From: an uncultured Ruminococcus sp.
GTDB taxonomy: Bacteria > Bacillota > Clostridia > Monoglobales > Monoglobaceae
NCBI GenBank assembly: GCA_902766745.1
Contig: CACXES010000052.1
Span: forward strand, 1-64,000
Length of the DNA: 64,000 nucleotides
Direction of reading: 5' to 3'
In this document: positions 1 through 64,000 of the stretch, piece by piece
Position numbering within the stretch: the first letter of the stretch is position 1
Layout of the letters: every line of letters starts with the position of its first letter
Translations under genes and position numbers: made by a program
Notes under the pieces: generated by a model
The model's input: the letters and a program-made list of their open reading frames with translations, nothing else
What the model was told of the DNA's origin: nothing
Database searches by the model: none

Positions 1-1
1 A

Positions 2-493
2 CAGCAATTTGTAAATTCAAAAGAATTGCTTGAACATTTTTGGAATATGTTTGTGATAGATGCTCTGCTTGGTAACTTTGACCGACACAACGGCAATTGG
101 GGATTTTTGTTTGATGAAGAAACCCAAACATCAGAGATTGCACCTGTTTTTGATTGCGGCAGCTGCTTACTTCCGCAGGCAGATGAAAAAATAATGAAAG
201 CTGTTTTGGAAAATGAAGATGAATTAAATGCTCGTATTTTCCAATTTCCCACATCTGCAACCAAACTCAATGATAGGAAAATTAACTACTATGATTTTAT
301 TTCTTCAATGGAAAACGAAAATTGCAATAAAGCAGTCTTAAGAATTTTCCCTAATATTGATATTGATCTCATAAATACCTTCATTGACAACGTTCCTTAT
401 ATCCATGATTTGCAAAAGGATTTTTATAAAACATACATTAAGGCCAGGTATGAGAAGATTTTATTGCCTGTATATAGAAAACTGAACAGATGA
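2..493 (+). CDS. HipA-like kinase, C-terminal part (5' end outside window)
   Basis: The frame is open to the left edge, so this is only the C-terminal part (about 163 residues) of a longer protein. It carries the HipA/CtkA-type kinase signature: GNFDRHNGNWGF (catalytic loop, with Asp and downstream Asn) followed by FDCGSCL, which stands in for the metal-binding DFG segment. Such proteins are Ser/Thr kinases, often toxins or stand-alone regulators. The upstream half, and any HipB-like DNA-binding partner, lie outside the window. The gene is visibly more AT-rich than the rest of the window, which suggests transfer. Its TGA overlaps the ATG of the next frame (ATGA). The family assignment rests on motifs only; substrate and toxicity are unknown. 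Confidence 0.7.
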   Translation, partial: QQFVNSKELLEHFWNMFVIDALLGNFDRHNGNWGFLFDEETQTSEIAPVFDCGSCLLPQADEKIMKAVLENEDELNARIFQFPTSATKLNDRKINYYDFISSMENENCNKAVLRIFPNIDIDLINTFIDNVPYIHDLQKDFYKTYIKARYEKILLPVYRKLNR

Positions 494-822
494 GTTATTT
501 CATACGAAATCCAATTAAGCACTTGGGTTTGCTGCTTATCATACATATGATTAAGGCAGAGATTGAGACAGAGGTAAACCCCATAGTCGGAACAGAAAAG
601 CAGTCAGAGGAGCTGGTGCACTATCTTTTAAACGAATTTGAAGGCGATCCCAAGCAAATCTGGCAGTCCAATATCTTTGGAAAATCCCTGCATGAGCTTG
701 TGAACGAGGGACTGCACAATAAGCTTTACCGTATGCCGGAGGACGCAAGATTCAAGATTCAAGAAACCTTGCAAAAAATCATTAATGAAGGCAGCGGCGG
801 TCTTATTTGTATAATTCTGTAG
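490..822 (+). pseudogene. spoIVA: 3' fragment of stage IV sporulation protein A
   Basis: From about residue 18 (base 541) to its end, this 110-codon frame reads as the extreme C-terminus of SpoIVA, the ATPase that builds the basement layer of the spore coat. Recognisable stretches are EVNPIVGTEKQSEELVHYL, IWQSNIFGKSLHELV and the terminal INEGSGGLICIIL. Full-length SpoIVA is about 490 residues; here the N-terminal GTPase-like ATPase domain and middle domain are missing. The first 17 codons do not resemble SpoIVA, so the join near 538-541 looks like a recombination breakpoint. The stop codon and a terminator are preserved. The frame could be translated by coupling to the upstream kinase gene, but the piece cannot act as an ATPase. 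A complete spoIVA presumably exists elsewhere. Confidence 0.8.
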
Positions 823-854
823 TATTTTTAAGCACCGCAAGCATATCAAACTGT

Positions 855-899
855 GCGGACATTCTCTCGGGCAAGCCTACCCGAGTGATGTCCGCTTTT
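855..899 (+). terminator. Intrinsic terminator after the spoIVA fragment
   Basis: A two-part hairpin: GCGGACAT (855-862) pairs with ATGTCCGC (888-895), and inside it CTCGGG (866-871) pairs with CCCGAG (880-885). TTTTC follows. It is probably the original spoIVA terminator carried along with the gene's 3' end. Confidence 0.75.
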
Positions 900-1190
900 C
901 TGTACTTAAAGCTGCTTTATTCCCTTCTGCTTGCACTCAACTAAAATCTGCTTTATGCTTTAAAGATATCGGTTCCGGAACAGTCGACGAAATCAAGGAT
1001 AAAATCTTTGATATGTTCTGCTGCGGAATCTGTTCGGTAATACCTCCGAACAGATAATATCCCCTCATTCCTCGCCGAAAGCAGCGAGGGATAGGGACTT
1101 TTTATATAAAAACAATATTGGTCAAATTGACCGTTGTACGCCGCATTTTCGGCATATAAATATTTATTTTAGTAAAATTTATCTTTCTGT
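900..1190. other. Non-coding spacer with two hairpins
   Basis: No convincing gene is seen. Two small hairpins are visible: CTGTTCGG (1030-1037) with CCGAACAG (1046-1053), and CCTCGC (1070-1075) with GCGAGG (1084-1089), the second followed by a short T run near 1100. Part of this may be debris from the rearrangement that truncated spoIVA. Confidence 0.4.
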
Positions 1191-1191
1191 A

Positions 1192-1220
1192 TTGACAAAA
1201 TCCGCAAAATAGTATATAAT
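1192..1220 (+). promoter_or_regulatory. Sigma-A promoter of pdxST
   Basis: TTGACA at 1192-1197 and TATAAT at 1215-1220 with a 17-bp spacer, a perfect vegetative consensus. It is the only good promoter ahead of pdxS and gives a 5' leader of about 130 nt. Confidence 0.8.
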
Positions 1221-1226
1221 AATATA

Positions 1227-1357
1227 CAATTCATATAGGAATTATATGTTTTATTCGCCTGCAAAATACAAGACTATATTTTATGGCTGAAGTCGGCTGT
1301 AATCCGTAGCCTATAGCTATCGGCGGTTGAAAGAATTTTTTAAAGGAGATTTTTACA
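1227..1357 (+). promoter_or_regulatory. Leader of pdxS with a possible 14-codon upstream frame
   Basis: The leader contains ATG at 1246 preceded by AGGA, opening a 14-codon frame (MFYSPAKYKTIFYG) that stops at 1288-1290. Downstream are short complementary segments around 1290-1330 but no terminator. The pdxS ribosome site (AAAGGAGAT) lies at its end. It may be an ordinary leader. Confidence 0.3.
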
Positions 1358-2233
1358 ATGGAAAATAACAGATTTGAATTAAACAAAAACCTGGCACAGA
1401 TGCTAAAGGGCGGCGTAATCATGGATGTCACCACTCCCGAGCAGGCTAAAATTGCCGAGGCGGCAGGTGCGTGTGCCGTTATGGCACTGGAGCGTATTCC
1501 GGCGGATATTCGTGCGGTCGGCGGTGTTTCCCGTATGAGCGACCCGAAAATGATCAAGGGTATTCAAAATGCGGTTTCGATTCCGGTTATGGCGAAGTGC
1601 AGAATCGGTCACTTTGCGGAAGCACAGATTTTGCAGGCAATAGAAATAGACTATATCGACGAGAGCGAGGTTTTATCCCCCGCTGACGATAAGTATCATA
1701 TCGATAAGACTGCCTTCGACGTTCCGTTCGTGTGCGGAGCAAAGGATTTGGGCGAGGCACTCAGACGCATTAACGAGGGTGCGTCCATGATTCGTACCAA
1801 GGGCGAGCCGGGAACGGGCGATGTTGTGCAGGCAGTGCGCCATATGCGTATGATGCAGTCGGAAATCCGCAGAATTTCCTCCATGTCCGAGGATGAGCTG
1901 TTTGATGCGGCAAAGGAGCTTCAGGTGCCCTATGACCTCGTACTTTATGTACACGAGAACAAAAAGCTTCCGGTTGTCAACTTTGCGGCCGGCGGCGTTG
2001 CAACCCCCGCCGATGCAGCATTAATGATGCAGCTTGGTGCTGAGGGAGTCTTTGTCGGCTCGGGTATATTCAAGTCGGGAAATCCCGAAAAGCGTGCTGC
2101 GGCAATCGTAAAGGCTGTTACAAACTTCACCGACGCAAAGCTTCTCGCCGAATTATCCGAGGATCTGGGCGAGGCAATGGTCGGCATAAACGAGCAGGAA
2201 ATTGAGCTTTTAATGGCAGAAAGAGGAAAATAA
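1358..2233 (+). CDS. pdxS: Pyridoxal 5'-phosphate synthase lyase subunit PdxS
   Basis: PdxS condenses ribose 5-phosphate, glyceraldehyde 3-phosphate and ammonia from PdxT into pyridoxal phosphate (DXP-independent route). The length (291 residues) is typical. The catalytic residues are visible: Asp23 in GGVIMDVTT, Lys80 in [10 protein letters not shown], which forms the ribose adduct, and Lys148 in [12 protein letters not shown]. Phosphate-binding glycine loops ([26 protein letters not shown]) follow. The ATG is preceded by AAAGGAGAT at good spacing. The glutaminase partner pdxT follows 4 bp downstream, so the two form a translationally linked pair, as usual for the dodecamer of PdxS-PdxT dimers. 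Confidence 0.97.
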
Positions 2234-2237
2234 GGCT

Positions 2238-2816
2238 ATGAACATAGGAGTATTGGCACTTCAAGGGGCATTTGCCGAGCATGAGCAAATGCTCTCGAAG
2301 CTTGGTGTATCCTCCTTTGAAATACGACAGGAGAAGGATTTAAAAGAGGATTTTGACGGGCTTATCATCCCCGGCGGCGAAAGCACCGTACAGGGAAAGC
2401 TCCTGCGTGAGCTTAATTTGTTCGATAAGATAAAGGCACTGATTGACGGCGGTCTGCCGGTTTTCGGCACCTGTGCCGGGCTTTTGCTGCTGGCAAAGGA
2501 AATCGAAAACGACGAGCGGGTACATCTTGCCACAATGGATATTACCGCTGTCAGAAACGCCTACGGCCGCCAGCTCGGCAGCTTCTACATCGAGGGAGAG
2601 TTCAAGGGCATCGGAAAAATACCCATGACCTTTATCCGTGCGCCGTATATCGGTGCGGTTCGTGAGGATACCGAGATTCTCGCCGAAACAAACGGACATA
2701 TCACCGCCGCACGGCAGAAAAACCAGCTTGTTACGGCTTTTCACCCGGAATTAAACGAGGACTTATCCGTACACAAATTCTTTTTGGAAATGATTGCGGC
2801 AACACATAAGGCATAG
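2238..2816 (+). CDS. pdxT: Pyridoxal 5'-phosphate synthase glutaminase subunit PdxT
   Basis: A class I glutamine amidotransferase that supplies ammonia to PdxS. The triad is intact: nucleophile Cys79 in [10 protein letters not shown], and His169/Glu171 in AFHPELNED. The oxyanion segment IIPGGEST is near residues 43-50. At 192 residues it has the usual length. It starts 4 bp after the pdxS stop, with AAGG just upstream of the ATG inside the pdxS end. A strong terminator follows 30 bp after the stop. Confidence 0.96.
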
Positions 2817-2848
2817 CCTCCGCCGTCTTTTCGAAATCACATAAATTC

Positions 2849-2891
2849 AAGGAGCGCATTGACAAAATCTGTCCGTCAATGCGCTCCTTTT
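2849..2891. terminator. Bidirectional terminator between pdxT and ruvX
   Basis: GGAGCGCATTGAC (2851-2863) pairs perfectly with GTCAATGCGCTCC (2875-2887), flanked by A and T runs. It can stop the pdxST transcript and the opposing exporter-ruvX transcript. Confidence 0.9.
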
Positions 2892-2901
2892 ATATATCAA
2901 A

Positions 2902-3309
2902 TCACAGGCTGTCGAGATAACCCTGAAGAATATACGCCGCAGAAATGCTGTCAACGCTGTCCTTCCTCTTCTGTCCGCGCACATTTGTCTCATTCATAAG
3001 ATTGTGCGCCGACACCGTTGTAAGCCGCTCATCCCACAGGATAACGGGGATGTCCGTCAGCTCTTTGATAATTTCGGCAAGGCGGCTTGTCTTTTCCGCC
3101 CGAGGGCCGAGAGTTCCGTTCATATTCTTTGGAAATCCCAGGATAATCTTCTCCGCCGAATGCTCCGCCGCCAAAGCCACCGTATGCTCTGCGACATTCT
3201 TTATGCTTTTGCTCTTGAACGCCGGCAAAACATTCGCTCCGAAGCCCATAGCGTCCGATATGGCATAACCGGTTCGGCTGTCGCCGAAATCCACACCGAG
3301 TATTTTCAT
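2902..3309 (-). CDS. ruvX: Holliday-junction-resolvase-like nuclease RuvX/YqgF
   Basis: A small RNase H-fold protein of the YqgF family (135 residues), implicated in 16S rRNA 5'-end processing and possibly recombination. The acidic catalytic residues are in GVDFGDSRTG (first strand), LWDERLTT and DSVDSISAA. The start is the ATG at 3309 preceded by GGAGGTGTGG; the frame extends further upstream without a ribosome site. It is the last gene of a minus-strand group behind the two ABC exporter genes, 34 bp from the preceding stop. Confidence 0.9.
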   Translation of the reverse strand: MKILGVDFGDSRTGYAISDAMGFGANVLPAFKSKSIKNVAEHTVALAAEHSAEKIILGFPKNMNGTLGPRAEKTSRLAEIIKELTDIPVILWDERLTTVSAHNLMNETNVRGQKRKDSVDSISAAYILQGYLDSL

Positions 3310-3343
3310 TTTCCACACCTCCACGCATAAACTATACACAAAT

Positions 3344-5113
3344 CTATATTCCGTGACTGCTGCTGCACAGCTCGGCATAAAATCCGTTTTTCTCAAGCAG
3401 CTCCTCATGGGTTCCCTGCTCGATAATATGCCCGTCACGCATAACGAGAATCAAATCCGCATTGCGTATTGTGGATAGCCTGTGCGCCACAATAAAGCTT
3501 GTCCGACCCTCCATCATCTTTTCAAAAGCCCGCTGAATACGAATCTCGGTTCTGGTATCTATCGAGCTTGTTGCCTCGTCAAGTATCAGCATCGGCGGAA
3601 GGCACAGCATTACCCTTGCAATACACAAAAGCTGCTTCTGCCCCTGCGAGATATTCTCTCCGCCCTCTGAGATAACGGTGTTATACCCCTCCGGCAGTCT
3701 TTTGATAAAGCTGTGCGCATGCGCCGCCTTCGCCGCTGCAACTACCTCCTCATCGGTGGCATTCGGCTTTCCGTAGGCAATATTATCACGTATTGTGGCA
3801 GACTTCAGCCATGTATCCTGCAAGACCATACCAAAGCTTCTGCGCAGGCTGTCCCCGGTTATTTCCTCCACAGGCGTACCGCTGACTCGTATTTCGCCCC
3901 CCGTCACGTCATAAAATCTCATAAGGAGATTGATAAACGTTGTCTTTCCGCAGCCGGTAGGCCCGACAACGGCTATCCTCTGCCCCGGCTGAACGCTCAG
4001 ATTAAAATTTTCGATAAGCGGCACATCAGGCACATACGAAAAGCTGACGTTGTCTATATCCACCCTGCCGTCCGCATCGGTCAGCACTCTTGCATCTATG
4101 CTGTCCGCCGTCTGCGGCGGCTCGTCAATCAGATCGAACAGGTGCCTTGCCGAGGCAAAAGCGTTCTGAAGCTCCGTCACAACTCCGGAAATCTCGTTAA
4201 AGGGCTTTGTATATTGGTTTGCATAGGTCAAAAGGCAGGACAGCTGTCCCACAGTCAGCGCAAGTCCCGTTCCGAAGCGTCCCATAACCGCAAAGGCTCC
4301 GACCGTTCCCACCGCCGCATACACAAGGTTATTGACAAACCGCGTACTCGGGTTCGTCAGTGAGGAAAAGAACACGGCGCGAAGTCCGACCCTTTGCAGC
4401 TTCTTATTTATTTTATCGAATCTGCTCTGCGCCTCATTTTCATATCCGAAAGCACGAACCGGCTTTTGATTTCCGATTATCTCCTCGGTGAGTGCCGTTA
4501 TCTCACTGCGAATTTCCGCCTGCTGTCTGAACATGACATAGGTATGGCTTGATATAAATCTTGCCACAAAGAACGACAGCGGCGTTATCACCACAACGGC
4601 AGCCGAGATAATAATGTTGACCGAAAACATAAAAATTAATGTCCCGAGGATTGTCGCAACCCCGGTGAAAAGCTGGGAAAATCCCATAATCAAGCCGTCC
4701 GAAAGCTGGTCGGCATCGGTGGTAATCCTGCTTATTATATCGCCGTAGCTATTTGAATCGATATATCTGAGCGGAAGCTCCTGCAATTTTGCAAACGCCT
4801 GCTCACGCACATCCTTAACTGCTCCGTAGGCAATTCTGTTGTTGCAGACATTCATAAGCCACTGCGCAAGTGCCGTTATCGCCGCCACTATGCCAAGCTT
4901 TATAAGCTGCGGCACAAGAGCGACGAAGTCAACTCTCCCGGCGGAAATTATCATATCTATCGCCCTTCCGATAATCACCGGGGCATACAGTGTCAGCGCA
5001 ACGCTTATCACAACCATGACCTGCGCTATAATAAAGGTCACTCTATACGGGCGAATCAAATCCACAATTCTCGAAACTGTTGCTTTATTCAGCGTTTTTT
5101 CCTTGCTGCGCAC
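3344..5113 (-). CDS. ABC exporter subunit with the consensus ATPase site
   Basis: A half-size exporter (589 residues) with an N-terminal membrane domain of six predicted helices and a C-terminal ATPase. Visible motifs are Walker [10 protein letters not shown], Walker B MLILDEATSSID with the catalytic Glu, and the switch His in IVAHRLSTI. Its signature motif is altered (NISQGQKQ instead of LSGGQ). The start is GTG at 5113, preceded by GGAAGGAGA; the frame runs on upstream into the previous gene's end. The upstream partner ends 28 bp away. Together they match heterodimeric multidrug-type exporters (BmrCD, LmrCD, TM287/288 class). The substrate cannot be told from sequence. Confidence 0.9.
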   Translation of the reverse strand: MRSKEKTLNKATVSRIVDLIRPYRVTFIIAQVMVVISVALTLYAPVIIGRAIDMIISAGRVDFVALVPQLIKLGIVAAITALAQWLMNVCNNRIAYGAVKDVREQAFAKLQELPLRYIDSNSYGDIISRITTDADQLSDGLIMGFSQLFTGVATILGTLIFMFSVNIIISAAVVVITPLSFFVARFISSHTYVMFRQQAEIRSEITALTEEIIGNQKPVRAFGYENEAQSRFDKINKKLQRVGLRAVFFSSLTNPSTRFVNNLVYAAVGTVGAFAVMGRFGTGLALTVGQLSCLLTYANQYTKPFNEISGVVTELQNAFASARHLFDLIDEPPQTADSIDARVLTDADGRVDIDNVSFSYVPDVPLIENFNLSVQPGQRIAVVGPTGCGKTTFINLLMRFYDVTGGEIRVSGTPVEEITGDSLRRSFGMVLQDTWLKSATIRDNIAYGKPNATDEEVVAAAKAAHAHSFIKRLPEGYNTVISEGGENISQGQKQLLCIARVMLCLPPMLILDEATSSIDTRTEIRIQRAFEKMMEGRTSFIVAHRLSTIRNADLILVMRDGHIIEQGTHEELLEKNGFYAELCSSSHGI

Positions 5114-5141
5114 AAAATCTCTCCTTCCTCTTATTCTCAGC

Positions 5142-6866
5142 CTACTCGGCGCCAAGCTCCTCCGGGATCTGCGTTTCGCATATCTCCCGATATACCTCAC
5201 AGGTTTTTAGAAGCTCCGCATGGGTTCCCATTCCCGCCGCCGCTCCGTCATCGAGCACGATAATTATATCCGCATCTCTGATTGCTGAAATACGCTGAGA
5301 TACAATGAATCTTGTCATATCGGGATTGCTGTTTTTAATCGCCCTGCCGAGCTTTGCCTCGGTCAGCAGGTCAAGTGCCGAGGAGCTGTCGTCCAGAATG
5401 AGGATTTCCGGACTGCCGACCAGGGCTCTCGCAACAGTTAGCCTCTGCCGCTGTCCGCCGGAGAAGTTTTTACCCCCCTGCATCACCTCGGTATCGAGGC
5501 CGTCCTTGTCAAATATAAAATCATACGCCTGCGCGCATTTAAGTGCGGAAACCAATTCCTCATCCGATGCAGCCTCAGACCTCCAGCGGAGATTATCTCT
5601 GATTGTTCCGGTCACAAGAGATGCCTTTTGCGGAACATATCCTATTTTTGAGCGCAGTGCGTCTAAGCTGCAAGCTCTCACATCCTTGCCGCAAACCCTT
5701 ACTGTCCCCTCTGTCACATCATAAAAACGAGTGATAAGATTTACAAGGGTACTCTTGCCCGACCCCGTACCGCCGATAATTCCAATACTCTGTCCCTTAT
5801 TCAGGCGAAAGCTTATATTCTCCAGCGCAGCTTCCGACGAGCCGCTGTAGCAGAACGAAACGTTGTCAAATTCCAGAACGGGCGCATTATTGTCAAATTC
5901 CGCTTCCGTACCGTCTTCCATGTCCGACTCAAGCCTCAGCACCGCCGAAATTCTCGTTCCCGATGCCAAAGCCTTGGTCAGCGTCACAACAAGCTGTGCA
6001 AGAGCAATCAGCGCAATCAGTATCTGCGTCAGGTAGTTCACCAGGGCAACAACCTCACCCTGCTGCATATTTCCCGACCATACTCGGAGCCCGCCCTGCC
6101 ATACCACAGCAATAATTGCAAGGTTAACCACCACATAGGTCAGCGGATTCATCAGTGCGGAAATTCCGCCCACCTTCACGTTTATATCGGTAAGCTCATC
6201 ATTTGCAGCTTCAAAATCTTCAACCTCGTTTTTCTGCTGTGCGAATGCACGTATTACACGTACGCCGCTCAAATTTTCCCTTGTAATCTTAGAAACCCTG
6301 TCAAGGCTGTGCTGCGCCTTTTTGTAAAACGGTACCGACGCCCTCATTATTACAAAAATTATCAACGCTAAAACGGGCACCGCCGCCACAAATATAAGGG
6401 CACAGCGCACATCCACCGCAAACGCCGCAATCAGTGCGCCGATAACGATAAACGGCGAACGCAGAAACAGACGAAGGAACATATTTACGCCCGATTCCGC
6501 ACGGTTTATATCCCCCGTCACACGGGTTATAAGCGATGCTGCGCCTATGCTGTCCTGCTGTGACATGGAAAGGCTGTTGATTTTTTTAAACATATCCGTT
6601 CGCAGCGCAGTTCCGAAGCCGAACGCCGCCTTTGCCGCAAAATACTGCGCCGTCAACGCACTGCACAGGCCAAGCACACCCATCAGAACCAGAAGTCCGC
6701 TCATTTTCATAATGTAACCGCCGTCACCGCCTGCGATACCTATATCAATGACATTTGCCATAATAATAGGAACCGTCAGCTCAAAGCACGCCTCCAGCAG
6801 CTTAAACAGCGGCCCGAATATACATTCCTTTATATATCCGCGCAGATATTTTAAAAGTCTGCCCAT
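5142..6866 (-). CDS. ABC exporter subunit with a degenerate ATPase site
   Basis: First gene of the exporter pair, 574 residues, with a membrane domain then an ATPase. Walker A is normal (GGTGSGKST) and the signature is canonical (FSGGQRQRL). Walker B ends in Asp-Asp (ILILDDSSSALD), so the catalytic Glu is Asp, and the switch His is Gln (IVSQRISAI). In a heterodimer its Walker motifs face the partner's altered signature, giving one non-hydrolysing site. The ATG at 6866 has GGGAGAG upstream; an earlier in-frame start lacks a ribosome site. The gene is driven by the promoter at 6953-6981. Confidence 0.92.
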   Translation of the reverse strand: MGRLLKYLRGYIKECIFGPLFKLLEACFELTVPIIMANVIDIGIAGGDGGYIMKMSGLLVLMGVLGLCSALTAQYFAAKAAFGFGTALRTDMFKKINSLSMSQQDSIGAASLITRVTGDINRAESGVNMFLRLFLRSPFIVIGALIAAFAVDVRCALIFVAAVPVLALIIFVIMRASVPFYKKAQHSLDRVSKITRENLSGVRVIRAFAQQKNEVEDFEAANDELTDINVKVGGISALMNPLTYVVVNLAIIAVVWQGGLRVWSGNMQQGEVVALVNYLTQILIALIALAQLVVTLTKALASGTRISAVLRLESDMEDGTEAEFDNNAPVLEFDNVSFCYSGSSEAALENISFRLNKGQSIGIIGGTGSGKSTLVNLITRFYDVTEGTVRVCGKDVRACSLDALRSKIGYVPQKASLVTGTIRDNLRWRSEAASDEELVSALKCAQAYDFIFDKDGLDTEVMQGGKNFSGGQRQRLTVARALVGSPEILILDDSSSALDLLTEAKLGRAIKNSNPDMTRFIVSQRISAIRDADIIIVLDDGAAAGMGTHAELLKTCEVYREICETQIPEELGAE

Positions 6867-6952
6867 TATCAAATCTCTCCCAACATTTTTTCGCACACAA
6901 AGTCTCCATTTACACAAGGGAGACTGTTTCGTTTAAATCGAGTTTCTATGTT

Positions 6953-6981
6953 ATTATACCACAATTATCCTGAAAATACAA
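6953..6981 (-). promoter_or_regulatory. Promoter of the ABC exporter operon
   Basis: On the minus strand, TTGTAT (6976-6981), a 17-bp spacer and TATAAT (6953-6958). The leader contains a hairpin formed by AGTCTCC and GGAGACT (6901-6925). Confidence 0.65.
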
Positions 6982-7004
6982 GTCCGCATCAAAATCAATC
7001 GCAC

Positions 7005-7043
7005 ACAAACGCCGCCTCTCGGAGAACCTCCTCGGGGCGGCGT
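7005..7043 (-). terminator. Terminator of the V-type ATPase operon
   Basis: ACGCCGCC (7009-7016) pairs with GGCGGCGT (7036-7043), enclosing a small GAG/CTC stem. The T tract in the minus direction is weak, but the position right after the last ATPase gene fits. Confidence 0.6.
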
Positions 7044-7047
7044 ATGA

Positions 7048-7686
7048 TTATGCCTTCTTTTTCGCTTTTTTATCGGCTTTTGCCTTCTGTGCCTTGATAA
7101 CCTTAAGCCGCGAAAACTCCTCGCGTTCCTTTTCGTCAAGGGCGTTCTGAATATTTCTTGTCTCCTCCTCATATCGGGGAATCATAATATTCTTCAGCGC
7201 ATTTGCACGCTTCTGCGTCTTTTTTATACTGTCAGCGAGTCTGTAAACGGATGTTTCGATCTGCGCAAGCTGACGGGTCAAATATTTTACACGAACAAAC
7301 GAAACAACCGCCTCATCCAGGGCAGAGCCCGTATTCTTCATGCCGTAATCGGGCTTTATCGGCTCTTCGTCAAGAATGACAATCGGAATTTCAACCCCCA
7401 TGACGCTGCGGAACTTTATGGAAACATTATCCTCCACCTTGACCGCATAGCCGATCTTTTCGACCGTTTCGATACCGATTTCGATATTCGCACGTTCTAA
7501 GGCAGAATACGCATTCTTAAAGGTACTCTCGATTTTGCTTTGCAGAGCCTTTGCCGCATCAATCAGGTTCATCATTTCGCGTATCAGTATATTACGCTTT
7601 TTATCCAGAAGACCGTAGCCCGTCTTGGATAAAGCCAGCGTGTTTTTTGCAATAATAAGATTACCCTTTGTGGGAACCATAGCCAT
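7048..7686 (-). CDS. V-type ATP synthase subunit D (central stalk)
   Basis: Subunit D is the rotating coiled-coil shaft inside the A3B3 head. The sequence opens with MVPTKGNLI and is helical with a lysine-rich tail, as expected (212 residues). The chosen ATG at 7686 is 7 nt from GGAGGTG; an upstream GTG at 7695 overlaps that ribosome site and is less likely. It lies 30 bp after subunit B and is the last gene of the operon. Confidence 0.93.
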   Translation of the reverse strand: MAMVPTKGNLIIAKNTLALSKTGYGLLDKKRNILIREMMNLIDAAKALQSKIESTFKNAYSALERANIEIGIETVEKIGYAVKVEDNVSIKFRSVMGVEIPIVILDEEPIKPDYGMKNTGSALDEAVVSFVRVKYLTRQLAQIETSVYRLADSIKKTQKRANALKNIMIPRYEEETRNIQNALDEKEREEFSRLKVIKAQKAKADKKAKKKA

Positions 7687-7716
7687 ACCGCTCACCTCCG
7701 AAACTGTCCGTGCCGA

Positions 7717-9090
7717 TTACACCTCATATTTTTCATCAAGCAAATCCGGCGAAATTCTGTCCAGCTCACTCCTCGGCAGGATTCTGAGCAATTCCCATGC
7801 AATATCCATGGTCTGCTTTATATTGCGGTTTTCGTATCTTCCCTGACCGACAAACCGCTTCTCGAACTCCTGACCGAACTTCATGTAAAGCCTGTCGGTA
7901 TCCGACAGCTCATCCTCACCTATTACCGAGGCAAGTGCTCTTGTATCCTGTACCTTTGCATATGCCGAGAAAAGCTGGTTGCTGACCTCGGGATGATCCG
8001 CTGTTGTATACTCCTCGCCGATACCGTCCTTCATCAAACGCGACAGCGACGGCAGCACCGATACGGGCGGATAAATATTCTTCTGTGACAGCGCACGGTC
8101 AAGCACAATCTGCCCCTCTGTTATGTACCCGGTAAGGTCGGGTATCGGGTGGGTAATATCGTCGTTCGGCATCGTGAGTATGGGAATCTGTGTCACAGAA
8201 CCCGAACTCCCCTCTATCATGCCCGCTCTCTCATACAGTGACGCAAGGTCGGAATACAGATATCCGGGGTAGCCCTTTCTGGACGGTATCTCCTGCTTTG
8301 AGGACGAAATCTCACGCAACGCCTCACAGTAGGAGGTTATATCCGTGAGGATAACCAAAACGTGCATATCACATTCAAACGCCAGATACTCCGCCGCCGT
8401 GAGGGCGCATCTCGGCGTCAGGGTTCTTTCAACAACAGGGTCTGACGAAGTGTTTATAAACATCACGCTTCGGTTAATCGCGCCCGACTGCTCAAAGGCG
8501 GTTTTGAAGTAGTTTGCTACATCGTGAGACACGCCCATCGCACCGAACACAATGGCAAATTTCTGTCCGGAATCCTCAGCAATCCTCGCCTGGGTAGCAA
8601 TCTGCACGGCAAGACTGTCGTGAGGCATACCGTTACCGGAGAAGATTGGCAGCTTCTGTCCCTTAATAAGCGTTGCAAGTCCGTCAATCGCCGATATACC
8701 CGTCTGAATAAAGGAACGGGGGTACTCTCTGGCAACAGGGTTCATCGGCTTTCCGTTAATGTCCATAAGCTTATCGTAATACACCGGGCCGAGGTCGTCG
8801 GCAGGTCTGCCGATACCGTCAAAGGTTCTGCCCAATATCTCCTTGGACATGGGAAGCATAAGCGGCTTTCCCGTCAGCTCGGTCGCCGTGTTGGTAAGCG
8901 ATATACCCTGCGTTCCCTCGAAGACCTGAACCACCGCAAAATCCTCCGTAAGCTCAATAATACGGCCGGTTCGCTTCTCGCCCGAGTCAAGAGTTATATT
9001 CACAATCTCGTCGTAGGAGGCATCACGTATTCCCTCGATAACAACGAGAGAACCGCTCAAATCCTCAAGACCCATATATTGTATGCTCAT
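7717..9090 (-). CDS. V-type ATP synthase subunit B (non-catalytic)
   Basis: The 457-residue B subunit alternates with A in the head and provides regulatory nucleotide contacts. It has the typical N-terminus ([16 protein letters not shown]) and lacks a Walker A lysine loop ([11 protein letters not shown] at the equivalent place), as is normal for [21 protein letters not shown], the segment conserved across B subunits, is present. The ATG is at 9090, 26 bp downstream of the A subunit stop. Confidence 0.96.
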
Positions 9091-9116
9091 CTGAAATCAC
9101 TGCCTTTCGACCTGTA

Positions 9117-10868
9117 TTAAAATTCAAGCTCGTCTATCTGCTTGAATATATCGTCAAATTTATCAAGATTTTCGTTGTCTATATCGTACTTTATCTTTAC
9201 GACCTTATCGAATATTCCGCTCTTTGAAATCTGCGAAACAGGCACTGCACAGTCGTTTACGAAGTGCTTGCACCTGTCGTACAGATGCAGAATAACCTTA
9301 AGCATAAGGTACTGCTTTTTAAGCGGCACATATGTATCCGCCGCATGGTATGCGTTCTGCTGCAAAAATCCGACACGGATAACACGGGCAATCTCCAGGG
9401 TAAGCTTCTGATCCTCCGGCAGAACGTCGGCACCGATAAGCTTTACTATATCCATGAGCGAGCTTTCCTCACGCAGTATACTCATTATCTCCGCTCTGTC
9501 CGGGATAAAATCCTTATCCACATTCTCGGCATACCACGGCGCAATATCGTTCACATACTCGCTGTAGCTTGTGAGCCAGTTTATCGCAGGATAGTGTCGG
9601 GCATAGGCAAGGCTCTTGTCAAGCCCCCAGAAGCAGCGTGTAAAACGCTTTGTATTTTGCGTTACCGGTTCGGAGAAGTCACCGCCTTGAGGCGATACCG
9701 CACCGATAAGGGTAACACTTCCCTCTGTATTGTTCAGGCATCTGACATAGCCGGCTCTCTCGTAAAACTCGGAAAGCCTTGACGGCAGGTACGCCGGGAA
9801 ACCCTCCTCCGCCGGCATCTCCTCCAATCGTCCCGAAATCTCACGCAGAGCCTCAGCCCAGCGTGAGGTCGAATCCGCCATTATCGCAACGTGATAGCCC
9901 ATATCCCGATAGTATTCGGCAATGGTAACACCTGTGTAAATCGAAGCCTCACGTGCCGCAACCGGCATATTCGATGTATTTGCGATAAGCATGGTTCTGT
10001 TCATAAGCGACTCGCCCGTTTTCGGGTCGGTCAAGCCGGTAAAGTCCTCCAGAACCTGCGTCATCTCGTTCCCACGCTCTCCGCAGCCGATGTATATGAT
10101 TATGTCCGCATCCGACCACTTGGCAAGCTGATGCTGTGTCATTGTCTTACCGGTGCCGAAGCCACCCGGTATTGCCGCAGCACCGCCCTTTGCCAGCGGA
10201 AACAGCACATCAATAACCCTCTGTCCCGTAACCAGCGGAAGTGAAATCGGCTCACGCTTAAGGCTCGGTCTCGGGGTTCGTATCGGCCATTCCGACACAG
10301 CCTTTATCTCGGCAATCTCACCGTTTTTACGCTTCATTCGCGCAAGCACATCGCTGCATGTATAGGTTCCGCTTGGCACAACCTCGATAAGCTCACCGTC
10401 CGCATCGGGCGGAAGCATAATCTTATTTGTGATAACCGCAGTTTCGGCAATCTCGCCGATTATTCCGCACGGAGAAGCGGCATCGCCTGCCTTGGCAGTC
10501 ATTTTGACCTCCCACTTACGGCTCATATCAACCGCATCCGGGCGCAGACCTCTCGATATAAACGCCCCGGACATATCCTTTATGTCACGCAGCGGTCTCT
10601 CTATTCCGTCGAAAATATTTCCTATCAACCCGGGGCCGAGGCTGACCGACATGGGTGCCGAGGTTCCCTCGACAGGCTCACCGACCTTAAGTCCGGAGGT
10701 CTCCTCGTACACCTGAATGATAGTGTCCTCACCGTGTATCGCAATAACCTCGCCTATCAGCCGCTCATTGCCTACGAATACCATTTCCTTCATCATTAGC
10801 CACGGTACGTTTTTCACCGTGACAACCGGGCCGTTTATTCCATATATAACCGCACTTTTACTCTGCAA
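9117..10868 (-). CDS. V-type ATP synthase catalytic subunit A
   Basis: The catalytic subunit (583 residues) hydrolyses or makes ATP. Walker A is GGFGTGKT (235-242), and the bulge domain characteristic of V/A-type A subunits is present between about residues 115 and 200. CGERGNEM and DSTSRWAEALREISGRLEE are family hallmarks. The start is a TTG at 10868, preceded by AGAGGTG at 7 nt; there is no better ATG. It follows subunit E by 16 bp. Confidence 0.96.
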   Translation of the reverse strand: MQSKSAVIYGINGPVVTVKNVPWLMMKEMVFVGNERLIGEVIAIHGEDTIIQVYEETSGLKVGEPVEGTSAPMSVSLGPGLIGNIFDGIERPLRDIKDMSGAFISRGLRPDAVDMSRKWEVKMTAKAGDAASPCGIIGEIAETAVITNKIMLPPDADGELIEVVPSGTYTCSDVLARMKRKNGEIAEIKAVSEWPIRTPRPSLKREPISLPLVTGQRVIDVLFPLAKGGAAAIPGGFGTGKTMTQHQLAKWSDADIIIYIGCGERGNEMTQVLEDFTGLTDPKTGESLMNRTMLIANTSNMPVAAREASIYTGVTIAEYYRDMGYHVAIMADSTSRWAEALREISGRLEEMPAEEGFPAYLPSRLSEFYERAGYVRCLNNTEGSVTLIGAVSPQGGDFSEPVTQNTKRFTRCFWGLDKSLAYARHYPAINWLTSYSEYVNDIAPWYAENVDKDFIPDRAEIMSILREESSLMDIVKLIGADVLPEDQKLTLEIARVIRVGFLQQNAYHAADTYVPLKKQYLMLKVILHLYDRCKHFVNDCAVPVSQISKSGIFDKVVKIKYDIDNENLDKFDDIFKQIDELEF

Positions 10869-10884
10869 TTAAATTCACCTCTTA

Positions 10885-11469
10885 TCAGTCGATTACAAGT
10901 CCGCTTAGCTTATAAAACGAATTCTTCTGCTTGTCGAGCTCGCTCTTCAGCGTACAATCAGCCATGATTTTAAGCGTATCGTTCTTTAAGGTAAAGCCTC
11001 CGATAATATTCTCCGGCGCACTTTCAAGCTTAACGCCGTCTATCGGACACACTTTCAGGATGAGCTCTGCGTCACAGTCCCTTGCGGCGCATACCGTCTT
11101 ACCCTCGGAAAACGCCTGGGCAACCTCGGAAAAACGTCTTTTCAAATACTCCTCATACTTATCCGTTCCGACAAATTCCGCAAGTTTGTCCGCCGCAGCA
11201 GCAAAGACCTCCTCTGCCGCCGCAGTGCGGTTGTGTCTAAGCATTCTCGACAGCTCCGCCTCACGCCGTGAAATATCAATCTTCACCTCGTATTCAAGAC
11301 TCGTTTCATAAGCCTTGATTTCCTTTTTAAACCGCTGCTCCGCCGCAGCGTCTGCCTCGGCGAGAGTATGTGCTTTTTCCTTTTCGAGTCTTTCCGCTTC
11401 GGCCTGCTTCTGCTTTGCCGCTTCGGAATACAGGGTATTCGCAAAATTTGTAAGTGAGTCTTTTGCCAT
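10885..11469 (-). CDS. V-type ATP synthase subunit E (peripheral stalk)
   Basis: A 194-residue peripheral-stalk protein: an N-terminal Ala/Glu/Lys-rich coiled coil (about residues 5-95) and a C-terminal globular part that clamps the B subunit. This layout and the position before A identify it despite low sequence conservation. The ATG at 11469 is 8 nt from AGGGAG; a GTG nine bases upstream overlaps the ribosome site. The hairpin at 11507-11534 lies between this gene and subunit F. Confidence 0.85.
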   Translation of the reverse strand: MAKDSLTNFANTLYSEAAKQKQAEAERLEKEKAHTLAEADAAAEQRFKKEIKAYETSLEYEVKIDISRREAELSRMLRHNRTAAAEEVFAAAADKLAEFVGTDKYEEYLKRRFSEVAQAFSEGKTVCAARDCDAELILKVCPIDGVKLESAPENIIGGFTLKNDTLKIMADCTLKSELDKQKNSFYKLSGLVID

Positions 11470-11506
11470 ATCTGCCACTCCCTTTCTGCCCGCGCCTCAT
11501 ATCGGC

Positions 11507-11534
11507 CGCAGATGTCCGCGGGCGGACGTCTGCG
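11507..11534 (-). other. Intra-operon hairpin between subunits F and E
   Basis: CGCAGATGTCCGC (11507-11519) pairs with GCGGACGTCTGCG (11522-11534): 13 positions with one non-Watson-Crick pair and a very short loop. No T tract follows, so it is not a standard terminator. It could be an RNA-processing or stability element. Confidence 0.6.
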
Positions 11535-11546
11535 TTTCGGCTTCGG

Positions 11547-11855
11547 CTAAAGCTTTACGCCCACCGCATCCTTTACATAGCTTAAAATATAATCATCGGG
11601 TCTCTGCGAGCCGTGTCGATCGGGAAGCTCCACCACAAGGGGCATCTTATTCTCTACCTTTTTCTCCGCCACATATTCGGGGCACAGGTTCACAAGCTTC
11701 TCTGTTATCAGCAGGATCGCCGTATCGGGATTTTCAAGTGCCGAATCCAGTGCAGCCTTAAATTCCTCCGTCTCATGCACAACCTCGCCCTCTATCCCGG
11801 CGAGCCGCATACCCGTCAGTGTATCTACGTTGTCACTGAGTAAGTAAAATTTCAT
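11547..11855 (-). CDS. V-type ATP synthase subunit F
   Basis: A 102-residue protein beginning MKFYLLSDNVDTLTGMRLAGI, the Rossmann-like N-terminus of subunit F (NtpG type), which binds the central shaft and regulates activity. AILLITEKL in the middle is also typical. AGGTGAGAG precedes the ATG. It is 33 bp downstream of the c-ring gene. Confidence 0.9.
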   Translation of the reverse strand: MKFYLLSDNVDTLTGMRLAGIEGEVVHETEEFKAALDSALENPDTAILLITEKLVNLCPEYVAEKKVENKMPLVVELPDRHGSQRPDDYILSYVKDAVGVKL

Positions 11856-11888
11856 AGTCTCTCACCTGTCTTTGTATGTAATATATAA

Positions 11889-12314
11889 TTACTGGAACAA
11901 AATCAAAAGCGAAATAATAAGTCCGTACAGTGCGATACCTTCTGCCAGAGCAACGAAGATAAGCGACTTACCCATTATCTGAGGATCCTCGGATATTGCG
12001 CCGAGAGCCGCAGACGCAGAGCTTGATACGGCGATACCTGCACCCACGCAGGCAAGACCTGTTGACAGTGCCGCACCGAGGAACTTCATTCCGTCAGCCG
12101 ATGCCGCAGCAGCATCCTCCGCCGCCGCAAATGCGTCATATGAACCGGTAACCATGCACGCCGCAAAGACAAGCATGAGCGTGAAGAACGAAAAAAGATT
12201 TATAACGATGGCGGACTTCATGCTCTTGCCCTTTAGCCTTAAGCCGAAGTGTGCAACGAGCGGCACCGCAATTGCCAGTGTAACTACAACGAACATAATG
12301 ATTGATTTAAGCAT
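11889..12314 (-). CDS. V-type ATP synthase subunit K (rotor ring)
   Basis: A 141-residue proteolipid with four predicted helices: about 5-23, 36-55, 78-103 and 117-140. The C-terminal hairpin is the ion-carrying one: GAALSTGLACVGAGIAV then FVALAEGIALYGLI, with the essential carboxylate Glu125. The first hairpin has no acidic residue, so there is one ion site per four helices, as in other V-type rings. The Gln and Thr ligands of well-studied Na+ rings are not obvious, so Na+ or H+ use is undecided. Confidence 0.93.
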   Translation of the reverse strand: MLKSIIMFVVVTLAIAVPLVAHFGLRLKGKSMKSAIVINLFSFFTLMLVFAACMVTGSYDAFAAAEDAAAASADGMKFLGAALSTGLACVGAGIAVSSSASAALGAISEDPQIMGKSLIFVALAEGIALYGLIISLLILFQ

Positions 12315-12365
12315 ATTAATCTCCTCCGTTTAACTGTATTGATTAATTATATTTTATATTAATAT

Positions 12366-14288
12366 TTATTTTCCAAGCTTATTCTCGGAATTAATCGGCT
12401 TGAACTCTCGTCCGTCGCCGGCATAGAATCTGCTGAACATCTCGTAAAATCCGAGCCTGAGCACCTGAATCCCGACGATAAGACCCTCAAGACCGATCAC
12501 CAGCAGATTTCCGAATACGGTAACGGCGATCGAGCCGCCCGTACCCAATGTGTACATAAACATTACCACAACCGACATCATACCGGCATGGTTGAGTGCA
12601 AAGGCACCGACACGCAGGAATGACACGGTGTTTGTCACAAAGCTGAGCAGTATTTCAAAGGTCTCGAAAAACGCTTCCACGAAGAAGCCGCCCTTCTCCT
12701 TTGGCATCCAGTCCTTTTTCCTTGATACAAGCTTCCCGAGAGGCTCCTGCAGGAATATCATAACAAGTGATACCGCAATGAATATTCCGGCAATCCACAA
12801 GGGATTTGATGCTCCGCTGACTGCGCTTATTCCGCAGTAGAGAACCATGATATAAAACACCATGCCGGCAACACCGTTCTGCGAGAAGAAAATCTTTTGC
12901 AGATTTTTCTGCTTTGCACCGTTGATAATATTAAACACCATACATACAAGAATCAGCACAACACCGATAATTACGGCGTAAATCAGCGTATTCATCATGG
13001 TTCCGCTGTCCTCAAACGGAGTGAACCATAGGGGCTTAATCAGCTGATGCTCGCCCTCCATTCCGAATACCGAGCCGTATACAAACCCGAAAAATGTCGA
13101 CGACAGTCCGATCGGCACCAAAAGCTTTGCCAGAAATCCGCCCTTTTTCAGTGCTGTCATTATAAGACCTATTGCCGCCAGGCAAAGTCCGTGACCTACG
13201 TCACCGAACATTATTCCGAAAAGGATTGTATATACAATCGCCAAAAACGGCGTAGGGTCAATCTCGTTGTAATTCGGAACGCCGTACATTCTGACAAATT
13301 CCTCAAACGGCTTAAATATCTTAAGGTTTTTAAGCCTTGTGGGCGGCACGATGTGCGACACCGTTTCAGGCTTGTCTATCAAAAGCACACACTCGGAATC
13401 GTTTGCCGATTCCGCCTTGAGCCGCTCCGCCTCCTCCTCCGGAATCCATCCGGTGAGGCAGAAGGAATTGTTGCTGTTGGTGGTGTGCTTTCGGATGTTA
13501 TACATATCATAAACATATTTTATATCCGCATAAGCTTTCAGCAAGTCATATTTCTGCACCGCAATTGTTGCGTCAATCTTCTTTTTAAGCTCGCTTATCC
13601 TCTGCTGCATTGCTGACTTTTCCGCCTCAAGCGTTTCAATAACCGCCGCCGGAGTTCCTATTTCGTCCCCGTCCATATAGAGCCGCTCAAAGTACAGGCT
13701 TGCAAAAATACGGTCAACGTTTTCCTCATCCTGCTCACTGACAAAGTATATTCCCCATACCCGGTCATTCTCCGTTGTCATCGGTGCAAAGTATACCGGT
13801 AAATCCTTAAGATAGGTATCAAGCTTATGATACCCCGAAATCGGAAGCCTTCCGAACCTGTAATGTATATAGTTAAGCTTTCCGAGAGTCTCTAAATTGA
13901 TATTCGACCCGACAACGTGCCCCAATGCCTCGGCAAGCTGTTCGTTATGCTCTATTTCCTTTTCAAGCTCCTCAATCTCGTCCTTTAAGGCGTGTATCTT
14001 CGTGTCAAACACATTTATTACACCGTCAAGCTCCTCGCGGCTGAAATTATCGTTTCGATGTTTGACTCCGCTGTAGTCTATCCCGGCATAATCAAAAACA
14101 TCGGTGAACTTCTTCAGCATATCCTCGGCAGGATTGGTCTCGTTGCTCACGGTAAAGCCCTTGGTGTTTCTCAGTGCCGCCATGGGATTTTCAAACTCAA
14201 TTTCCGAGTCCATGACATATTTTGAGATAATTCTCTCATACGCCGACTTCGGACCGACGATATTAATAAATTTCATCTTGGAAATCAT
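12366..14288 (-). CDS. V-type ATP synthase subunit I (membrane stator)
   Basis: The 640-residue a/I subunit has a cytosolic N-terminal half (to about residue 345) rich in coiled coil that binds the peripheral stalks, then seven or eight membrane helices forming the ion half-channels. NEIDPTPFLAIVYTILFG and MFGDVGHG mark the start of the membrane half; the functional Arg lies in the C-terminal helix near VLRLGFYEMFSRFYAGDG. The ATG at 14288 is 3 bp after the preceding stop, with a G-rich ribosome site overlapping that stop. Confidence 0.95.
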   Translation of the reverse strand: MISKMKFINIVGPKSAYERIISKYVMDSEIEFENPMAALRNTKGFTVSNETNPAEDMLKKFTDVFDYAGIDYSGVKHRNDNFSREELDGVINVFDTKIHALKDEIEELEKEIEHNEQLAEALGHVVGSNINLETLGKLNYIHYRFGRLPISGYHKLDTYLKDLPVYFAPMTTENDRVWGIYFVSEQDEENVDRIFASLYFERLYMDGDEIGTPAAVIETLEAEKSAMQQRISELKKKIDATIAVQKYDLLKAYADIKYVYDMYNIRKHTTNSNNSFCLTGWIPEEEAERLKAESANDSECVLLIDKPETVSHIVPPTRLKNLKIFKPFEEFVRMYGVPNYNEIDPTPFLAIVYTILFGIMFGDVGHGLCLAAIGLIMTALKKGGFLAKLLVPIGLSSTFFGFVYGSVFGMEGEHQLIKPLWFTPFEDSGTMMNTLIYAVIIGVVLILVCMVFNIINGAKQKNLQKIFFSQNGVAGMVFYIMVLYCGISAVSGASNPLWIAGIFIAVSLVMIFLQEPLGKLVSRKKDWMPKEKGGFFVEAFFETFEILLSFVTNTVSFLRVGAFALNHAGMMSVVVMFMYTLGTGGSIAVTVFGNLLVIGLEGLIVGIQVLRLGFYEMFSRFYAGDGREFKPINSENKLGK

Positions 14289-14291
14289 ATG

Positions 14292-15356
14292 TCATTTCCC
14301 CCCCCTACTGTCACTGCCGTTCCGTATCAGGTAGCCGTCTATCCTGTCGGGCTCAAGTCCGTAGCGTATACCCTCGGTAACGGAGATTATATTTTTTATT
14401 TCAATCCGCCGCAGCCATATATAGGAAACAGGTGCCATTATCGAATATTGGTTTGATGAGTACACCCTCTCCGACATATGAAAAATGTACTCCCGAATGC
14501 GCTTCTCCAAAAACCTGTCCTCAGCAGAAAAGGCAGTGCCGTACGGCGTTTCCTCTTTAATAACTTTAATCGCATCCTCATATGAGGCAGAGCCGACTAT
14601 ATTTTTAACGGTGGACTCCTTAAGTCTGCAATATTGATGAATAACACAGGCGTATATCTCCTCATCAGTCATATCAAAGGATCTCTTGCAGCGCAACAGA
14701 AACGTCAGATTTTCCAAATCAAATTCCGTGCCGTAAAGTCTTGCAACCGTCGCCTGCTCCGACCTCGGAACGTACTTTTTAATATACTTATAAACCAACC
14801 GTGTCCAGTAGGTATCGAGCCGCATCTCAATGAAAAACGGCTTCTGCCTCTCCGGCCTGCCTTTAAAATATCTCATTGCCCCGTAATACGGCGTGCCATA
14901 CAGTCTGTCAATCAACCCGTCAATACTCTCGATACCTCCGGCAGAAATCTTATCCGCCGTTCCCGTAGCACGAAGCTTTTCAATGTACTCCTCCACATCC
15001 TCGCACCTGCCTATACTGAGCAGTCTGACGCAAATCTTGATAAGAGAAATACCTTCCTCAATCTCGGTGATTTCAATGAACCGCCTGCCGCCCATACCCA
15101 TATATGGCATAAGCCTCTCAATATCCGTGTTCAAATCCTCGACCAAAAGTCTCTCCAGCCTTCCCCTGTGTATCTGCGCCGTGGGAATATCCCTGAGCGC
15201 ACGCCCGTAACGTGTGTTTTCAATCAAATATCCTGCGACATCGGGAACGGATTTCATATTCATCATCGCTCTGTAATCCGCATCTGTCAGCGACTCGCCG
15301 CGCATAGCGTGTATCTTTGCACACAGAGCGGAATTTTTCATAACCTGACCAATCAT
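14292..15356 (-). CDS. V-type ATP synthase subunit C (rotor-ring socket)
   Basis: A 354-residue AC39/NtpC-family protein linking the central shaft to the c-ring. The helical repeat pattern and motifs such as TRYGRALRD, FDLENLTFLLRCKR and EIKNIISVTEGIRYG support this. The start is the ATG at 15356 preceded by GGGAGG at 7 nt; the frame extends 10 codons upstream without a ribosome site. Confidence 0.9.
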   Translation of the reverse strand: MIGQVMKNSALCAKIHAMRGESLTDADYRAMMNMKSVPDVAGYLIENTRYGRALRDIPTAQIHRGRLERLLVEDLNTDIERLMPYMGMGGRRFIEITEIEEGISLIKICVRLLSIGRCEDVEEYIEKLRATGTADKISAGGIESIDGLIDRLYGTPYYGAMRYFKGRPERQKPFFIEMRLDTYWTRLVYKYIKKYVPRSEQATVARLYGTEFDLENLTFLLRCKRSFDMTDEEIYACVIHQYCRLKESTVKNIVGSASYEDAIKVIKEETPYGTAFSAEDRFLEKRIREYIFHMSERVYSSNQYSIMAPVSYIWLRRIEIKNIISVTEGIRYGLEPDRIDGYLIRNGSDSRGGK

Positions 15357-15395
15357 CGCAAAACCTCCCGTCGTAAGTCCTGTCAAGTCACGGTA

Positions 15396-15704
15396 TTACT
15401 CACCGATAACTGCCCGGACAAGCTCCTCTGTCCACTTCTCCTTACCCTTCCTGCATTTGTCGTCAAGCGCTTCAAGCTTATCCGCATATTTGCGCTCTAT
15501 GCCGCTCATCTCCTTGTCGCGTATGATGTCATACTTCGACTTAAGCTGCTCCTTTTTCTCATCGATTTTCCGCGTCAGCTCTGCTTCCTTCCTGGCAAGC
15601 TCGACCTTAACCGTCTCGTTGCTGCGGCTTTTCAGCTCGTCAACAGAATCCACAATACCCTGCGCTTTCCTTTCAATGTCAATTATCGCCTGCATTATGT
15701 CCAT
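15396..15704 (-). CDS. V-type ATP synthase small coiled-coil subunit (G/H type)
   Basis: A 102-residue, almost entirely helical, charged protein (alternating Lys/Glu/Arg heptads from residue 5 to about 90), first in the ATPase gene order. This matches the G/H peripheral-stalk subunit that pairs with E. The ATG at 15704 is 9 nt from GGAG; a nearer ATG at 15713 abuts the ribosome site. It is 43 bp after the DUF711 gene. Confidence 0.8.
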   Translation of the reverse strand: MDIMQAIIDIERKAQGIVDSVDELKSRSNETVKVELARKEAELTRKIDEKKEQLKSKYDIIRDKEMSGIERKYADKLEALDDKCRKGKEKWTEELVRAVIGE

Positions 15705-15747
15705 ACGGCACATCTCCTTTCAATGTATACGACAATATACATATATC

Positions 15748-17112
15748 TCAGTTTCTGAGGCTGTGTATCGGGGCCGGAATCCTTCCTCCCCTTTCAATAA
15801 ACTTCTCCGAGGAATACTCGTGAACGGGCATTACCGGTGCCGCACCGAGAAGTCCGCCGAATTCCACGCTGTCTCCGACCTTTTTCCCGGCGGCAGGTAT
15901 AACCCTCACTGCGGTGGTTTTTTGATTTATCATTCCTATCGCCATTTCGTCAGCGATTATTGCCGACACAGTCGAAGCCGGGGTATCACCCGGTATGGCA
16001 ATCATGTCAAGCCCCACCGAGCATACGCAGGTCATTGCCTCAAGCTTGTCAAGGGTCAGTGCGCCGCATTCCGCAGCGGCGATCATACCCGCATCCTCAC
16101 TCACCGGTATGAAAGCCCCCGACAGACCGCCGACATAGCCCGATGCCATAACGCCGCCCTTCTTGACTGCGTCATTCAGCAGTGCAAGTGCCGCCGTTGT
16201 GCCGTGAGTTCCGCATTTTTCAAGGCCCATTTCTTCTAAGATATATGCCACACTGTCCCCAACCTCCGGGGTCGGCGCAAGTGAGAGATCAACTATTCCG
16301 AACGGAACGTTCAGCATCCTCGAAGCCTCCTGCGCCACAAGCTGTCCCATCCTGGTTATCTTAAACGCTGTTCGCTTAATAGTTTCGGCAACAACTCCGA
16401 AATCCTCTCCGCGAACCTGCTCCAGTGCGGATTTCACAACGCCGGGGCCGCTTATTCCTACATTTATCACACAGTCGCCCTCGCCCACGCCGTGGAACGC
16501 TCCCGCCATAAACGGGTTATCCTCAACGGGATTTGCGAATACAACAAGCTTAGCGCAGCCCATGGACGAATTATCGGCGGACATTTTCGCCGTGTCACAG
16601 ATAATCCTGCCCATTCTGCCGACAGCATCCATATTTATGCCCGCCTTGGTGGTTGCAACTCCGACAGAGGAGCAAACCCTCTCGGTTGTGCAAAGTGCCT
16701 CCGGGATTGAGTTCAAAAGATACTCGTCACCCTTAGAAATCCCCTTGTATACCAAAGCGGAGTAGCCGCCGATAAAATTCACACCCAGCTCACGTGCGGC
16801 ACGGTCAAGGGTTTTCGCAAATGGCAGGTAGTCATCGGTTTTACTTGCCGCCGCAACAAGAGAAATCGGTGTTACCGATATGCGTTTATTTATAATCGGT
16901 ATGCCGTACTTGCGGCTTATCTCCTCGCCGCAGCTTACAAGCTTCCTCGCACAGCGCATAATCTTATCGTAAATCTTGCCGCACGCACGATTACAATCCT
17001 CGTCCGCACAGTCAAGCAGGGAAATACCCATTGTTATAGTTCGTATATCAAGATGCTCATCTCGAATCATTTTTATTGTTTCGACAATTTCGTTTGAGCT
17101 TATGTTAATCAT
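15748..17112 (-). CDS. DUF711 / UPF0210 (PFL) family protein
   Basis: A 454-residue member of the UPF0210/DUF711 family, whose founders resemble glycyl-radical-like folds but whose function is unknown. Typical segments are [38 protein letters not shown] and the glycine-rich [25 protein letters not shown]. It sits behind the small ACT-domain gene, its usual neighbour in Firmicutes, and directly ahead of the V-type ATPase genes. GGGAG precedes the ATG. No signal or membrane segment is seen. Confidence 0.88.
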
Positions 17113-17208
17113 AAAAATCTCCCGTCCGCCGCGTATGCCGCAGCTTATGTAATATTCCGGTCAAAACCGCGGTTTTTATAAATTTCGGCAAGCAATGCCT
17201 CCGCAAAG

Positions 17209-17478
17209 CTAAATTCTGTGCATCGAATTGAATATATCGCTGTGCTGAATACGAATCTCAAGCCCTATCTCACGACCGAGCTCATCAAGCTTTGCGGCAA
17301 GCTCATCAAAGCCGATGCTGCACTTTTCAATATCAACCATCATTGTCATTGTAAATATATCCTGTAATATAGTCTGTGCAATATCCAAAATATTAACACC
17401 ATTCTCGGCAAGCAGCGTGCTTGTTTTTGCAATAATTCCCGTTCTATCCTTACCCATTACCGTTACAACTGCGCGCAT
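17209..17478 (-). CDS. ACT domain protein (UPF0237 family)
   Basis: An 89-residue stand-alone ACT domain (MRAVVTVMGKDRTGIIAKTS, then NILDIAQTILQDIFTMTMMVDI). ACT domains bind amino acids or other small ligands and regulate partners. The conserved pairing with the DUF711 gene 96 bp downstream suggests joint function, but the ligand is unknown. GGAGATAGG precedes the ATG. Confidence 0.9.
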   Translation of the reverse strand: MRAVVTVMGKDRTGIIAKTSTLLAENGVNILDIAQTILQDIFTMTMMVDIEKCSIGFDELAAKLDELGREIGLEIRIQHSDIFNSMHRI

Positions 17479-17545
17479 AACCTATCTCCTTTTTAATCTC
17501 AAAAATATATTTGTGAATTATTTGTAAATTTTAAAATTTACTCGT

Positions 17546-17575
17546 ATTATACTGCTTTTATCATATCTCTGTCAA
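17546..17575 (-). promoter_or_regulatory. Sigma-A promoter ahead of ACT-DUF711-ATPase genes
   Basis: Minus strand: TTGACA (17570-17575), 18-bp spacer, TATAAT (17546-17551). No terminator was found between here and 7043, so it may drive the whole 10-kb set. Confidence 0.75.
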
Positions 17576-17587
17576 GCATATTTTGCA

Positions 17588-17611
17588 CAAAAAAAAGTCG
17601 CCCTCGGCGAC
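17588..17611 (-). terminator. Terminator of the aromatic operon
   Basis: GTCGCC (17597-17602) and GGCGAC (17606-17611) form a tight hairpin followed on the minus strand by eight Ts. It ends the transcript that starts at the aroF leader. Confidence 0.85.
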
Positions 17612-17739
17612 AATAATTCTACTAAAATTTGATAATCCGCAAAAATTCTCCTACCTAAATATATAAGCGCATGGGATTCAATCAGTCTAAAGTCAGCAAA
17701 ACCGGTAATAAGCAAGACTTGGGGCTGACTGATCATGTG

Positions 17740-18054
17740 CTATCGGTCCGCTCCGTCCCACAGGTATTTATCAAGCTCGACATACCCATCATCCGAAACC
17801 TCAATGCCATCGGCGCGAAGCAGCATAATCTGCATATTTTCGCCGCCGAAGGCAAAGGCGTTCGACACTCTGCCGTTTCGGTTCACCACACGAAAGCAAG
17901 GTATCTCGTCCGGGTCGGGATTGGCGTGCAGAGCATAACCCACAACCCTCGCCCATCGCGGATTTCCGGCATACAGCGCAATCTGTCCGTAGGTCGCAAC
18001 TCTCCCCCTCGGAATCCTCTTAACCTGCGCATAAATTTTTTCAAATACGCTCAT
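17740..18054 (-). CDS. MGMT-like DNA alkyltransferase-domain protein
   Basis: A 104-residue protein corresponding to the DNA-binding, active-site domain of O6-methylguanine methyltransferases without the N-terminal domain. The helix-turn-helix (GRVATYGQIA) and the RWARVVGYAL segment with the arginine finger are present. The active-site motif reads IPCFRVV: the acceptor Cys53 is kept but the usual His after it is Phe, so alkyl transfer may be weak and a damage-flagging role like the alkyltransferase-like proteins is possible. It is the last gene of the aromatic operon, 9 bp after aroE. Confidence 0.8.
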   Translation of the reverse strand: MSVFEKIYAQVKRIPRGRVATYGQIALYAGNPRWARVVGYALHANPDPDEIPCFRVVNRNGRVSNAFAFGGENMQIMLLRADGIEVSDDGYVELDKYLWDGADR

Positions 18055-18063
18055 TTACACATC

Positions 18064-18906
18064 TCACCTGTCTCCCACGGCGTCAATCACCGTATTGTAT
18101 AAATCCTGCATATCAAGCTGTCTGTCCAAATACCTCTCGTCTGCGGCAATAGCCTGAAAAATCAGCATATCAAGACCGTTCTGTATCTTAAGCCCCCTAT
18201 TCTCCGCCTCTGTCAGAAGCGCAGTCTTTTTCGGCTTATATATCAAATCCGACACAAGCGCATCGCCCGGCAGTGCATCTATAAAATCAAAGCCGTCAAA
18301 GCTGTGCGAAACGCCCTCCATTCCCAGAGGGGTGGCGTTAATAAGCACCTCGGCGCATTCGCACTCGGCGGCAATCTCCGTATCGGAAAAGCCGCAGATT
18401 TTTATTTTGGTATCACCAAGGTCACGGTCGCATATCTTCTCTGCGTGCGCCGCCGTGCGACAGGCAACGGAAATACTCTCCGCTCCGCCCCGTATCGCCG
18501 CAGCAATCACTGCCGCCGCTGCACCTCCTGCGCCGAGGACAACCAGCCTGCTTCCCGAAAACTTCTTCCCCATTCTGCCCAGGGCAAGCTCATAACCGAT
18601 TCCGTCCGTATTGAAGCCATGCAGCTCACCGTTTCTTATACACACAGTATTTACCGCAGAATAATAGCGTGCCTCATCATCTATCCTCGACAGATAAGGA
18701 AGAATGTTCACCTTGTGCGGCATGGTCAGGTTGAACCCGTCAAGACCCTCGCGCTTCGCCGTCTTGACAAATTCCCCCAATTCCTCGGGACGGACATGCA
18801 CCTTTTTGTATTCGTACTCAACACCCAGTCTGTCAAGCGCCGCTCCGTGAACAGCCGGTGACAGACTGTGCTCTATGGGATCTCCTATTACGGCAAGCCT
18901 AATCAT
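18064..18906 (-). CDS. aroE: Shikimate dehydrogenase
   Basis: Reduces 3-dehydroshikimate to shikimate with NADPH. Length 280. Substrate-binding Ser/Lys/Asp motifs are visible: EHSLSPAVHGAAL, MPHKVNILPY (catalytic Lys) and NTDGIGYELAL (catalytic Asp). The NADP loop is VVLGAGGAAAAVI. GAGGAG lies within the aroQ 3' end, and only 2 bp separate the genes. Confidence 0.96.
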   Translation of the reverse strand: MIRLAVIGDPIEHSLSPAVHGAALDRLGVEYEYKKVHVRPEELGEFVKTAKREGLDGFNLTMPHKVNILPYLSRIDDEARYYSAVNTVCIRNGELHGFNTDGIGYELALGRMGKKFSGSRLVVLGAGGAAAAVIAAAIRGGAESISVACRTAAHAEKICDRDLGDTKIKICGFSDTEIAAECECAEVLINATPLGMEGVSHSFDGFDFIDALPGDALVSDLIYKPKKTALLTEAENRGLKIQNGLDMLIFQAIAADERYLDRQLDMQDLYNTVIDAVGDR

Positions 18907-18908
18907 AA

Positions 18909-19367
18909 TTATTCGCTCTCCTCTTCGGACGTCATTGATATTGTATCTATAAGATAATCCATTGCGAGGGCATAGCCCTTAAACCCCAAGCCGCATATCT
19001 GTCCCACGCAGGACGGAGCGGTAACCGACTTGTGGCGGAACTCCTCTCTCTTGTGAATGTTGCTTATATGCACCTCAACCGCCGGAACATCAACCGCAGC
19101 AAGAGCGTCCGCAATGGCATAGCTGTAGTGAGTATATGCCCCCGGGTTTATGACGATACCGTCGAAGTTCCCCAAGGCATAATGAATATAGTCTATAATA
19201 TCTCCCTCGCTGTTGCTCTGCATGGGAACCGCCTCAACGCCTCTCTCCTCGCCGTGCTTTTCGACATATGCCTCCAGATCGCTGTAGCTTTGTTCCCCGT
19301 AAACCCCCGGCTCTCGTACGCCGAGGAGGTCAAGGTTCGGCCCGTTAATCACCATTATTTTCATCAT
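18909..19367 (-). CDS. aroQ: Type II 3-dehydroquinate dehydratase
   Basis: Converts 3-dehydroquinate to 3-dehydroshikimate. It is a 152-residue flavodoxin-like type II enzyme: INGPNLDLLGVREPGVYG with the catalytic Arg/Tyr lid, NPGAYTHYS, and VEVHISNIHKREEFRHKS with the catalytic His. The start at 19367 lies 22 bp inside the aroK 3' end, so the genes overlap. GGGGG is 7 nt upstream. Confidence 0.96.
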   Translation of the reverse strand: MMKIMVINGPNLDLLGVREPGVYGEQSYSDLEAYVEKHGEERGVEAVPMQSNSEGDIIDYIHYALGNFDGIVINPGAYTHYSYAIADALAAVDVPAVEVHISNIHKREEFRHKSVTAPSCVGQICGLGFKGYALAMDYLIDTISMTSEEESE

Positions 19368-19854
19368 TTGAAATCCCCCTTATCGCATCTGTCAACATCT
19401 TTTCCGCATATTTAAAATCCCTGTCATTGAGAATCCTTATATCGCATACTCGGCGGTATATGTCATATCTCTCATCATACAGCCGCTTAAGCCTGCCGTT
19501 ATCCGACAGCAGCGGTCTGCCGCTTGTATCGATATCGCTCTCTATGCACTCCAGCGGCCTGTCGATAAATACTACCGTTCCGCTTTTCATAATTTCCAAG
19601 TTTTCTCTCTCTGTCACTATGCCGCCGCCTGAGGCAATCACCGCATTTTGACCTATTGCATTCCTCAATGCCAAAGTCTCTGCACGGCGAAAATACCTCT
19701 CGCCGAATTCCGCAAAAATCTCGGGAATGGTCCTTCCCTCCGCCTTTTCAATCTCTGTATCCGTATCAAGGAACTTCATATTCAGCCGCCTTGCTGCGGC
19801 TCTGCCCAGGCTCGATTTTCCGCAGCCCGGCATTCCGATAAGCAAGATTCCCAT
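19345..19854 (-). CDS. aroK: Shikimate kinase
   Basis: Phosphorylates shikimate at the 3-hydroxyl. 169 residues, with P-loop GMPGCGKSSLGR, shikimate-binding FLDTDTEIE, and the GGGIV loop. The ATG at 19854 has GGAGG at 8 nt; its A is the last base of the pheA TAA, a stop-start overlap implying translational coupling. Confidence 0.95.
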   Translation of the reverse strand: MGILLIGMPGCGKSSLGRAAARRLNMKFLDTDTEIEKAEGRTIPEIFAEFGERYFRRAETLALRNAIGQNAVIASGGGIVTERENLEIMKSGTVVFIDRPLECIESDIDTSGRPLLSDNGRLKRLYDERYDIYRRVCDIRILNDRDFKYAEKMLTDAIRGISNDENNGD

Positions 19855-21020
19855 TATATTATCCTCCGTGTGCCGCCGCTCCATTCGTCATAGCAGCCCA
19901 GTATGTCAAAGCTCTGTGTCTCGCGTATGACCTCATCGGTCACCGCCTTAACCTTCTCATCCATAAGATTCCCGGTGTAGTCGGCGTAAAACCTGTATTC
20001 AAAGGGTCTGTCCGCTATGGGTCTGGATTCCAGCTTCAAAAGGTTAAGTCCGCAGCGGGCAAACGCCCCGAGGATTCTGTAAAGCTGTCCGCTCTCGTGC
20101 TTTAATGTGAAAACAACGCTTATCTTATTGCTCTTATCATCCATCTCGGGTCGTCTCGCCGTAACGGCAAATCGGGTGGTGTTGCAGGAGTTGTTTGCAA
20201 TATTTTTCTCCAAAATTGTTAAATTATACAGCCTCGCCGTCCTCTCGGACGCAATGGCGGCACAGGTCTTATCGTTAAGCTCCGCTACCTTCTTTGCCGA
20301 GCGTGCCGTACTGAGGTAATCCTCTGCTTCGGCTCCGCTCAATTTTCCGAGGAAGTCCGAACACTGCATAATCGCCTGATTATGCGAATATATCTTTTTT
20401 ATCTTATCGGTTTCGGCACCTTCAAGCCCCACAAGACAATGCCGCACCGGCACATATACCTCACCGATTATATACAGTCCCATATCGGCGATAAGCTCCG
20501 AAACATCGGCAACTGTCCCCGTAGAGGAATTTTCTATCGGCACAACGGCATAGTCCGCCTCGCCCTCGGCGGCAAGCTTTAAGACCGCCATAAAATCCGA
20601 CTTACAGCTTCGGCTGACCTCCTCGCCGAAATACTTTATTGCCGCCTCCTCGGTATACGAACCCTCGTCTCCGAAGTAAGCAACCTTAGGATTCTTGACC
20701 GAAGGCTTTGCACACTCAATAACCTTATCGCAGGCATCGCCGCCCTCTGCCTCGGACATCAGTCTGCCTTGAATTGTACGGCTTATGGTCATAATATTGC
20801 TGAAAAAGTCGTATACCTCGCTTTTCAGCTCCGGGTTGTCAAGCATTTTAAGCTTGCTGTTCAGCACCTGCTTTTCCCTTTCCGGATCGAGGACCTTTGC
20901 CCCTGTTCGAAGCTTATATTCACCAACCTTGGTGCATACCTCCATCCTCTCGGTAAAAAGCTTCAAAAGCTCTCTGTCCAGTTCGTCAATTCTATCTCTC
21001 AACTGTTCCAGCTCGCCCAT
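19854..21020 (-). CDS. pheA: Bifunctional chorismate mutase / prephenate dehydratase
   Basis: Makes phenylpyruvate from chorismate. 388 residues in three parts: an AroQ-type chorismate mutase (about 1-90, LRDRIDELDRELLKLF), a prephenate dehydratase domain (about 110-290, starting VAYFGDEGSYTEEAA and ending with the TRFAVTARR motif), and a C-terminal ACT domain (about 300-380) with the Phe-binding ESRP motif and RILGAF in place of GALV. The ACT domain implies feedback inhibition by phenylalanine. The ATG at 21020 is behind GGGGGAGG; the end of aroC is 2 bp upstream. Confidence 0.95.
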   Translation of the reverse strand: MGELEQLRDRIDELDRELLKLFTERMEVCTKVGEYKLRTGAKVLDPEREKQVLNSKLKMLDNPELKSEVYDFFSNIMTISRTIQGRLMSEAEGGDACDKVIECAKPSVKNPKVAYFGDEGSYTEEAAIKYFGEEVSRSCKSDFMAVLKLAAEGEADYAVVPIENSSTGTVADVSELIADMGLYIIGEVYVPVRHCLVGLEGAETDKIKKIYSHNQAIMQCSDFLGKLSGAEAEDYLSTARSAKKVAELNDKTCAAIASERTARLYNLTILEKNIANNSCNTTRFAVTARRPEMDDKSNKISVVFTLKHESGQLYRILGAFARCGLNLLKLESRPIADRPFEYRFYADYTGNLMDEKVKAVTDEVIRETQSFDILGCYDEWSGGTRRII

Positions 21021-21022
21021 AC

Positions 21023-22096
21023 TTACGCCTCCCCCAATATCATATCCAAAACCGTGATTGCCGCCGCCGCCGAAACAACGGATGCCGCACGGTGCACAAT
21101 ACACGGGTCATGCCTGCCGTGAATTTTAATCTCCGTATTTTCCATTCTTTCTATGTCAATGCTGTTCTGCGTCTGACCTATCGATGCCGTAGGCTTTACG
21201 GCAATACGGAATATTATCGGCATACCGTTGGTGATTCCGCCGTTTATGCCGGCATTGTTGTTTGTGCGGGTTTTTACCTGTCCGTTCTCGATATAAAACT
21301 CATCATTTGCTTCGCTTCCGTACATCCCGGCAAAGCCGAAGCCCCTTCCGAATTCGATTCCCTTTACCGCAGGGATCGAAAACATCATTGATGACAGACG
21401 GCTCTCCACCGAGCCGAAAAACGGTGAGCCTACACCGGCAGGCATTCCGCATATCGCACATTCCAAAATTCCGCCGACAGAATCCGCAGAAAGACGGCTC
21501 CTGTCTATCTCCTCGCGCATTTTCTCTCCCGCCTCGGCGCAAATCACCGGAAAATCCATTTTTTCCAAATCATTTAAGGCGTTAATGTCAGTCGAAACCG
21601 AGTCAAAGGGTGTGTCATACACATCACCCACCCTGTAGATATGTGTGCCGATAGTCACCGAATATTTTTTCAGAACCTGCTCGGCAACGGCACCGGCAAA
21701 TACCAAAGGTGCGGTAATCCTGCCCGAAAAATGGCCGCCGCCCCTGAAATCACGGCTTTCGCCGTACTTGACATATGCGGTATAGTCTGCGTGTCCCGGA
21801 CGCATAAGCTCCCCTTGGTAGTCCTTCGACCGCATATCTCTGTTTTCGATAATTCCGCACATGGGCGTACCCGTGGTCTTTCCGTTCACAAAGCCGGAAA
21901 CGATTTTAACCCGATCCCCCTCCACACGGGTGGTCGACATCAGGTTCTTCCCGGGTCTTCGCCTGTCCATCCTCATCTTTATATATTCTTCATCAAGCTC
22001 CGTTCCCGACGGAACCCCGTCAAGCACCGCACCTATTGCCTTTCCGTGAGATTCTCCGAAAATACTTACCTTAAACCGCTCTCCCCAAGTGTTCAT
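21023..22096 (-). CDS. aroC: Chorismate synthase
   Basis: Removes phosphate from EPSP to give chorismate, using reduced FMN. 357 residues with the family signatures GESHGKAIGAVLDGVPSG at the N-terminus, RPGKNLMSTTR, and YGESRDFRGGGHFSGR. GGAGGAATGAG precedes the ATG. 42 bp downstream of aroA. Confidence 0.97.
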   Translation of the reverse strand: MNTWGERFKVSIFGESHGKAIGAVLDGVPSGTELDEEYIKMRMDRRRPGKNLMSTTRVEGDRVKIVSGFVNGKTTGTPMCGIIENRDMRSKDYQGELMRPGHADYTAYVKYGESRDFRGGGHFSGRITAPLVFAGAVAEQVLKKYSVTIGTHIYRVGDVYDTPFDSVSTDINALNDLEKMDFPVICAEAGEKMREEIDRSRLSADSVGGILECAICGMPAGVGSPFFGSVESRLSSMMFSIPAVKGIEFGRGFGFAGMYGSEANDEFYIENGQVKTRTNNNAGINGGITNGMPIIFRIAVKPTASIGQTQNSIDIERMENTEIKIHGRHDPCIVHRAASVVSAAAAITVLDMILGEA

Positions 22097-22138
22097 CTCA
22101 TTCCTCCTGCATTTTTTCGCTTAATTTCAAACAAGCTC

Positions 22139-23401
22139 TCATATTTTCAATCCGTTATACACATCAAAAAAGTCGGGGTACGACTTCGCTACCGCTGACA
22201 GAGCGTTCAATATACAAACCTGCTCGCCCTCGGCACGACACGCCGCTATGGCTTCCGCCATGGCTATTCTGTGGTCACCCCGTGACGATACACATACTCC
22301 GTTCACCGTCTGTCCGCCGATAATTTTAAGGCTGTCGGCGCCTTCTTCTATATTTACGCCCATATGCGAAAGCTCACCGCTGACCGCCGCAAGTCTGTCG
22401 CTCTCCTTCATCCGAAGCCGCCCGGCGTTCAATATCCTGCTCTCACCCTTGCAAAAGGCAAACAAAACCGCCAAAATCGGCACTAAATCCGGAATCTCCG
22501 ACACATCTATCTCTATGCCGTGCATATTGGAAGTGTGCTTTGCGCGGATTCCGTTGGGCGTTTTTTCAATTATGCCGCCCACACGCTCTATTATACCGAC
22601 AATCTCTCGGTCACCCTGAAGACTGTTCTCACTCAATCCTACACATTCAATATCATTTCCTATCGCACCTGCCACGAGGAAGAATGCCGCCTGGGAATAG
22701 TCGCCCTCCAGCGTGTAATTACGCGGCTTGTATTCTTGATTTCCCTTTATTATGTACTTTCGGTAATTCCTGTTCTCTATCTCTATTCCGAAATCCTTTA
22801 GGATATCCAATGTCATATCTATATACCCCTTGGATTCCGCCTCGGTGGTAACGGTAATGACGCTGTCGCCGTCCAGCCTCGGCAGGGCGAACAGCAGCCC
22901 GGTGATAAACTGTGAGCTGATATTCCCGGCAATCTCATATTCACCGCTTTTCAAGCCACCGCTGACCTCAAGAACGTTGTCTTGAATCCTATACTCTATC
23001 CCGTGCTTTTTGAACATCTCAAAATACGGCTCCATAGGTCTTTTCATAAGCCTTCCGTGGCCTATGAAGCTTGCGCTGCCGCTGAAGGTCAGGGCAATCG
23101 GTATCATGAACCTGAGTGTCGAGCCGCTCTCGCCACAGTCTATTTCAAGTCTGCGCTTTGGTTTTTGCGCCTTGGGTGCAAGGGTCAGCGTCCTTGTCTT
23201 TGAATTGTATCTGTGCTTGCAGCCGAGAGAGCTCACGCCTCTGAGCGTTGCCTCAATGTCCTGCGACAGCACTGCGTTTTCAATAACACATTCGCCGCCC
23301 GACAGCGCCGCCGCAATCACCGCACGGTGCGCCGCGCTCTTGGACGGGGGAACAGCAACCGTCCCCCTGAGCATTCCCGGTTCAATTATAACATTATCCA
23401 T
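22139..23401 (-). CDS. aroA: 3-phosphoshikimate 1-carboxyvinyltransferase (EPSP synthase)
   Basis: Transfers enolpyruvyl from PEP to shikimate 3-phosphate. 420 residues in two similar lobes. Visible are PPSKSAAHRAVIAAAL with the substrate-binding Lys, CGESGSTLRFMIPIAL near residue 85, KESDRLAA, and the C-terminal DHRIAMAEAIAA. The ATG at 23401 follows GGAGGAG; 14 further codons upstream are open but lack a ribosome site. Confidence 0.96.
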   Translation of the reverse strand: MDNVIIEPGMLRGTVAVPPSKSAAHRAVIAAALSGGECVIENAVLSQDIEATLRGVSSLGCKHRYNSKTRTLTLAPKAQKPKRRLEIDCGESGSTLRFMIPIALTFSGSASFIGHGRLMKRPMEPYFEMFKKHGIEYRIQDNVLEVSGGLKSGEYEIAGNISSQFITGLLFALPRLDGDSVITVTTEAESKGYIDMTLDILKDFGIEIENRNYRKYIIKGNQEYKPRNYTLEGDYSQAAFFLVAGAIGNDIECVGLSENSLQGDREIVGIIERVGGIIEKTPNGIRAKHTSNMHGIEIDVSEIPDLVPILAVLFAFCKGESRILNAGRLRMKESDRLAAVSGELSHMGVNIEEGADSLKIIGGQTVNGVCVSSRGDHRIAMAEAIAACRAEGEQVCILNALSAVAKSYPDFFDVYNGLKI

Positions 23402-23458
23402 ATTCTCCTCCGCAATCCTGCCGCAGTGTCGATTCCGCCGCAATATCTGAATTTTGCA

Positions 23459-24508
23459 TTACAGCCCGACGTACAGCTCACTCTTTAACACTCTGTGAGC
23501 CGACGCCTCGCCGATTTTATTCAGGGCAATAACGTTTATATAATCTCCGTCACCCTTTTTATCCACCGAAACCGCCTTCATAAGCTCCTCTGCCGGAAGC
23601 TCCGTTTCGGTGGGAAGCTCGTATCTTTCAAGTATTTTCTTCATTCTTTCCGCAGTGCCTATGGGCGTTATCCCCCGATTTTCACCCCATCTGCACGCCA
23701 TAACCATTCCAACCGCAACGCCCATACCGTGAGTGTACAGGTCATAATGATAGTATCTCTCCACGCCGTGTCCGAAGGTATGCCCGAAATTCAAAATCAT
23801 TCGAAGCCCGGTGTCGTGCTCGTCCTCCTCGACAATCCTCCCTTTTATGGCACAGCAGGTATAGATTATATCCTCCATATGCTCCGCCACGCTGTTAAGC
23901 TCCAAGGTCTCGAGCTTTTCAAAGAAATTGCTGTCGGAGATCGCTCCGTACTTTATAACCTCCGCCATGCCGTCCGCAAGAACGTTCCTCGGCAGTGTCT
24001 TCTGACACTCGGTGTCGATAATCACCGCCTTAGGCTGATAAAACGCACCAACAAGATTTTTGCCGCGTTCAAGGTTTACCGCCGTCTTTCCGCCCACGCT
24101 GGAATCCACCTGTGCCAAAAGCGTTGTCGGAATCTGAACATAGGGTATCCCCCGAAGCAGCGTTGCTGCGGCAAATCCCGTAAGGTCGCCGACAACGCCG
24201 CCGCCGAGAGCGATAATCATATCCGTTCTAGTCACGCCAAAATCCAAAAGCTTGTCATACAGGCTGAAAAGAACCTCGCCGGACTTGCTGTGCTCTCCGG
24301 CTTCAACGGTGATTACCCGTGTTTCATAGGCTCCGAGTGCGCCCGTCAAACGCTTCGCATAAAGCGGTCCCACATTAGAATCGGTTACAACGGCAATACG
24401 CTTGCCGGAGAAAAGCTCGCCTATTATCTCGCTCGCTTTATCCAACAAACCCTTTCCTATATGAATATCATACTCATGTCCCGGCACTTCCGCTCTTAAT
24501 ATTCTCAT
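23459..24508 (-). CDS. aroB: 3-dehydroquinate synthase
   Basis: Cyclises DAHP to 3-dehydroquinate using NAD+ and a divalent metal. 349 residues, with GGGVVGDLTGFAA (NAD loop), IPTTLLAQVDSSVGGKTAVN and metal ligands including HTFGHGVE. The start codon's ribosome site AGGAGAAAT lies in the last unit of an 18-bp tandem repeat (24513-24583) that fills the gap to tyrA. Confidence 0.96.
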   Translation of the reverse strand: MRILRAEVPGHEYDIHIGKGLLDKASEIIGELFSGKRIAVVTDSNVGPLYAKRLTGALGAYETRVITVEAGEHSKSGEVLFSLYDKLLDFGVTRTDMIIALGGGVVGDLTGFAAATLLRGIPYVQIPTTLLAQVDSSVGGKTAVNLERGKNLVGAFYQPKAVIIDTECQKTLPRNVLADGMAEVIKYGAISDSNFFEKLETLELNSVAEHMEDIIYTCCAIKGRIVEEDEHDTGLRMILNFGHTFGHGVERYYHYDLYTHGMGVAVGMVMACRWGENRGITPIGTAERMKKILERYELPTETELPAEELMKAVSVDKKGDGDYINVIALNKIGEASAHRVLKSELYVGL

Positions 24509-24512
24509 ATGA

Positions 24513-24583
24513 TTTCTCCTATCTGACTAATTTCTCCTATCTGTCTAATTTATCCTATCTGACTAATTATCCTATCTGTCAAG
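24513..24583. repeat. 18-bp tandem repeat between tyrA and aroB
   Basis: Three full 18-bp units (24513-24530, 24531-24548, 24549-24566) and a partial fourth reaching 24583. Units alternate between GAC and GTC at one position and differ by a C/A change. The partial unit overlaps the last codons and stop of tyrA (Asp-Arg-stop), and the first unit holds the aroB ribosome site, so the array seems to have grown by duplicating the tyrA-aroB junction. Confidence 0.9.
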
Positions 24584-25441
24584 TATATTTATTTTATTCT
24601 CGCGAACATGGCTCAGCAGCTCATAAAGGCCTTTGCCGTCCCGTTTATCTATTGCCTCACGGAATTTGTTCAGCGACTCAATATACCTGTCTATCTCACC
24701 CACAGTATAATCCGCATTTTCAAGGAACAGCTCTGTCCACAGCTTCGGATTTATAAGCGCAATCCTCGTACAGTCCCGAAACGCCCCGGCGGTATAAGCC
24801 AAATTCATATCATCGTTAAAGTTCAGGCAAAGTGCCGCCGCCGAAACGTGCATAAGGTCGCTTGTATACGCAATAATCGCATCATGCTCGGCAGGAGTGC
24901 TGACCGCAATCCTTGCCGCACCTAAGTATTCCGCCATTTCGCGCACAAGCAAAACGGCGGATTCATCCGACTTATCCGAGGGAACTATTATAAATCCGCA
25001 GCCGCAAAACAGGTCAGGCTCTGCATTTTCAAAGCCCTCAACCTCTTTGCCTGCCATCGGGTGACTGCCGACATAGTATGTTCCCTCCGGCAGGGCTTCG
25101 GTTATTTCCTTTGAAATACGGGTTTTGACGCCGCATATATCCGTTATCACCGCCCCCGATTTGAACCTTGCTCTGTTTTCCTTAACTATTTGTACAACGC
25201 TGTCGGGATATGTGGCGATAATCACCAAATCAGCGTCCTCTATTGCATCTCCGGCATCGCTAAAGCACCGCTCCACCGCGCCGCACGCCTCAGCGCTCTC
25301 CCGAACCTTAGAATTCATGTCACAGCCGACAACCGTTCCGCCTTTAAAATCCCTCAAGCCGTACGCCATTGAGCCGCCTATAATTCCCAATCCTATAACC
25401 GCTGTTTTAAAGCCTGCTTCCGTCTTTTCTTCCATAATCAT
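24572..25441 (-). CDS. tyrA: Prephenate dehydrogenase
   Basis: Oxidatively decarboxylates prephenate to 4-hydroxyphenylpyruvate with NAD(P)+. 289 residues, with nucleotide loop VIGLGIIGGSMAYGLRD and catalytic-region motifs SHPMAGKEVEGFENA and ATYPDSVVQIV. It ends without the C-terminal ACT domain of the Bacillus enzyme, so Tyr feedback at the enzyme is less certain. AGGATGATGG precedes the first of two ATGs. 26 bp after aroF. Confidence 0.94.
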   Translation of the reverse strand: MIMEEKTEAGFKTAVIGLGIIGGSMAYGLRDFKGGTVVGCDMNSKVRESAEACGAVERCFSDAGDAIEDADLVIIATYPDSVVQIVKENRARFKSGAVITDICGVKTRISKEITEALPEGTYYVGSHPMAGKEVEGFENAEPDLFCGCGFIIVPSDKSDESAVLLVREMAEYLGAARIAVSTPAEHDAIIAYTSDLMHVSAAALCLNFNDDMNLAYTAGAFRDCTRIALINPKLWTELFLENADYTVGEIDRYIESLNKFREAIDKRDGKGLYELLSHVRENKINILDR

Positions 25442-25467
25442 CCATCATCCTGCCTGTATGTTTTGTT

Positions 25468-26484
25468 TTAAACGTTAATTCCAATGTTTTTGCCCATAGT
25501 GCGAAGCTTGTTCATCAAGTCTTCAAACTGCTTGGGATTAAGCGACTGCGCACCGTCGCACAGAGCCTTCTCCGGGCAGTTGTGCACCTCGACGATAAGT
25601 CCGTCCGCACCTACCGCCATTGCCGCCATAGACAGCGGCTCTACCATCCAGCTCATACCTGCCGAATGCGACGGGTCAACGATAACCGGCAGATGGCTGA
25701 GCTTCTTGACCGCCGGAATCGCACTCAAGTCAAGGGTGTTTCTGGTATAGGTTTCAAAGGTTCTGATACCCCTCTCGCAGAGGATTACGTTCTGATTTCC
25801 CCCTGCCAGAATATACTCCGCCGACATGAGCCATTCCTCAATGGTGGACGAAAGTCCGCGCTTTAGGAGTATTGGCTTGCTGCACTTTCCAAGCTCCTTT
25901 AAAAGGTCGAAGTTCTGCATATTTCTTGCACCGACCTGAATTATATCGACATCTCTTTCAAATTCCTCCACCATGTAAGGTGACATAATCTCCGTCACGA
26001 TCGGAAGTCCCGTTTCCTCACGTGCCGCTTTTAAGATCTCAATTCCCCGAAGCTCAAGTCCCTGGAAGGAATACGGAGATGTTCTCGGCTTAAATGCACC
26101 GCCGCGCAAAAGCTTTGCACCGCTTTTTTTGACCGCCTCCGCCGTCTCCTTTACCTGTGCGTCGGATTCAACCGAGCATGGTCCGGCGATTACACTGAAT
26201 GTATTCTTCTTTCCGAACTCCGCCTCACCGATTTTTATTACGGTGTTCTCCGGATGGAACTTCCTGCTTACCTTCTTGAACGGCTCCTCTATCCGCATCA
26301 CGCGGTCAACATGAACGTTCAGCATAAGCGTATCGGGATCTACACGGCTTGTGTCTCCCAAGAGTCCCAACACTGTATAGTTTACACCTTTATTCACCAT
26401 TACGTCAAGTCCCATATCCCTAATATAGGAAATAACGGTCTCGATATCCTCTTCCTTTGTTTTCGGTTTCATTATTACAACCAT
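25468..26484 (-). CDS. aroF: DAHP synthase, type I-beta with N-terminal ferredoxin-like domain
   Basis: First enzyme of the pathway: condenses PEP and erythrose 4-phosphate. 338 residues. Residues 1 to about 70 form the ferredoxin-like domain, which in Thermotoga-type enzymes closes the active site when Phe or Tyr binds. The KDO8P/DAHP synthase barrel follows, with AGPCSVES, LRGGAFKPRTSPYSFQG and VDPSHSAG. AAGGAATG precedes the ATG at 26484. It is the first structural gene behind the aromatic leader. Confidence 0.96.
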   Translation of the reverse strand: MVVIMKPKTKEEDIETVISYIRDMGLDVMVNKGVNYTVLGLLGDTSRVDPDTLMLNVHVDRVMRIEEPFKKVSRKFHPENTVIKIGEAEFGKKNTFSVIAGPCSVESDAQVKETAEAVKKSGAKLLRGGAFKPRTSPYSFQGLELRGIEILKAAREETGLPIVTEIMSPYMVEEFERDVDIIQVGARNMQNFDLLKELGKCSKPILLKRGLSSTIEEWLMSAEYILAGGNQNVILCERGIRTFETYTRNTLDLSAIPAVKKLSHLPVIVDPSHSAGMSWMVEPLSMAAMAVGADGLIVEVHNCPEKALCDGAQSLNPKQFEDLMNKLRTMGKNIGINV

Positions 26485-26603
26485 TTATATCATTCCTTCC
26501 AAGCTTAATTTTTCTCAAGACACACCTTGACCGCCGTATGCCGTCCGCTCCGCTCACCCTCGGCGCCGCATGGTCAGACTTTGCGTCCGTGCAGCCGACA
26601 ATC

Positions 26604-26632
26604 AAAAAGGGCAGGTTCGAGAGAACCTGCCC
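26604..26632 (-). terminator. Attenuator terminator in the aroF leader
   Basis: On the minus strand GGGCAGGTTC and GAACCTGCCC (26609-26618 and 26623-26632) form a perfect 10-bp hairpin with a 4-nt loop, directly followed by five Ts. It lies about 190-215 nt after the predicted start of transcription and 120 bp before aroF. Confidence 0.88.
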
Positions 26633-26687
26633 ATACCATACTGAGATTTAATTTTCAAAAGGTAAATCGGTTCAGAGCTCTCTCGAA
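26616..26687 (-). promoter_or_regulatory. Antiterminator pairing in the aromatic leader
   Basis: UUCGAGAGAGCU (reading down from 26687), the last sense codons of the leader peptide, can pair over 12 positions with GGUUCUCUCGAA inside the terminator (26616-26627): nine Watson-Crick pairs in a row (26679-26687 with 26616-26624), then G-U, C-G and U-G. The two folds exclude each other. A ribosome stalled on upstream aromatic codons would leave the first strand free; one that reaches the stop at 26672-26674 would cover it. Confidence 0.7.
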
Positions 26688-26785
26688 TTTTCACACCAAA
26701 AATAGCCGTAGCCACTAAAGCTAAAGCTAAAATAAAAGTAGAACTTATTTGATTTTGATGCATTTAAGTTCGAACAGCTGCCCAT
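26672..26785 (-). CDS. Aromatic-rich leader peptide controlling the aro operon
   Basis: A 37-codon frame whose residues 15-30 read FYFYFSFSFSGYGYFW: six Phe, four Tyr and one Trp out of sixteen, encoded at 26696-26743. Both Phe codons (mostly TTT) and both Tyr codons occur. The ATG at 26785 has AAGGG about 10 nt upstream; a second in-frame ATG at 26803 would add six residues but has a poorer ribosome site. The frame ends 40 bp before a terminator, lies behind a strong promoter and precedes DAHP synthase. This is the arrangement of pheA or trp leader peptides of enterobacteria, but covering all three aromatic amino acids. Translation has not been shown; the case is composition plus position. 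Confidence 0.8.
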   Translation of the reverse strand: MGSCSNLNASKSNKFYFYFSFSFSGYGYFWCENSREL

Positions 26786-26824
26786 GCTTCCGTTTCCCTT
26801 CATCAAATTTATAAATACAATTTT

Positions 26825-26853
26825 ATCATACTCCATATGTTTTGAATTGTCAA
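26825..26853 (-). promoter_or_regulatory. Sigma-A promoter of the aromatic operon
   Basis: Minus strand: TTGACA (26848-26853), 17-bp spacer, TATGAT (26825-26830). Transcription would start near 26818, giving a leader of about 335 nt before aroF. Confidence 0.78.
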
Positions 26854-26950
26854 GTATTTTTTTATAATTTTAAAAATTACCGTCGTATTTTATAAAAAAT
26901 TGTCTTATGCAGTGCACCACATCCAAAAATTTAACCAAATTTCGGCTCGT

Positions 26951-29290
26951 CTATCTGCCTCGGCACAGCTTCATAACCATAACCGTCATATCGTCTGCAA
27001 GCTCATTTCCATGCAGAATTTTAGACATATCCATGATTCTGTCCGCAAGCTCCTGCGCCGGCATATCCTCATCAGCCTCGGCAATCATCGTCTTTATCCA
27101 CTCCTCGCTGCCGTCCTTCTTTCTCATGCCGTCGCTGAGCATGACAACAATGTCACCGATGTTAAGCTTATGGGCAAAGGTCTCGATTTCGACATCCCTC
27201 ACCACGCCTACGGGGAGAGATGCCCCCTTAACCGTTTCAATTTCGCCGCCGCGCTTGATGTAGCTCGGCTCGGCTCCGTTCTTTATAAATTCCGCCTCGC
27301 CGCCGAACAGGTCAATCACACATATATCTACCGTAGCAAATGCCTCATTTGCCGATTTCATCACCATTATGGAATTGACAAGCCGAACCGCAAGCTCCCT
27401 GTCAAAGCCCGCCTCGAGGAAGTCCCCTAAAATTCTTACCGTTGCGGCACTGTCTCGGGACGCACGGTGTCCTGTACCCATTCCGTCGCTCAGCGCGGCG
27501 GCGTACTTTCCCTCACTCAAATAACGCATAACGCAGCTGTCACCGTTTTCCTCTCCCGCACCGCCCGAAGCCGAGCCTGCTTCCACAGCATAGCCCTGCG
27601 GTCTTGCAAAACGCATCATAAGCTCTCCGCCGTCCGCTCTGACCGCTCCGACCATTGTCATTCTGACACCAAGCACGGCGCGGAGGGTCGTTTCAATGCT
27701 CCGCCGCTGTGCATCGGGGTTATCCTCGACAACGGCTCCCACATAGGCAAAGTACCCGTCACGCCCGTCCATTGTCACGTCAAGCTCTGTTATCTCAATT
27801 CCCTTGGACACAAGCCTCATTCTTATCTCCTGCTCAGCATTGCTGTCAATCCGCTCCTCACACAGCTCATCGGAAATACCGTCCAAAATCTGTGCCACGC
27901 CTGCAATCTGCTGTGCGGCAAGCTCTCGGTTTTCGCTCAGCTTGCTCCTCCATACACAGTTTATCCTGTATATCTCATGCAGAGCGTTCATCTCACGGGT
28001 CAGGCTTCTTCCACGCAGGCAACGCCGCCCGAGACAGCTCTCCGCCTCCTCCTCCGCAAGAGTTCCGTGGCATTCCATATGCTTAAGCATCTTAAACAGG
28101 CCGTTGTACGTTCTGTTGAAGTGCTGAACCCAGCAGTCACCGATAGCCGGACATTCACGGCAGACCCGTTCGGCAACGCTGTCAAAGAGCATGGATATCT
28201 CCTCTGCATCAGGTCCCTCCTCATTGTCGGACAGACTGAAAAAGGTTTCCGCAAGATTCCTGAAGGAGCCTGCCGCCGTATCAAGCCGTCCGCGGATATA
28301 TTCACGGCATCTCTGTGCATCTCCCTTTCCGCTGTCTATTCCCATAATTCTCTTCAGTGTCCTCGGCACCGTCTCCGGCGTCATTATTATAAATATCGCC
28401 GAAAGCGGTATATCCGCCCAGCCGAACAGAGTGTATCCCGCCGCCGCACAATACACCGCACCCGCCGCCGCAGCCGCTGCGGTTAACAGTCCCACACTGT
28501 TTCTGCCGTGCCTGTATACAAGTCCGCCGGCTATACCGCAGACGGCGCATACAGACATTTTGTACATCGCATCACCGCCGCCGCATATAAGTCCGACACA
28601 GATTCCGCAGACAGCACCGCAGCCGACGCCGCCGCTTGCCGCAAACATCCCGATAAGCCACAGCCCGGCAATATCCGCCGCAGAGATAAATTCACCGATC
28701 CTGAGCCCCTTAAGCCCCAGAAGCATAACCGCACACATTATGCCGAGACATGCCTTTTCTTCACGGTTCATCGAAAGCAGAACGCTGCGCCTGCCGCTAA
28801 GTATCTGTGACGTTTTTTCAAACACAACTCCTCCTACCGCCGTCAGCATTGCACCGACAATGCAGCCGAAAGCCGCGGCCACGGAAAACCCGTAAATCAT
28901 CATTTCCGCAATTCCGGCAAGCACCTCCGCCGATGCCGCCGCACCGACTGCGGCCGCCATGGGAATATCCTCATCCCTGTCCCCTGCCGCAAACAGAAAA
29001 AGCAGGTACGCCAGGGTGCAGCATATGTATCGCAGCCCAAGCCGAAAATCCAGCAGCGATGCATACCCCGCCGCCGCAGCGGCACAGCTTACAACCGCAC
29101 CCAAGCCGAAGCGCCTCTCCATAGTGATATATGCCAGCCCGAAGGGTGCTATGCCACCATATGGCACGGCACGAGCAAGGAAAAATCCTATCAGTCTTAC
29201 CGCCGCCTCTGCCGCACTTATCCCCCGTCCCTTAAAACCCTGTGCAAGCTGCACAGCAGTGCTTATCTTATCTTTGTTTGCCTGTTTCAT
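26951..29290 (-). CDS. spoIIE: Stage II sporulation protein E (serine phosphatase)
   Basis: SpoIIE localises to the polar septum and dephosphorylates SpoIIAA, releasing sigma-F in the forespore. 779 residues: an N-terminal membrane domain with about ten hydrophobic helices (roughly 25-330, very Ala/Gly-rich), a central regulatory region, and a C-terminal PP2C phosphatase (about 560-779) with metal-binding Asp in AALSDGMGTGHRAS and VVMLSDGMRKK. The ATG at 29290 follows GAGGAG at 8 nt. The gene ends about 100 bp upstream of the aromatic promoter, in the same direction, without an obvious terminator. Confidence 0.95.
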   Translation of the reverse strand: MKQANKDKISTAVQLAQGFKGRGISAAEAAVRLIGFFLARAVPYGGIAPFGLAYITMERRFGLGAVVSCAAAAAGYASLLDFRLGLRYICCTLAYLLFLFAAGDRDEDIPMAAAVGAAASAEVLAGIAEMMIYGFSVAAAFGCIVGAMLTAVGGVVFEKTSQILSGRRSVLLSMNREEKACLGIMCAVMLLGLKGLRIGEFISAADIAGLWLIGMFAASGGVGCGAVCGICVGLICGGGDAMYKMSVCAVCGIAGGLVYRHGRNSVGLLTAAAAAAGAVYCAAAGYTLFGWADIPLSAIFIIMTPETVPRTLKRIMGIDSGKGDAQRCREYIRGRLDTAAGSFRNLAETFFSLSDNEEGPDAEEISMLFDSVAERVCRECPAIGDCWVQHFNRTYNGLFKMLKHMECHGTLAEEEAESCLGRRCLRGRSLTREMNALHEIYRINCVWRSKLSENRELAAQQIAGVAQILDGISDELCEERIDSNAEQEIRMRLVSKGIEITELDVTMDGRDGYFAYVGAVVEDNPDAQRRSIETTLRAVLGVRMTMVGAVRADGGELMMRFARPQGYAVEAGSASGGAGEENGDSCVMRYLSEGKYAAALSDGMGTGHRASRDSAATVRILGDFLEAGFDRELAVRLVNSIMVMKSANEAFATVDICVIDLFGGEAEFIKNGAEPSYIKRGGEIETVKGASLPVGVVRDVEIETFAHKLNIGDIVVMLSDGMRKKDGSEEWIKTMIAEADEDMPAQELADRIMDMSKILHGNELADDMTVMVMKLCRGR

Positions 29291-29325
29291 TTGTAACACT
29301 CCTCTTACCTCTCGTTAATAACCCT

Positions 29326-29359
29326 ATTATATCCAAATAGTGGTAATTATTATGTCGAA
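29326..29359 (-). promoter_or_regulatory. Spo0A-type promoter of spoIIE
   Basis: Minus strand: TTCGACA (29353-29359), matching half of the Spo0A box, then TATAAT (29326-29331) after 21 bp. In Bacillus, spoIIE and spoIIG promoters use the same unusual long spacing with a 0A box over the -35 region. Confidence 0.5.
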
Positions 29360-29389
29360 GCGGGTAGCGTTTTTAAATTTTATTTGTAT

Positions 29390-29680
29390 TTAATCCAAAA
29401 GCAGGCAAACCGCAGCAGCAGCCGCCGACAAAATAAACGCAAGAACGGCAAGAACAGCGGCAAAACGACGGCTTCGGACGCTGCGCTCTGCCGCCTCGGG
29501 CATTTCGATGGTGTTAATGTAATTATTTATAATCTCCTGTGCCTCCTCGACTATTCCGCGACCCACTGCTGCAGCTGTCGGCTCTGCCGAAGACGACCTC
29601 AATATAAAGATTGCCTGTTCTATGGAATCCGACTTTATGTTGCTTATGATTACCGCTCTCTTTCCTCTGCGCTCCGCCAT
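29390..29680 (-). CDS. Small single-pass membrane protein of unknown function
   Basis: 96 residues: a soluble N-terminal part (IISNIKSDSIEQAIFILRSS, then a helical EEAQEIINNYINTIE) and one hydrophobic helix at the C-terminus (about 72-95), i.e. tail-anchored with the bulk in the cytosol. GGAGG precedes the ATG. It lies upstream of spoIIE in the same direction. I do not recognise a characterised family; similar short proteins occur in Clostridia next to sporulation genes. Confidence 0.6.
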   Translation of the reverse strand: MAERRGKRAVIISNIKSDSIEQAIFILRSSSAEPTAAAVGRGIVEEAQEIINNYINTIEMPEAAERSVRSRRFAAVLAVLAFILSAAAAAVCLLLD

Positions 29681-29788
29681 TTCTTATTCCTCCGTCATTT
29701 TATTATTAATTTTTGTATAATATTTTATTTGATAATACTGCCTTTACGGATATTTTTAACAAGCATTTGCGGTTTTATACCATAATGT

Positions 29789-29817
29789 TTGACATTGGGG
29801 GAAATTTGTGCTATTAT
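29789..29817 (+). promoter_or_regulatory. Promoter of the ECF S-component/LUD genes
   Basis: TTGACA (29789-29794), 17-bp spacer, TATTAT (29812-29817), ahead of the gene starting at 29848. Confidence 0.75.
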
Positions 29818-29847
29818 TTATTTAATTATTACTTGGAGGGGTTTAAA

Positions 29848-30393
29848 TTGAAGAAAAAATTTACAACAAAAGACATGGTAATATCTGCGCTGCTGATTGC
29901 TGTCGGCATACTTATACCGATGATATTTACCGGACTTCCGTTTAGGATTGTAGTCGGTCCGTATTCCGCAACGCTTATGGCACACGTTCCCGTAATCTTA
30001 GCAATGTTCATATCACCTCAGGTTGCGGTCTTCACTGCGGTTGGCACTACGCTTGGCTTTTTCTTTACCGCACCGCTTATCATTGCGGTTCGTGCCGCAT
30101 CGCATATCTTCTTCGCAATAATGGGTGCGCTGTTCATAAAGCGCGGTATGCGTGCGATTCCGCTGTGTCTGGCCACGGGTGCTGTACACTCTCTGATTGA
30201 GGGTCTTGTTGTACTTATATTTTATCTCGGTGCCTTTGCCGCACCGGCGGACGGATACTCGGTATCCGCAATGGTTTTGATTACAATTTTCGGCACACTT
30301 GCACATCACTGCGTCGACTTTATAATAGCTTATATTGTCGGAAAGGCTCTCGGCCGCGCAAAGATGCTTCCTCCTATGCCGAAGCTCATTTAA
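29848..30393 (+). CDS. ECF-type vitamin transporter substrate component, NiaX-like
   Basis: 181 residues with about five or six membrane helices. The opening (FTTKDMVISALLIAVGILIPMI) and the segment SATLMAHVPVILAMFISPQVAVFTAVGTT resemble S components of energy-coupling-factor transporters, closest in memory to the niacin-type NiaX group. The start is a TTG at 29848, preceded by GGAGGGG; in-frame ATGs upstream overlap the promoter. The S component would need a shared EcfAAT module encoded elsewhere. The vitamin assignment is tentative. Confidence 0.65.
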   Translation: MKKKFTTKDMVISALLIAVGILIPMIFTGLPFRIVVGPYSATLMAHVPVILAMFISPQVAVFTAVGTTLGFFFTAPLIIAVRAASHIFFAIMGALFIKRGMRAIPLCLATGAVHSLIEGLVVLIFYLGAFAAPADGYSVSAMVLITIFGTLAHHCVDFIIAYIVGKALGRAKMLPPMPKLI

Positions 30394-30417
30394 TAATTTT
30401 AAAAAGGGGTAATATTA

Positions 30418-31032
30418 ATGGATGCGAAAATCGAAAAGCTTGTACCAAAGCTTAAAATGCGTAATTTTGAAGTACGCTGCTGTGAAACGGCAGATGACGC
30501 AGCAAGACTTGCCGCAGATATGACAGAAAATGACGCCACCGTTGCCTGGGGCGGTTCAAAAACCGTTGCTCAGACCGGTATTCTTGAGCTTCTGCGCCAA
30601 AAGGGCTGTAAGCTCCTCGACCGTGACAGCGCAAAAACCCCCGAGGAGAGAGAGGAGCTTATGCGCCGAGGATTGCTTGCGGATGTATTTTTAATGAGTT
30701 CAAACGCAGTCAGCGAGGACGGAATCTTAGTCAACATTGACGGAATGGGAAACCGTGTTGCGGCTATGTGCTACGGTCCGAAAAACGTCATTATGATTAT
30801 CGGAAAAAACAAAATATGCGGCACTCTCGCAGAGGCGGAATACCGTGTTCAGAACGTTGCGGCGGTCAAGAATGCCGAACGCTTCGGTCTTACCAAGACC
30901 GGCTGCTCCAAGGGTAAATGCATCGACTGTCTGTCGGAGGAATGTATGTGCTCATATGTTGTAAAGACACGGCGCAGCAAGGTTCCCGGAAGGATTAAAA
31001 TTATCCTCGTTAACGAGGATCTGGGCTTTTGA
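30418..31032 (+). CDS. LUD-domain protein (YkgG/LutC-like, DUF162)
   Basis: 204 residues of the LUD family, related to LutC of lactate utilisation. Typical segments are ATVAWGGSKTVAQTGI, FLMSSNAVSEDGILVNIDG and GNRVAAMCYGPKNVIMIIG. The C-terminal part has five Cys in TGCSKGKCIDCLSEECMC, the spacing suggesting metal or Fe-S binding seen in this stand-alone subfamily. No LutA/LutB neighbours are present, so lactate oxidation cannot be inferred. 24 bp after the S-component gene, likely co-transcribed. Confidence 0.88.
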   Translation: MDAKIEKLVPKLKMRNFEVRCCETADDAARLAADMTENDATVAWGGSKTVAQTGILELLRQKGCKLLDRDSAKTPEEREELMRRGLLADVFLMSSNAVSEDGILVNIDGMGNRVAAMCYGPKNVIMIIGKNKICGTLAEAEYRVQNVAAVKNAERFGLTKTGCSKGKCIDCLSEECMCSYVVKTRRSKVPGRIKIILVNEDLGF

Positions 31033-31051
31033 TAAAATCATGTATCTCACT

Positions 31052-31092
31052 GCTGCGACAGGGTAAAAACAAACACCCTGCCGCAGCTTTTT
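31052..31092. terminator. Bidirectional terminator
   Basis: GCTGCG-CAGGGT pairs with ACCCTG-CGCAGC across a short loop, followed by TTTTT. It serves the LUD gene and, in the other direction, the DUF378 gene. Confidence 0.88.
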
Positions 31093-31096
31093 ATAT

Positions 31097-31306
31097 CTAT
31101 CTTACATGCTCTTTGTCCAGAACCTTTTCCTTAAAGAAAAAGGTGATAGCCCAAAGTCCGCCTATTCCCACCAGCGTGTAAATAATACGGCTGATGACCG
31201 AAAGCTGACCGCCGAACAGCATTCCGACGATGTTAACGCCGAAAAGACCGATGCTGCCCCAGTTTATTGCTCCTACAATAATCAGTATTAAAGCCAGTGC
31301 GTCCAT
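31097..31306 (-). CDS. DUF378 family membrane protein
   Basis: 69 residues with two hydrophobic helices separated by a short loop; IIVGAINWGSIGLFGVNIVG is the DUF378 signature. Function unknown. The ATG at 31306 follows GGAG. Stand-alone gene convergent with the LUD gene. Confidence 0.85.
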   Translation of the reverse strand: MDALALILIIVGAINWGSIGLFGVNIVGMLFGGQLSVISRIIYTLVGIGGLWAITFFFKEKVLDKEHVR

Positions 31307-31411
31307 AAAATAATTCTCCTTTCTGCACTTTTTCATATCTATTTTGACCTTTTAACCGAAAATTATTCCGACAAAAACAATAACAAATTAATTACAAACC
31401 ATATTTTTCCC

Positions 31412-31439
31412 TTGACAACATTAAATTTCAAGATATAAT
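31412..31439 (+). promoter_or_regulatory. Promoter of the membrane pyrophosphatase
   Basis: TTGACA (31412-31417), 16-bp spacer, TATAAT (31434-31439), about 110 bp upstream of the start codon. Confidence 0.75.
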
Positions 31440-31549
31440 TAAATTATAAGCTTATTTAAATTTGATTTACGCATACAATAATTATATAAAAAATGCGGAT
31501 ATAAATATCCGCAAAATTATAAAATTTATACTTAAGGGGGATGTCAATA

Positions 31550-33652
31550 ATGACATATCTGGAAACAGCGGCTCCTATTCTTGTATTGTGTGCCGCAATT
31601 ATCGGTCTTGTATTCGCCGTATGCAAATTCTACAGCGTAAAACGATGTCCCGAAGGAACTGCCGAAATGGCTAACATTTCCGCAAAGATCCGCAAGGGTG
31701 CCATGGCGTATTTAAAGCGGCAGTATAAAACCGTATCTGTATTTTTTGTTGTAATGCTTGTTATCCTCATAATTATGAGTGCGGCCGGTGTGCTCACATG
31801 GTTTGTACCCTTCGCATTCCTGTCCGGCGGCTTCTTCTCGGGTCTTTCCGGCTTTGTGGGAATGAAAATCGCCACCTACGCCAACAGCAGAACCGCTAAC
31901 GGCGCAAGGGAGGGACTTAACAAGGGTCTTAAAATTGCATTTTCCAGCGGTACCGTTATGGGTCTGACCGTTGTAGGCCTCGGACTTCTTGACATAAGCG
32001 TATGGTTCTTGATACTTCGAGCCTTCTACGGCAATGACCCGTCCTCAATTACGGGCGCAATGCTGACCTTCGGCATGGGCGCAAGCTCCATGGCTCTGTT
32101 TGCCAGAGTCGGCGGCGGTATCTTCACCAAGGCGGCTGACGTTGGTGCTGACCTTGTCGGCAAGGTTGAAGCCGGCATCCCGGAGGACGATCCCAGAAAC
32201 CCCGCCGTTATCGCCGATAACGTGGGCGACAACGTAGGCGATGTTGCCGGTATGGGTGCCGATCTTTACGAATCCTATGTCGGCTCGGTTATCTCGGCTG
32301 CCGCTCTCGCCGCTGCCGCAAAGCTCGGCATGGTCGGTGTAATTGTTCCTATGCTCATCGCAGGCATCGGTATTATCTCATCAATCATAGGCACCTTCTT
32401 TGTAAGCACCAAGGAGGGCGCAACACAGAAAAATCTTTTGGGCTCGCTCCGCCGCGGAACATATATAAGCTCCATACTCTCCGCTCTCGGTTCGGCACTT
32501 TTGATATTCAATCTTCTGCCCGATAACAGCGGTGTGTTCTGGGCGGTAATCTCAGGACTTCTGGCAGGCGTATTGATCGGCTTCTTTACCGAATACTACA
32601 CCTCGGATTCGTATCAGCCCACACAGAAGCTTGCCGCCTCCTCTGAAACGGGAAGCGCAACGACAATAATCGACGGTCTTGCCCTCGGCATGAATTCCAC
32701 GGCTATCCCCGTTATAATCATAGCAATATCGGTTCTTATAAGCTACTTTGTATCGGGCGGTGCAAACAACTTTGCGATGGGTCTTTACGGTATAGGCATT
32801 TCCGCAGTCGGAATGCTCTCGACACTCGGTATTACCCTTGCCACCGACGCATACGGTCCCGTTGCCGATAACGCCGGCGGTATTGCCGAAATGGCAGGGC
32901 TTGAATCCACTGTCAGAAACCGCACCGATGCCCTTGACTCTCTCGGTAACACAACTGCGGCAACGGGCAAGGGCTTTGCGATAGGCTCTGCGGCACTGAC
33001 CGCTCTGGCTCTTATCGTTTCCTACACCGACAAGGTCGAAGGCCTCGGCGGCGTGCTTAATTTGACAATTACCAACCCATCCGTTCTGATCGGCTTGTTT
33101 ATAGGTGCGATGCTGCCATTCCTGTTCAGTGCGTTTACAATGAAGGCTGTCGGCCGTGCGGCACAGAAAATTGTTGTTGAGGTACGCCGTCAGTTCAAGC
33201 AGATAAAGGGTCTTATGGAGGGCAAGGCAGAAGCTGATTACGAAACCTGCGTTGACATCTGCACACGCTCATCTCTGCACGAGATGATTCTCCCTGCCGC
33301 TCTCGGTATTATCGCACCTATTGCAGTAGGTCTTATTCTCGGCGTTAACGGTGTTGTCGGAATGCTTGCCGGTGCTCTTGTTTCCGGCTTTGCAATCGCA
33401 ATTATGATGGCAAACTCCGGCGGCGCATGGGACAACGCAAAGAAATTTATCGAAACGGGTCACTTCGGCGGCAAAGGCTCCGACAACCACAAGGCAGCCG
33501 TTGTTGGCGACACAGTGGGTGATCCCTTCAAGGATACCGCAGGCCCCTCGGTAAATATTCTTATCAAGCTTTTAAGCATGGTATCTATCGTATTTGCCGG
33601 CGTTGTTGTGAAGTTCAACCTTATAGATCTTCTGACAAATTTATTCAAGTAA
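31550..33652 (+). CDS. hppA: Membrane ion-pumping pyrophosphatase
   Basis: 700 residues with about sixteen membrane helices; hydrolyses pyrophosphate and pumps H+ and/or Na+. The substrate-binding segments are [25 protein letters not shown] and, near the C-terminus, [14 protein letters not shown]. The [10 protein letters not shown] segment has Ala at the position that is Lys in K+-independent enzymes, so it is predicted K+-dependent. The semi-conserved Glu falls in DLYESYVGS, as in Na+-pumping members, though ion choice needs assay. The start is the ATG at 31550, 8 nt from GGGGG; an ATG at 31541 abuts it. Confidence 0.96.
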
Positions 33653-33667
33653 ATTTTCAGACCTGTC

Positions 33668-33706
33668 AAAAATGCGGAGCGGTTCACTGGCTGTTCCGCA
33701 TTTTTG
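33668..33706 (+). terminator. Terminator of hppA
   Basis: AAAAATGCGGA (33668-33678) pairs with TCCGCATTTTT (33695-33705) right after the hppA stop. Confidence 0.88.
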
Positions 33707-33707
33707 A

Positions 33708-33997
33708 ATATAAAATATTATTTAGTCGATTGTAAAATGTGAAAACGCAAAATTGTGGATAATCTTCCAAAAAGTATAAAATATTACATTGCCGACCGGG
33801 AGCGGCAGGTCGGAACAGGGCTTCGGGCAATTAATTCAAAATATTTTATACTTTTTGCCGTGCAGTCACTTCGTGACAACTTCCTTTGCCGCATAGGAGC
33901 ATACAAGCGGAGAAAGCATACAAAACGGAATTTTAAAATATCCTAATTTTACACACCTTTTCACGTTTTACAAACGGCTGATATAAAACATTATTTA
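33708..33997. repeat. Nested palindromic element flanked by 17-bp direct repeats
   Basis: Two 17-bp direct repeats (33708-33724 and 33981-33997, one mismatch) bracket about 256 bp. Within: terminal inverted repeats at 33730-33745 and 33958-33973 (15 of 16 matching), a perfect 17-bp inverted repeat at 33769-33785 and 33840-33856, CCGACC/GGTCGG in the centre, and GTCAC-TTC-GTGAC near 33865-33878. No convincing coding frame. It resembles a miniature non-autonomous mobile element or a folded RNA gene, and fills the gap between hppA and the AraC gene. Confidence 0.65.
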
Positions 33998-34017
33998 TTC
34001 CAAAGGAGATGTAAAGG

Positions 34018-34896
34018 ATGCTCGATTACTGTCTTGACATATCTGACAATTCAAAATGGGTTATATGCACCAAGCCCGACATAGCACGGACACTGCCCTT
34101 CTACATTACCGAAGCGGGCGAATTTTTCGCCGGGGGCAGATATTATACCGAGCGTGACGGTCGCTCCGGCTGGCAGCTTATCTACACGGTATCGGGTGCG
34201 GGCCGCCTGACTGCCGACGGAAACGAAATTGCTCTTTTGCCGAACACGGCTGTAATCCTCCGCTGCGGCGAGCGGCACCGCTACGAAACGGTCAAGCCTC
34301 CGTGGCACAACCTATGGATTCACTTTGACGGCAGCGGCGCAGGCGGCTACGAACGCCTTATAAACGATGATAAGTATCACGCAATTCCCGTTGCAAACAC
34401 CGGTGATTTTGAGTCGGACTTCATTAATCTTCTGAATCTGTCAAGCAAGAACGACCTGCTGACCGGAGCACTCATTTCCGATTGCATATCACGGCTCATG
34501 ACCGAGCTTCTGACTCAAAAGCTTCGTCAGGCTCTCCGCCCCGAGGGCACGGACGGCCGTTATCCCGAGCTGCGCGCCGTGCTTGATTTTATACATAAAA
34601 ATTACGGCCGAGCCATAACCATAGAGGATATGACCGACCGCATAAACATTTCAAAATATCATTTTATTCGTATATTCAAGAAGCAAATGGGCGTAACCCC
34701 CTACGAATACCTTACCGATTACCGTATCAATAAGGCGAAAATATTGCTTCGAACAAGCTATAAATCCGTCTTTGAGATTGCCTGCGACGTAGGCTACAAA
34801 AGCAAGAGCAACTTTATCTCCAAGTTCCGTGCCGCAACCGGCACAACACCCGCAAAGTACCGCCGCGAAAATATCAGCGTCAGCAGCTCCGATTGA
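34018..34896 (+). CDS. AraC-family transcriptional regulator
   Basis: 292 residues: an N-terminal cupin-like sensing domain (about 40-130, with GWQLIYTVSGAGRLTADG and a metal-like GERHRYE segment) and a C-terminal pair of helix-turn-helix units (about 190-287) matching AraC/XylS (ISKYHFIRIFKKQMGVTPYE and VGYKSKSNFISKFR). Family members of this shape control sugar-use genes, but no sugar genes adjoin, so its target is unknown. AAAGGAG precedes the ATG. It stands alone, converging on def. Confidence 0.9.
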   Translation: MLDYCLDISDNSKWVICTKPDIARTLPFYITEAGEFFAGGRYYTERDGRSGWQLIYTVSGAGRLTADGNEIALLPNTAVILRCGERHRYETVKPPWHNLWIHFDGSGAGGYERLINDDKYHAIPVANTGDFESDFINLLNLSSKNDLLTGALISDCISRLMTELLTQKLRQALRPEGTDGRYPELRAVLDFIHKNYGRAITIEDMTDRINISKYHFIRIFKKQMGVTPYEYLTDYRINKAKILLRTSYKSVFEIACDVGYKSKSNFISKFRAATGTTPAKYRRENISVSSSD

Positions 34897-34946
34897 TATT
34901 CCGTATGCACCGCACTTCGGCTCTGCCCGACATATGAAGATAAGAC

Positions 34947-35420
34947 CTACTCCTTGTCATCAACTTCGATCCATTTTTCGACCTTTTCTATAAACATATG
35001 CCCGTCCAGATGCTCTATCTCGTGGCAGAGCGCACGAGCCAGAAGCCCCTCTCCGCACACCTCGCGTACATTTCCGTTTCTGTCCTTGGCACGGACAACA
35101 ACCTTATTGGGACGTGTCACTATTCCCCAGTGATCGGGGTAGCTGAGGCAGCCCTCCGTCCCGGTCTGCGAGCCGTTCACGTCTATTATCTCGGGGTCGA
35201 TAAGCTCAATAAGTCCATCTCCCACATCTATCACCGCCATGCGCCGAAGAACTCCTACCTGCGGAGCGGCAAGTCCGACTCCGCCCGACTCATACAGCGT
35301 ATCAGTCAGATCCTCGAGAAGCTGCTTCATTCTATCATTGATTTCTCCCACAGGGCGGCACTTTTTTCCGAGAACGTCCTCCCCGTCCTGTCCGAGCTTA
35401 AATATATTTCTTATAGCCAT
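34947..35420 (-). CDS. def: Peptide deformylase
   Basis: Removes the N-formyl group from nascent proteins using a bound Fe2+ or similar ion. 157 residues. All three motifs are present: GVGLAAPQV, EGCLSYP (metal Cys) and CHEIEHLDG (metal His pair with catalytic Glu). The ATG at 35420 is behind GGAGG. It lies 137 bp after priA; no fmt gene follows, the cluster ending here. Confidence 0.95.
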   Translation of the reverse strand: MAIRNIFKLGQDGEDVLGKKCRPVGEINDRMKQLLEDLTDTLYESGGVGLAAPQVGVLRRMAVIDVGDGLIELIDPEIIDVNGSQTGTEGCLSYPDHWGIVTRPNKVVVRAKDRNGNVREVCGEGLLARALCHEIEHLDGHMFIEKVEKWIEVDDKE

Positions 35421-35557
35421 AATTACCTCCAAGTAACATAAATCTTTATCAGTATTTTAAATCGCAGCAACGCAGGGCAATGCTTGCAAGAAGCAGACCC
35501 CTGCACAGATTGCAGCCCGTCGACTGAGAGACGATGGGCATCTGCGCTTATGTTATA

Positions 35558-38002
35558 TCATACCATATTTGTGGGGTTGATGTCAATCGACAATGTGTTT
35601 TTTATACCCGAATTTTCATGTCCCTCATAAATATGCCCCAAAAGCGGCAGTATAAGCTCCGCCTGCTTGACCTTGAGCATTATACGGTATCTGAATTTAT
35701 TTTTTATTCTGTTTATCGGTGCCGCCGCAGGCCCGATTATCTTCTGTATCGCCGATGTTCCCTCGGTTTGCTCCTTTAATACTTCTCCTATATTGCAAAT
35801 TTCCGCCTCAACCGCTCTTTCTTCCTCACCGCTCAGCAAAATATAAACAATATCACAGAACGGCGGATAATCCATTCTTTTCCGGTAAAGTATTTCATTT
35901 TCGTAGAACGCAGTGTAATTCTGCTCCTTGGCAAAGTTAATGGTTCTGTTTTGGGGCTGATACGTCTGGATTACCGCTCTGCCGGCAACATCACCTCTGC
36001 CGGCTCTGCCGCAGACCTGCGTGATAAGCGAAAAACACTTCTCATTCGCCCTAAAATCGTCAACATTCAGCGCAGTGTCCGCCGCAAGAACACCTACCAA
36101 GGTAACGTCCGGGAAGTCCAGCCCCTTTGTCACCATCTGAGTTCCAAGCAGTATGTCCGCCTCGCCGTTTCGGAATTTTCGCAGTATTCGCTCATGACCG
36201 CCCTTTTTCGAGGTGGTATCATAGTCCATACGCAAAATTCGCGCCTCGGGGAACAGCTTTGACAGCTCATCCTCGATTCTCTGCGTACCCGTGCCGAAAA
36301 AGCGTACATATTTCGAACCGCAGGACGGGCAGACCTTTACGTTGTCCATGGTAAGTCCGCAGTAGTGACACACAAGCTTGTCTGTATTTTTGTGATAAGT
36401 CATTGCAATGCTGCAATTTTCGCATTGTATGACCTCTCCGCATTGGCGACACGACACAAAGGTGTTATATCCTCTTCTATTCAAAAAAAGAACCGTTTTC
36501 TCGCCTCTTTCAAGGTTTAAGCGTATTTCCTCTCTGAGCCGCACACTTATGCAGGAGGCGTTGTGCAGATCAAAAAGCTCGCTTCGCATATCCACAATCC
36601 TCGCCTTTGGAAGAGCACTCTCGTTATACCTTTTATTCATCTCGAACAGCGTATACTCTCCCTGAAGTGCCCTGTAATATGTAACGATGTCCGGGGTGGC
36701 AGAGGCAAGCAGCACCGGTGCTCCGTACTTTCCGCCGCGGTATTCCGCAATATCAGCAGCATGATACCTCGGCGCAGTGTCGGATTTATAGCTGCTCTCA
36801 TGCTCCTCGTCAAGTATGATTATTCCGATATTGTCAAAGGGCGCAAAAATCGCACTTCTCGCCCCGACCACAACGCTGACCTCACCGTTTTTTATCCTGT
36901 TCCACTGGTCAAACCTCTCACCTACGGACAGACCGCTGTGCATGACCGCAACCGAATTGCCGAATCGGCTTACAAACCTCTCTACCATCTGGGGCGTAAG
37001 CGATATTTCAGGGACAAGCATTATCGCCTGCTTGCCCAGTTCTATGCACCTGCGGATTGCCTGAAGAAAAACCTCGGTCTTGCCGCTGCCCGTAACACCG
37101 CGCAGAAGAATACGCTCGTGCACACCCTGCTCGATTTTATCATTCAGGTATTCAATTATCGGCTTTTGCTCGTTGGTGGGAATATATTCCCGATCAGATG
37201 TATAATTCCTCTCGTCATATGCCTCACGCACAAGCTGCTCGCTGTATATCTCGGCAAGTCCCTTGTCGCACAGGGCATTCAGCGATGCGTAATTTCCCTC
37301 CGACATATCCACAAGCTCTGCGCAGGTCATCTCACCGCAGTCGCACAGGGAAAGAAGCATATTTGCCTGCACATAGGCACGCCTTGCGTAAAGCTCGTCC
37401 GCCACGGCATATCCGTCCTCATCGCTGCACGCAAGACGCACCTTGCGAACAAGCTTTGCCCCGACCGAATCCTTTATGTTCTCGCATATTTCGATTATTC
37501 CCAGGTCCGCCAGCCTGTACGCCGTCTGCTTCAGATTCTTTATCCCCGAAAGCTCTGCAAGCTCGCGATAATCGGCAGAGCCGCTGCGCTGCTTGAGTGC
37601 CTCGGCAAGTCTGCGCTGATTTTCGGTGATTTTCTCATCCTCCGACGGCTCACGCAGCAAAACATACCATTGGCATATTCTTGCGGCAAGCCGCGGCGGT
37701 CGAACCTGCTTGTACGCCTGAGAAAAGGTGCAAAGATACCTGCGCTGCATCCAAAAGCAGAGCGAAAGCTGTTCCTCGGTCAAGCACGGCTCACTGTCGA
37801 CAAGCTTTTTTATCCGCTTCAGCCTGCCGTGGCTGCTATGCTCGGCAAAGCGAGTAATTATTGCCTCCTCGGAATTGTTGCGCGCCCCGAACGGCACAAT
37901 GACCCTCATTCCAACCTTTGCATCAGCACCCTCAGGCATAAGATAGTCGAACTCACGGCTTAGGGCATAGCCCGCATCGGTCAGCATTACCTTCGCAATC
38001 AT
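35558..38002 (-). CDS. priA: Primosomal replication-restart helicase PriA
   Basis: 814 residues. Loads the replication machinery at stalled forks. Walker A is RGVTGSGKTEVF, the DEAH-like box is ILDEEHESSYK, and the zinc-binding insertion shows paired Cys (CRQCGEVIQCENC, CHYCGL, CPSCGS). The helicase C-terminal lobe has QVCGRAGRGDVAGRAVIQT. The start is the ATG at 38002 after GGAGATTTTAG; the frame stays open another 34 codons without a better start. It follows a hairpin-rich spacer in the place where coaBC often sits. Confidence 0.95.
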   Translation of the reverse strand: MIAKVMLTDAGYALSREFDYLMPEGADAKVGMRVIVPFGARNNSEEAIITRFAEHSSHGRLKRIKKLVDSEPCLTEEQLSLCFWMQRRYLCTFSQAYKQVRPPRLAARICQWYVLLREPSEDEKITENQRRLAEALKQRSGSADYRELAELSGIKNLKQTAYRLADLGIIEICENIKDSVGAKLVRKVRLACSDEDGYAVADELYARRAYVQANMLLSLCDCGEMTCAELVDMSEGNYASLNALCDKGLAEIYSEQLVREAYDERNYTSDREYIPTNEQKPIIEYLNDKIEQGVHERILLRGVTGSGKTEVFLQAIRRCIELGKQAIMLVPEISLTPQMVERFVSRFGNSVAVMHSGLSVGERFDQWNRIKNGEVSVVVGARSAIFAPFDNIGIIILDEEHESSYKSDTAPRYHAADIAEYRGGKYGAPVLLASATPDIVTYYRALQGEYTLFEMNKRYNESALPKARIVDMRSELFDLHNASCISVRLREEIRLNLERGEKTVLFLNRRGYNTFVSCRQCGEVIQCENCSIAMTYHKNTDKLVCHYCGLTMDNVKVCPSCGSKYVRFFGTGTQRIEDELSKLFPEARILRMDYDTTSKKGGHERILRKFRNGEADILLGTQMVTKGLDFPDVTLVGVLAADTALNVDDFRANEKCFSLITQVCGRAGRGDVAGRAVIQTYQPQNRTINFAKEQNYTAFYENEILYRKRMDYPPFCDIVYILLSGEEERAVEAEICNIGEVLKEQTEGTSAIQKIIGPAAAPINRIKNKFRYRIMLKVKQAELILPLLGHIYEGHENSGIKNTLSIDINPTNMV

Positions 38003-38171
38003 AGCTAAAATCTCCTTGTCTGAATTTCGCATATAACTGCACGACAAAAATTTCTCACCTCCGTAGACAGCGTGAGAAGCTTCAAATTCGGCAGGAGTCC
38101 ACACTCATGCCGAACACGGGCAAACGCCCTTGTCGTTCGTTGAATGGCGGGGCAATGCCCCTTATTGAAAT
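38003..38171. other. Hairpin-rich spacer between rpoZ and priA
   Basis: No complete gene. GGGGC/GCCCC (near 38149-38162) and GGGC/GCCC (near 38118-38129) form small hairpins. On the minus strand an open segment runs in frame into priA, but no start codon there has a ribosome site. Confidence 0.4.
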
Positions 38172-38204
38172 CAAAACGGAACGGATATACGCAAATCCGT
38201 TCCG
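38172..38204 (-). terminator. Terminator after rpoZ
   Basis: CGGAACGGAT (38177-38186) pairs with ATCCGTTCCG (38195-38204), followed by TTTTGA on the minus strand. It separates the yicC-rpoZ group from priA-def. Confidence 0.8.
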
Positions 38205-38218
38205 AACACTATCACGTC

Positions 38219-38455
38219 TTACTCCTCCGAGTCTGACACATGCGACTCCGGCTGAAGCTGATTTGTCTGCACAACGCTCAGCTTTCCCTCGTATATCTCG
38301 TTTGCCGCAACGGCTACATCCTTGTTTGCGTCAGCCGTTGAATATGCCTCCGCCCCCTGAGAAAGCTGTCTTGCACGCTTAGCCGTCTCTATAACCAAAG
38401 CATATCTGCTTCCGGCCTTTTTCACAAGCTCCGCAATAGGTGGATAAATCATCAT
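38219..38455 (-). CDS. rpoZ: RNA polymerase omega subunit
   Basis: 78 residues with the omega core [10 protein letters not shown], then SRYALVIETAKRARQL. Omega assists assembly of the beta-prime subunit. Overlaps the gmk stop by 4 bp (ATGA-type overlap). Acidic tail of no special pattern. Confidence 0.92.
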   Translation of the reverse strand: MMIYPPIAELVKKAGSRYALVIETAKRARQLSQGAEAYSTADANKDVAVAANEIYEGKLSVVQTNQLQPESHVSDSEE

Positions 38456-39018
38456 TTTACATTCTTCCCTTCAATTATACTTTTAATCTCCTCAACAGCA
38501 TCGTCGAGAACATCATTTACAACTACATAATCATACTTGTCCTGCTGCTCAAGCTCCGCAGCAGCGGCAGCACACCTCTTTTTTATCTGTTCCTCCGTTT
38601 CGGTTCCTCTTCCGACAAGCCTTTTCATAAGCGTCTCTCTGTCGGGCGGAGCAATAAAGATATATACCGCATCCGGACGCTTCTTCATAACCTCAAGTGC
38701 CCCTTGAACGTCTATTTCAAGTATCACATTCAAACCGCTCTCCAGGTTTTCCTCAACCGCAGCGCAGGGCGTACCGTAATAATTTCCGTTATACACCGCC
38801 CATTCCAGAAATTCCGAGCCGTCGATCATGGAGCGGAATTCGTCAACGGTTTTAAAGAAGTAGGTAACCCCTTCGGTATCCTCATTCCGAGGTGCCCTTG
38901 TTGTTGCCGATACCGAAAGCCGCAGGTTTTCGCACTCGCCGAGCAGCCTGCGAATAACCGTTCCCTTTCCGACCCCGGACGGTCCCGAGATTACAACCAA
39001 TCTGCCCTTAGTCTTCAT
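38452..39018 (-). CDS. gmk: Guanylate kinase
   Basis: Phosphorylates GMP to GDP. 188 residues with P-loop [14 protein letters not shown]-binding SATTRAPR and EGVTYFF, and ILEIDVQGA. The ATG at 39018 lies inside the remA 3' end (11-bp overlap) with GGAGGAAG upstream. Canonical yicC-remA-gmk-rpoZ order. Confidence 0.96.
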
Positions 39019-39280
39019 CGCCGCTGTCTTCCTCCTTATACTCCTCCTTGGGTTCGGCCCTGCCGGCGATAGTCTCCGTCTGTATCGCCGAAAGAATAAC
39101 ATGGTCGCTGTCGGTTATAATAACCGCCCTCGTTCTCCTGCCGCAGGTAGCGTCAATCAACAGTCCCTTATCCTTGGATTCCTGCACAATTCTCTTAATC
39201 GGTGCAGAGTCCGGACTGACTATGGCAATTACACGGTCTCCCGACACAATATTGCCGAAGCCGATATTGATAAGCTTCAT
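39008..39280 (-). CDS. remA: Extracellular matrix regulator RemA
   Basis: 90-residue DUF370/RemA protein; in Bacillus it is an oligomeric DNA-binding activator of biofilm matrix and osmoprotection genes. The sequence [26 protein letters not shown] and the [12 protein letters not shown] segment are characteristic. The acidic tail (about 75-90) extends beyond the usual core and overlaps gmk. Confidence 0.93.
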
Positions 39281-39295
39281 AATAAATCACAACCT

Positions 39296-40171
39296 CTATT
39301 CTATATTTTGAATCTGCTCGCGTATCTTTTCGATAACAGACTTCATTTCCACAACCTGAGCCGCCGCCTCCGCATCGCTGCATTTCGAGCCGATAGTGTT
39401 TGCCTCTCGGTTCATTTCCTGCACGATGAAGTCAAGCTTTTTGCCTACCGGCTCCTCCGCCGACATTGTCTCTTCAAAGGCACAGATATGGCTTCTCAGC
39501 CGAACGGTTTCTTCGTCAACTGCCGTCTTATCCGCAAATATTGCCGCCTCGGCAACGATTCGTGCCTCGTCAATGCTCCTGTCCGCAAGAATCTCATCCA
39601 GCTTTCGCATCAATCTGGCACGGTATTCCTCCACACACTTGGGTGAGCGTTCTTCAACGGCCTCAACATTTTTCAGAAGATCGCCGAGGTGCTGAAGAAG
39701 ATTTTCGCCGAGACGCCGCCCTTCCTCGCCGCGCATAGCGTTAAAGTCCGCAAGAGCAATATCTATCGTCTCTCTCACCTGCTCCCACAGCTTGTCCTCT
39801 TCAATCTCTCTGTATTCCACATCGAATATATCCGGCAGACGAAGCATTGCCGACATCGTCAAGTCGTCGGAAATCCCAAATTCCGAAAGTCCGCGCAGAG
39901 CCTCGGTATACTCCGCCGCCAGCGCACGGTTCAACGTCACCGCCTTGTCACTTCCGTCTCTGCGTTCGATGTTAACGGAAATTTCCGCCTTGCCTCGTGA
40001 AATTCCCTCCGCAGCACGGCGTCTGATCTTGTCCTCCAAAAACCCGTAAACTCGCGGCAGTCTGACACTGACATCGCTGTATCGATGATTTACGGATTTA
40101 ATCTGAACCTGTATACTATACTCGTCCGTGACGTTTTCACCCCGGCCGAAGCCCGTCATACTTCTCAGCAT
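39296..40171 (-). CDS. YicC-family endoribonuclease-like protein
   Basis: 291 residues of the YicC/YloC family (YicC-like N-domain plus DUF1732), of which some members act as endoribonucleases. It starts MLRSMTGFGRGE and ends with the conserved SKCSDAEAAAQVVEMKSVIEKIREQIQNIE core. The ATG at 40171 is behind AAGGAG. First gene of the group, driven by the promoter at 40232-40260. Confidence 0.93.
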   Translation of the reverse strand: MLRSMTGFGRGENVTDEYSIQVQIKSVNHRYSDVSVRLPRVYGFLEDKIRRRAAEGISRGKAEISVNIERRDGSDKAVTLNRALAAEYTEALRGLSEFGISDDLTMSAMLRLPDIFDVEYREIEEDKLWEQVRETIDIALADFNAMRGEEGRRLGENLLQHLGDLLKNVEAVEERSPKCVEEYRARLMRKLDEILADRSIDEARIVAEAAIFADKTAVDEETVRLRSHICAFEETMSAEEPVGKKLDFIVQEMNREANTIGSKCSDAEAAAQVVEMKSVIEKIREQIQNIE

Positions 40172-40231
40172 TTTAATTTCTCCTTGCAAACCGACATATA
40201 CGCCGATTTTCTCATATTAATACATTATTGA

Positions 40232-40260
40232 ATTATATCACAAATCTTTTCGGTTTGCAA
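40232..40260 (-). promoter_or_regulatory. Promoter of yicC-remA-gmk-rpoZ
   Basis: Minus strand: TTGCAA (40255-40260), 17-bp spacer, TATAAT (40232-40237). Confidence 0.65.
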
Positions 40261-40354
40261 GTTTTTTCCCGGATATTTTTTGCTTTTTATTACTGTTTTA
40301 TTATAGGTTTATAAGAAAATCACAATAAAAGTTTTATATCCTAAAAAATAATAC

Positions 40355-40383
40355 TTGAAATTTACCCCGGTGTATGCTATAAT
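40355..40383 (+). promoter_or_regulatory. Promoter of tRNA-Arg
   Basis: TTGAAA (40355-40360), 17-bp spacer, TATAAT (40378-40383), 18 bp before the mature tRNA. Confidence 0.8.
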
Positions 40384-40400
40384 ATAATAGTTGTCAATTT

Positions 40401-40477
40401 GCGCCTGTAGCTCAGCCGGATAGAGTGTCAGACTCCGACTCTGAAGGTCGTGCGTTCGAATCGCATCAGGCGTACCA
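40401..40477 (+). tRNA. tRNA-Arg (anticodon CCG)
   Basis: A complete cloverleaf. The acceptor stem GCGCCTG pairs with CAGGCGT, followed by A and an encoded CCA. The anticodon stem TCAGA/TCTGA encloses loop CTCCGAC, giving anticodon CCG (reads CGG). The T loop is GTTCGAATC. Single tRNA with its own promoter and terminator. Confidence 0.95.
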
Positions 40478-40502
40478 CGTCACAGCGGACTTCGCTGTTA
40501 TC

Positions 40503-40532
40503 AAAAAGCTCATCCTTCGGATGGGCTTTTCT
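40503..40532 (+). terminator. Terminator of tRNA-Arg
   Basis: AAAGCTCATCC pairs with GGATGGGCTTT around a TTC loop, followed by T residues. Confidence 0.8.
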
Positions 40533-40612
40533 TATTTGCCTGCGGCGCGGCCGTCTTTGTGCTTCCGTTCTCTACTTCTGCACAAACTTCGCACCTTTCC
40601 GATTTTCACTCA

Positions 40613-40647
40613 AAAATATCCCCAAAGACCTACGGGTCTTTGGGGAT
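40613..40647 (-). terminator. Terminator of clpX
   Basis: ATCCCCAAAGACC (40618-40630) pairs with GGTCTTTGGGGAT (40635-40647); on the minus strand ATTTTTG follows. Confidence 0.88.
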
Positions 40648-40665
40648 GCTCAACTTACTTAAAGC

Positions 40666-41967
40666 TTATCCGACGTCCTGACTCTCCTCGGATATTTTCT
40701 TCTTCTTGGAGGCAATAGGCTCCGTCTCTTTTCTGTCGGTATTATAGGTCATTCTCGGCTTCGACTTTTTCTCGACACAGCCCTTTGTTATAACAACCTT
40801 CTCTATGGTCGGGTCGGAGGGTATCTCATACATTATGTCAAGCATAACCGACTCTATAATGGTTCTAAGTCCTCTTGCACCGGTCTTGCGCTCCGCCGCA
40901 AGCTTCGCAATGGTTCTTATCGCCTCATCCTCAAATTCAAGCTTGACATTATCCATCTCGAACAGTGCCTGATACTGCTTAACGAGAGCGTTTTTCGGCT
41001 CGGTTAGGATAGAACGCAAAGCATCCTCTCCCAGAGAATCCAGTGTTGTCACCACCGGAAGTCTGCCGATTAACTCCGGTATAATGCCGAACTTCAAAAG
41101 GTCTGTCGGCTCAAGCTGCTTCAGTATCTCGCCGCGGTTTCTATCCTTTTTGCTCTCCACCTTTGCACCGAAGCCCATGGTCTTACTGTTTACTCGGCTC
41201 TCGATTATCTTATCAAGGCCCTCAAAGGCACCGCCGCAAATAAACAGGATATTTGTGGTATCAATCTGAATAAACTCCTGATGCGGATGCTTTCTGCCGC
41301 CGTTGGGCGGAACAGATGCAACCGTACCTTCAAGGATCTTCAGCAGAGTCTGCTGAACTCCCTCGCCGCTGACATCTCGGGTAATCGACGTGTTTTCGGA
41401 CTTTCGGGAAATCTTATCCACCTCATCGATGTATATTATTCCCTTTTCCGCAAGCTCAATATCATAATCCGCCGCCTGAATCAGCTTAAGCAGAATATTT
41501 TCCACATCCTCGCCCACATATCCTGCCTCAGTAAGTGAGGTTGCGTCCGCAATGGCGAACGGAACCTTTAGCATCTTCGCCAGTGTCTGAGCCAGGAATG
41601 TCTTTCCGCAGCCGGTAGGCCCGATCATGAGAATGTTGCTTTTCTGAAGCTCAACATTGCTCTGTACAGCCTTTGAATGTATTCGCTTATAGTGGTTATA
41701 AATCGCCACACAGAGTGACTTTTTCGCTGTTTCCTGACCGATGATATACTCGTCAAGGAATGCGTTTATCTCCGCCGGCTTAGGAATATTTTTCAAATCC
41801 TCCGCGCTTGCCGCTGCGGCGTCATCCTTGAAGATCTCAACACATAAATCCACACATTCGTTGCAGATATATACCCCGGGACCTTCGATAAGCTTTTTGA
41901 CGCGATCCTCCGTTTTACCGCAGAAGGAACAACGGCAAATCTTATTTTCATCAATTTTATTAGGCAT
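40666..41967 (-). CDS. clpX: ClpX ATPase, specificity subunit of ClpXP protease
   Basis: 433 residues. The N-terminal zinc domain (CRCSFCGK and CNECVDLC) binds substrates. The AAA+ domain has Walker [13 protein letters not shown], Walker [11 protein letters not shown] and sensor-2 KTGARGLR. It unfolds proteins and feeds them to ClpP, encoded 11 bp upstream. Confidence 0.97.
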
Positions 41968-41978
41968 AGATTACTCCC

Positions 41979-42581
41979 CTATCTGTTGGTTACAATCTTG
42001 TCAATCAGTCCGTACTTGACTGCCTCTTCGGCATCCATGAAATTATCACGTTCGGTATCTGCCTTTATGACATCAAGGGGCTGACCGGTGTTCCGGCTCA
42101 GTATGCTGTTGAGATTATCCTTTATCTTCAGCATACGGTCAACATGGATTTTCATATCCGTGGTCTGTCCCTGCATACCGCCCAAGGGCTGATGAATCAT
42201 AATTTCACTGTTCGGCAGAGCAAAGCGCTTACCCTTTGCGCCCGACGACAGCAAAAATGCACCCATGGACGCAGCCATGCCCACGCAGATGGTGGATACA
42301 TCCGCCTTTGTGTACTGCATGGTGTCATATATCGCCATACCCGCCGTAACCGAGCCGCCCGGACTGTTGATGTAAAGATTTATATCCTTGTCGGGATCCT
42401 CGCTGTCGAGGAACAAAAGCTGCGCCACAACAAGGCTTGCCGTTGCGTCGTTAACCTCGTCGGACAGGAAAATTATTCTATCCTTCAAAAGGCGCGAAAA
42501 TATGTCATAGGAACGCTCTCCGTGGCCGGTCTGCTCGATTACATACGGCACCAGGCTGTTTCTGAAGTTGTTGTTATCCAT
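41979..42581 (-). CDS. clpP: ATP-dependent Clp protease proteolytic subunit
   Basis: 200-residue serine peptidase. The triad is intact: Ser in GMAASMGAF, His in MIHQPLGG, Asp in DTERDNFM. It also has SPGGSVTAG. Located between tig and clpX; the 144-bp spacer from tig holds alternative hairpins. Confidence 0.97.
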
Positions 42582-42625
42582 AATATCATATCCTTTCCGC
42601 CCACCGTGTTATATTAAATGCGGGC

Positions 42626-42658
42626 AATACGGACAACCGTATTTTCTATTTAATACGG
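42626..42658 (-). other. Mutually exclusive stems in the tig-clpP spacer
   Basis: AATACGG occurs at 42626-42632 and again at 42652-42658, with its complement CCGTATT between them at 42637-42643. The middle strand can pair with either neighbour. No T tract follows. Confidence 0.4.
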
Positions 42659-42725
42659 GCTGACCCGGATAATATATCCAAATCAACCCGTTTTTATACA
42701 ATTATTGTATGCAACGCTGCATATA

Positions 42726-44003
42726 TTATTTAAAATCTGCGTTATCAACCAGGAATTTGATTGTGTTCTGAGCCTTTATTCTCTCTTTTACATCATCCTC
42801 GCCGACATACTTGCGAACGTCCTCAACCTTCATGCCGTTCTGCTCAGCCATAGTTTCGTATTCCTTGTTAACATCCTCCTCAGAGGCGTCGATTCCCTCT
42901 GTCTCACATACCTTTTCGAGGATAAGCGAGGTCTTAACATTCTTCGCCGCATCCTCCTTAAACTGCTCTCTCATGCTGTCGATGGTCATGCCGGTGTACT
43001 TCATATACTGCTCAAGGTTAAGTCCCTGATAACGCATCTGCATATCAAAATCACGGAGCATCTTGTCTATCTGAGAATTAATCATCGCTTCGGGAATGTC
43101 AATTTCCGTTGCATCGCATACAGCCTTAACAACGTTCTCCTCTGTCTCGTGAGCAGCCTTCTCCTTGCCCGCCTTGGAGAGCTTTTCTTTTACGTCAGCC
43201 TTAAGCTCCTCAAGAGTATCAAACTCGCTGACATCCTTTGCAAACTCGTCGTCAAGCTCAGGAAGCTCCTTAACCTTTGCGGAATTAATCTTTACTTTGA
43301 ATACAGCGGGCTTGCCCTTAAGCTCCTCGGCATGATATTCCTCGGGGAATGTAACATTCAATTCAACATCTTCGCCTATGTTTTTACCGATAAGCTGCTC
43401 CTCAAAGCCGGGGATAAACTGTCCCGAGCCGATCGTGAGGTCAAAGCCCTCACCCTTGCCGCCGTCAAAGGCAACGCCGTCGGTGAAGCCTTCGTAATCA
43501 ATGTTAACAATATCTCCGTTTTCAACAGCTCTGTCCTCAACGGGAACTGTTCTGGAGTTTCTCTCGCGCATCTTCTCGATTTCAGCCTCAACGTCCTTCT
43601 TGAGGATACGGCTGGTAACCTTCTTCGCCTTAACTCCCTTGTATTCGCCCAGCTCAAACTCGGGCTTTACGGTAACCTTAGCAGTAAAGGTTACGCCCTT
43701 GTCCTTGTCGATCTCTCCCTTTATGTCAATCTCCGGCTGGTCAACCGGGAAGATACCGTTCTCTTCAACAGCCTTATCATATGCATCGGGAAGCACAATG
43801 TTTATTGCGTCCTCATAAAAAATTTCAGCACCGTAGTACTTTTCAATAATTTTTCTCGGAGCTTTTCCTCTGCGGAAGCCCTGAATGTTGATTTTGCCGA
43901 CATTCTTTCTGTAAGCTCTGTCAACAGCCTTTTCAAATTCTTCGGCGGTTACCGAAAACTCAAAGCTTACAACGTTTTTGTCAACCTTTTCTACTGTACT
44001 CAT
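42726..44003 (-). CDS. tig: Trigger factor (ribosome-associated chaperone)
   Basis: 425 residues: N-terminal ribosome-binding domain with FRRGKAPRKIIEKYYG (about 43-58), an FKBP-type prolyl isomerase domain (about 150-240; GDIVNIDYEGFTDG and GSGQFIPGFEEQL), then the helical C-terminal chaperone arms. First gene of tig-clpP-clpX. Confidence 0.96.
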   Translation of the reverse strand: MSTVEKVDKNVVSFEFSVTAEEFEKAVDRAYRKNVGKINIQGFRRGKAPRKIIEKYYGAEIFYEDAINIVLPDAYDKAVEENGIFPVDQPEIDIKGEIDKDKGVTFTAKVTVKPEFELGEYKGVKAKKVTSRILKKDVEAEIEKMRERNSRTVPVEDRAVENGDIVNIDYEGFTDGVAFDGGKGEGFDLTIGSGQFIPGFEEQLIGKNIGEDVELNVTFPEEYHAEELKGKPAVFKVKINSAKVKELPELDDEFAKDVSEFDTLEELKADVKEKLSKAGKEKAAHETEENVVKAVCDATEIDIPEAMINSQIDKMLRDFDMQMRYQGLNLEQYMKYTGMTIDSMREQFKEDAAKNVKTSLILEKVCETEGIDASEEDVNKEYETMAEQNGMKVEDVRKYVGEDDVKERIKAQNTIKFLVDNADFK

Positions 44004-44042
44004 GTGAACATTCCTCTCTACTTCTAAAAATATACCTACAAT

Positions 44043-44070
44043 ATTATATCACAAAATATAAAAAAAGCAA
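44043..44070 (-). promoter_or_regulatory. Promoter of tig-clpP-clpX
   Basis: Minus strand: TTGCTT (44065-44070), 16-bp spacer, TATAAT (44043-44048). Confidence 0.6.
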
Positions 44071-44157
44071 GTGTTTTTACGATATATTTTTAAAATATTT
44101 TTAAATTCAGCAATTTTCCCAAAAGCCTATGCAATATATACAAATTTCAGTCCTAAA

Positions 44158-44868
44158 TTATATACACTTTTCAATAAGCTGCGGTGTAAAGTCGATATAA
44201 TCGCAGGATACAAGCCGAAGCCGTATTCCTCCTCTTACCCCGACCGGGGCAAGCCGGTGCGATGCGGCGTGAAGATGGCCGAATACGCACTCCGCCACAC
44301 CGTATTCACGCATGATTCGCATAAAATCCGAATCCTCCGAGCCGCCGTCCACCGGCGGATAGTGCAGCGCAGCAATAATCTTCTCCGCACCCTTAGAGCG
44401 TGCGTCCTCAAGAGATAGGATAAGCCTCTGCTTCTCCCTCTCGAATATCCGAACCTCCTCGCCGCCCTGCGCCCCCTGCGGCGGAATTGTCCAGCCCCGT
44501 GTGCCGCAAACGGCGACATTCCCTATTATGCAGGCGTTATTCTTCAAAATCGTAATCGTGTCAAATCCGTGTTCCTCGAGAAATTTTGACATCTTACTGT
44601 TTGTTGTCCACCAATAATCGTGATTTCCCTTTAAAAGGAGCTTTTTTCCGTTCAAAGAATTTATGTATTCAAAATCCGCCTCCGCATCCTCCATATAGGT
44701 TGCCCAGGATATGTCCCCCGGAACAATGACCCAATCCTCGTCGGTCACGACTCTGTTCCATCTATCTTTCATTTTCTCGGTATAATTCACCCATTTATCG
44801 CCGAATATATCCATCGGCTTATCCATGCCGAGGGACAGATGCAAATCGGATATCGCAAAAATTGACAT
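44158..44868 (-). CDS. Calcineurin-like metallophosphoesterase
   Basis: 236 residues with the five metal motifs: DLHLS, GDISW, GNHDYWW, ALHYPP and GHLHA. The family (YkuE-like/DUF-type predicted phosphohydrolases of Firmicutes) has unclear substrates. The ATG at 44868 comes after GGTGGTG, a modest ribosome site; it is 76 bp downstream of argH and may be co-transcribed with it. Confidence 0.88.
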   Translation of the reverse strand: MSIFAISDLHLSLGMDKPMDIFGDKWVNYTEKMKDRWNRVVTDEDWVIVPGDISWATYMEDAEADFEYINSLNGKKLLLKGNHDYWWTTNSKMSKFLEEHGFDTITILKNNACIIGNVAVCGTRGWTIPPQGAQGGEEVRIFEREKQRLILSLEDARSKGAEKIIAALHYPPVDGGSEDSDFMRIMREYGVAECVFGHLHAASHRLAPVGVRGGIRLRLVSCDYIDFTPQLIEKCI

Positions 44869-44944
44869 ACGCACCACCGTTTCGGATTTAGGTCAGCATT
44901 CGGAAATTACGCATAAAGCACGGATTTCCGTACCGCCGTATGGC

Positions 44945-46321
44945 TTAACCCAAAAACTCCGTCTTATATTTTTCGATAAGGGCCTTAACCGTGTCATATG
45001 CCGGTCCGCCCGTCAGCTTTCTCTGATTTACGCAGGTATCAAGGGACACCGCCTCATAAAAATCCTCGGAAATCAAGTCCGAAAACTTCTTGAGCTCGTC
45101 CTCCGTAAGCTCATCTATCGCCTTGTTGTTTTCGATACAATACGCCACCATATGTCCCACAACGGCGTGCGCATCACGGAACGGAAGTCCCTTTTTCACG
45201 AGATAGTCCGCCGCATCAGTGGCGTTCGTAAAGCCTCCCTTCGCACCGCGGAGCATGGCTTCCTTCTTAACACGCATGGTCGAGAGCATATTCGCAAACA
45301 CAGGCAGACACATTTTAACCGTGTCAACCGCATCGAAAATCTGCTCCTTGTCCTCCTGCATATCCTTATTATAAGCAAGGGGAAGTCCCTTCATCATAGT
45401 CAGAAGCCCCATCAGAGAGCCGAAAACTCTGCCGCTCTTTCCTCTGACAAGCTCCGCCACATCCGGGTTCTTCTTCTGCGGCATAATGCTTGAACCGGTG
45501 CTGTACGCATCGTCAAGCTCAATGAATCCGAACTCGTTGGAGCTCCAGAGAATTATCTCCTCGGAGAGCCTCGAGAGATGCGTCATAATAAGCGACAGGT
45601 CAAACGCCAGCTCACACACAAAATCCCTATCGGACACACCGTCAAGACTGTTCAGCGTCACTGCGTCAAAGCCGAGCTTTTCCGCCACAAAATCACGATC
45701 CAAGGGATAGGTCGTCCCCGCCAAAGCGCCGCTGCCCAAGGGCATTACATTAAGTCTGCTGCGGCAATCGGCAAGCCGTCCGCAGTCGCGCCTAAGCATT
45801 TCGCAATACGCCATCAGATGATGCGCAAGGGTTATCGGCTGCGCCTTCTGCAAGTGAGTATATCCGGGCATAATCGTCTCGGTATTGTCCTCCGCCAGCT
45901 TCAAAAGTGCCTTTATCAGATTTTTCGTCATATCCAAAAGTTCGTCCGCCTCATCGCGCAGATACATTCTCAAATCAAGCGCAACCTGGTCATTCCTGCT
46001 CCTGCCGGTATGCAGCCGCTTTCCCACATCTCCTATCCTCGATATCAGAATAGTTTCTATATTCATATGTATATCCTCGGCGTCAATCTGAAATTCAACC
46101 TTGCCCGCCTCGATATCCTCTTTTATCTCACCCAAGGTTTTAACAATCAGCTCCGCATCTTCCTTGGGTATTATCCCCTGTCTGCCGAGCATTTCCGCAT
46201 GCGCCATGCTTCCGTTTATATCCTGCGCATACATTCTCTTATCAAAGCGTATCGACGAATTAAAATCGTCCACCATCGTATCCGTTGCCTTAGAAAAACG
46301 TCCGCCCCAAAGCTTTGCCAT
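44945..46321 (-). CDS. argH: Argininosuccinate lyase
   Basis: 458 residues. Cleaves argininosuccinate to arginine and fumarate, last step of arginine synthesis. The fumarase-superfamily signature is [15 protein letters not shown], with [15 protein letters not shown] and [10 protein letters not shown] as substrate loops. GAAGGAAG precedes the ATG. No argG adjoins. Confidence 0.97.
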
Positions 46322-46369
46322 AATTATCTTCCTTTCGTCTGCCGATTATCTTAAAATTATCAATTTATT

Positions 46370-46398
46370 ATTGTAGCACACCGCATCCCGCAGGTCAA
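46370..46398 (-). promoter_or_regulatory. Promoter of argH
   Basis: Minus strand: TTGACC (46393-46398), 17-bp spacer, TACAAT (46370-46375). The remaining 170 bp up to the hrcA promoter hold nothing I recognise. Confidence 0.7.
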
Positions 46399-46576
46399 GC
46401 CCCGATTTTTCGCTTCCGCCTCCTGCCTCCCTTTATTTTCGTTTCAAAGACGCAATATCCGCAGCCTTTTATGTGCAATTATTTGAATTATACCAAACAT
46501 CCGCCCTGTTTTCAATATATATTTTGAATAAATTCTACATATCTGTATTTATTTATAAAAAAATTACAAAAATCAC

Positions 46577-46605
46577 TTGACAAATTTTACAGAGAGTGTT
46601 ATTCT
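46577..46605 (+). promoter_or_regulatory. Promoter of the hrcA-dnaK operon
   Basis: TTGACA (46577-46582), 17-bp spacer, TATTCT (46600-46605), directly upstream of the CIRCE operator. Confidence 0.75.
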
Positions 46606-46618
46606 ATCAGTATAAGTT

Positions 46619-46645
46619 TTAGCACTCTATCGAGTCGAGTGCTAA
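46619..46645 (+). promoter_or_regulatory. CIRCE operator (HrcA binding site)
   Basis: TTAGCACTC (46619-46627), 9-bp spacer, GAGTGCTAA (46637-46645): the exact CIRCE consensus. HrcA bound here blocks the start of transcription; heat shock relieves it. Confidence 0.97.
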
Positions 46646-46668
46646 CAATCAAAAAAGGAGCTGATAAA

Positions 46669-47754
46669 ATGGCATTAGACGATAGAAAAAAAGCAATACT
46701 TCGTGCAATTGTTGAAAACTACATTACAAATGCCGAACCCGTCGGCTCACGCAGCATTGCGAAAAACACCAACCTTAACTTAAGTGCCGCAACCATTCGT
46801 AACGAAATGGGGGACTTAGAGGAGCTTGGCTATCTTACACAGCCTCACACCTCGGCGGGCAGAATCCCCTCCGGTTCGGGCTTTCGCCTTTACGTTGACT
46901 CGCTTATGGAGAAGTATCTGATGACCGCCGCCGAGCTTGAGCAGCTTAGGAGCGTAATGCTGAACAAGGTACGCGAGCTTGACAAAATCGTCAAGGATGT
47001 TTCTGCTGCATTTTCAAACCTCACCTCCCTGCCCACCTTCGGGATGCTCCCGTCGGTCGAGTCGGGAAGTATAAAAAGCATTAAGCTGGTCGGCATCGAC
47101 GAACGCACGATTATGCTTATCGTGTCGGATAATTCCGGACTTGTCAAGAACAAGCTCCTGCGGCTGAAGGAAGGCGTATCTCCGGAGGTTATCACTCAGC
47201 TTAACAAGGTCCTAAACGATAACCTGACAGGGCTTACCTCCTCCGAAATTAACCTCTCAAATATCATAGAGGTTCAGAACGCCGTGGGCGTAAACGTTGA
47301 AATACTGACCTCGGTTTTGGAGCTTGTGCATGAGGCGATTTCGGAGATTGACAAGCACGAGGTATATATGGAAGGAACAACGAACATACTTCGTTTTCCG
47401 GAGTACAACAACATTGACAAAATCCGTGAAATTCTCGAATTTTTCGACGACAAGGAGTCGCTGGACAGTATGGTTCGGTGTCTGCCTGCCGTGAGGGAGG
47501 GTGAGGTATCCGTCTTTATCGGCGATGAGAATCCCGCCGAGGAGCTTAAAGGCAATTCGGTTGTGTTGTCCGCCTATAAGGTCGGCAACGGAATGACCGG
47601 CATTATCGGCGTGGTCGGTCCCATGCGCATGGATTACCCGAGAGTTGTCAGCGGCGTCGGTGCCTTTGCACGGCAGCTTGAAAAAATGCTTGGCGAGCGG
47701 TTTAACACGTTGCCGATTGATGATAAGAAGAAACGGCCGCCGCAAACGGACTGA
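46669..47754 (+). CDS. hrcA: Heat-inducible transcription repressor HrcA
   Basis: 361 residues: an N-terminal winged helix (about 1-75, ILRAIVENYITNAEPVGSRS and LSAATIRNEMGDLEELGYL) and a C-terminal GAF-like domain. It represses its own operon through CIRCE. The ATG at 46669 follows AAGGAG; the frame starts earlier but would overlap the operator. Confidence 0.96.
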   Translation: MALDDRKKAILRAIVENYITNAEPVGSRSIAKNTNLNLSAATIRNEMGDLEELGYLTQPHTSAGRIPSGSGFRLYVDSLMEKYLMTAAELEQLRSVMLNKVRELDKIVKDVSAAFSNLTSLPTFGMLPSVESGSIKSIKLVGIDERTIMLIVSDNSGLVKNKLLRLKEGVSPEVITQLNKVLNDNLTGLTSSEINLSNIIEVQNAVGVNVEILTSVLELVHEAISEIDKHEVYMEGTTNILRFPEYNNIDKIREILEFFDDKESLDSMVRCLPAVREGEVSVFIGDENPAEELKGNSVVLSAYKVGNGMTGIIGVVGPMRMDYPRVVSGVGAFARQLEKMLGERFNTLPIDDKKKRPPQTD

Positions 47755-47761
47755 CCGGCAC

Positions 47762-47817
47762 AAGATAAAGCAATACAAAGATAAAGTGATACAGAGATAG
47801 AGTGATACAGATAGGAG
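47762..47817 (+). repeat. 16-bp tandem repeat between hrcA and grpE
   Basis: Three 16-bp units (47762-47777, 47778-47793, 47794-47809) and a partial fourth that becomes the grpE ribosome site GATAGGAG. Successive units drift by one to three bases. Confidence 0.88.
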
Positions 47818-47826
47818 ATTTAGATT

Positions 47827-48441
47827 ATGGCAAAGAATCACACCGAGGACAAGGAAGAAATAAAAAACGAGCACAGCACCGCCGAAGCCGAGGAAAGCAC
47901 AAGCTCTCCCGAGGCGGCTGACACCTCTGCGGATTCGGAAAACAGCAATCCGCAGGAGCCTTCGGAGGCTGAAGGCACCGAAGCTGAAAAGAAGGATTCC
48001 GAGTTGGAATCCGCACTGTCTCAGGTGGCAGGGCTTTCCGACAAGCTTATGCGTACTGCGGCGGAGTTTGACAATTACAAAAAGCGTACCGCAAGGGAGA
48101 AGGACGAGTATTACAAAAACGCAGTATGCGATACAATAGCTCAGCTTCTTCCCGTGCTTGACAATCTTGAGCGTGCGGTAAGTGCCGCCGAGAATGCCGG
48201 CGAGACCGGAAGCGTACTGGACGGCATAAAAATGGTGCAGAAGCAGTTCTGCGACGCCCTGACCTCCATCGGAGTTGAAGCGATTGACGCAATGGGCAAG
48301 GAGTTCGACCCCGAACGCCACAATGCGGTTATGACCGGCGAGGGCGGCGACAAGGAAAACACCGTTATAGAGGAATTCCAAAAGGGGTATCTCTATAAAG
48401 ACAAAGTAATCCGCCACTCGATGGTTAAAGTTAGCAATTAA
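47827..48441 (+). CDS. grpE: Nucleotide exchange factor GrpE
   Basis: 204 residues: an acidic, low-complexity N-terminal tail (about 1-60, Glu/Ser/Ala), a long coiled coil (about 60-110), then the beta domain with YKDKVIRHSMVKV at the end. GrpE releases ADP from DnaK. AGGAG from the tandem repeat precedes the ATG. Confidence 0.95.
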   Translation: MAKNHTEDKEEIKNEHSTAEAEESTSSPEAADTSADSENSNPQEPSEAEGTEAEKKDSELESALSQVAGLSDKLMRTAAEFDNYKKRTAREKDEYYKNAVCDTIAQLLPVLDNLERAVSAAENAGETGSVLDGIKMVQKQFCDALTSIGVEAIDAMGKEFDPERHNAVMTGEGGDKENTVIEEFQKGYLYKDKVIRHSMVKVSN

Positions 48442-48465
48442 TTTATATTTAATGCAGTTAAATAA

Positions 48466-50334
<1,869 letters not shown>

Positions 50335-50343
50335 ATACTAAAT

Positions 50344-50382
50344 CAGGAGGAGAGCGGCCGCAAAGCGGTCACTCTTATCCTG
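50344..50382 (+). other. Intercistronic hairpin between dnaK and dnaJ
   Basis: CAGGA (50344-50348) pairs with TCCTG (50378-50382), enclosing GAGAG/CTCTT and CCGC/GCGG. No T tract, so it more likely affects mRNA stability or dnaJ level than termination. Confidence 0.45.
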
Positions 50383-50402
50383 CTGTAAGGGGCATATGTA
50401 TA

Positions 50403-51548
50403 ATGGCAGATAAAAGAGATTATTATGAGGTGCTTGGCGTTGACAAAAGCGCCTCGCCCGATGAAATAAAAAAGGCTTACCGAAAGCTTGCAAAGAAATA
50501 CCATCCCGATCTAAATCCCGATGATAAGGAAGGTGCCGAGGCAAAATTCAAGGAGGTCACCGAGGCATATGAGGTTCTGAGCGACCCCGGAAAGAAGCAG
50601 CAGTATGATCAGTTCGGTCATGCCGCCTTCGACCAGACTGCCGGCGGCGGTTACGGCGGAGGCTACGGCGGCTTCGGCGGCTTTGACGATGTAAGCGATA
50701 TATTCAGCAGCTTTTTCGGCGGCGGCTTCGGCAGAGGCTCGCAAAACCCCAACGCACCCAGGCGCGGCAGAGATATAACTCAAAATATAGACTTAAGCTT
50801 TGAAGAAGCCTGCTTCGGCACGGAAAGAGAGATCACTGTCAACCACCTTGAAAAATGTGACCAATGCGGTGGAAGCGGTGCCGCCCACGGCACTTCTCCC
50901 ACCACCTGTCCCACCTGCCACGGCACAGGTCAGGTCAAGACTGTCCAAAGAACGCCTCTCGGAAACTTTCAGAGCGTTCGTACCTGTGACACCTGCGGAG
51001 GAAAGGGTACTATTATCAAGGAGCCGTGCAGTGCGTGCGGCGGCAGAGGCAGCGTTCGCAGAGGAAAGAAGGTTCGCGTAAAAATCCCTGCCGGTATCGA
51101 TAACGGACAGCAGGTATATGTCAGAGGCGAGGGCGACGCAGGCACAAACGGCGGCGCAAACGGTGATATGATACTAAGCATCAGAGTTCGCTCTCACAAG
51201 CTTTTTGTAAGACAGGGCTATGACATTCTCTGTGACTATCCCATATCCTTTGTTCAGGCAACCCTCGGCTCGGAAATACAGGTTCCGACCATAGACGGTA
51301 TGGTTTCATACAACGTCCCCGAGGGCACGCAGACCGGTACGGTGTTCCGCTTGAAGGGCAAGGGCGTGCAGAAGCTTAACTCCTCTCAGCGCGGCGACCA
51401 GTATGTAACCATAAAGATTGAAATTCCGAAGGGACTTTCGGAGCATCAGAAGTCCATTTTGAGGCAGTTTGACGAGAACGTCGATCCCTCGAAATATAAG
51501 CAGAGAAAAAGCTTTTTTGAAAAGCTAAAGGATTATTTTAATAACTAA
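50403..51548 (+). CDS. dnaJ: Co-chaperone DnaJ (Hsp40)
   Basis: 381 residues: J domain (1-70) with the HPD motif in [10 protein letters not shown], a Gly/Phe-rich linker (about 75-120), four zinc-finger repeats ([32 protein letters not shown]), then the C-terminal substrate-binding domains. Stimulates DnaK ATPase. AAGGGG is 10 nt before the ATG. Confidence 0.97.
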
Positions 51549-51551
51549 CAT

Positions 51552-51583
51552 ACGAAAACGCAGATTACCGCTGCGTTTTTCGT
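51552..51583 (+). terminator. Terminator after dnaJ
   Basis: AAAACGCAG (51555-51563) pairs with CTGCGTTTT (51571-51579), followed by further Ts. Confidence 0.75.
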
Positions 51584-51614
51584 CATATCTTGTGTGAATT
51601 TAAAGGAGTACACT

Positions 51615-52574
51615 ATGGAATGGATAAAGGCGACAATAACCACTACCGCCGAGGGCATTGACCCTGTTTCCGGGCGGCTTTTGGAGCTTGGCATAAGCGG
51701 AATTGAAATCATTGACAAGGACGATTTTACCGAATTTCTTGAAAACAATCGTAAATACTGGGACTATGTGGACGAGGAGCTTGAACGCCTCAAGGACACT
51801 GATACACAGATTACCTTCTATCTCTCCTGCGGTGCTGCAGGGCTGGAACAGCTAAGTGCTGTCTCGGTATCAATGGCGGCACTGCACGCAATGGACAGCG
51901 AGGGTAGGTACGGCACTCTTGATATAAAGCACGAAAACGTTGCCGATGAGGACTGGTCGGAAATCTGGAAACAGTATTTTCACCCCCTTCCCGTCGGAGA
52001 GAAAATCTTAATTTGTCCCGAATGGGAGAATGCCGAAAACGCAGACGGCAGAACGGTTTTCACCGTAAATCCCGGTATGAGCTTCGGCACGGGTTCGCAC
52101 CCAAGCACAAGATTTTGCTTAGAGGAGCTTGAAAAGTATGTTAAGCCCGGCTGCTCCGTCCTTGACCTTGGCTGCGGCTCGGGAATTTTGTCGATTACTG
52201 CGCTGCTGCTCGGAGCGGAGAGTGCCTGCGCCGTGGATATCGACCCAAACGCAACCGATGTCGCATACTCTAATCTTGAGCTGAACCACCTCCCCCGAGA
52301 GAGATATACCACCTACGCCGGCGACATCACTTCAGATGCGGAGCTTCGCAAAAAGCTCGGCAAGCACGATGTTGTACTTGCGAATATCGTTGCGGATGTA
52401 ATCATTGCCCTTGCGCCGTATGTGCGCTCGTTTATGAAGGAAGGTGCAGTCTTTATCTGCTCGGGCATAATTTTGGAAAGACTTGACGAGGTTATGTCTG
52501 CCCTTACCGACAACGGTCTTAAGATAATCGGAACGAAAAAGGACAATGACTGGGCGGAAATTACCGCCGAATAG
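51615..52574 (+). CDS. prmA: Ribosomal protein L11 methyltransferase
   Basis: 319 residues. Trimethylates L11 with S-adenosylmethionine. The N-terminal L11-recognition domain starts MEWIKATITTTAEGIDPV; the SAM loop is VLDLGCGSGILSI, preceded by GMSFGTGSHPSTRFCLE. The ATG at 51615 follows AAAGGAG. prmA-rsmE after dnaJ is the common Firmicute order. Confidence 0.95.
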   Translation: MEWIKATITTTAEGIDPVSGRLLELGISGIEIIDKDDFTEFLENNRKYWDYVDEELERLKDTDTQITFYLSCGAAGLEQLSAVSVSMAALHAMDSEGRYGTLDIKHENVADEDWSEIWKQYFHPLPVGEKILICPEWENAENADGRTVFTVNPGMSFGTGSHPSTRFCLEELEKYVKPGCSVLDLGCGSGILSITALLLGAESACAVDIDPNATDVAYSNLELNHLPRERYTTYAGDITSDAELRKKLGKHDVVLANIVADVIIALAPYVRSFMKEGAVFICSGIILERLDEVMSALTDNGLKIIGTKKDNDWAEITAE

Positions 52575-52592
52575 GCAGACAGGAGCGAATAA

Positions 52593-53336
52593 GTGAGAAG
52601 ATTTTTTACCGAACCGGAAAACATAAAGGACGGCAGTGCCGAAATTTTTGAGGATGCGGCGCATATCACAAGAGTTCTCAGGATGAACATAGGTGATGAA
52701 ATACTTATATTTGACGGCAGCGGAACCGAGTATACGGCACGGCTTGTCGAGATTGCGGAAAAACGCTGTCTTGCCGAAATTCTATCGTCAGAAAAATCCG
52801 CACAGGAGCCGCAAACAAGGGTGGTTATATATCAATGTCTGCCCAAATCCGGAAAGATGGAGAGTATTATTCAAAAATCCGTGGAGCTGGGCGCATATGC
52901 CATAGTTCCCGTTGCGTCGGAGCGTTGCGTCACAAAGCTTGACGGCGGCAAGCGCGAAGCCGAAAAGCTTAAACGCTGGAACAAGGTGTCTGTTACCGCC
53001 GCAAAACAGTGCGGCAGAGGTATTCTGCCCGAGGTCAGAAGTTGCCTTAGCTTTAAAGCCGCCGTCGGCGAGCTTAAGGACTGCGGCTTGGCACTTATGC
53101 CGTATGAGGTTCTGGGACATGATGGTGTTTCAAACCTAAAGGATATTCTGAAATCCTCCGATGCGGAAACAATCGGCGTGATAATCGGCCCGGAGGGCGG
53201 ATTTTCGGATGCGGAGGCAAGGCTTGCCGAGGACTGCGGAATTACCTTTGTCGGCCTCGGCAGACGTATTCTCAGGACGGAGACGGTCAGCTCCGCAATG
53301 CTTTCAGTAATTATGTACGAAAAAGATGAAATGTAA
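52593..53336 (+). CDS. rsmE: 16S rRNA m3U1498 methyltransferase RsmE
   Basis: 247 residues, SPOUT fold. N-terminal PUA-like part (MRRFFTEPEN, HITRVLRM) and the knotted SAM site IGPEGGFSDAEARLA with GRRILRTETVSSAML. The start is GTG at 52593 with AGGAG 7 nt upstream. 18 bp after prmA. Confidence 0.95.
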   Translation: MRRFFTEPENIKDGSAEIFEDAAHITRVLRMNIGDEILIFDGSGTEYTARLVEIAEKRCLAEILSSEKSAQEPQTRVVIYQCLPKSGKMESIIQKSVELGAYAIVPVASERCVTKLDGGKREAEKLKRWNKVSVTAAKQCGRGILPEVRSCLSFKAAVGELKDCGLALMPYEVLGHDGVSNLKDILKSSDAETIGVIIGPEGGFSDAEARLAEDCGITFVGLGRRILRTETVSSAMLSVIMYEKDEM

Positions 53337-53364
53337 AATACAAAAATAAGAGAAGGAGAGAAAA

Positions 53365-53856
53365 ATGAAGAAGTCACAGAAAATTGCAAAAATGAACGCA
53401 AAAAAAGCAGCACGCAAGGAGCGCCATGACCGAAAAGAGCATTTGACAAACCGCTACATGCTTGATTTTACCTATGGAATCCTCGGAATCATAATAATTC
53501 TGATTATCCGTTCGCTGTACAGCGGTTCTGCCTTGGTTTACATGGATACGGCAATGTGGATTTTGTTCGGTGTTCTCGCCGTTGCCGCTGCCGCAATGAT
53601 TATTGTCGGCAAGCTTAAAGAGCATCCGCGCCTTAAAAACTACGGTATACTTATCGGCGTGTGTGCCCTGTTTGCACTTTGGTTCGCTCTGTTCAACAAG
53701 ACACGCATGGTGCTTGAAGCCGCAGTGCGCGCCGTAAGCGGCAATGCTCAGCTTTCCGTAAGCTCCTACTGGAACTTCAGAATCCCGATAATTGCCATCG
53801 CCGCATATCTCGTGATAGGCTTTGTCGTATACATGATACGGGTTTCGAGAAAATAA
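53365..53856 (+). CDS. Predicted membrane protein, unknown function
   Basis: 163 residues: a strongly basic N-terminus (about 1-30, Lys/Arg/Ala) then four hydrophobic helices near 34-54, 60-82, 93-110 and 135-158. No family recognised. AAGGAG precedes the ATG; 28 bp after rsmE, likely the last gene of that group. Confidence 0.7.
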   Translation: MKKSQKIAKMNAKKAARKERHDRKEHLTNRYMLDFTYGILGIIIILIIRSLYSGSALVYMDTAMWILFGVLAVAAAAMIIVGKLKEHPRLKNYGILIGVCALFALWFALFNKTRMVLEAAVRAVSGNAQLSVSSYWNFRIPIIAIAAYLVIGFVVYMIRVSRK

Positions 53857-53869
53857 GCATTAATATGCA

Positions 53870-53909
53870 AACGACCGACAGGGTTTCGCCCATGTCGGTC
53901 GTTAATTTT
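53870..53909. terminator. Bidirectional terminator
   Basis: AACGACCGACA (53870-53880) pairs with TGTCGGTCGTT (53893-53903) around a GGGTTTCGCCCA loop that can itself pair. T/A runs on both sides serve the converging genes. Confidence 0.9.
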
Positions 53910-53914
53910 ATAAG

Positions 53915-54562
53915 CTATTTTATCAACAGAGCCTTAAGCTCATCTGCGGTTTTTGCCAAGGCGTCCGCTCCTGCCGCCTTAAGCTCCGCTTCGCCTCTGA
54001 AGCCCCATGTTACACCGACGGTAAAAACTCCTGCCGCCTTGCCAAGCTTAATATCCACATCGGAGTCGCCTATGTATACCGTTTCCTCCTTGGATACGCT
54101 GTATTTTTCAATTAAGTACAGCAAAGCATCCGGCGCAGGCTTTGTCGGGAATCTTTCACTCTGTCCGATTATCTCGGTGAACAGCTCCGAATCAAACAGC
54201 TTTTCCGCAATCTCGCAGGCCTGTGTGTGCGGCTTATTCGATAATATCGCACGCTTTATATCAAGCCTTCTCAATTCCTCCGCAAGCTCAACCATTCCGT
54301 CATAGGGCGCAGTTTTAACACAGCAATTATTAAGATAGTCGGCATTATAGTATGAAATAAGCCTTTCAAGCTCCTCATCTCCGGCATCGGGAATCGCACG
54401 CTTGCACAAAACCCTCATTCCGTCTCCGACCATGCGGCAATAATCCTCCTCGGCATAGGGCTTATGCCCCAGTTTTTCAAGGGAGCGGTTCATCGCCGCG
54501 GCAATATCCCCCAGAGAGTTTACAAACGTTCCGTCCATATCGAACACACACAACTTGTACAT
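53915..54562 (-). CDS. HAD-family phosphatase (phosphoglycolate phosphatase-like)
   Basis: 215 residues. HAD motifs: FDMDGTFVNS (nucleophile Asp), AILSNKPHTQ, Lys in FPTKPAPDA, and VYIGDSDVDIKLGKAAG. The cap is helical (subclass IA), as in Gph/PpaX. Exact substrate not deducible. 16 bp downstream of a second HAD gene, so the pair is probably co-transcribed. Confidence 0.88.
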   Translation of the reverse strand: MYKLCVFDMDGTFVNSLGDIAAAMNRSLEKLGHKPYAEEDYCRMVGDGMRVLCKRAIPDAGDEELERLISYYNADYLNNCCVKTAPYDGMVELAEELRRLDIKRAILSNKPHTQACEIAEKLFDSELFTEIIGQSERFPTKPAPDALLYLIEKYSVSKEETVYIGDSDVDIKLGKAAGVFTVGVTWGFRGEAELKAAGADALAKTADELKALLIK

Positions 54563-54578
54563 TTAAAATTCCTCCCAC

Positions 54579-55229
54579 TCAGTTATTCAGTAAAAATTTA
54601 TACATATCATCAACGGTATCAGCTATATAATCGGCACCCGCTGCTTCAAGCTCACCCGGCTCTGCGTACCCCACTCTGACTCCAAGGCAGGTAATACCGC
54701 ATGCCGCCGCACCCTCAACGTCGTTTTTTCTGTCTCCGACCATAATTATCCGTGATTTGTCGGGGCTTCCAAGCTCCTCAACGGCTCTATCTATTACCTC
54801 CGCCTTGGTTCCGCGTCTGCCGTCAAGCTCCGCACCGACCACCGCATCAAAGTATTCTGAAATCCCGTATTCCTCGATTATTTTCTTTGCAAACACATAG
54901 GGCTTGGAGGTTGCAAGTGCAATCCCCCTCCCGTCCTCCTTGAGTCCCTTCAGCATCGGGTCAACACCGTCCAGCAGGCGGTTTTCACGCCAGCCTATCG
55001 TTTCGTACCGCTCGCGGTACTTATTGACCGCCATCCATCCCGTCTCTGTATCAAAGCCGAACATATCCCTGAATGAATCAATCAGAGGCGGCCCGATCAC
55101 AGGGGTCAAATCCTCCTGCCGCGCCTCTATTCCGAAATGCTCAAGAGCGTACTTAAAGCAGCGCGTTATCCCCTCATACGGGTCGGTCAAAGTTCCGTCC
55201 AAGTCAAACAGTATATACTTATATTTCAT
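54579..55229 (-). CDS. HAD-family hydrolase
   Basis: 216 residues. Motifs FDLDGTLTDPYEGI, LATSKPYVFA and IIMVGDRKNDVEGAAACG fit the Gph/PpaX-like group. It resembles the downstream HAD protein in length and layout, suggesting an old duplication. The ATG is 11 bp after the yhbY stop. Substrate unknown. Confidence 0.88.
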   Translation of the reverse strand: MKYKYILFDLDGTLTDPYEGITRCFKYALEHFGIEARQEDLTPVIGPPLIDSFRDMFGFDTETGWMAVNKYRERYETIGWRENRLLDGVDPMLKGLKEDGRGIALATSKPYVFAKKIIEEYGISEYFDAVVGAELDGRRGTKAEVIDRAVEELGSPDKSRIIMVGDRKNDVEGAAACGITCLGVRVGYAEPGELEAAGADYIADTVDDMYKFLLNN

Positions 55230-55240
55230 GGCAGATCACC

Positions 55241-55528
55241 CTAAAGCTCTATTACCGGGTTGTTTGTGGATCTGCGGTAGAGGACAAATTTACTGCCTAT
55301 CACCTGTACCGGCTCCGCTCCGAGGCTCTCGGCAAGCTCGTCTGCCGTCTCACGTACGTCCAGCAGAGAGCTGTCAAGAACGTGAACCTTAATAATCTCC
55401 CTCGCCTCAAGAGCGTCATCAAACTGCCGTACGACATTCTCCGTTACGCCGTCCTTGCCTATCTGATAAAGTGCCGGCACTCCGTTTGCCGCTTTTCTGA
55501 GCATTGCTCTCTGTTTTCCTGTCAGCAT
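55241..55528 (-). CDS. yhbY: Ribosome assembly RNA-binding protein YhbY (CRM domain)
   Basis: 95 residues, a single CRM domain: MLTGKQRAMLRKAANG, the GxxG-like YQIGKDGVTENVV, and SKFVLYRRS. Associates with pre-50S particles. The ATG at 55528 follows AGAGGT; upstream in-frame codons lack a ribosome site. Confidence 0.92.
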   Translation of the reverse strand: MLTGKQRAMLRKAANGVPALYQIGKDGVTENVVRQFDDALEAREIIKVHVLDSSLLDVRETADELAESLGAEPVQVIGSKFVLYRRSTNNPVIEL

Positions 55529-55656
55529 GATATACCTCTTTTCCAAAATAAAATTATCCGATAAAACGTTTCCATGCGGCAAGTATGCCCTACTCTCCGT
55601 CATGGCAACAGTTTAACCGATGCATAAATAAATATTCCGAAATCCGCCGCATATTG

Positions 55657-55690
55657 CAAAAATCCCCGCGGTGAAACAGACACCGCGGGG
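55657..55690 (-). terminator. Terminator of rpsF-ssb-rpsR
   Basis: CCCCGCGGTG (55664-55673) pairs with CACCGCGGGG (55681-55690); TTTTTG follows on the minus strand. Confidence 0.9.
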
Positions 55691-55730
55691 AAAGCCGTGA
55701 ATTTTCACAGCATACATTCAATATCACTCA

Positions 55731-55979
55731 TCAATCGGATGTATAGGGCAGAAGCGCAATCTGTCTTGCCCTCTTAATCGCAACAGTGAGCTGACGCTGA
55801 TGCTTTGCACAGCAGCCGCTGATTCTCCTGGGGAGGATCTTGGCACGGTCTGTCACATATCTTCTCAGCTTAGCAACATCCTTATAATCGATGTGATCTA
55901 CTTTATCAACGCAAAAAGCGCAAACCTTTCTCTTGCTTCTTCTTACGCGGGGTCTTTCAACCTTCTTTTCTTCAGCCAT
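55731..55979 (-). CDS. rpsR: Ribosomal protein S18 (zinc-type)
   Basis: 82 residues. [21 protein letters not shown] is the S18 core. It retains Cys pairs (VCAFC and GCCAKH), the zinc-binding C+ form rather than the zinc-free variant. Last of rpsF-ssb-rpsR. Confidence 0.96.
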
Positions 55980-56003
55980 TTTGTTTCGCCTCCTTTAAAT
56001 TAA

Positions 56004-56468
56004 TTAAAACGGGAGATCATCGTCAGTGTCAAGCAGGGGTGAAAAATCATCATCCATATCTGCCGGCATCTGCGGAGCAGGTGCCGCCGCAGGCGCAGGC
56101 CGCGAATTTCCGCCGCTGTACGGTGCGGACGGATATGCACCGCCGCCCTCCTGGCTGCGCTTGGACTCGCCGAAGCTTACCTCGCTTGCAACAACTTCCG
56201 TCGCGTAATTCTTTTTACCGTCCTGACCTTCCCAGCTTCTGGTCGATATACGACCGATAACAATAATCATCTTGCCCTTTGAAAAGTAATTGCTGACAAA
56301 TTCAGCAGTCTTGTTCCAGGCAACACAATTAATAAAATCCGTTTGTCTGTTCTCACCGTAGCCATTGTCTATGGCAATCGAGAAGCTGCAGACCGGAGTC
56401 CCCGTCCCCGTATGCCGAAGCTCCGGATCTCGGGTAAGACGTCCCATTAATATCGCTTTGTTAATCAT
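56004..56468 (-). CDS. ssb: Single-stranded DNA-binding protein
   Basis: 154 residues: OB fold (about 1-105, NKAILMGRLTRDPELRHT), a Gly/Pro/Ala-rich linker, and the acidic tip DTDDDLPF that recruits replication partners. Between the S6 and S18 genes, its usual place. Confidence 0.96.
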   Translation of the reverse strand: MINKAILMGRLTRDPELRHTGTGTPVCSFSIAIDNGYGENRQTDFINCVAWNKTAEFVSNYFSKGKMIIVIGRISTRSWEGQDGKKNYATEVVASEVSFGESKRSQEGGGAYPSAPYSGGNSRPAPAAAPAPQMPADMDDDFSPLLDTDDDLPF

Positions 56469-56472
56469 GATA

Positions 56473-56772
56473 TTACTCCTCCTCGGATTTTACAACAATG
56501 TCACGGATAACGCCTTCGGTAATTCCGTAAACACGTTCAAGCTCTGCGGGGAAATCAGGTCCCGACTTAAAGTTGATTAAAACATAATAGCCTTCTGTCA
56601 AGTCGTTAATGGGGTATGCAAGTCTGCGCTTGCCCCAATCGTCAACGCTTTCAATTTCGCCGTTTGCTTCAATCAATGACTTAAACTTTTCAACCAAAGC
56701 GGCAATCTCCTCTTCGGTCTTGGTTGCATCAAGCACAAAAATTGTTTCATACTTATTAGCAGCATTTGTCAT
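56473..56772 (-). CDS. rpsF: Ribosomal protein S6
   Basis: 99 residues; KYETIFVLDATKTEEEI and WGKRRLAYPINDLTEGYYVLINF are characteristic. AAAAGGAGGTGA is a near-perfect ribosome site. First gene of the operon. Confidence 0.96.
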   Translation of the reverse strand: MTNAANKYETIFVLDATKTEEEIAALVEKFKSLIEANGEIESVDDWGKRRLAYPINDLTEGYYVLINFKSGPDFPAELERVYGITEGVIRDIVVKSEEE

Positions 56773-56798
56773 CTCTTGTCACCTCCTTTTGGACTTTG

Positions 56799-56819
56799 AC
56801 CCTCGGAGCAACCGAGAGT
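56799..56819 (-). promoter_or_regulatory. Leader hairpin of rpsF, possible S6:S18 target
   Basis: In the rpsF 5' leader ACTCTCGG pairs with CCGAGGGT around TTGCT. An RNA motif in this position autoregulates rpsF by binding the S6:S18 complex in many bacteria; the full motif could not be confirmed here. Confidence 0.35.
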
Positions 56820-56850
56820 AAGGGTTGTTATTTCACCAAACAACTTTATT

Positions 56851-56879
56851 ATTATATTATAAAAAAAGCCGCTTGTCAA
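56851..56879 (-). promoter_or_regulatory. Promoter of rpsF-ssb-rpsR
   Basis: Minus strand: TTGACA (56874-56879), 17-bp spacer, TATAAT (56851-56856). Confidence 0.8.
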
Positions 56880-56907
56880 GAATAATTAAGAATTTTTTTC
56901 ATATATT
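56880..56907 (+). promoter_or_regulatory. Possible sigma-E promoter of spoIID
   Basis: GAATAAT (56880-56886), 13-bp spacer, CATATATT (56900-56907), close to the mother-cell sigma-E pattern and 32 bp upstream of spoIID. AT-rich context makes chance likely enough. Confidence 0.35.
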
Positions 56908-56938
56908 TTAAAAAACGAACGGACAAGGAGAGATAAAT

Positions 56939-57958
56939 ATGCGAAAGATAATTGCATTTTTCACGGCGGCAGTGCTGGCGGTTTTTATGATTCCAACCTT
57001 TATTCCCGCCGTTTCGTCTCTGTTTTCTCGGGATGATGTTCAAATCGCCGACGAGAACACCGGCGCAATCACGGCGGGCAGCTTCGACAAGCCGTTTACC
57101 GTCAGCGTATACCGCTGCGATTTAAACACGGTCGAAAGCCATGACTTTGAGGAATACATAACCGGAGTGCTTGCCGGGGAGATGCCGCCAACCTATAACA
57201 TAGAAGCTCTGTCCGCCCAGGCGGTTGCCGCCCGAAGCTATATATTAAGCAAGGCAGAAGCCTATTTCAACGGTCAGATTCCCGAGGAGCACCACGGCGC
57301 AATGATTTGCACAAACCCGAATCACTGCAAGGCTTGGCGCGACTTAACAGCGGCAAAAGCCTCCTGGGATGTTCGATACGCCAACGACTATGAAGACAAA
57401 ATCCGCTCCGCCGTAAAGCGAACCGAGGGCGAATATATGACATATAAGGGCGAGGTGGTAAAGGCGTATTTCTATGCCATGAGCAGCGGCAGGACGGAAA
57501 ACGTCGAGGACGTCTGGGGAACGGCACTGCCGTATCTGCGCTCCGTGGACAGCCGCGAGGATGCCATGTCCGACGGCTTTGAATCCCTGAGCACCTTTGA
57601 CCTCTCCTCACTGTGCAGCCGTCTTAAGGCGGCACGTCAGGATTTTTCCATGAGCGATGCCTCGGACTTCGAGGAAAAGCCCGAACGCACCGACGGCGGA
57701 AGCGTGGTGAAAATAAAAATCGGAAATACAGAGTTCAAGGGCAGCGAGCTGCGCGAAATTTTAGGACTCAGAAGCGCAAATTTTACGGTTACGTCCGACG
57801 GGGATAAGCTCACGTTCAAGGTCAAGGGCTACGGACACGGCGTCGGTATGAGCCAGAACGGTGCCAATGTCCTTGCCGAACGGGGAATGAAGTACCGCGA
57901 AATCCTCTCTCATTACTATACAGACGTGAATATAGTAAATTTGTATAAAAAGCTGTGA
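56939..57958 (+). CDS. spoIID: Stage II sporulation protein D
   Basis: 339 residues. A membrane-anchored lytic transglycosylase needed for engulfment, working with SpoIIP and SpoIIM. N-terminal signal anchor (about 4-24), then the SpoIID domain: FEEYITGVLAGEMPPTYNIE holds the catalytic Glu, followed by ALSAQAVAARSYIL and the C-terminal YGHGVGMSQNGANVLAERG. ACAAGGAGAG precedes the ATG. Confidence 0.95.
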   Translation: MRKIIAFFTAAVLAVFMIPTFIPAVSSLFSRDDVQIADENTGAITAGSFDKPFTVSVYRCDLNTVESHDFEEYITGVLAGEMPPTYNIEALSAQAVAARSYILSKAEAYFNGQIPEEHHGAMICTNPNHCKAWRDLTAAKASWDVRYANDYEDKIRSAVKRTEGEYMTYKGEVVKAYFYAMSSGRTENVEDVWGTALPYLRSVDSREDAMSDGFESLSTFDLSSLCSRLKAARQDFSMSDASDFEEKPERTDGGSVVKIKIGNTEFKGSELREILGLRSANFTVTSDGDKLTFKVKGYGHGVGMSQNGANVLAERGMKYREILSHYYTDVNIVNLYKKL

Positions 57959-58060
57959 TTATTTTCTCTATGTTCACAGTGCCGAAATTGTTGTTTTACT
58001 ATTTAAAAAAGAGAAAAAATGTGTTAAAATGTGAGTACAAAGCAAGTTAGACTTAAATAT

Positions 58061-58085
58061 GAGCAAAGCTAAGCGATGCTTGCTC
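58061..58085 (+). other. Hairpin in the leader of the cytidylate-kinase-like gene
   Basis: GAGCAAAGC (58061-58069) pairs imperfectly with GCTTGCTC (58078-58085), 60 bp before the gene. No T tract. Confidence 0.35.
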
Positions 58086-58146
58086 GAGTTTATACTCTCA
58101 CCCTTAGAATCCATTCCCGACATTCTTGTTACGGAGGTTAATTGAT

Positions 58147-58779
58147 ATGAATAGGAAATTTGTACTTACATTCGCCCGTCAGTTCGGCTCGGGCGGTCAT
58201 GAGGTTGCCGAGAAAACCGCCGAGCTGCTCGGCGTTCCGTTTTATGATAAGGATCTTATCGCCCTCGCCGCAAAGGAAAGCGGCCTGTCTGAAAACCTGT
58301 TCGAAGGGCTTGACGAAAAGCCCACAAACAGTCTGCTGTATTCCCTTGTCATGGGTCTGCAGTCCGGAAGCAGTACATATTGCAGATACGGTGATGTTGC
58401 AAGCTCGGACAATATCTTCAGAATCCAGGCGCAGGTAATCCGTGAGCTTGCCGAAAAGGGGCCATGCGTAATCGTTGGCCGATGCTCCGACTATGTCCTT
58501 CGGAAGTCCGAAAATCTTATAAGCGTCTTTGTCCGTGCGAATATTGAATTTAGGACAGAACGCATAATGCGGCTTTACGATATGAAGGAAAAGCCTGCCC
58601 TGGACCATATCTCAAAAACCGATAAACGCCGCAGCTCCTTCTATAATTTCTACACCAACAGAATATGGGGGAGCGCAGATAACTATGACATTTCAATCAG
58701 CACCGACAGATGCGGCACCGACCGCGCAGCGGAAATAATTACCGACTTTACAAAGGACATTGTTGACCGAAACTGCTGA
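58147..58779 (+). CDS. Cytidylate kinase-like family protein
   Basis: 210 residues of the cytidylate-kinase-like family: FARQFGSGGHEVAEKTAELL is the phosphate loop, then VPFYDKDLI and CVIVGRCSDYVLR. It is not the housekeeping Cmk; function unproven. The ATG at 58147 is 9 nt after GGAGG. Confidence 0.85.
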   Translation: MNRKFVLTFARQFGSGGHEVAEKTAELLGVPFYDKDLIALAAKESGLSENLFEGLDEKPTNSLLYSLVMGLQSGSSTYCRYGDVASSDNIFRIQAQVIRELAEKGPCVIVGRCSDYVLRKSENLISVFVRANIEFRTERIMRLYDMKEKPALDHISKTDKRRSSFYNFYTNRIWGSADNYDISISTDRCGTDRAAEIITDFTKDIVDRNC

Positions 58780-58790
58780 ACACAAAATCC

Positions 58791-58834
58791 AAAGCCGTGA
58801 CACACAGGCCAAACACCTATGTGTCACGGCTTTT
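58791..58834. terminator. Bidirectional terminator
   Basis: AAAGCCGTGACACA (58791-58804) pairs with TGTGTCACGGCTTT (58820-58833); it serves the kinase-like gene and the opposing feo operon. Confidence 0.92.
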
Positions 58835-59016
58835 CAACCGCACTTTCTTTTTTCTTCGCCGCAGCACGAGCTTCTCATTGCACATCCGCTGCAGCCGCAG
58901 CATGAGCCTCCCTTCCTTTTATTTTTAATCATATGAGCTATAATCAATACCGCAACCACCGCCAGTATTGCACAAATAACAATAGTTGATATGTTATCAA
59001 AAATCCATGTTAACAT
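58834..59016 (-). CDS. FeoB-associated Cys-rich membrane protein
   Basis: 60 residues: one N-terminal membrane helix (about 9-31), basic stop, then a Cys-rich tail (SCCGCSGCAMRSSCCG, eight Cys in all with the C-terminal one). Such proteins accompany FeoB in Clostridia and may hand on Fe2+. The second ATG (59016) is preferred because GGGGAG abuts the first. Confidence 0.88.
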   Translation of the reverse strand: MLTWIFDNISTIVICAILAVVAVLIIAHMIKNKRKGGSCCGCSGCAMRSSCCGEEKRKCG

Positions 59017-59042
59017 AAAATTCATCTCCCCTGTTCCGATGT

Positions 59043-61547
59043 TTATATACCCGTATTCACCTCAGCCGCAATTACGTTTGATTCTCTGTACGGCTTAAAC
59101 AGCATATAAATCATAAACACAAGCACCGCCGCCGCAGATATCAGACCGATTACATTTGCGCTTCCCGAAAGCAGTGCTCCGAACTGATTTATCATAAGCG
59201 ACACTGCATAGGCAAACGCACACTGATAGCCAATGGCGAACCACGTCCATTTCGCATTGTTCATTTCGCGCTTTATTGCACCGATTGCCGCAAAGCACGG
59301 AGCGCAAAGCAGATTAAATACAAGAAACGAATAGCCGCTCACCTGTGTAAAGGCATTTGCCAGGCTTCCGTATACCATTCCGTTGCCGCCGTAGAGAATG
59401 CCCATCGTACCGACAATGTTTTCCTTTGCGACAAGACCGGTAACCGATGCAACAGCCGCCTGCCAACTACCCCAGCCGAGAGGCTTGAATATCCATGCTA
59501 TCGCACTCCCTGCATACGCAAGCAGGCTTGAGTCGATTTGGTCGTCGGAGAGCATGGTAAAGCTGCCGTCAACAAAGCCGAAATATGTGGTAAACCAAAC
59601 AACTATCGTAGATAGAAGAATGATTGTTCCTGCCTTTTTGATAAATGACCAACCGCGCTCCCACATACTGCGAAGCACATTCGTTACCGTCGGCATGTGA
59701 TACGCCGGAAGCTCCATGACGAACGGAGCCGGGTCACCGGCAAACATTTTAGTCTTTTTCAACATAATTCCGGATACAATAACAGCCGCCATGCCGACAA
59801 AGTACGCCGAAACCGCCACCCATGCCGAGCCGCCGAAGATTGCGCCGGCTATCATTGCGATAAACGGAAGCTTTGCGCCGCAGGGGATAAAGGTTGTCGT
59901 CATTATCGTCATTTTTCTGTCACGGTCGTTTTCTATTGTCCTCGACGCCATAATCCCCGGCACTCCGCAGCCCGTACCGATAAGCATGGGAATAAACGAC
60001 TTACCCGAGAGTCCGAACCTTCTGAACACCCTGTCAAGGACAAAGGCGATTCGAGCCATATATCCGCATGCCTCCAGGAACGCAAGCATAAGAAACAACA
60101 CCAGCATCTGCGGCACAAAGCCCAGAACAGCACCGACACCGGCAACAATACCGTCCAATATAAGACCTTGAAGCCACTCCGCACAGTTCACCGCATTCAG
60201 TGCATTTTCGATAAGCACGGGAATGCCCGGCACCCATATGCCGTAATCGGCAGGGTCAGGTTCAATGCATCCGAATTTCTCATAGATCTCAATCGCCGCA
60301 AGCAAGTCCTCATATGACGCCGACACCTCTTCATCTGCCATTGTTTCCTCATCCACAACGGTGTATACCACCTCGTCTGTCTCGCTTACATTTTCCGCAA
60401 AGCTCTCAAGGGCTGCTATTGCAGTCTCCGCATCGAAATTCTCGGCTTCGGCTTCAAGTGCCGCTTCAGCTTCTTCCGTGTCAACACCGTTGTCTGCCGC
60501 ATATTCCATATACCCGTTTATAATCTCCGCCGCTCCGCCGAATTCATCGGCGGCTTCAGTATATGCGGCCGAGCCGATTCCGAACAAGTGCCAGCCGTCG
60601 CCGAACAAGCCGTCGTTTGCCCAGTCCGTTGCCGCCGACCCGACCGAAACCATGGATATGTAATATACGAGGAGCATAATAACCGCAAATACGGGAAGGC
60701 CGAGCCATCGGCTTGTAACAACCCTGTCAATCTTATCGGAGGTCGAGGGCTTTCCCGTGTTTTCCTTTTTATAGCAACCCTTCAAAAGCTGTGCAATATA
60801 AATATATCTCTCGTTTGTGATAATGCTCTCCGCATCATCGTCAAGCTCCTCCTCCGCAGCCGCAATATCACATTCAATATGCCCCATCACCTCTGCGGAA
60901 ACGCCGAGAGACTCCATGACCTTATTGTCACGTTCAAAAATCTTTATTGCATACCACCGTTGCCGCTCCTCGGGCATATCGTGAAGCACAGCCTCCTCAA
61001 TATGCGCTATGGCATGCTCCACCGTCCCCGAAAAGGTGTGCATGGGAACGGTTTTTCCGCTTTCCGCAGCCGCAAGTGCCGCCTCGACCGCCTCGTCTAT
61101 CCCCGTACCCTTTAAGGCGGAAATTTCAACAATTTTGCAGCCAAGCTCCCGCGACAGCTCGGAAATGTTAATTTTATCTCCGTTTTTTCTGACAAGGTCT
61201 GTCATATTCACGGCAACTACCACAGGGATTCCAAGCTCCGTCAGCTGCGTTGTCAGATACAGATTCCTCTCAAGATTTGTTCCGTCAACTATGTTTATTA
61301 TCGCATCCGGACGCTCACCGATAAGATATTTCCTCGCCACTACCTCCTCCGGAGTGTACGGAGAGAGCGAGTATATCCCCGGAAGGTCAACTATTGTTAC
61401 GTCGCTGTGACCTTTGAGTCTCCCCTCCTTCTTCTCAACGGTAACTCCCGGCCAGTTTCCGACAAATTGATTTGAACCGGTCAACGCATTGAACAGAGTG
61501 GTTTTGCCGCTGTTGGGGTTTCCGGCAAGTGCAATTTTAAAATTCAT
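59043..61547 (-). CDS. feoB: Ferrous iron transporter FeoB with a large extracytoplasmic insertion
   Basis: 834 residues. N-terminal G domain: GNPNSGKTT (G1), Thr in GVTVEKKEG, DLPG (G3), NMTD (G4), SALKG (G5). The membrane domain has the two Gate motifs, with GTGCGVPGIMASRTIEN and CGAKLPFIAMI. Between the first helix (about 285-300) and the next, an acidic Ala/Glu-rich stretch (about residues 330-425) is inserted, explaining the extra length over typical Firmicute forms (about 670). 26 bp before the Cys-rich partner. Confidence 0.95.
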   Translation of the reverse strand: MNFKIALAGNPNSGKTTLFNALTGSNQFVGNWPGVTVEKKEGRLKGHSDVTIVDLPGIYSLSPYTPEEVVARKYLIGERPDAIINIVDGTNLERNLYLTTQLTELGIPVVVAVNMTDLVRKNGDKINISELSRELGCKIVEISALKGTGIDEAVEAALAAAESGKTVPMHTFSGTVEHAIAHIEEAVLHDMPEERQRWYAIKIFERDNKVMESLGVSAEVMGHIECDIAAAEEELDDDAESIITNERYIYIAQLLKGCYKKENTGKPSTSDKIDRVVTSRWLGLPVFAVIMLLVYYISMVSVGSAATDWANDGLFGDGWHLFGIGSAAYTEAADEFGGAAEIINGYMEYAADNGVDTEEAEAALEAEAENFDAETAIAALESFAENVSETDEVVYTVVDEETMADEEVSASYEDLLAAIEIYEKFGCIEPDPADYGIWVPGIPVLIENALNAVNCAEWLQGLILDGIVAGVGAVLGFVPQMLVLFLMLAFLEACGYMARIAFVLDRVFRRFGLSGKSFIPMLIGTGCGVPGIMASRTIENDRDRKMTIMTTTFIPCGAKLPFIAMIAGAIFGGSAWVAVSAYFVGMAAVIVSGIMLKKTKMFAGDPAPFVMELPAYHMPTVTNVLRSMWERGWSFIKKAGTIILLSTIVVWFTTYFGFVDGSFTMLSDDQIDSSLLAYAGSAIAWIFKPLGWGSWQAAVASVTGLVAKENIVGTMGILYGGNGMVYGSLANAFTQVSGYSFLVFNLLCAPCFAAIGAIKREMNNAKWTWFAIGYQCAFAYAVSLMINQFGALLSGSANVIGLISAAAVLVFMIYMLFKPYRESNVIAAEVNTGI

Positions 61548-61600
61548 TTCTATTCCTCTTTTCTATATTAGTTTAGACTAACTCTATGACAAAAAAAATT

Positions 61601-61822
61601 TTACTCAATCTCTATCATTTCCGCATCCGCCTTGCGAAGTGACAACTCGTAGCCTCGAACCGTCACTTCTACCGGGTCACCCAGCGGCGCCGTTTTTCTT
61701 ATTCGCACCTCTGCACCCTTTGTGATTCCCATATCCATCATTCTTCGCTTTACGACTCCCTCACCATGAAGTCTGACCACCTTAACCTTATCTCCGATCT
61801 TTGCCTGTCTCAGTGTTTTCAT
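61601..61822 (-). CDS. feoA: Ferrous iron transport protein A (second FeoA)
   Basis: 73 residues, SH3-like fold: LRQAKIGDKVKVVRLHGEG, VKRRMMDMGITKGAEVRI, APLGDPVEVTVRGYELSLR. The last is the strongly conserved core. Assists FeoB in Fe2+ uptake. GGAG is 8 nt from the ATG at 61822. Confidence 0.93.
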   Translation of the reverse strand: MKTLRQAKIGDKVKVVRLHGEGVVKRRMMDMGITKGAEVRIRKTAPLGDPVEVTVRGYELSLRKADAEMIEIE

Positions 61823-61844
61823 CACATTATCTCCTCTCTGAAAC

Positions 61845-62057
61845 TCAAACCATAATCCTCCTCGCCATTTCCTCGCTCACGGCAATCCGCGTATCCTTCA
61901 CGTTCACAATGACATTTCCGCCCAAGACCCTTATAACCGTCACTCTTCCGCCTGCAACAAAGCCCAAATTTTCAAGATGCTTTTTGACCTCCGGTCTGCC
62001 TCCTACTTTTTTAATAATGTTTTCTTCTCCTTCTTTCGCCAGTGCTAACGGCATCAT
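61845..62057 (-). CDS. feoA: Ferrous iron transport protein A (first FeoA)
   Basis: 70 residues; GGRPEVKKHLENLGFVAGG and VIRVLGGNVIVNVKDTRIAV identify a second FeoA-type SH3 protein. It differs clearly from its downstream neighbour, so the two are old paralogues. GGGGG precedes the first of two ATGs. First gene of the operon, directly behind the operator cluster. Confidence 0.9.
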   Translation of the reverse strand: MMPLALAKEGEENIIKKVGGRPEVKKHLENLGFVAGGRVTVIRVLGGNVIVNVKDTRIAVSEEMARRIMV

Positions 62058-62072
62058 GTTAAGCCCCCTTTT

Positions 62073-62152
62073 ATTAGCTTTAACTAACCTACTACTTTAA
62101 AAATTTAGTTAGACATATCTAACCACCGTCAGTTAGTTTAACATAACTAACT
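62073..62152 (-). promoter_or_regulatory. Three DtxR/IdeR-like palindromes over the feo promoter
   Basis: Palindromes built on TTAG/CTAA: AGTTAG...CTAACT at 62131-62152, AGTTAGACATATCTAACC at 62107-62124, and ATTAGCTTTAACTAACCT at 62073-62090. The first overlaps the -10 element, the others lie in the leader. The sequence type resembles DtxR-family boxes rather than the classical Fur box. Iron repression is inferred. Confidence 0.6.
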
Positions 62153-62163
62153 CAGCTTGTCAA
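62135..62163 (-). promoter_or_regulatory. Promoter of the feo operon
   Basis: Minus strand: TTGACA (62158-62163), 17-bp spacer, TAAACT (62135-62140), the latter inside the first palindrome. Confidence 0.65.
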
Positions 62164-62263
62164 TACTTTTTTTAAAAATTTTTAAAATTCATTCACCTGT
62201 GTGCAAATATACCTCCGATTCAATACTTATCAACAAAAACTCAGACAATTTTATATGGGCATG

Positions 62264-62300
62264 CAAAAACCCCGCCGGACACTTTGCCCAAGCAGGGTTT
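62264..62300 (-). terminator. Probable terminator downstream of the stalk-domain gene
   Basis: AAACCCCGC pairs with GCAGGGTTT (62267-62275 and 62292-62300, one mismatch); the minus strand continues with Ts. It is 165 nt after the gene's stop. Confidence 0.5.
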
Positions 62301-62343
62301 CGGAATATTATAACTATATAAGATAAAATACAATAAGGGGGAT

Positions 62344-62415
62344 GCGCTCCCGCCGTTCAATAACCGGCAGGAGCGCCGATTTGAGTTCGGTCGAAGCTTC
62401 CTCCGCCGAACTCAA
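62344..62415. other. Two strong hairpins downstream of the stalk-domain gene
   Basis: GCGCTCC-GCCG pairs with CGGC-GGAGCGC (62344-62376), and TTGAGTTCGG (62381-62390) pairs with CCGAACTCAA (62406-62415). Neither has a T tract. They may be a 3' stabiliser, or a small structured RNA. Confidence 0.5.
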
Positions 62416-62465
62416 GGTGCACACGCCCTGTCAAAGGCTGTGCGTTGGGGGGTGTTCTGTCAAAA

Positions 62466-63608
62466 TTACAGTATTATGATTTCCACCGCATTGGTCTGAG
62501 GCGGAAGGCTCATCGTCATATGATTTGCATAACGAATACGTATCTTTGCGCCCTCTTTGAGGTCGGACACATCCGCACCCTCTCCGTTCTCACGCTTAAT
62601 AAGTGTTTCGTCGGTCAGGTGTGCAACAACCTCTCCGGACACATCATCGTTAACCGTGATTGACTTTTCGTCTACGACAGAGATAATCGCATTGCGGAAC
62701 TCTGCTTCAGACGGTGCTTCTTCGTTAATGCTGATGGTTACCGCCTTGGTCTGCGGAGGTATGCTTGCCGTCATGTAGTCGGCATAAGAAACAACGATTT
62801 CCTGTCCCTCGGCAAGGTCTGCAAAGCCGGCAGGTGCAGTACCCTTTGTCACAGAAGTTTCCTCCGTAACGGAAACAATTATTTCGTCAAAATTCTCATC
62901 CGATACCGTAATACTCTTATGCTCCGTATCTACCGACAGAATTTTTGCGTCATGATACTCAACGGTCTCAGGCATATTTTGAATATCAATTCTTACCGCT
63001 GTTGTCTGCGGCGGAATCGAACGTGTCATTATACCGTTGTACTCAATATCCAGGAGCTGCCCCGCAGCAAGCATATCACGCTCCGCCGGCTTTCCGTCAG
63101 CTGTGATCTCGGTGTTCTCGTCAATTCTTACAATAACCTCACCGAAGTTCTCGTCCTGCACCGAAAGCGAACCGTCCTCCTCAATCGATGTTAAGGTAAC
63201 AAGGTTGGGCACTGTCAAAACATAGCCGTTATCCTCGGGTCTTGCATTTATGTTCAAAAGCTCGGTAAAGAACGTGAGCGGAACATATGTGGTATCTCCG
63301 CCGAAAAGTATCGGTGCCGAACCGAGGCTCATGGGAGCGGTTTTTGCAACTGTGTACGCATCCTCACCTATCGTAAAGGTCGCAAACTGTGCACCCGAGC
63401 TTATAAATACGGTATTTGTCTCGCCGTCCCATTCAACGTTATAGCCCAGACCCTCCGCATTACTGCGAAGAGGAACCATTATCACATTGTCAATATTTTC
63501 GTAAACGGTATTCAAGGGTCCGTTTACACCCTCTGCAAAGGCAGCCGCCGATGTAAGTATTGTGATTGCTGCAGCGCCTGCAAGCGCCTTTGTAAAAAAC
63601 TTGTTCAT
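62466..63608 (-). CDS. Secreted stalk-domain protein with three repeats
   Basis: 380 residues. Signal peptide 1 to about 26 (hydrophobic ALAGAAAITILTSAAAFA). About 27-135 matches the copper amine oxidase N-terminal (stalk) domain, a cell-surface module (IMVPLRSNAEGLGYNVEWD and TTYVPLTFFTELL). Then three repeats of about 65-70 residues (about 146-209, 231-296, 313-380), each starting with a SITV-DEN strand and closing on MT-S-(I/L)PPQT-AV. No catalytic residues recognised, so it is likely an adhesive or wall protein. The ATG at 63608 follows GAGGAG. Confidence 0.82.
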   Translation of the reverse strand: MNKFFTKALAGAAAITILTSAAAFAEGVNGPLNTVYENIDNVIMVPLRSNAEGLGYNVEWDGETNTVFISSGAQFATFTIGEDAYTVAKTAPMSLGSAPILFGGDTTYVPLTFFTELLNINARPEDNGYVLTVPNLVTLTSIEEDGSLSVQDENFGEVIVRIDENTEITADGKPAERDMLAAGQLLDIEYNGIMTRSIPPQTTAVRIDIQNMPETVEYHDAKILSVDTEHKSITVSDENFDEIIVSVTEETSVTKGTAPAGFADLAEGQEIVVSYADYMTASIPPQTKAVTISINEEAPSEAEFRNAIISVVDEKSITVNDDVSGEVVAHLTDETLIKRENGEGADVSDLKEGAKIRIRYANHMTMSLPPQTNAVEIIIL

Positions 63609-63730
63609 TATCATTTCTCCTCTCTTTTTTGATTCAAGTGGTTTTACAGTTTATATGACGCCGCAGGAGAACAAAAAGTTCCCGAAATAAAAAATTTTTT
63701 TAAAATAATGCATTTTTATTTAAAAAATTA

Positions 63731-63759
63731 TTGCCATATTGAAAAACATATGGTAGAAT
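63731..63759 (+). promoter_or_regulatory. Promoter of the Ldh-family gene
   Basis: TTGCCA (63731-63736), 17-bp spacer, TAGAAT (63754-63759). Confidence 0.6.
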
Positions 63760-63798
63760 TAAGCTATAGAATTATATTTCCATAGGAGGCATATATAA

Positions 63799-64000
63799 AT
63801 GGAAAACTACATTAAATATACATACGAGCAGCTAAAGAAATTCTGCACCGATGCATTTTTAGAGTTCGGATTTACCCGCGAAGAGAGCGATATAATAGTA
63901 GACGTTCTGCTGACATCGGATCTCTATGGTATTGAATCCCACGGTATGCAGCGTTTGGTTCGCTATCACAAGGGCATTGAAAAAGGACTTATTAAAATAG
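63799..64000 (+). CDS. Ldh_2-family malate/lactate-type dehydrogenase (N-terminal part)
   Basis: The first 67 codons only; the gene runs off the right edge. YEQLKKFCTDAFLEFGFT and DLYGIESHGMQRLVRYHKGIE are the N-terminal hallmarks of the Ldh_2 family (malate, ureidoglycolate, sulfolactate and related NAD(P)-dependent dehydrogenases, unrelated to classical lactate dehydrogenase). The His in ESHG is catalytic. AGGAGG precedes the ATG. Substrate cannot be told from this piece. Confidence 0.88.
   Translation, partial: MENYIKYTYEQLKKFCTDAFLEFGFTREESDIIVDVLLTSDLYGIESHGMQRLVRYHKGIEKGLIKI

Follow-up and report, generated by a model that had tools for sequence, protein, structure and literature searches.

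The locus studied here raises the question of how a long aromatic operon is controlled in a member of the Clostridia, and which amino acids provide the signal. In Firmicutes, control of aromatic amino acid genes is usually described in terms of T-boxes and TRAP. The window that we analyzed, a stretch of 64,000 nucleotides from an uncultured Ruminococcus sp., contains such an operon behind a short reading frame with a dense run of aromatic codons. All features of the locus lie on the minus strand. The operon begins with aroF, coding for a DAHP synthase (TIGR01361; 25468 to 26484), followed by a tyrA-type prephenate dehydrogenase gene (24572 to 25441), aroB (23459 to 24508), aroA (EPSP synthase; 22139 to 23410), aroC (21023 to 22096), a pheA-type chorismate mutase/prephenate dehydratase gene (19854 to 21026), aroK (shikimate kinase; 19345 to 19854), aroQ (type II dehydroquinase; 18909 to 19367), and aroE (18064 to 18906); the start codons of aroA, the pheA-type gene, and aroK are approximate. 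The last gene of the operon (17740 to 18054) is alkyltransferase-like (PF01035), so that of the ten aromatic genes counted in the first-pass annotation, nine belong to the pathway. A terminator-like site at 17611 to 17597 marks the operon end. After it, a consensus-perfect promoter (TTGACA-18-TATAAT) is found at 17575, with an ACT-domain gene and a DUF711 (PRK05313) gene behind it (15748 to 17575). On the other side, spoIIE (PF19732, PF07228; 26951 to 29299) adjoins the leader promoter upstream on the same strand.

The promoter and the leader frame were found as previously annotated. A sigma-70-like promoter, TTGACA-17-TATGAT (26853 to 26825; TTGACA at 26853 to 26848, TATGAT at 26830 to 26825), matched 11 of 12 consensus positions and was the top-scoring site between 26000 and 27400; similar promoters occupy the same position in relatives (e.g., L004 and L008). 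As expected for an attenuator, a short leader frame with a ribosome binding site lies 3' of this promoter. The probable binding site is a GAAGGG region (26797 to 26792), where relatives carry AAAGG or AAGGAG-type sites, and the frame comprises 37 codons plus stop (ATG at 26785, stop at 26672), encoding MGSCSNLNASKSNKFYFYFSFSFSGYGYFWCENSREL. Homologous leaders exist in relatives, and their starts are equivalent to the ATG at 26785. A longer frame of 54 amino acids from an in-frame ATG at 26836 was discarded: it would start 5' of the expected transcription start and is unmatched in relatives. Within residues 15 to 30 of the leader, 11 of 16 are Phe, Tyr, or Trp. No other such stretch occurs in any of the six reading frames of the window, and shuffling the region 20,000 times with an order-1 Markov model yielded at most 10 aromatics per 16 residues. 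The aromatic codon run (FYFYFSFSFSGYGYFW; 26743 to 26696), which is conserved in relatives, is the presumed stall zone.

An intrinsic terminator (26632 to 26604) separates the leader from aroF, and relatives have matching terminators. Its stem (26632 to 26609) is a perfect 10-bp helix with a 4-nt loop, followed by T5, and begins 39 nt past the leader stop, in agreement with the terminator and T run noted initially. Following the usual numbering of attenuators, segment 3 (26632 to 26619) comprises the 5' arm and loop of this terminator, which is thus the 3:4 hairpin, and also serves as the 3' strand of a putative antiterminator. The 5' strand of the latter, segment 2 (26684 to 26669), overlaps the last leader codons and the stop. 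Segments 2 and 3 pair through GAGAGAGC/GUUCUCUC, CUG/CAG, and CC/GG, with a duplex energy of -18.3 kcal/mol. The pairing of 26687 to 26679 with 26624 to 26616, originally proposed as the antiterminator, does exist, but it is merely the inner part of this longer 2:3 pairing and was superseded by it as the whole antiterminator. Segment 1, the protector (approximately 26803 to 26768), includes the ribosome binding site and first codons and can pair with segment 2. The locus contains both an antiterminator pairing that excludes the terminator and a protector pairing (1:2) that overlaps the antiterminator segment.

We modeled stalling by setting a ribosome at each aromatic codon, assuming that it covers the A-site codon plus 10 nt beyond. 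When the RNA extended up to the terminator loop, an antiterminator hairpin of about -21 kcal/mol was predicted for each aromatic codon from 15 to 30. For a ribosome that had reached the stop codon, the model left no stable structure, and the terminator was predicted to form. Once the whole terminator was present, the antiterminator was the predicted minimum-energy structure only for stalls at approximately codons 26 to 29, and the terminator for most stall positions. Because the antiterminator wins only there, earlier stalls and a stall at codon 30 depend on the order of cotranscriptional folding. Folding of the full leader in the absence of a ribosome placed segment 1 on segment 2 and produced the terminator.

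Comparable leaders with terminators precede aroF in genus members and in the family to which Monoglobus and Ructibacterium belong, so that the combination of aromatic codons and terminator recurs in close relatives, as the initial annotation had suggested checking. Among them is a cultured relative, Ructibacterium gallinarum DSM 107454 (L007). An aromatic core, such as FYFSFSFYGYGYF or FYFSQSFYFSFGYF, is common to the peptides, which diverge at both ends. Some aroF copies have no such leader, among them those of L069 and L070, which belong to one genus of the same family and in which leader regulation has apparently been lost or replaced. When core codons were compared pairwise, synonymous and aromatic-to-aromatic differences were the commonest (85 and 78, respectively), followed by changes that created or removed an aromatic residue (58) and others (46).

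To what extent the RNA pairings belong to each leader individually was assessed in 75 leaders by pairing every segment 2 (the stretch after the last aromatic codon) with its own segment 3 (5' arm plus loop of the terminator) and with the segments 3 of other leaders. The 2:3 pairing averaged -13.5 kcal/mol with the own partner versus -8.5 kcal/mol when permuted and was better than expected in 72 of the 75 leaders; none of 5,000 permutations was as good, a p-value not to be taken literally, since these statistics treat related genomes as independent and so ignore shared ancestry. What carries weight is the size of the effect, together with the negative control: the 1:3 pairing, which would be subject to any bias in base composition as well, showed no signal in the same 75 leaders. 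For the 1:2 pairing, with the 60 nt that precede the run of aromatic codons taken as segment 1, the means were -23.8 (own) versus -17.0 kcal/mol (permuted), and 72 of 75 leaders again beat expectation. The stretches of segment 2 used by the 1:2 and 2:3 pairings overlapped in 71 of 75 leaders, which is what mutually exclusive folding requires. Stems differed in sequence with pairing kept, e.g., CCUUUGAACC/GGUUCGAAGG, AAAGCCCGU/ACGGGCUUU, and UAUAAUGAGCU/AGCUCGUUAUA.

Beyond the close relatives, we surveyed 80 further aroF upstream regions, one per genome, drawn from 245 genomes of Clostridia. At least 8 Phe, Tyr, or Trp residues within 16 were encoded in 43 of the 80, compared with ∼1 expected by shuffling and 1 found on the opposite strand. 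Sampling at the phylum level gave such a frame in 8 of 28 regions (L174, L175, L177 to L180, L184, and L188; ∼0.3 expected). As an independent check, a peptide profile built from 17 leaders was run over the 245 genomes. Outside the family of the window it returned 14 hits with E values of <1e-3, all in front of aromatic biosynthesis genes. Eleven preceded aroF, unrelated families included, and three occurred in genomes lacking this type of aroF: before pheA-aroB-aroC-aroE (L202, genome G147), before pheA-tyrA and a type I-alpha DAHP synthase gene (L203, G053), and before a type I-alpha DAHP synthase gene (L204, G114), the genes of all three being named from their translations rather than from a library scan. 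Together with the aroF hits, these three cases show that the leader follows the pathway and not one gene, and they suggest that the leader stayed as the first gene changed. Weak hits (E values of >1e-3) in G117 and G211 revealed no leader upon inspection, and the peptide profile found no second leader copy elsewhere in the genome that contains the window. In some Desulfuromonadales (L030, L033, L034, and L037), aroF also lies behind leaders rich in Phe, Tyr, and Trp, e.g., MNSNRFFSAFYFFFWYGFYFRPS in L030 and L034, the latter two with a terminator and a strong antiterminator-like 2:3 pairing as well; these leaders are possibly of independent origin.

The first-pass annotation had proposed that the leader reads Phe, Tyr, and Trp together. 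If it were a true three-way sensor, it would respond alike to shortage of any of the three. In the window leader, a single Trp codon (TGG) stands at position 30, where a stall is predicted by folding to still leave segment 2 free, and across 80 leaders Trp occurs in 24 cores, often in repeated context (SWGYFYF, FWGFYF). However, Phe and Tyr are present in all 80 leaders and make up 33% and 25% of core residues, respectively, versus 2% for Trp. Among relatives, a Trp codon is found in L013/L048 and L055 and is absent from L003/L008, L004 to L007, L009 to L012, and others. Most family members and all four same-genus genomes (L003/L008 and L004 to L006) lack it, so that the stall zone contains no conserved Trp codon. 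In addition, trpE and a TrpB2-type gene of this genome are preceded by T-boxes of their own (L044 and L045, on contigs C42 and C49) with UGG specifiers, as read by alignment to the T-box model. Since these UGG T-boxes precede the Trp genes, this genome splits aromatic control, with T-boxes for Trp and the leader peptide for the trunk and for Phe and Tyr. A further T-box, on contig C87 (L043, 657 to 935), has a UAC (Tyr) specifier and precedes a sodium:solute symporter-like gene that is a candidate for tyrosine transport. Judged from the codons, Phe and Tyr are the conserved signal, and Trp is not part of it in this lineage; three-aromatic sensing was accordingly dropped as a conserved trait of the lineage, and an equal response to all three amino acids appears unlikely even for the window leader. 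Sensing of Phe and Tyr, with Trp left to the T-boxes, is the best-fitting reading. Trp may add to the response here via its one codon, and it may be sensed in other families, where leaders of the SWGYFYF type recur.

Other explanations take the aromatic peptide or the RNA to act in a different way. In nascent-peptide arrest of the TnaC type, the aromatic peptide would stall the ribosome through a free metabolite in the exit tunnel and not through uncharged tRNA. Conservation of the aromatic core at the residue level is compatible with this, but the order and identity of residues vary widely among families with only aromatic richness kept, Phe/Tyr interchanges and synonymous changes form the two commonest classes of codon difference, and the terminator logic fits starvation stalling; we regard arrest of this kind as very improbable. 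A functional aromatic microprotein, with an ordinary terminator behind it, would account for the conserved start, ribosome binding site, and core. It is harder to reconcile with peptide ends and lengths that diverge as RNA pairing is preserved, and with a profile search that places the leaders before aromatic genes only, which makes it a still more remote prospect.

Alternatively, the frame might be incidental and the operon controlled by a protein- or tRNA-binding leader, that is, by TRAP or a T-box. A TRAP gene (PF02081) is present in 22 of the 38 genomes of the family, one of them G004 from the same genus. Three UAG triplets, 3 nt apart, occur in the window leader, and the genome does contain T-boxes. 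Against this, TRAP was not found in this assembly, and TRAP-regulated leaders need ∼9 to 11 (G/U)AG repeats with 2- to 3-nt spacers; chains in relatives comprised 1 to 3 repeats, near the shuffled level, and the longest in the window had 3. No T-box covariance model (RF00230) match was obtained at the leader, and the three T-boxes of the genome sit elsewhere. More generally, the search against Rfam 15 gave no family match for the window leader (at the gathering score) or for ten relatives (E < 0.5), Phe_leader and Trp_leader included. Control of the operon by such a binding leader can practically be set aside.

Attenuation by a translating ribosome remains the reading that we prefer, and the comparative evidence renders it very probable, as all four elements (aromatic leader, terminator, antiterminator, and protector) are found again in relatives, where changes in sequence compensate one another; the original proposal of ribosome-mediated attenuation of the aromatic operon is thus strongly supported. 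Translation of the leader, stalling itself, and the identity of the sensed amino acids are inferences. With high confidence, we propose that a four-segment transcription attenuator monitors the charging of tRNA-Phe and tRNA-Tyr and thereby controls the shikimate/Phe/Tyr operon. With both tRNAs charged, the ribosome would reach the leader stop and cover segment 2, and the 3:4 terminator would form before aroF. If Phe- or Tyr-tRNA ran short, the ribosome would stall within codons 15 to 29, leaving segment 2 free to pair with the emerging segment 3, and transcription would continue into the operon. In an untranslated leader, segment 1, with the ribosome binding site and first codons, would occupy segment 2, resulting in termination by default.

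This system is a widespread variation on ribosome-mediated attenuation and not a new kind of system. It shares the four-segment logic (1:2, 2:3, 3:4) and the use of end-product codons with enterobacterial pheL-pheA, trpL, and pheST, which sense one amino acid and control branch genes, whereas the window leader stands before the common trunk. Like T-box leaders (RF00230), which occur here at trpE and trpB2, it would sense aminoacylation and control aromatic genes by antitermination, but T-boxes bind tRNA directly, without a leader peptide, and none is present at this aroF. The earlier statement that known cases sense one amino acid does not hold. The E. coli ilvGMEDA and thr leaders are textbook multi-amino-acid attenuators. 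Published examples also include Rli60 of Listeria, a Firmicute ribosome-mediated attenuator that, like the window leader, reads several end products of one pathway, there the branched-chain amino acids controlling ilv-leu through a 13-residue leader (PMC5864092). In Corynebacterium glutamicum, the leader peptide AroR (Phe-Tyr-Phe) precedes a DAHP synthase gene, as in the window, and attenuates the aroF operon, reportedly responding to Phe but not to Tyr limitation (Neshat et al. 2014, as described in PMC11802643 and PMC4046766); three aromatic codons are named there, in another phylum, compared with ∼10 before a nine-gene aromatic operon here. In the Acholeplasma uORFC-13-1 motif, aroF likewise follows a terminator and a predicted upstream frame that contains Phe codon(s), but its 24 examples come only from Acholeplasma and unassigned environmental sequences and have at least one Phe codon, in contrast to the long Phe/Tyr run of the window (PMC8632094). 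Our search, which covered open-access literature, found no description of an aroF leader peptide in Clostridia.

We give even weight to a broader proposal: that these leaders represent an old attenuator family of Clostridia and neighboring classes, absent from Rfam, in which a single peptide monitors two or three aromatic amino acids and thereby controls shikimate entry, the logic of the family being kept as peptide, stems, and first gene (aroF, pheA, or a nonorthologous DAHP synthase gene) change, and that in some lineages, possibly this one, it adds Trp to become a full end-product sensor parallel to the Trp T-boxes. Should our survey hold, the entry step of the shikimate pathway would commonly be under leader-peptide attenuation in Clostridia, with the trunk pathway matched to Phe and Tyr demand and Trp handled by separate T-boxes, and many natural variants would be at hand for testing how one leader reads more than one amino acid.

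Follow-up and report, generated by a model that had tools for sequence, protein, structure and literature searches.

A mobile inverted-repeat element found, nearly always in one orientation, just upstream of Shine-Dalgarno motifs in rumen 'uncultured Ruminococcus' genomes

A short element with inverted terminal repeats, which we call element A, is mobile, and nearly all of its copies lie the same way round, with the right end towards a gene and just upstream of the gene's Shine-Dalgarno (SD) motif. This placement suggests that whatever moves element A aims at the SD signal. One copy lies in the window, the whole stretch of 64,000 nucleotides that we analyzed, between a terminator-like repeat that follows a membrane pyrophosphatase gene and the SD motif of an AraC-type regulator gene. 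A first-pass annotation, made from the sequence alone, had offered two readings of this site, a structured RNA gene or a miniature mobile element that makes a long duplication of its target. It overlooked the standing of the inner palindrome as a separate element and the tie between placement and the SD motif.

The window copy and its relatives

The features of the window copy and its surroundings, in window coordinates, are as follows.

31541-33652, upstream neighbour of element A: membrane pyrophosphatase gene
33666-33707, forward strand: terminator-like inverted repeat behind the pyrophosphatase gene, outside element A (from the sequence)
33708-33722, no strand: left copy of the target duplication, ATATAAAATATTATT, 14/15 identical to 33981-33995
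33723-33980, forward strand: element A, 258 bp, its left-to-right direction being that of the downstream gene; copies in its own genome and genus
33723-33745, forward strand: left terminal repeat, TAGTCGATTGTAAAATGTGAAAA, from comparison of element A copies
33754-33762, reverse strand: TGTGGATAA, reverse complement of the DnaA-box consensus TTATCCACA, in the left arm of element A; a putative DnaA box
33768-33857, forward strand: nested element B, a perfect 18-bp stem round a conserved core; solitary elsewhere in the genome
33865-33877, forward strand: small hairpin GTCAC-TTC-GTGAC within element A (from the sequence)
33958-33980, reverse strand: right terminal repeat, reverse complement CAGCCGTTTGTAAAACGTGAAAA, from comparison of element A copies
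33981-33995, no strand: right copy of the target duplication, ATATAAAACATTATT, paired with the left copy at 33708-33722
34003-34008, forward strand: AAGGAG, SD motif of the downstream gene, 7 bp from the left joint (usual gap 3)
34018-34896, forward strand: AraC-type regulator gene with element A in its 5' leader (Pfam HTH_18, HTH_AraC, AraC_binding)

Comparison of copies shifted the boundaries given in the first-pass annotation by a little. The 17-bp direct repeats that it reported (33708-33724 and 33981-33997, identical at 16 of 17 positions) contain a 15-bp duplication with 14 identities, the additional TA being the repeat end, and the terminal inverted repeats (present at 33724-33745 and 33958-33979) extend to 23 bp (consensus TAGNCGNTTGTAAAANGTGAAAA), over which the window ends agree at 19 of 23 positions. 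The perfect inner inverted repeat measures 18 bp (33768-33785 and 33840-33857), and the hairpin with a TTC loop and the AraC-type regulator downstream are both present as described. The DnaA-box-like match recurs at the same left-arm position among element A copies and is exact in 14 of 30; positions 33754-33762 match the reverse complement of TTATCCACA perfectly.

Element A has many copies in its own genome (2.85 Mb, 166 contigs), where we found 46 full or partial relatives at E ≤ 0.001 and 43 matches to the terminal-repeat pattern with up to three mismatches, compared to one match for the reversed control pattern. These numbers exceed what chance would give, as does the RNA fold, with a z score of -5.1 and none of 200 shuffles as stable; the stability of the fold is explained by the inverted repeats. 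At the same tolerance, genomes G001 to G005 yielded 31, 19, 9, 3, and 2 matches (control pattern: 0, 2, 2, 0, and 1), and G004 and G005 appear to hold few or no copies above background, barring one perfect end in G005. When no more than two mismatches were allowed, five genomes among 51 from the order contained the pattern and none the control. By blastn, 7 of 38 family genomes matched, G014 among them through the core of the inner element alone. An exact-pattern scan of a genome collection returned six stretches, which came from the 'uncultured Ruminococcus' metagenome-assembled genomes (MAGs) RUG10604, RUG12270, and RUG13671 and from one 'Clostridia bacterium' MAG. By these searches, the family is restricted to its own genus, consisting of rumen 'uncultured Ruminococcus' MAGs, and one neighbour genus (G005), in which the single right arm inspected (L057) has no adjacent SD motif.

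Pairing of ends in the fetched loci gave 34 candidates for complete copies, from which one pair with a spurious left partner (L113, 86 bp) was excluded. The remaining 33 are 164-401 bp long with 23-bp ends. For three loci with an ambiguous end type (L067, L110, and L118), orientation was set by hand from the inner arm sequences. Interiors vary widely between copies, and other copies hold other inner hairpins; element A is a shell with changing contents.

The inner palindrome is a second element, B, that has dispersed separately and also occurs alone (e.g., L013, L016, L017, and L018). The 50 distinct B sequences in the fetched loci have two cores and several different stems. Their stems match within a copy (16.66) better than when shuffled (mean 12.37, maximum 13.72 of 100), a difference of which kinship could explain part. 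Further B loci, alone or nested in A, include L021 and L037. A GAAGCG-GAA-CGCTTC hairpin stands directly before B-like elements in L013 and L037, with GAAGCG-AAA-CGCTTC in L039, as if it were a landing site.

Target duplications and empty sites

The left and right flanks of the 33 complete copies, compared in register, resemble each other far more than mismatched pairs do, with a mean score of 7.39 compared to -0.25 for shuffled pairs (maximum 0.94 in 200 shuffles). A score of at least 10 was reached by 14 of the 33 copies and by 0.09% of mismatched pairs. Among copies with clear duplications, duplication length is about 8-15 bp.

For eight insertions we joined the flanks without the element and the second repeat and searched the genus with the joined sequence. 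For five (L095, L101, L127, L099, and L121), the orthologous site in a sister species is uninterrupted and has the SD motif in place, and in the two clearest cases (L099 and L101) the sister species carries one copy of the target followed by the SD motif. Among the empty sites, L140 is diverged in the target stretch, L147 is short of 5 nt at the joint, and L151 differs at the joint by an unrelated stretch of ~15 nt. The search of the genus returned no uninterrupted sister site for L106, L126, and L124. Nor was one found for the window copy: 22 of 38 family genomes matched the query, nearly all matches outside its own genome being to the pyrophosphatase side alone, because in relatives the AraC-type gene is not next after the pyrophosphatase gene. 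The first-pass reading as a miniature mobile element that duplicates a long target is supported by copies in the genome and genus, by duplications elsewhere, and by empty sites for five of the eight tested insertions.

Some insertions are common to sister species (L119/L132, L094/L122, L110/L118, and L111/L129/L133) and are therefore older than the species split. A near-identical subfamily in G002 (L121, L124, L126, and L127) looks recent. Runs of N inside the copies L126 and L127 of this genome are masked or unresolved assembly.

Placement beside Shine-Dalgarno motifs

We scored an SD-like motif as AGGAG, GGAGG, or AAGGGG and typed solitary right ends by base 7 of the end, ignoring the flank. 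After removal of nine of 57 right-end loci as the same insertion in sister species, such a motif lay 8-24 nt outside the right end in 42 of 48 non-redundant loci (51 of 57 before removal), compared to 11 of 480 control windows further downstream and none of 42 non-redundant left ends (0 of 45 in all). A start codon opening a reading frame of at least 50 amino acids followed 20-41 nt past the right end in 39 of the 48 loci, and inspection of translations indicates that the downstream genes are diverse. In 18 further loci, which cover the remaining pattern matches, 11 ends were typed as right, and the strict motif stood at 6 of them. The other five are L216, with AAAGGA; L222, with AGGGGG; L221, which runs into a piece of another repeat; and L223 and L226, which have none. 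One end typed as left in this set (L227) has an SD motif outside it.

The joint itself is placed more narrowly. In 17 copies with clear duplications (score of at least 7; the sister-species copies L118, L122, and L132 excluded), the distance in target coordinates from the left joint to the AAGGAGG register was 3 bp in 12 and 4 bp in three, the outliers being the window copy (gap 7) and L111 (gap 10); the best AAGGAGG match was picked 4-32 nt from the right end, which leaves some freedom in the gap value. An ordinary, untargeted MITE, of which selection alone spares those copies that lie between promoter and SD motif in the tolerated orientation, is an unlikely source of this pattern. The 5' leaders are short and AT-rich, insertions within genes would disappear, and PMC10969869 describes the MITEs of other prokaryotes as mostly intergenic, all of which would suit such an element. 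However, selection leaves unexplained the 3-4 bp joint in 15 of 17 clear copies, the want of any left end beside an SD motif, and the near absence of copies behind genes; convergent gene pairs are instead the places where the pneumococcal elements BOX, RUP, and SPRITE are over-represented (PMC3049150).

Two copies suggest that a DNA motif is read rather than SD function. L069 joins with a gap of 3 to AAGGAGC, which is not an SD motif and lies just past the stop codon of an oppositely oriented gene, and L098 joins with the same gap to ATAGAGA at a gene's stop codon, where no gene follows in the orientation of the copy. A crude, ORF-based census of the window counted 51 AAGGAG hexamers, of which 11 are SD motifs and seven are other non-coding occurrences. 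With these proportions, choice of the motif plus loss of intragenic insertions predicts more non-SD copies than the two of 33 seen (L069 and L098), and more than the hexamer may be read at the target. The anchor seems to be the SD motif and not the transcription start, since the distance from the promoter -10 box, placed by eye, to the joint is ~15 nt in L099 and ~47 nt in L127.

Recognition of the ends, the proposed mobilizing enzyme, and known systems

The terminal arms show no sign of being maintained as an RNA helix. In 30 copies (L118, L122, and L132, which repeat insertions of sister species, were left out), arms of the same copy had no advantage in pairing over arms shuffled between copies (16.40 and 16.53 Watson-Crick pairs; 18.70 and 18.71 with G-U pairs), and an A·A mismatch at arm position 7 is conserved in 27 of the 30. 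At the gathering score, no Rfam family matched 13 loci carrying copies of A or C (family C is described below) or the window, except a tRNA elsewhere in it; matches of the window stretch at loose E-values are weak, fall below the gathering score in eukaryotic families, and were set aside as chance. An RNA gene is thus an unlikely reading of the outer element, and the structured-RNA half of the first-pass proposal goes unsupported. A riboswitch-like regulatory leader spread by duplication would fit the stable fold, the position in 5' leaders, and the nested hairpins, yet we give it very little credence, given arms without covariation, widely varying interiors, diverse downstream genes, and the blank Rfam result. 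Conservation of the ends as sequence leads us to infer that they would be recognized as DNA.

We propose, as a fairly probable account, that element A is MITE-like and non-autonomous and depends for its movement on an enzyme encoded elsewhere, which would be anchored on the AAGGAG motif. Like MITEs, it is short and non-coding, has terminal inverted repeats, duplicates its target, and has moved in many copies. A trans-acting enzyme would recognize the ends as DNA and dock on the purine-rich AAGGAG; one strand would be joined to the left end at a fixed 3-4 bp from the motif, and the other to the right end at a point set by distance, about 8-15 bp upstream of the first joint. A left joint set by the motif and a right joint set by distance would result in fixed orientation and variable duplication. 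Because AAGGAG in non-coding DNA is mostly an SD motif, insertions would fall in 5' leaders, and because promoter and SD motif both stay intact there, they would be tolerated. Element B would have been inserted into A or carried within it.

No autonomous copy, that is, no terminal-repeat pair enclosing a gene, was found in the loci examined, and when terminal repeats within 3 kb of each other were paired in search of autonomous partners, the partners were chance ones only (6-8 mismatches). The element ends matched nothing in plasmids and phages, and viral contigs held no exact terminal repeat. Among six carrier genomes, which are drafts and may lose repeated genes, so that a missing domain carries little weight, DDE_Tnp_1 was detected in one, Cas1 in none, and reverse transcriptase in two; these domains do not track with element A and were rejected as its mover. 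The scarcity of reverse transcriptase in these drafts also bears on an RNA-mediated route, in which leader RNA would be inserted beside the SD motif by target-primed reverse transcription or reverse splicing. That route would account for an orientation fixed along transcription, a variable duplication length, and the excess of solitary right ends over solitary left ends in the loci examined, but the inverted repeats are conserved at both ends and neither a tail nor a series of 5' truncations was established, and we regard it as improbable.

Several known systems share features with the proposed enzyme-moved, motif-anchored element. IS900 inserts in one orientation between SD motif and start codon, and IS900 and the IS110 family are not known to have terminal inverted repeats or a sizeable duplication. 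IS900 (IS110 family) of Mycobacterium avium subsp. paratuberculosis inserts at translation-initiation signals, its target CATGNNNNNNTCTCCTT being an SD motif and then a start codon on the other strand (PMC8141618, where Doran 1997 is cited). Element A shares this niche at translation-initiation signals; however, IS900 is a full insertion sequence, whereas A, bounded by inverted repeats and by duplications of 8-15 bp, lies upstream of the SD motif, and we rejected membership of A in this family on account of those repeats and duplications. MITEs and the Correia, ERIC, BOX, and RUP repeats are likewise short and non-coding, with inverted ends, duplications, and repeats within repeats, but none of them, as described in the sources consulted, combines a joint at a set distance from an SD motif with an orientation fixed relative to the gene; Correia elements are located upstream of genes but bring promoters. 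Variable duplications are also described, in PMC2266710, for the IS4 and IS231 subgroups of the IS4 family (10-13 and 10-12 bp), a likeness to A. Derivation from the IS4 family was rejected, the ends of A being TAG and not -AATR or CAT, and DDE_Tnp_1 occurring in one of six draft carrier genomes. A casposase makes a 14-bp duplication in the case studied, where a sequence motif lying outside that duplication determines one joint but not the other (PMC6614799), much as would apply to A. Casposons, however, encode their own integrase, and a casposon origin was rejected with Cas1 found in none of the six draft carrier genomes.

Our literature search, in a library with few subscription journals, found no equivalent inverted-repeat element. 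Short inverted-repeat elements are a known kind; the new part is the fixed orientation together with anchoring at the ribosome-binding site. Few transposons are known to choose their targets in a way that spares genes. Where an insertion falls between a promoter and a ribosome-binding site, the gene can still be expressed, with a leader longer by ~165-400 nt, and element A could rewire the expression of many genes in the genus. The enzyme, if found, would insert DNA into 5' leaders at a sequence-anchored position and in a fixed orientation.

A more specific version of targeting, which we hold only tentatively, is a transposition machinery that targets the ribosome-binding site itself: it would read the SD motif, possibly with the transcription or translation initiation complex, and insert 3-4 bp before it in one orientation, and initiation signals would be a general landing platform in the lineage, for element A and also for a second family, C. 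Family C is unrelated to A, ~175 bp long, and without obvious inverted repeats (L062, positions 255-440, G000:C25; L118; and L171-L200), and it occurs in all five genomes of the genus (29, 13, 36, 37, and 12 matches). Of 31 right ends in 30 fetched loci, 29 contain GGAG and run straight into a reading frame of at least 80 amino acids. At left ends, an SD-like 4-mer falls within the last 20 nt in 22 of 25 cases (background 20%). From these flanks, family C seems to lie between SD motif and start codon and to supply an SD motif of its own.
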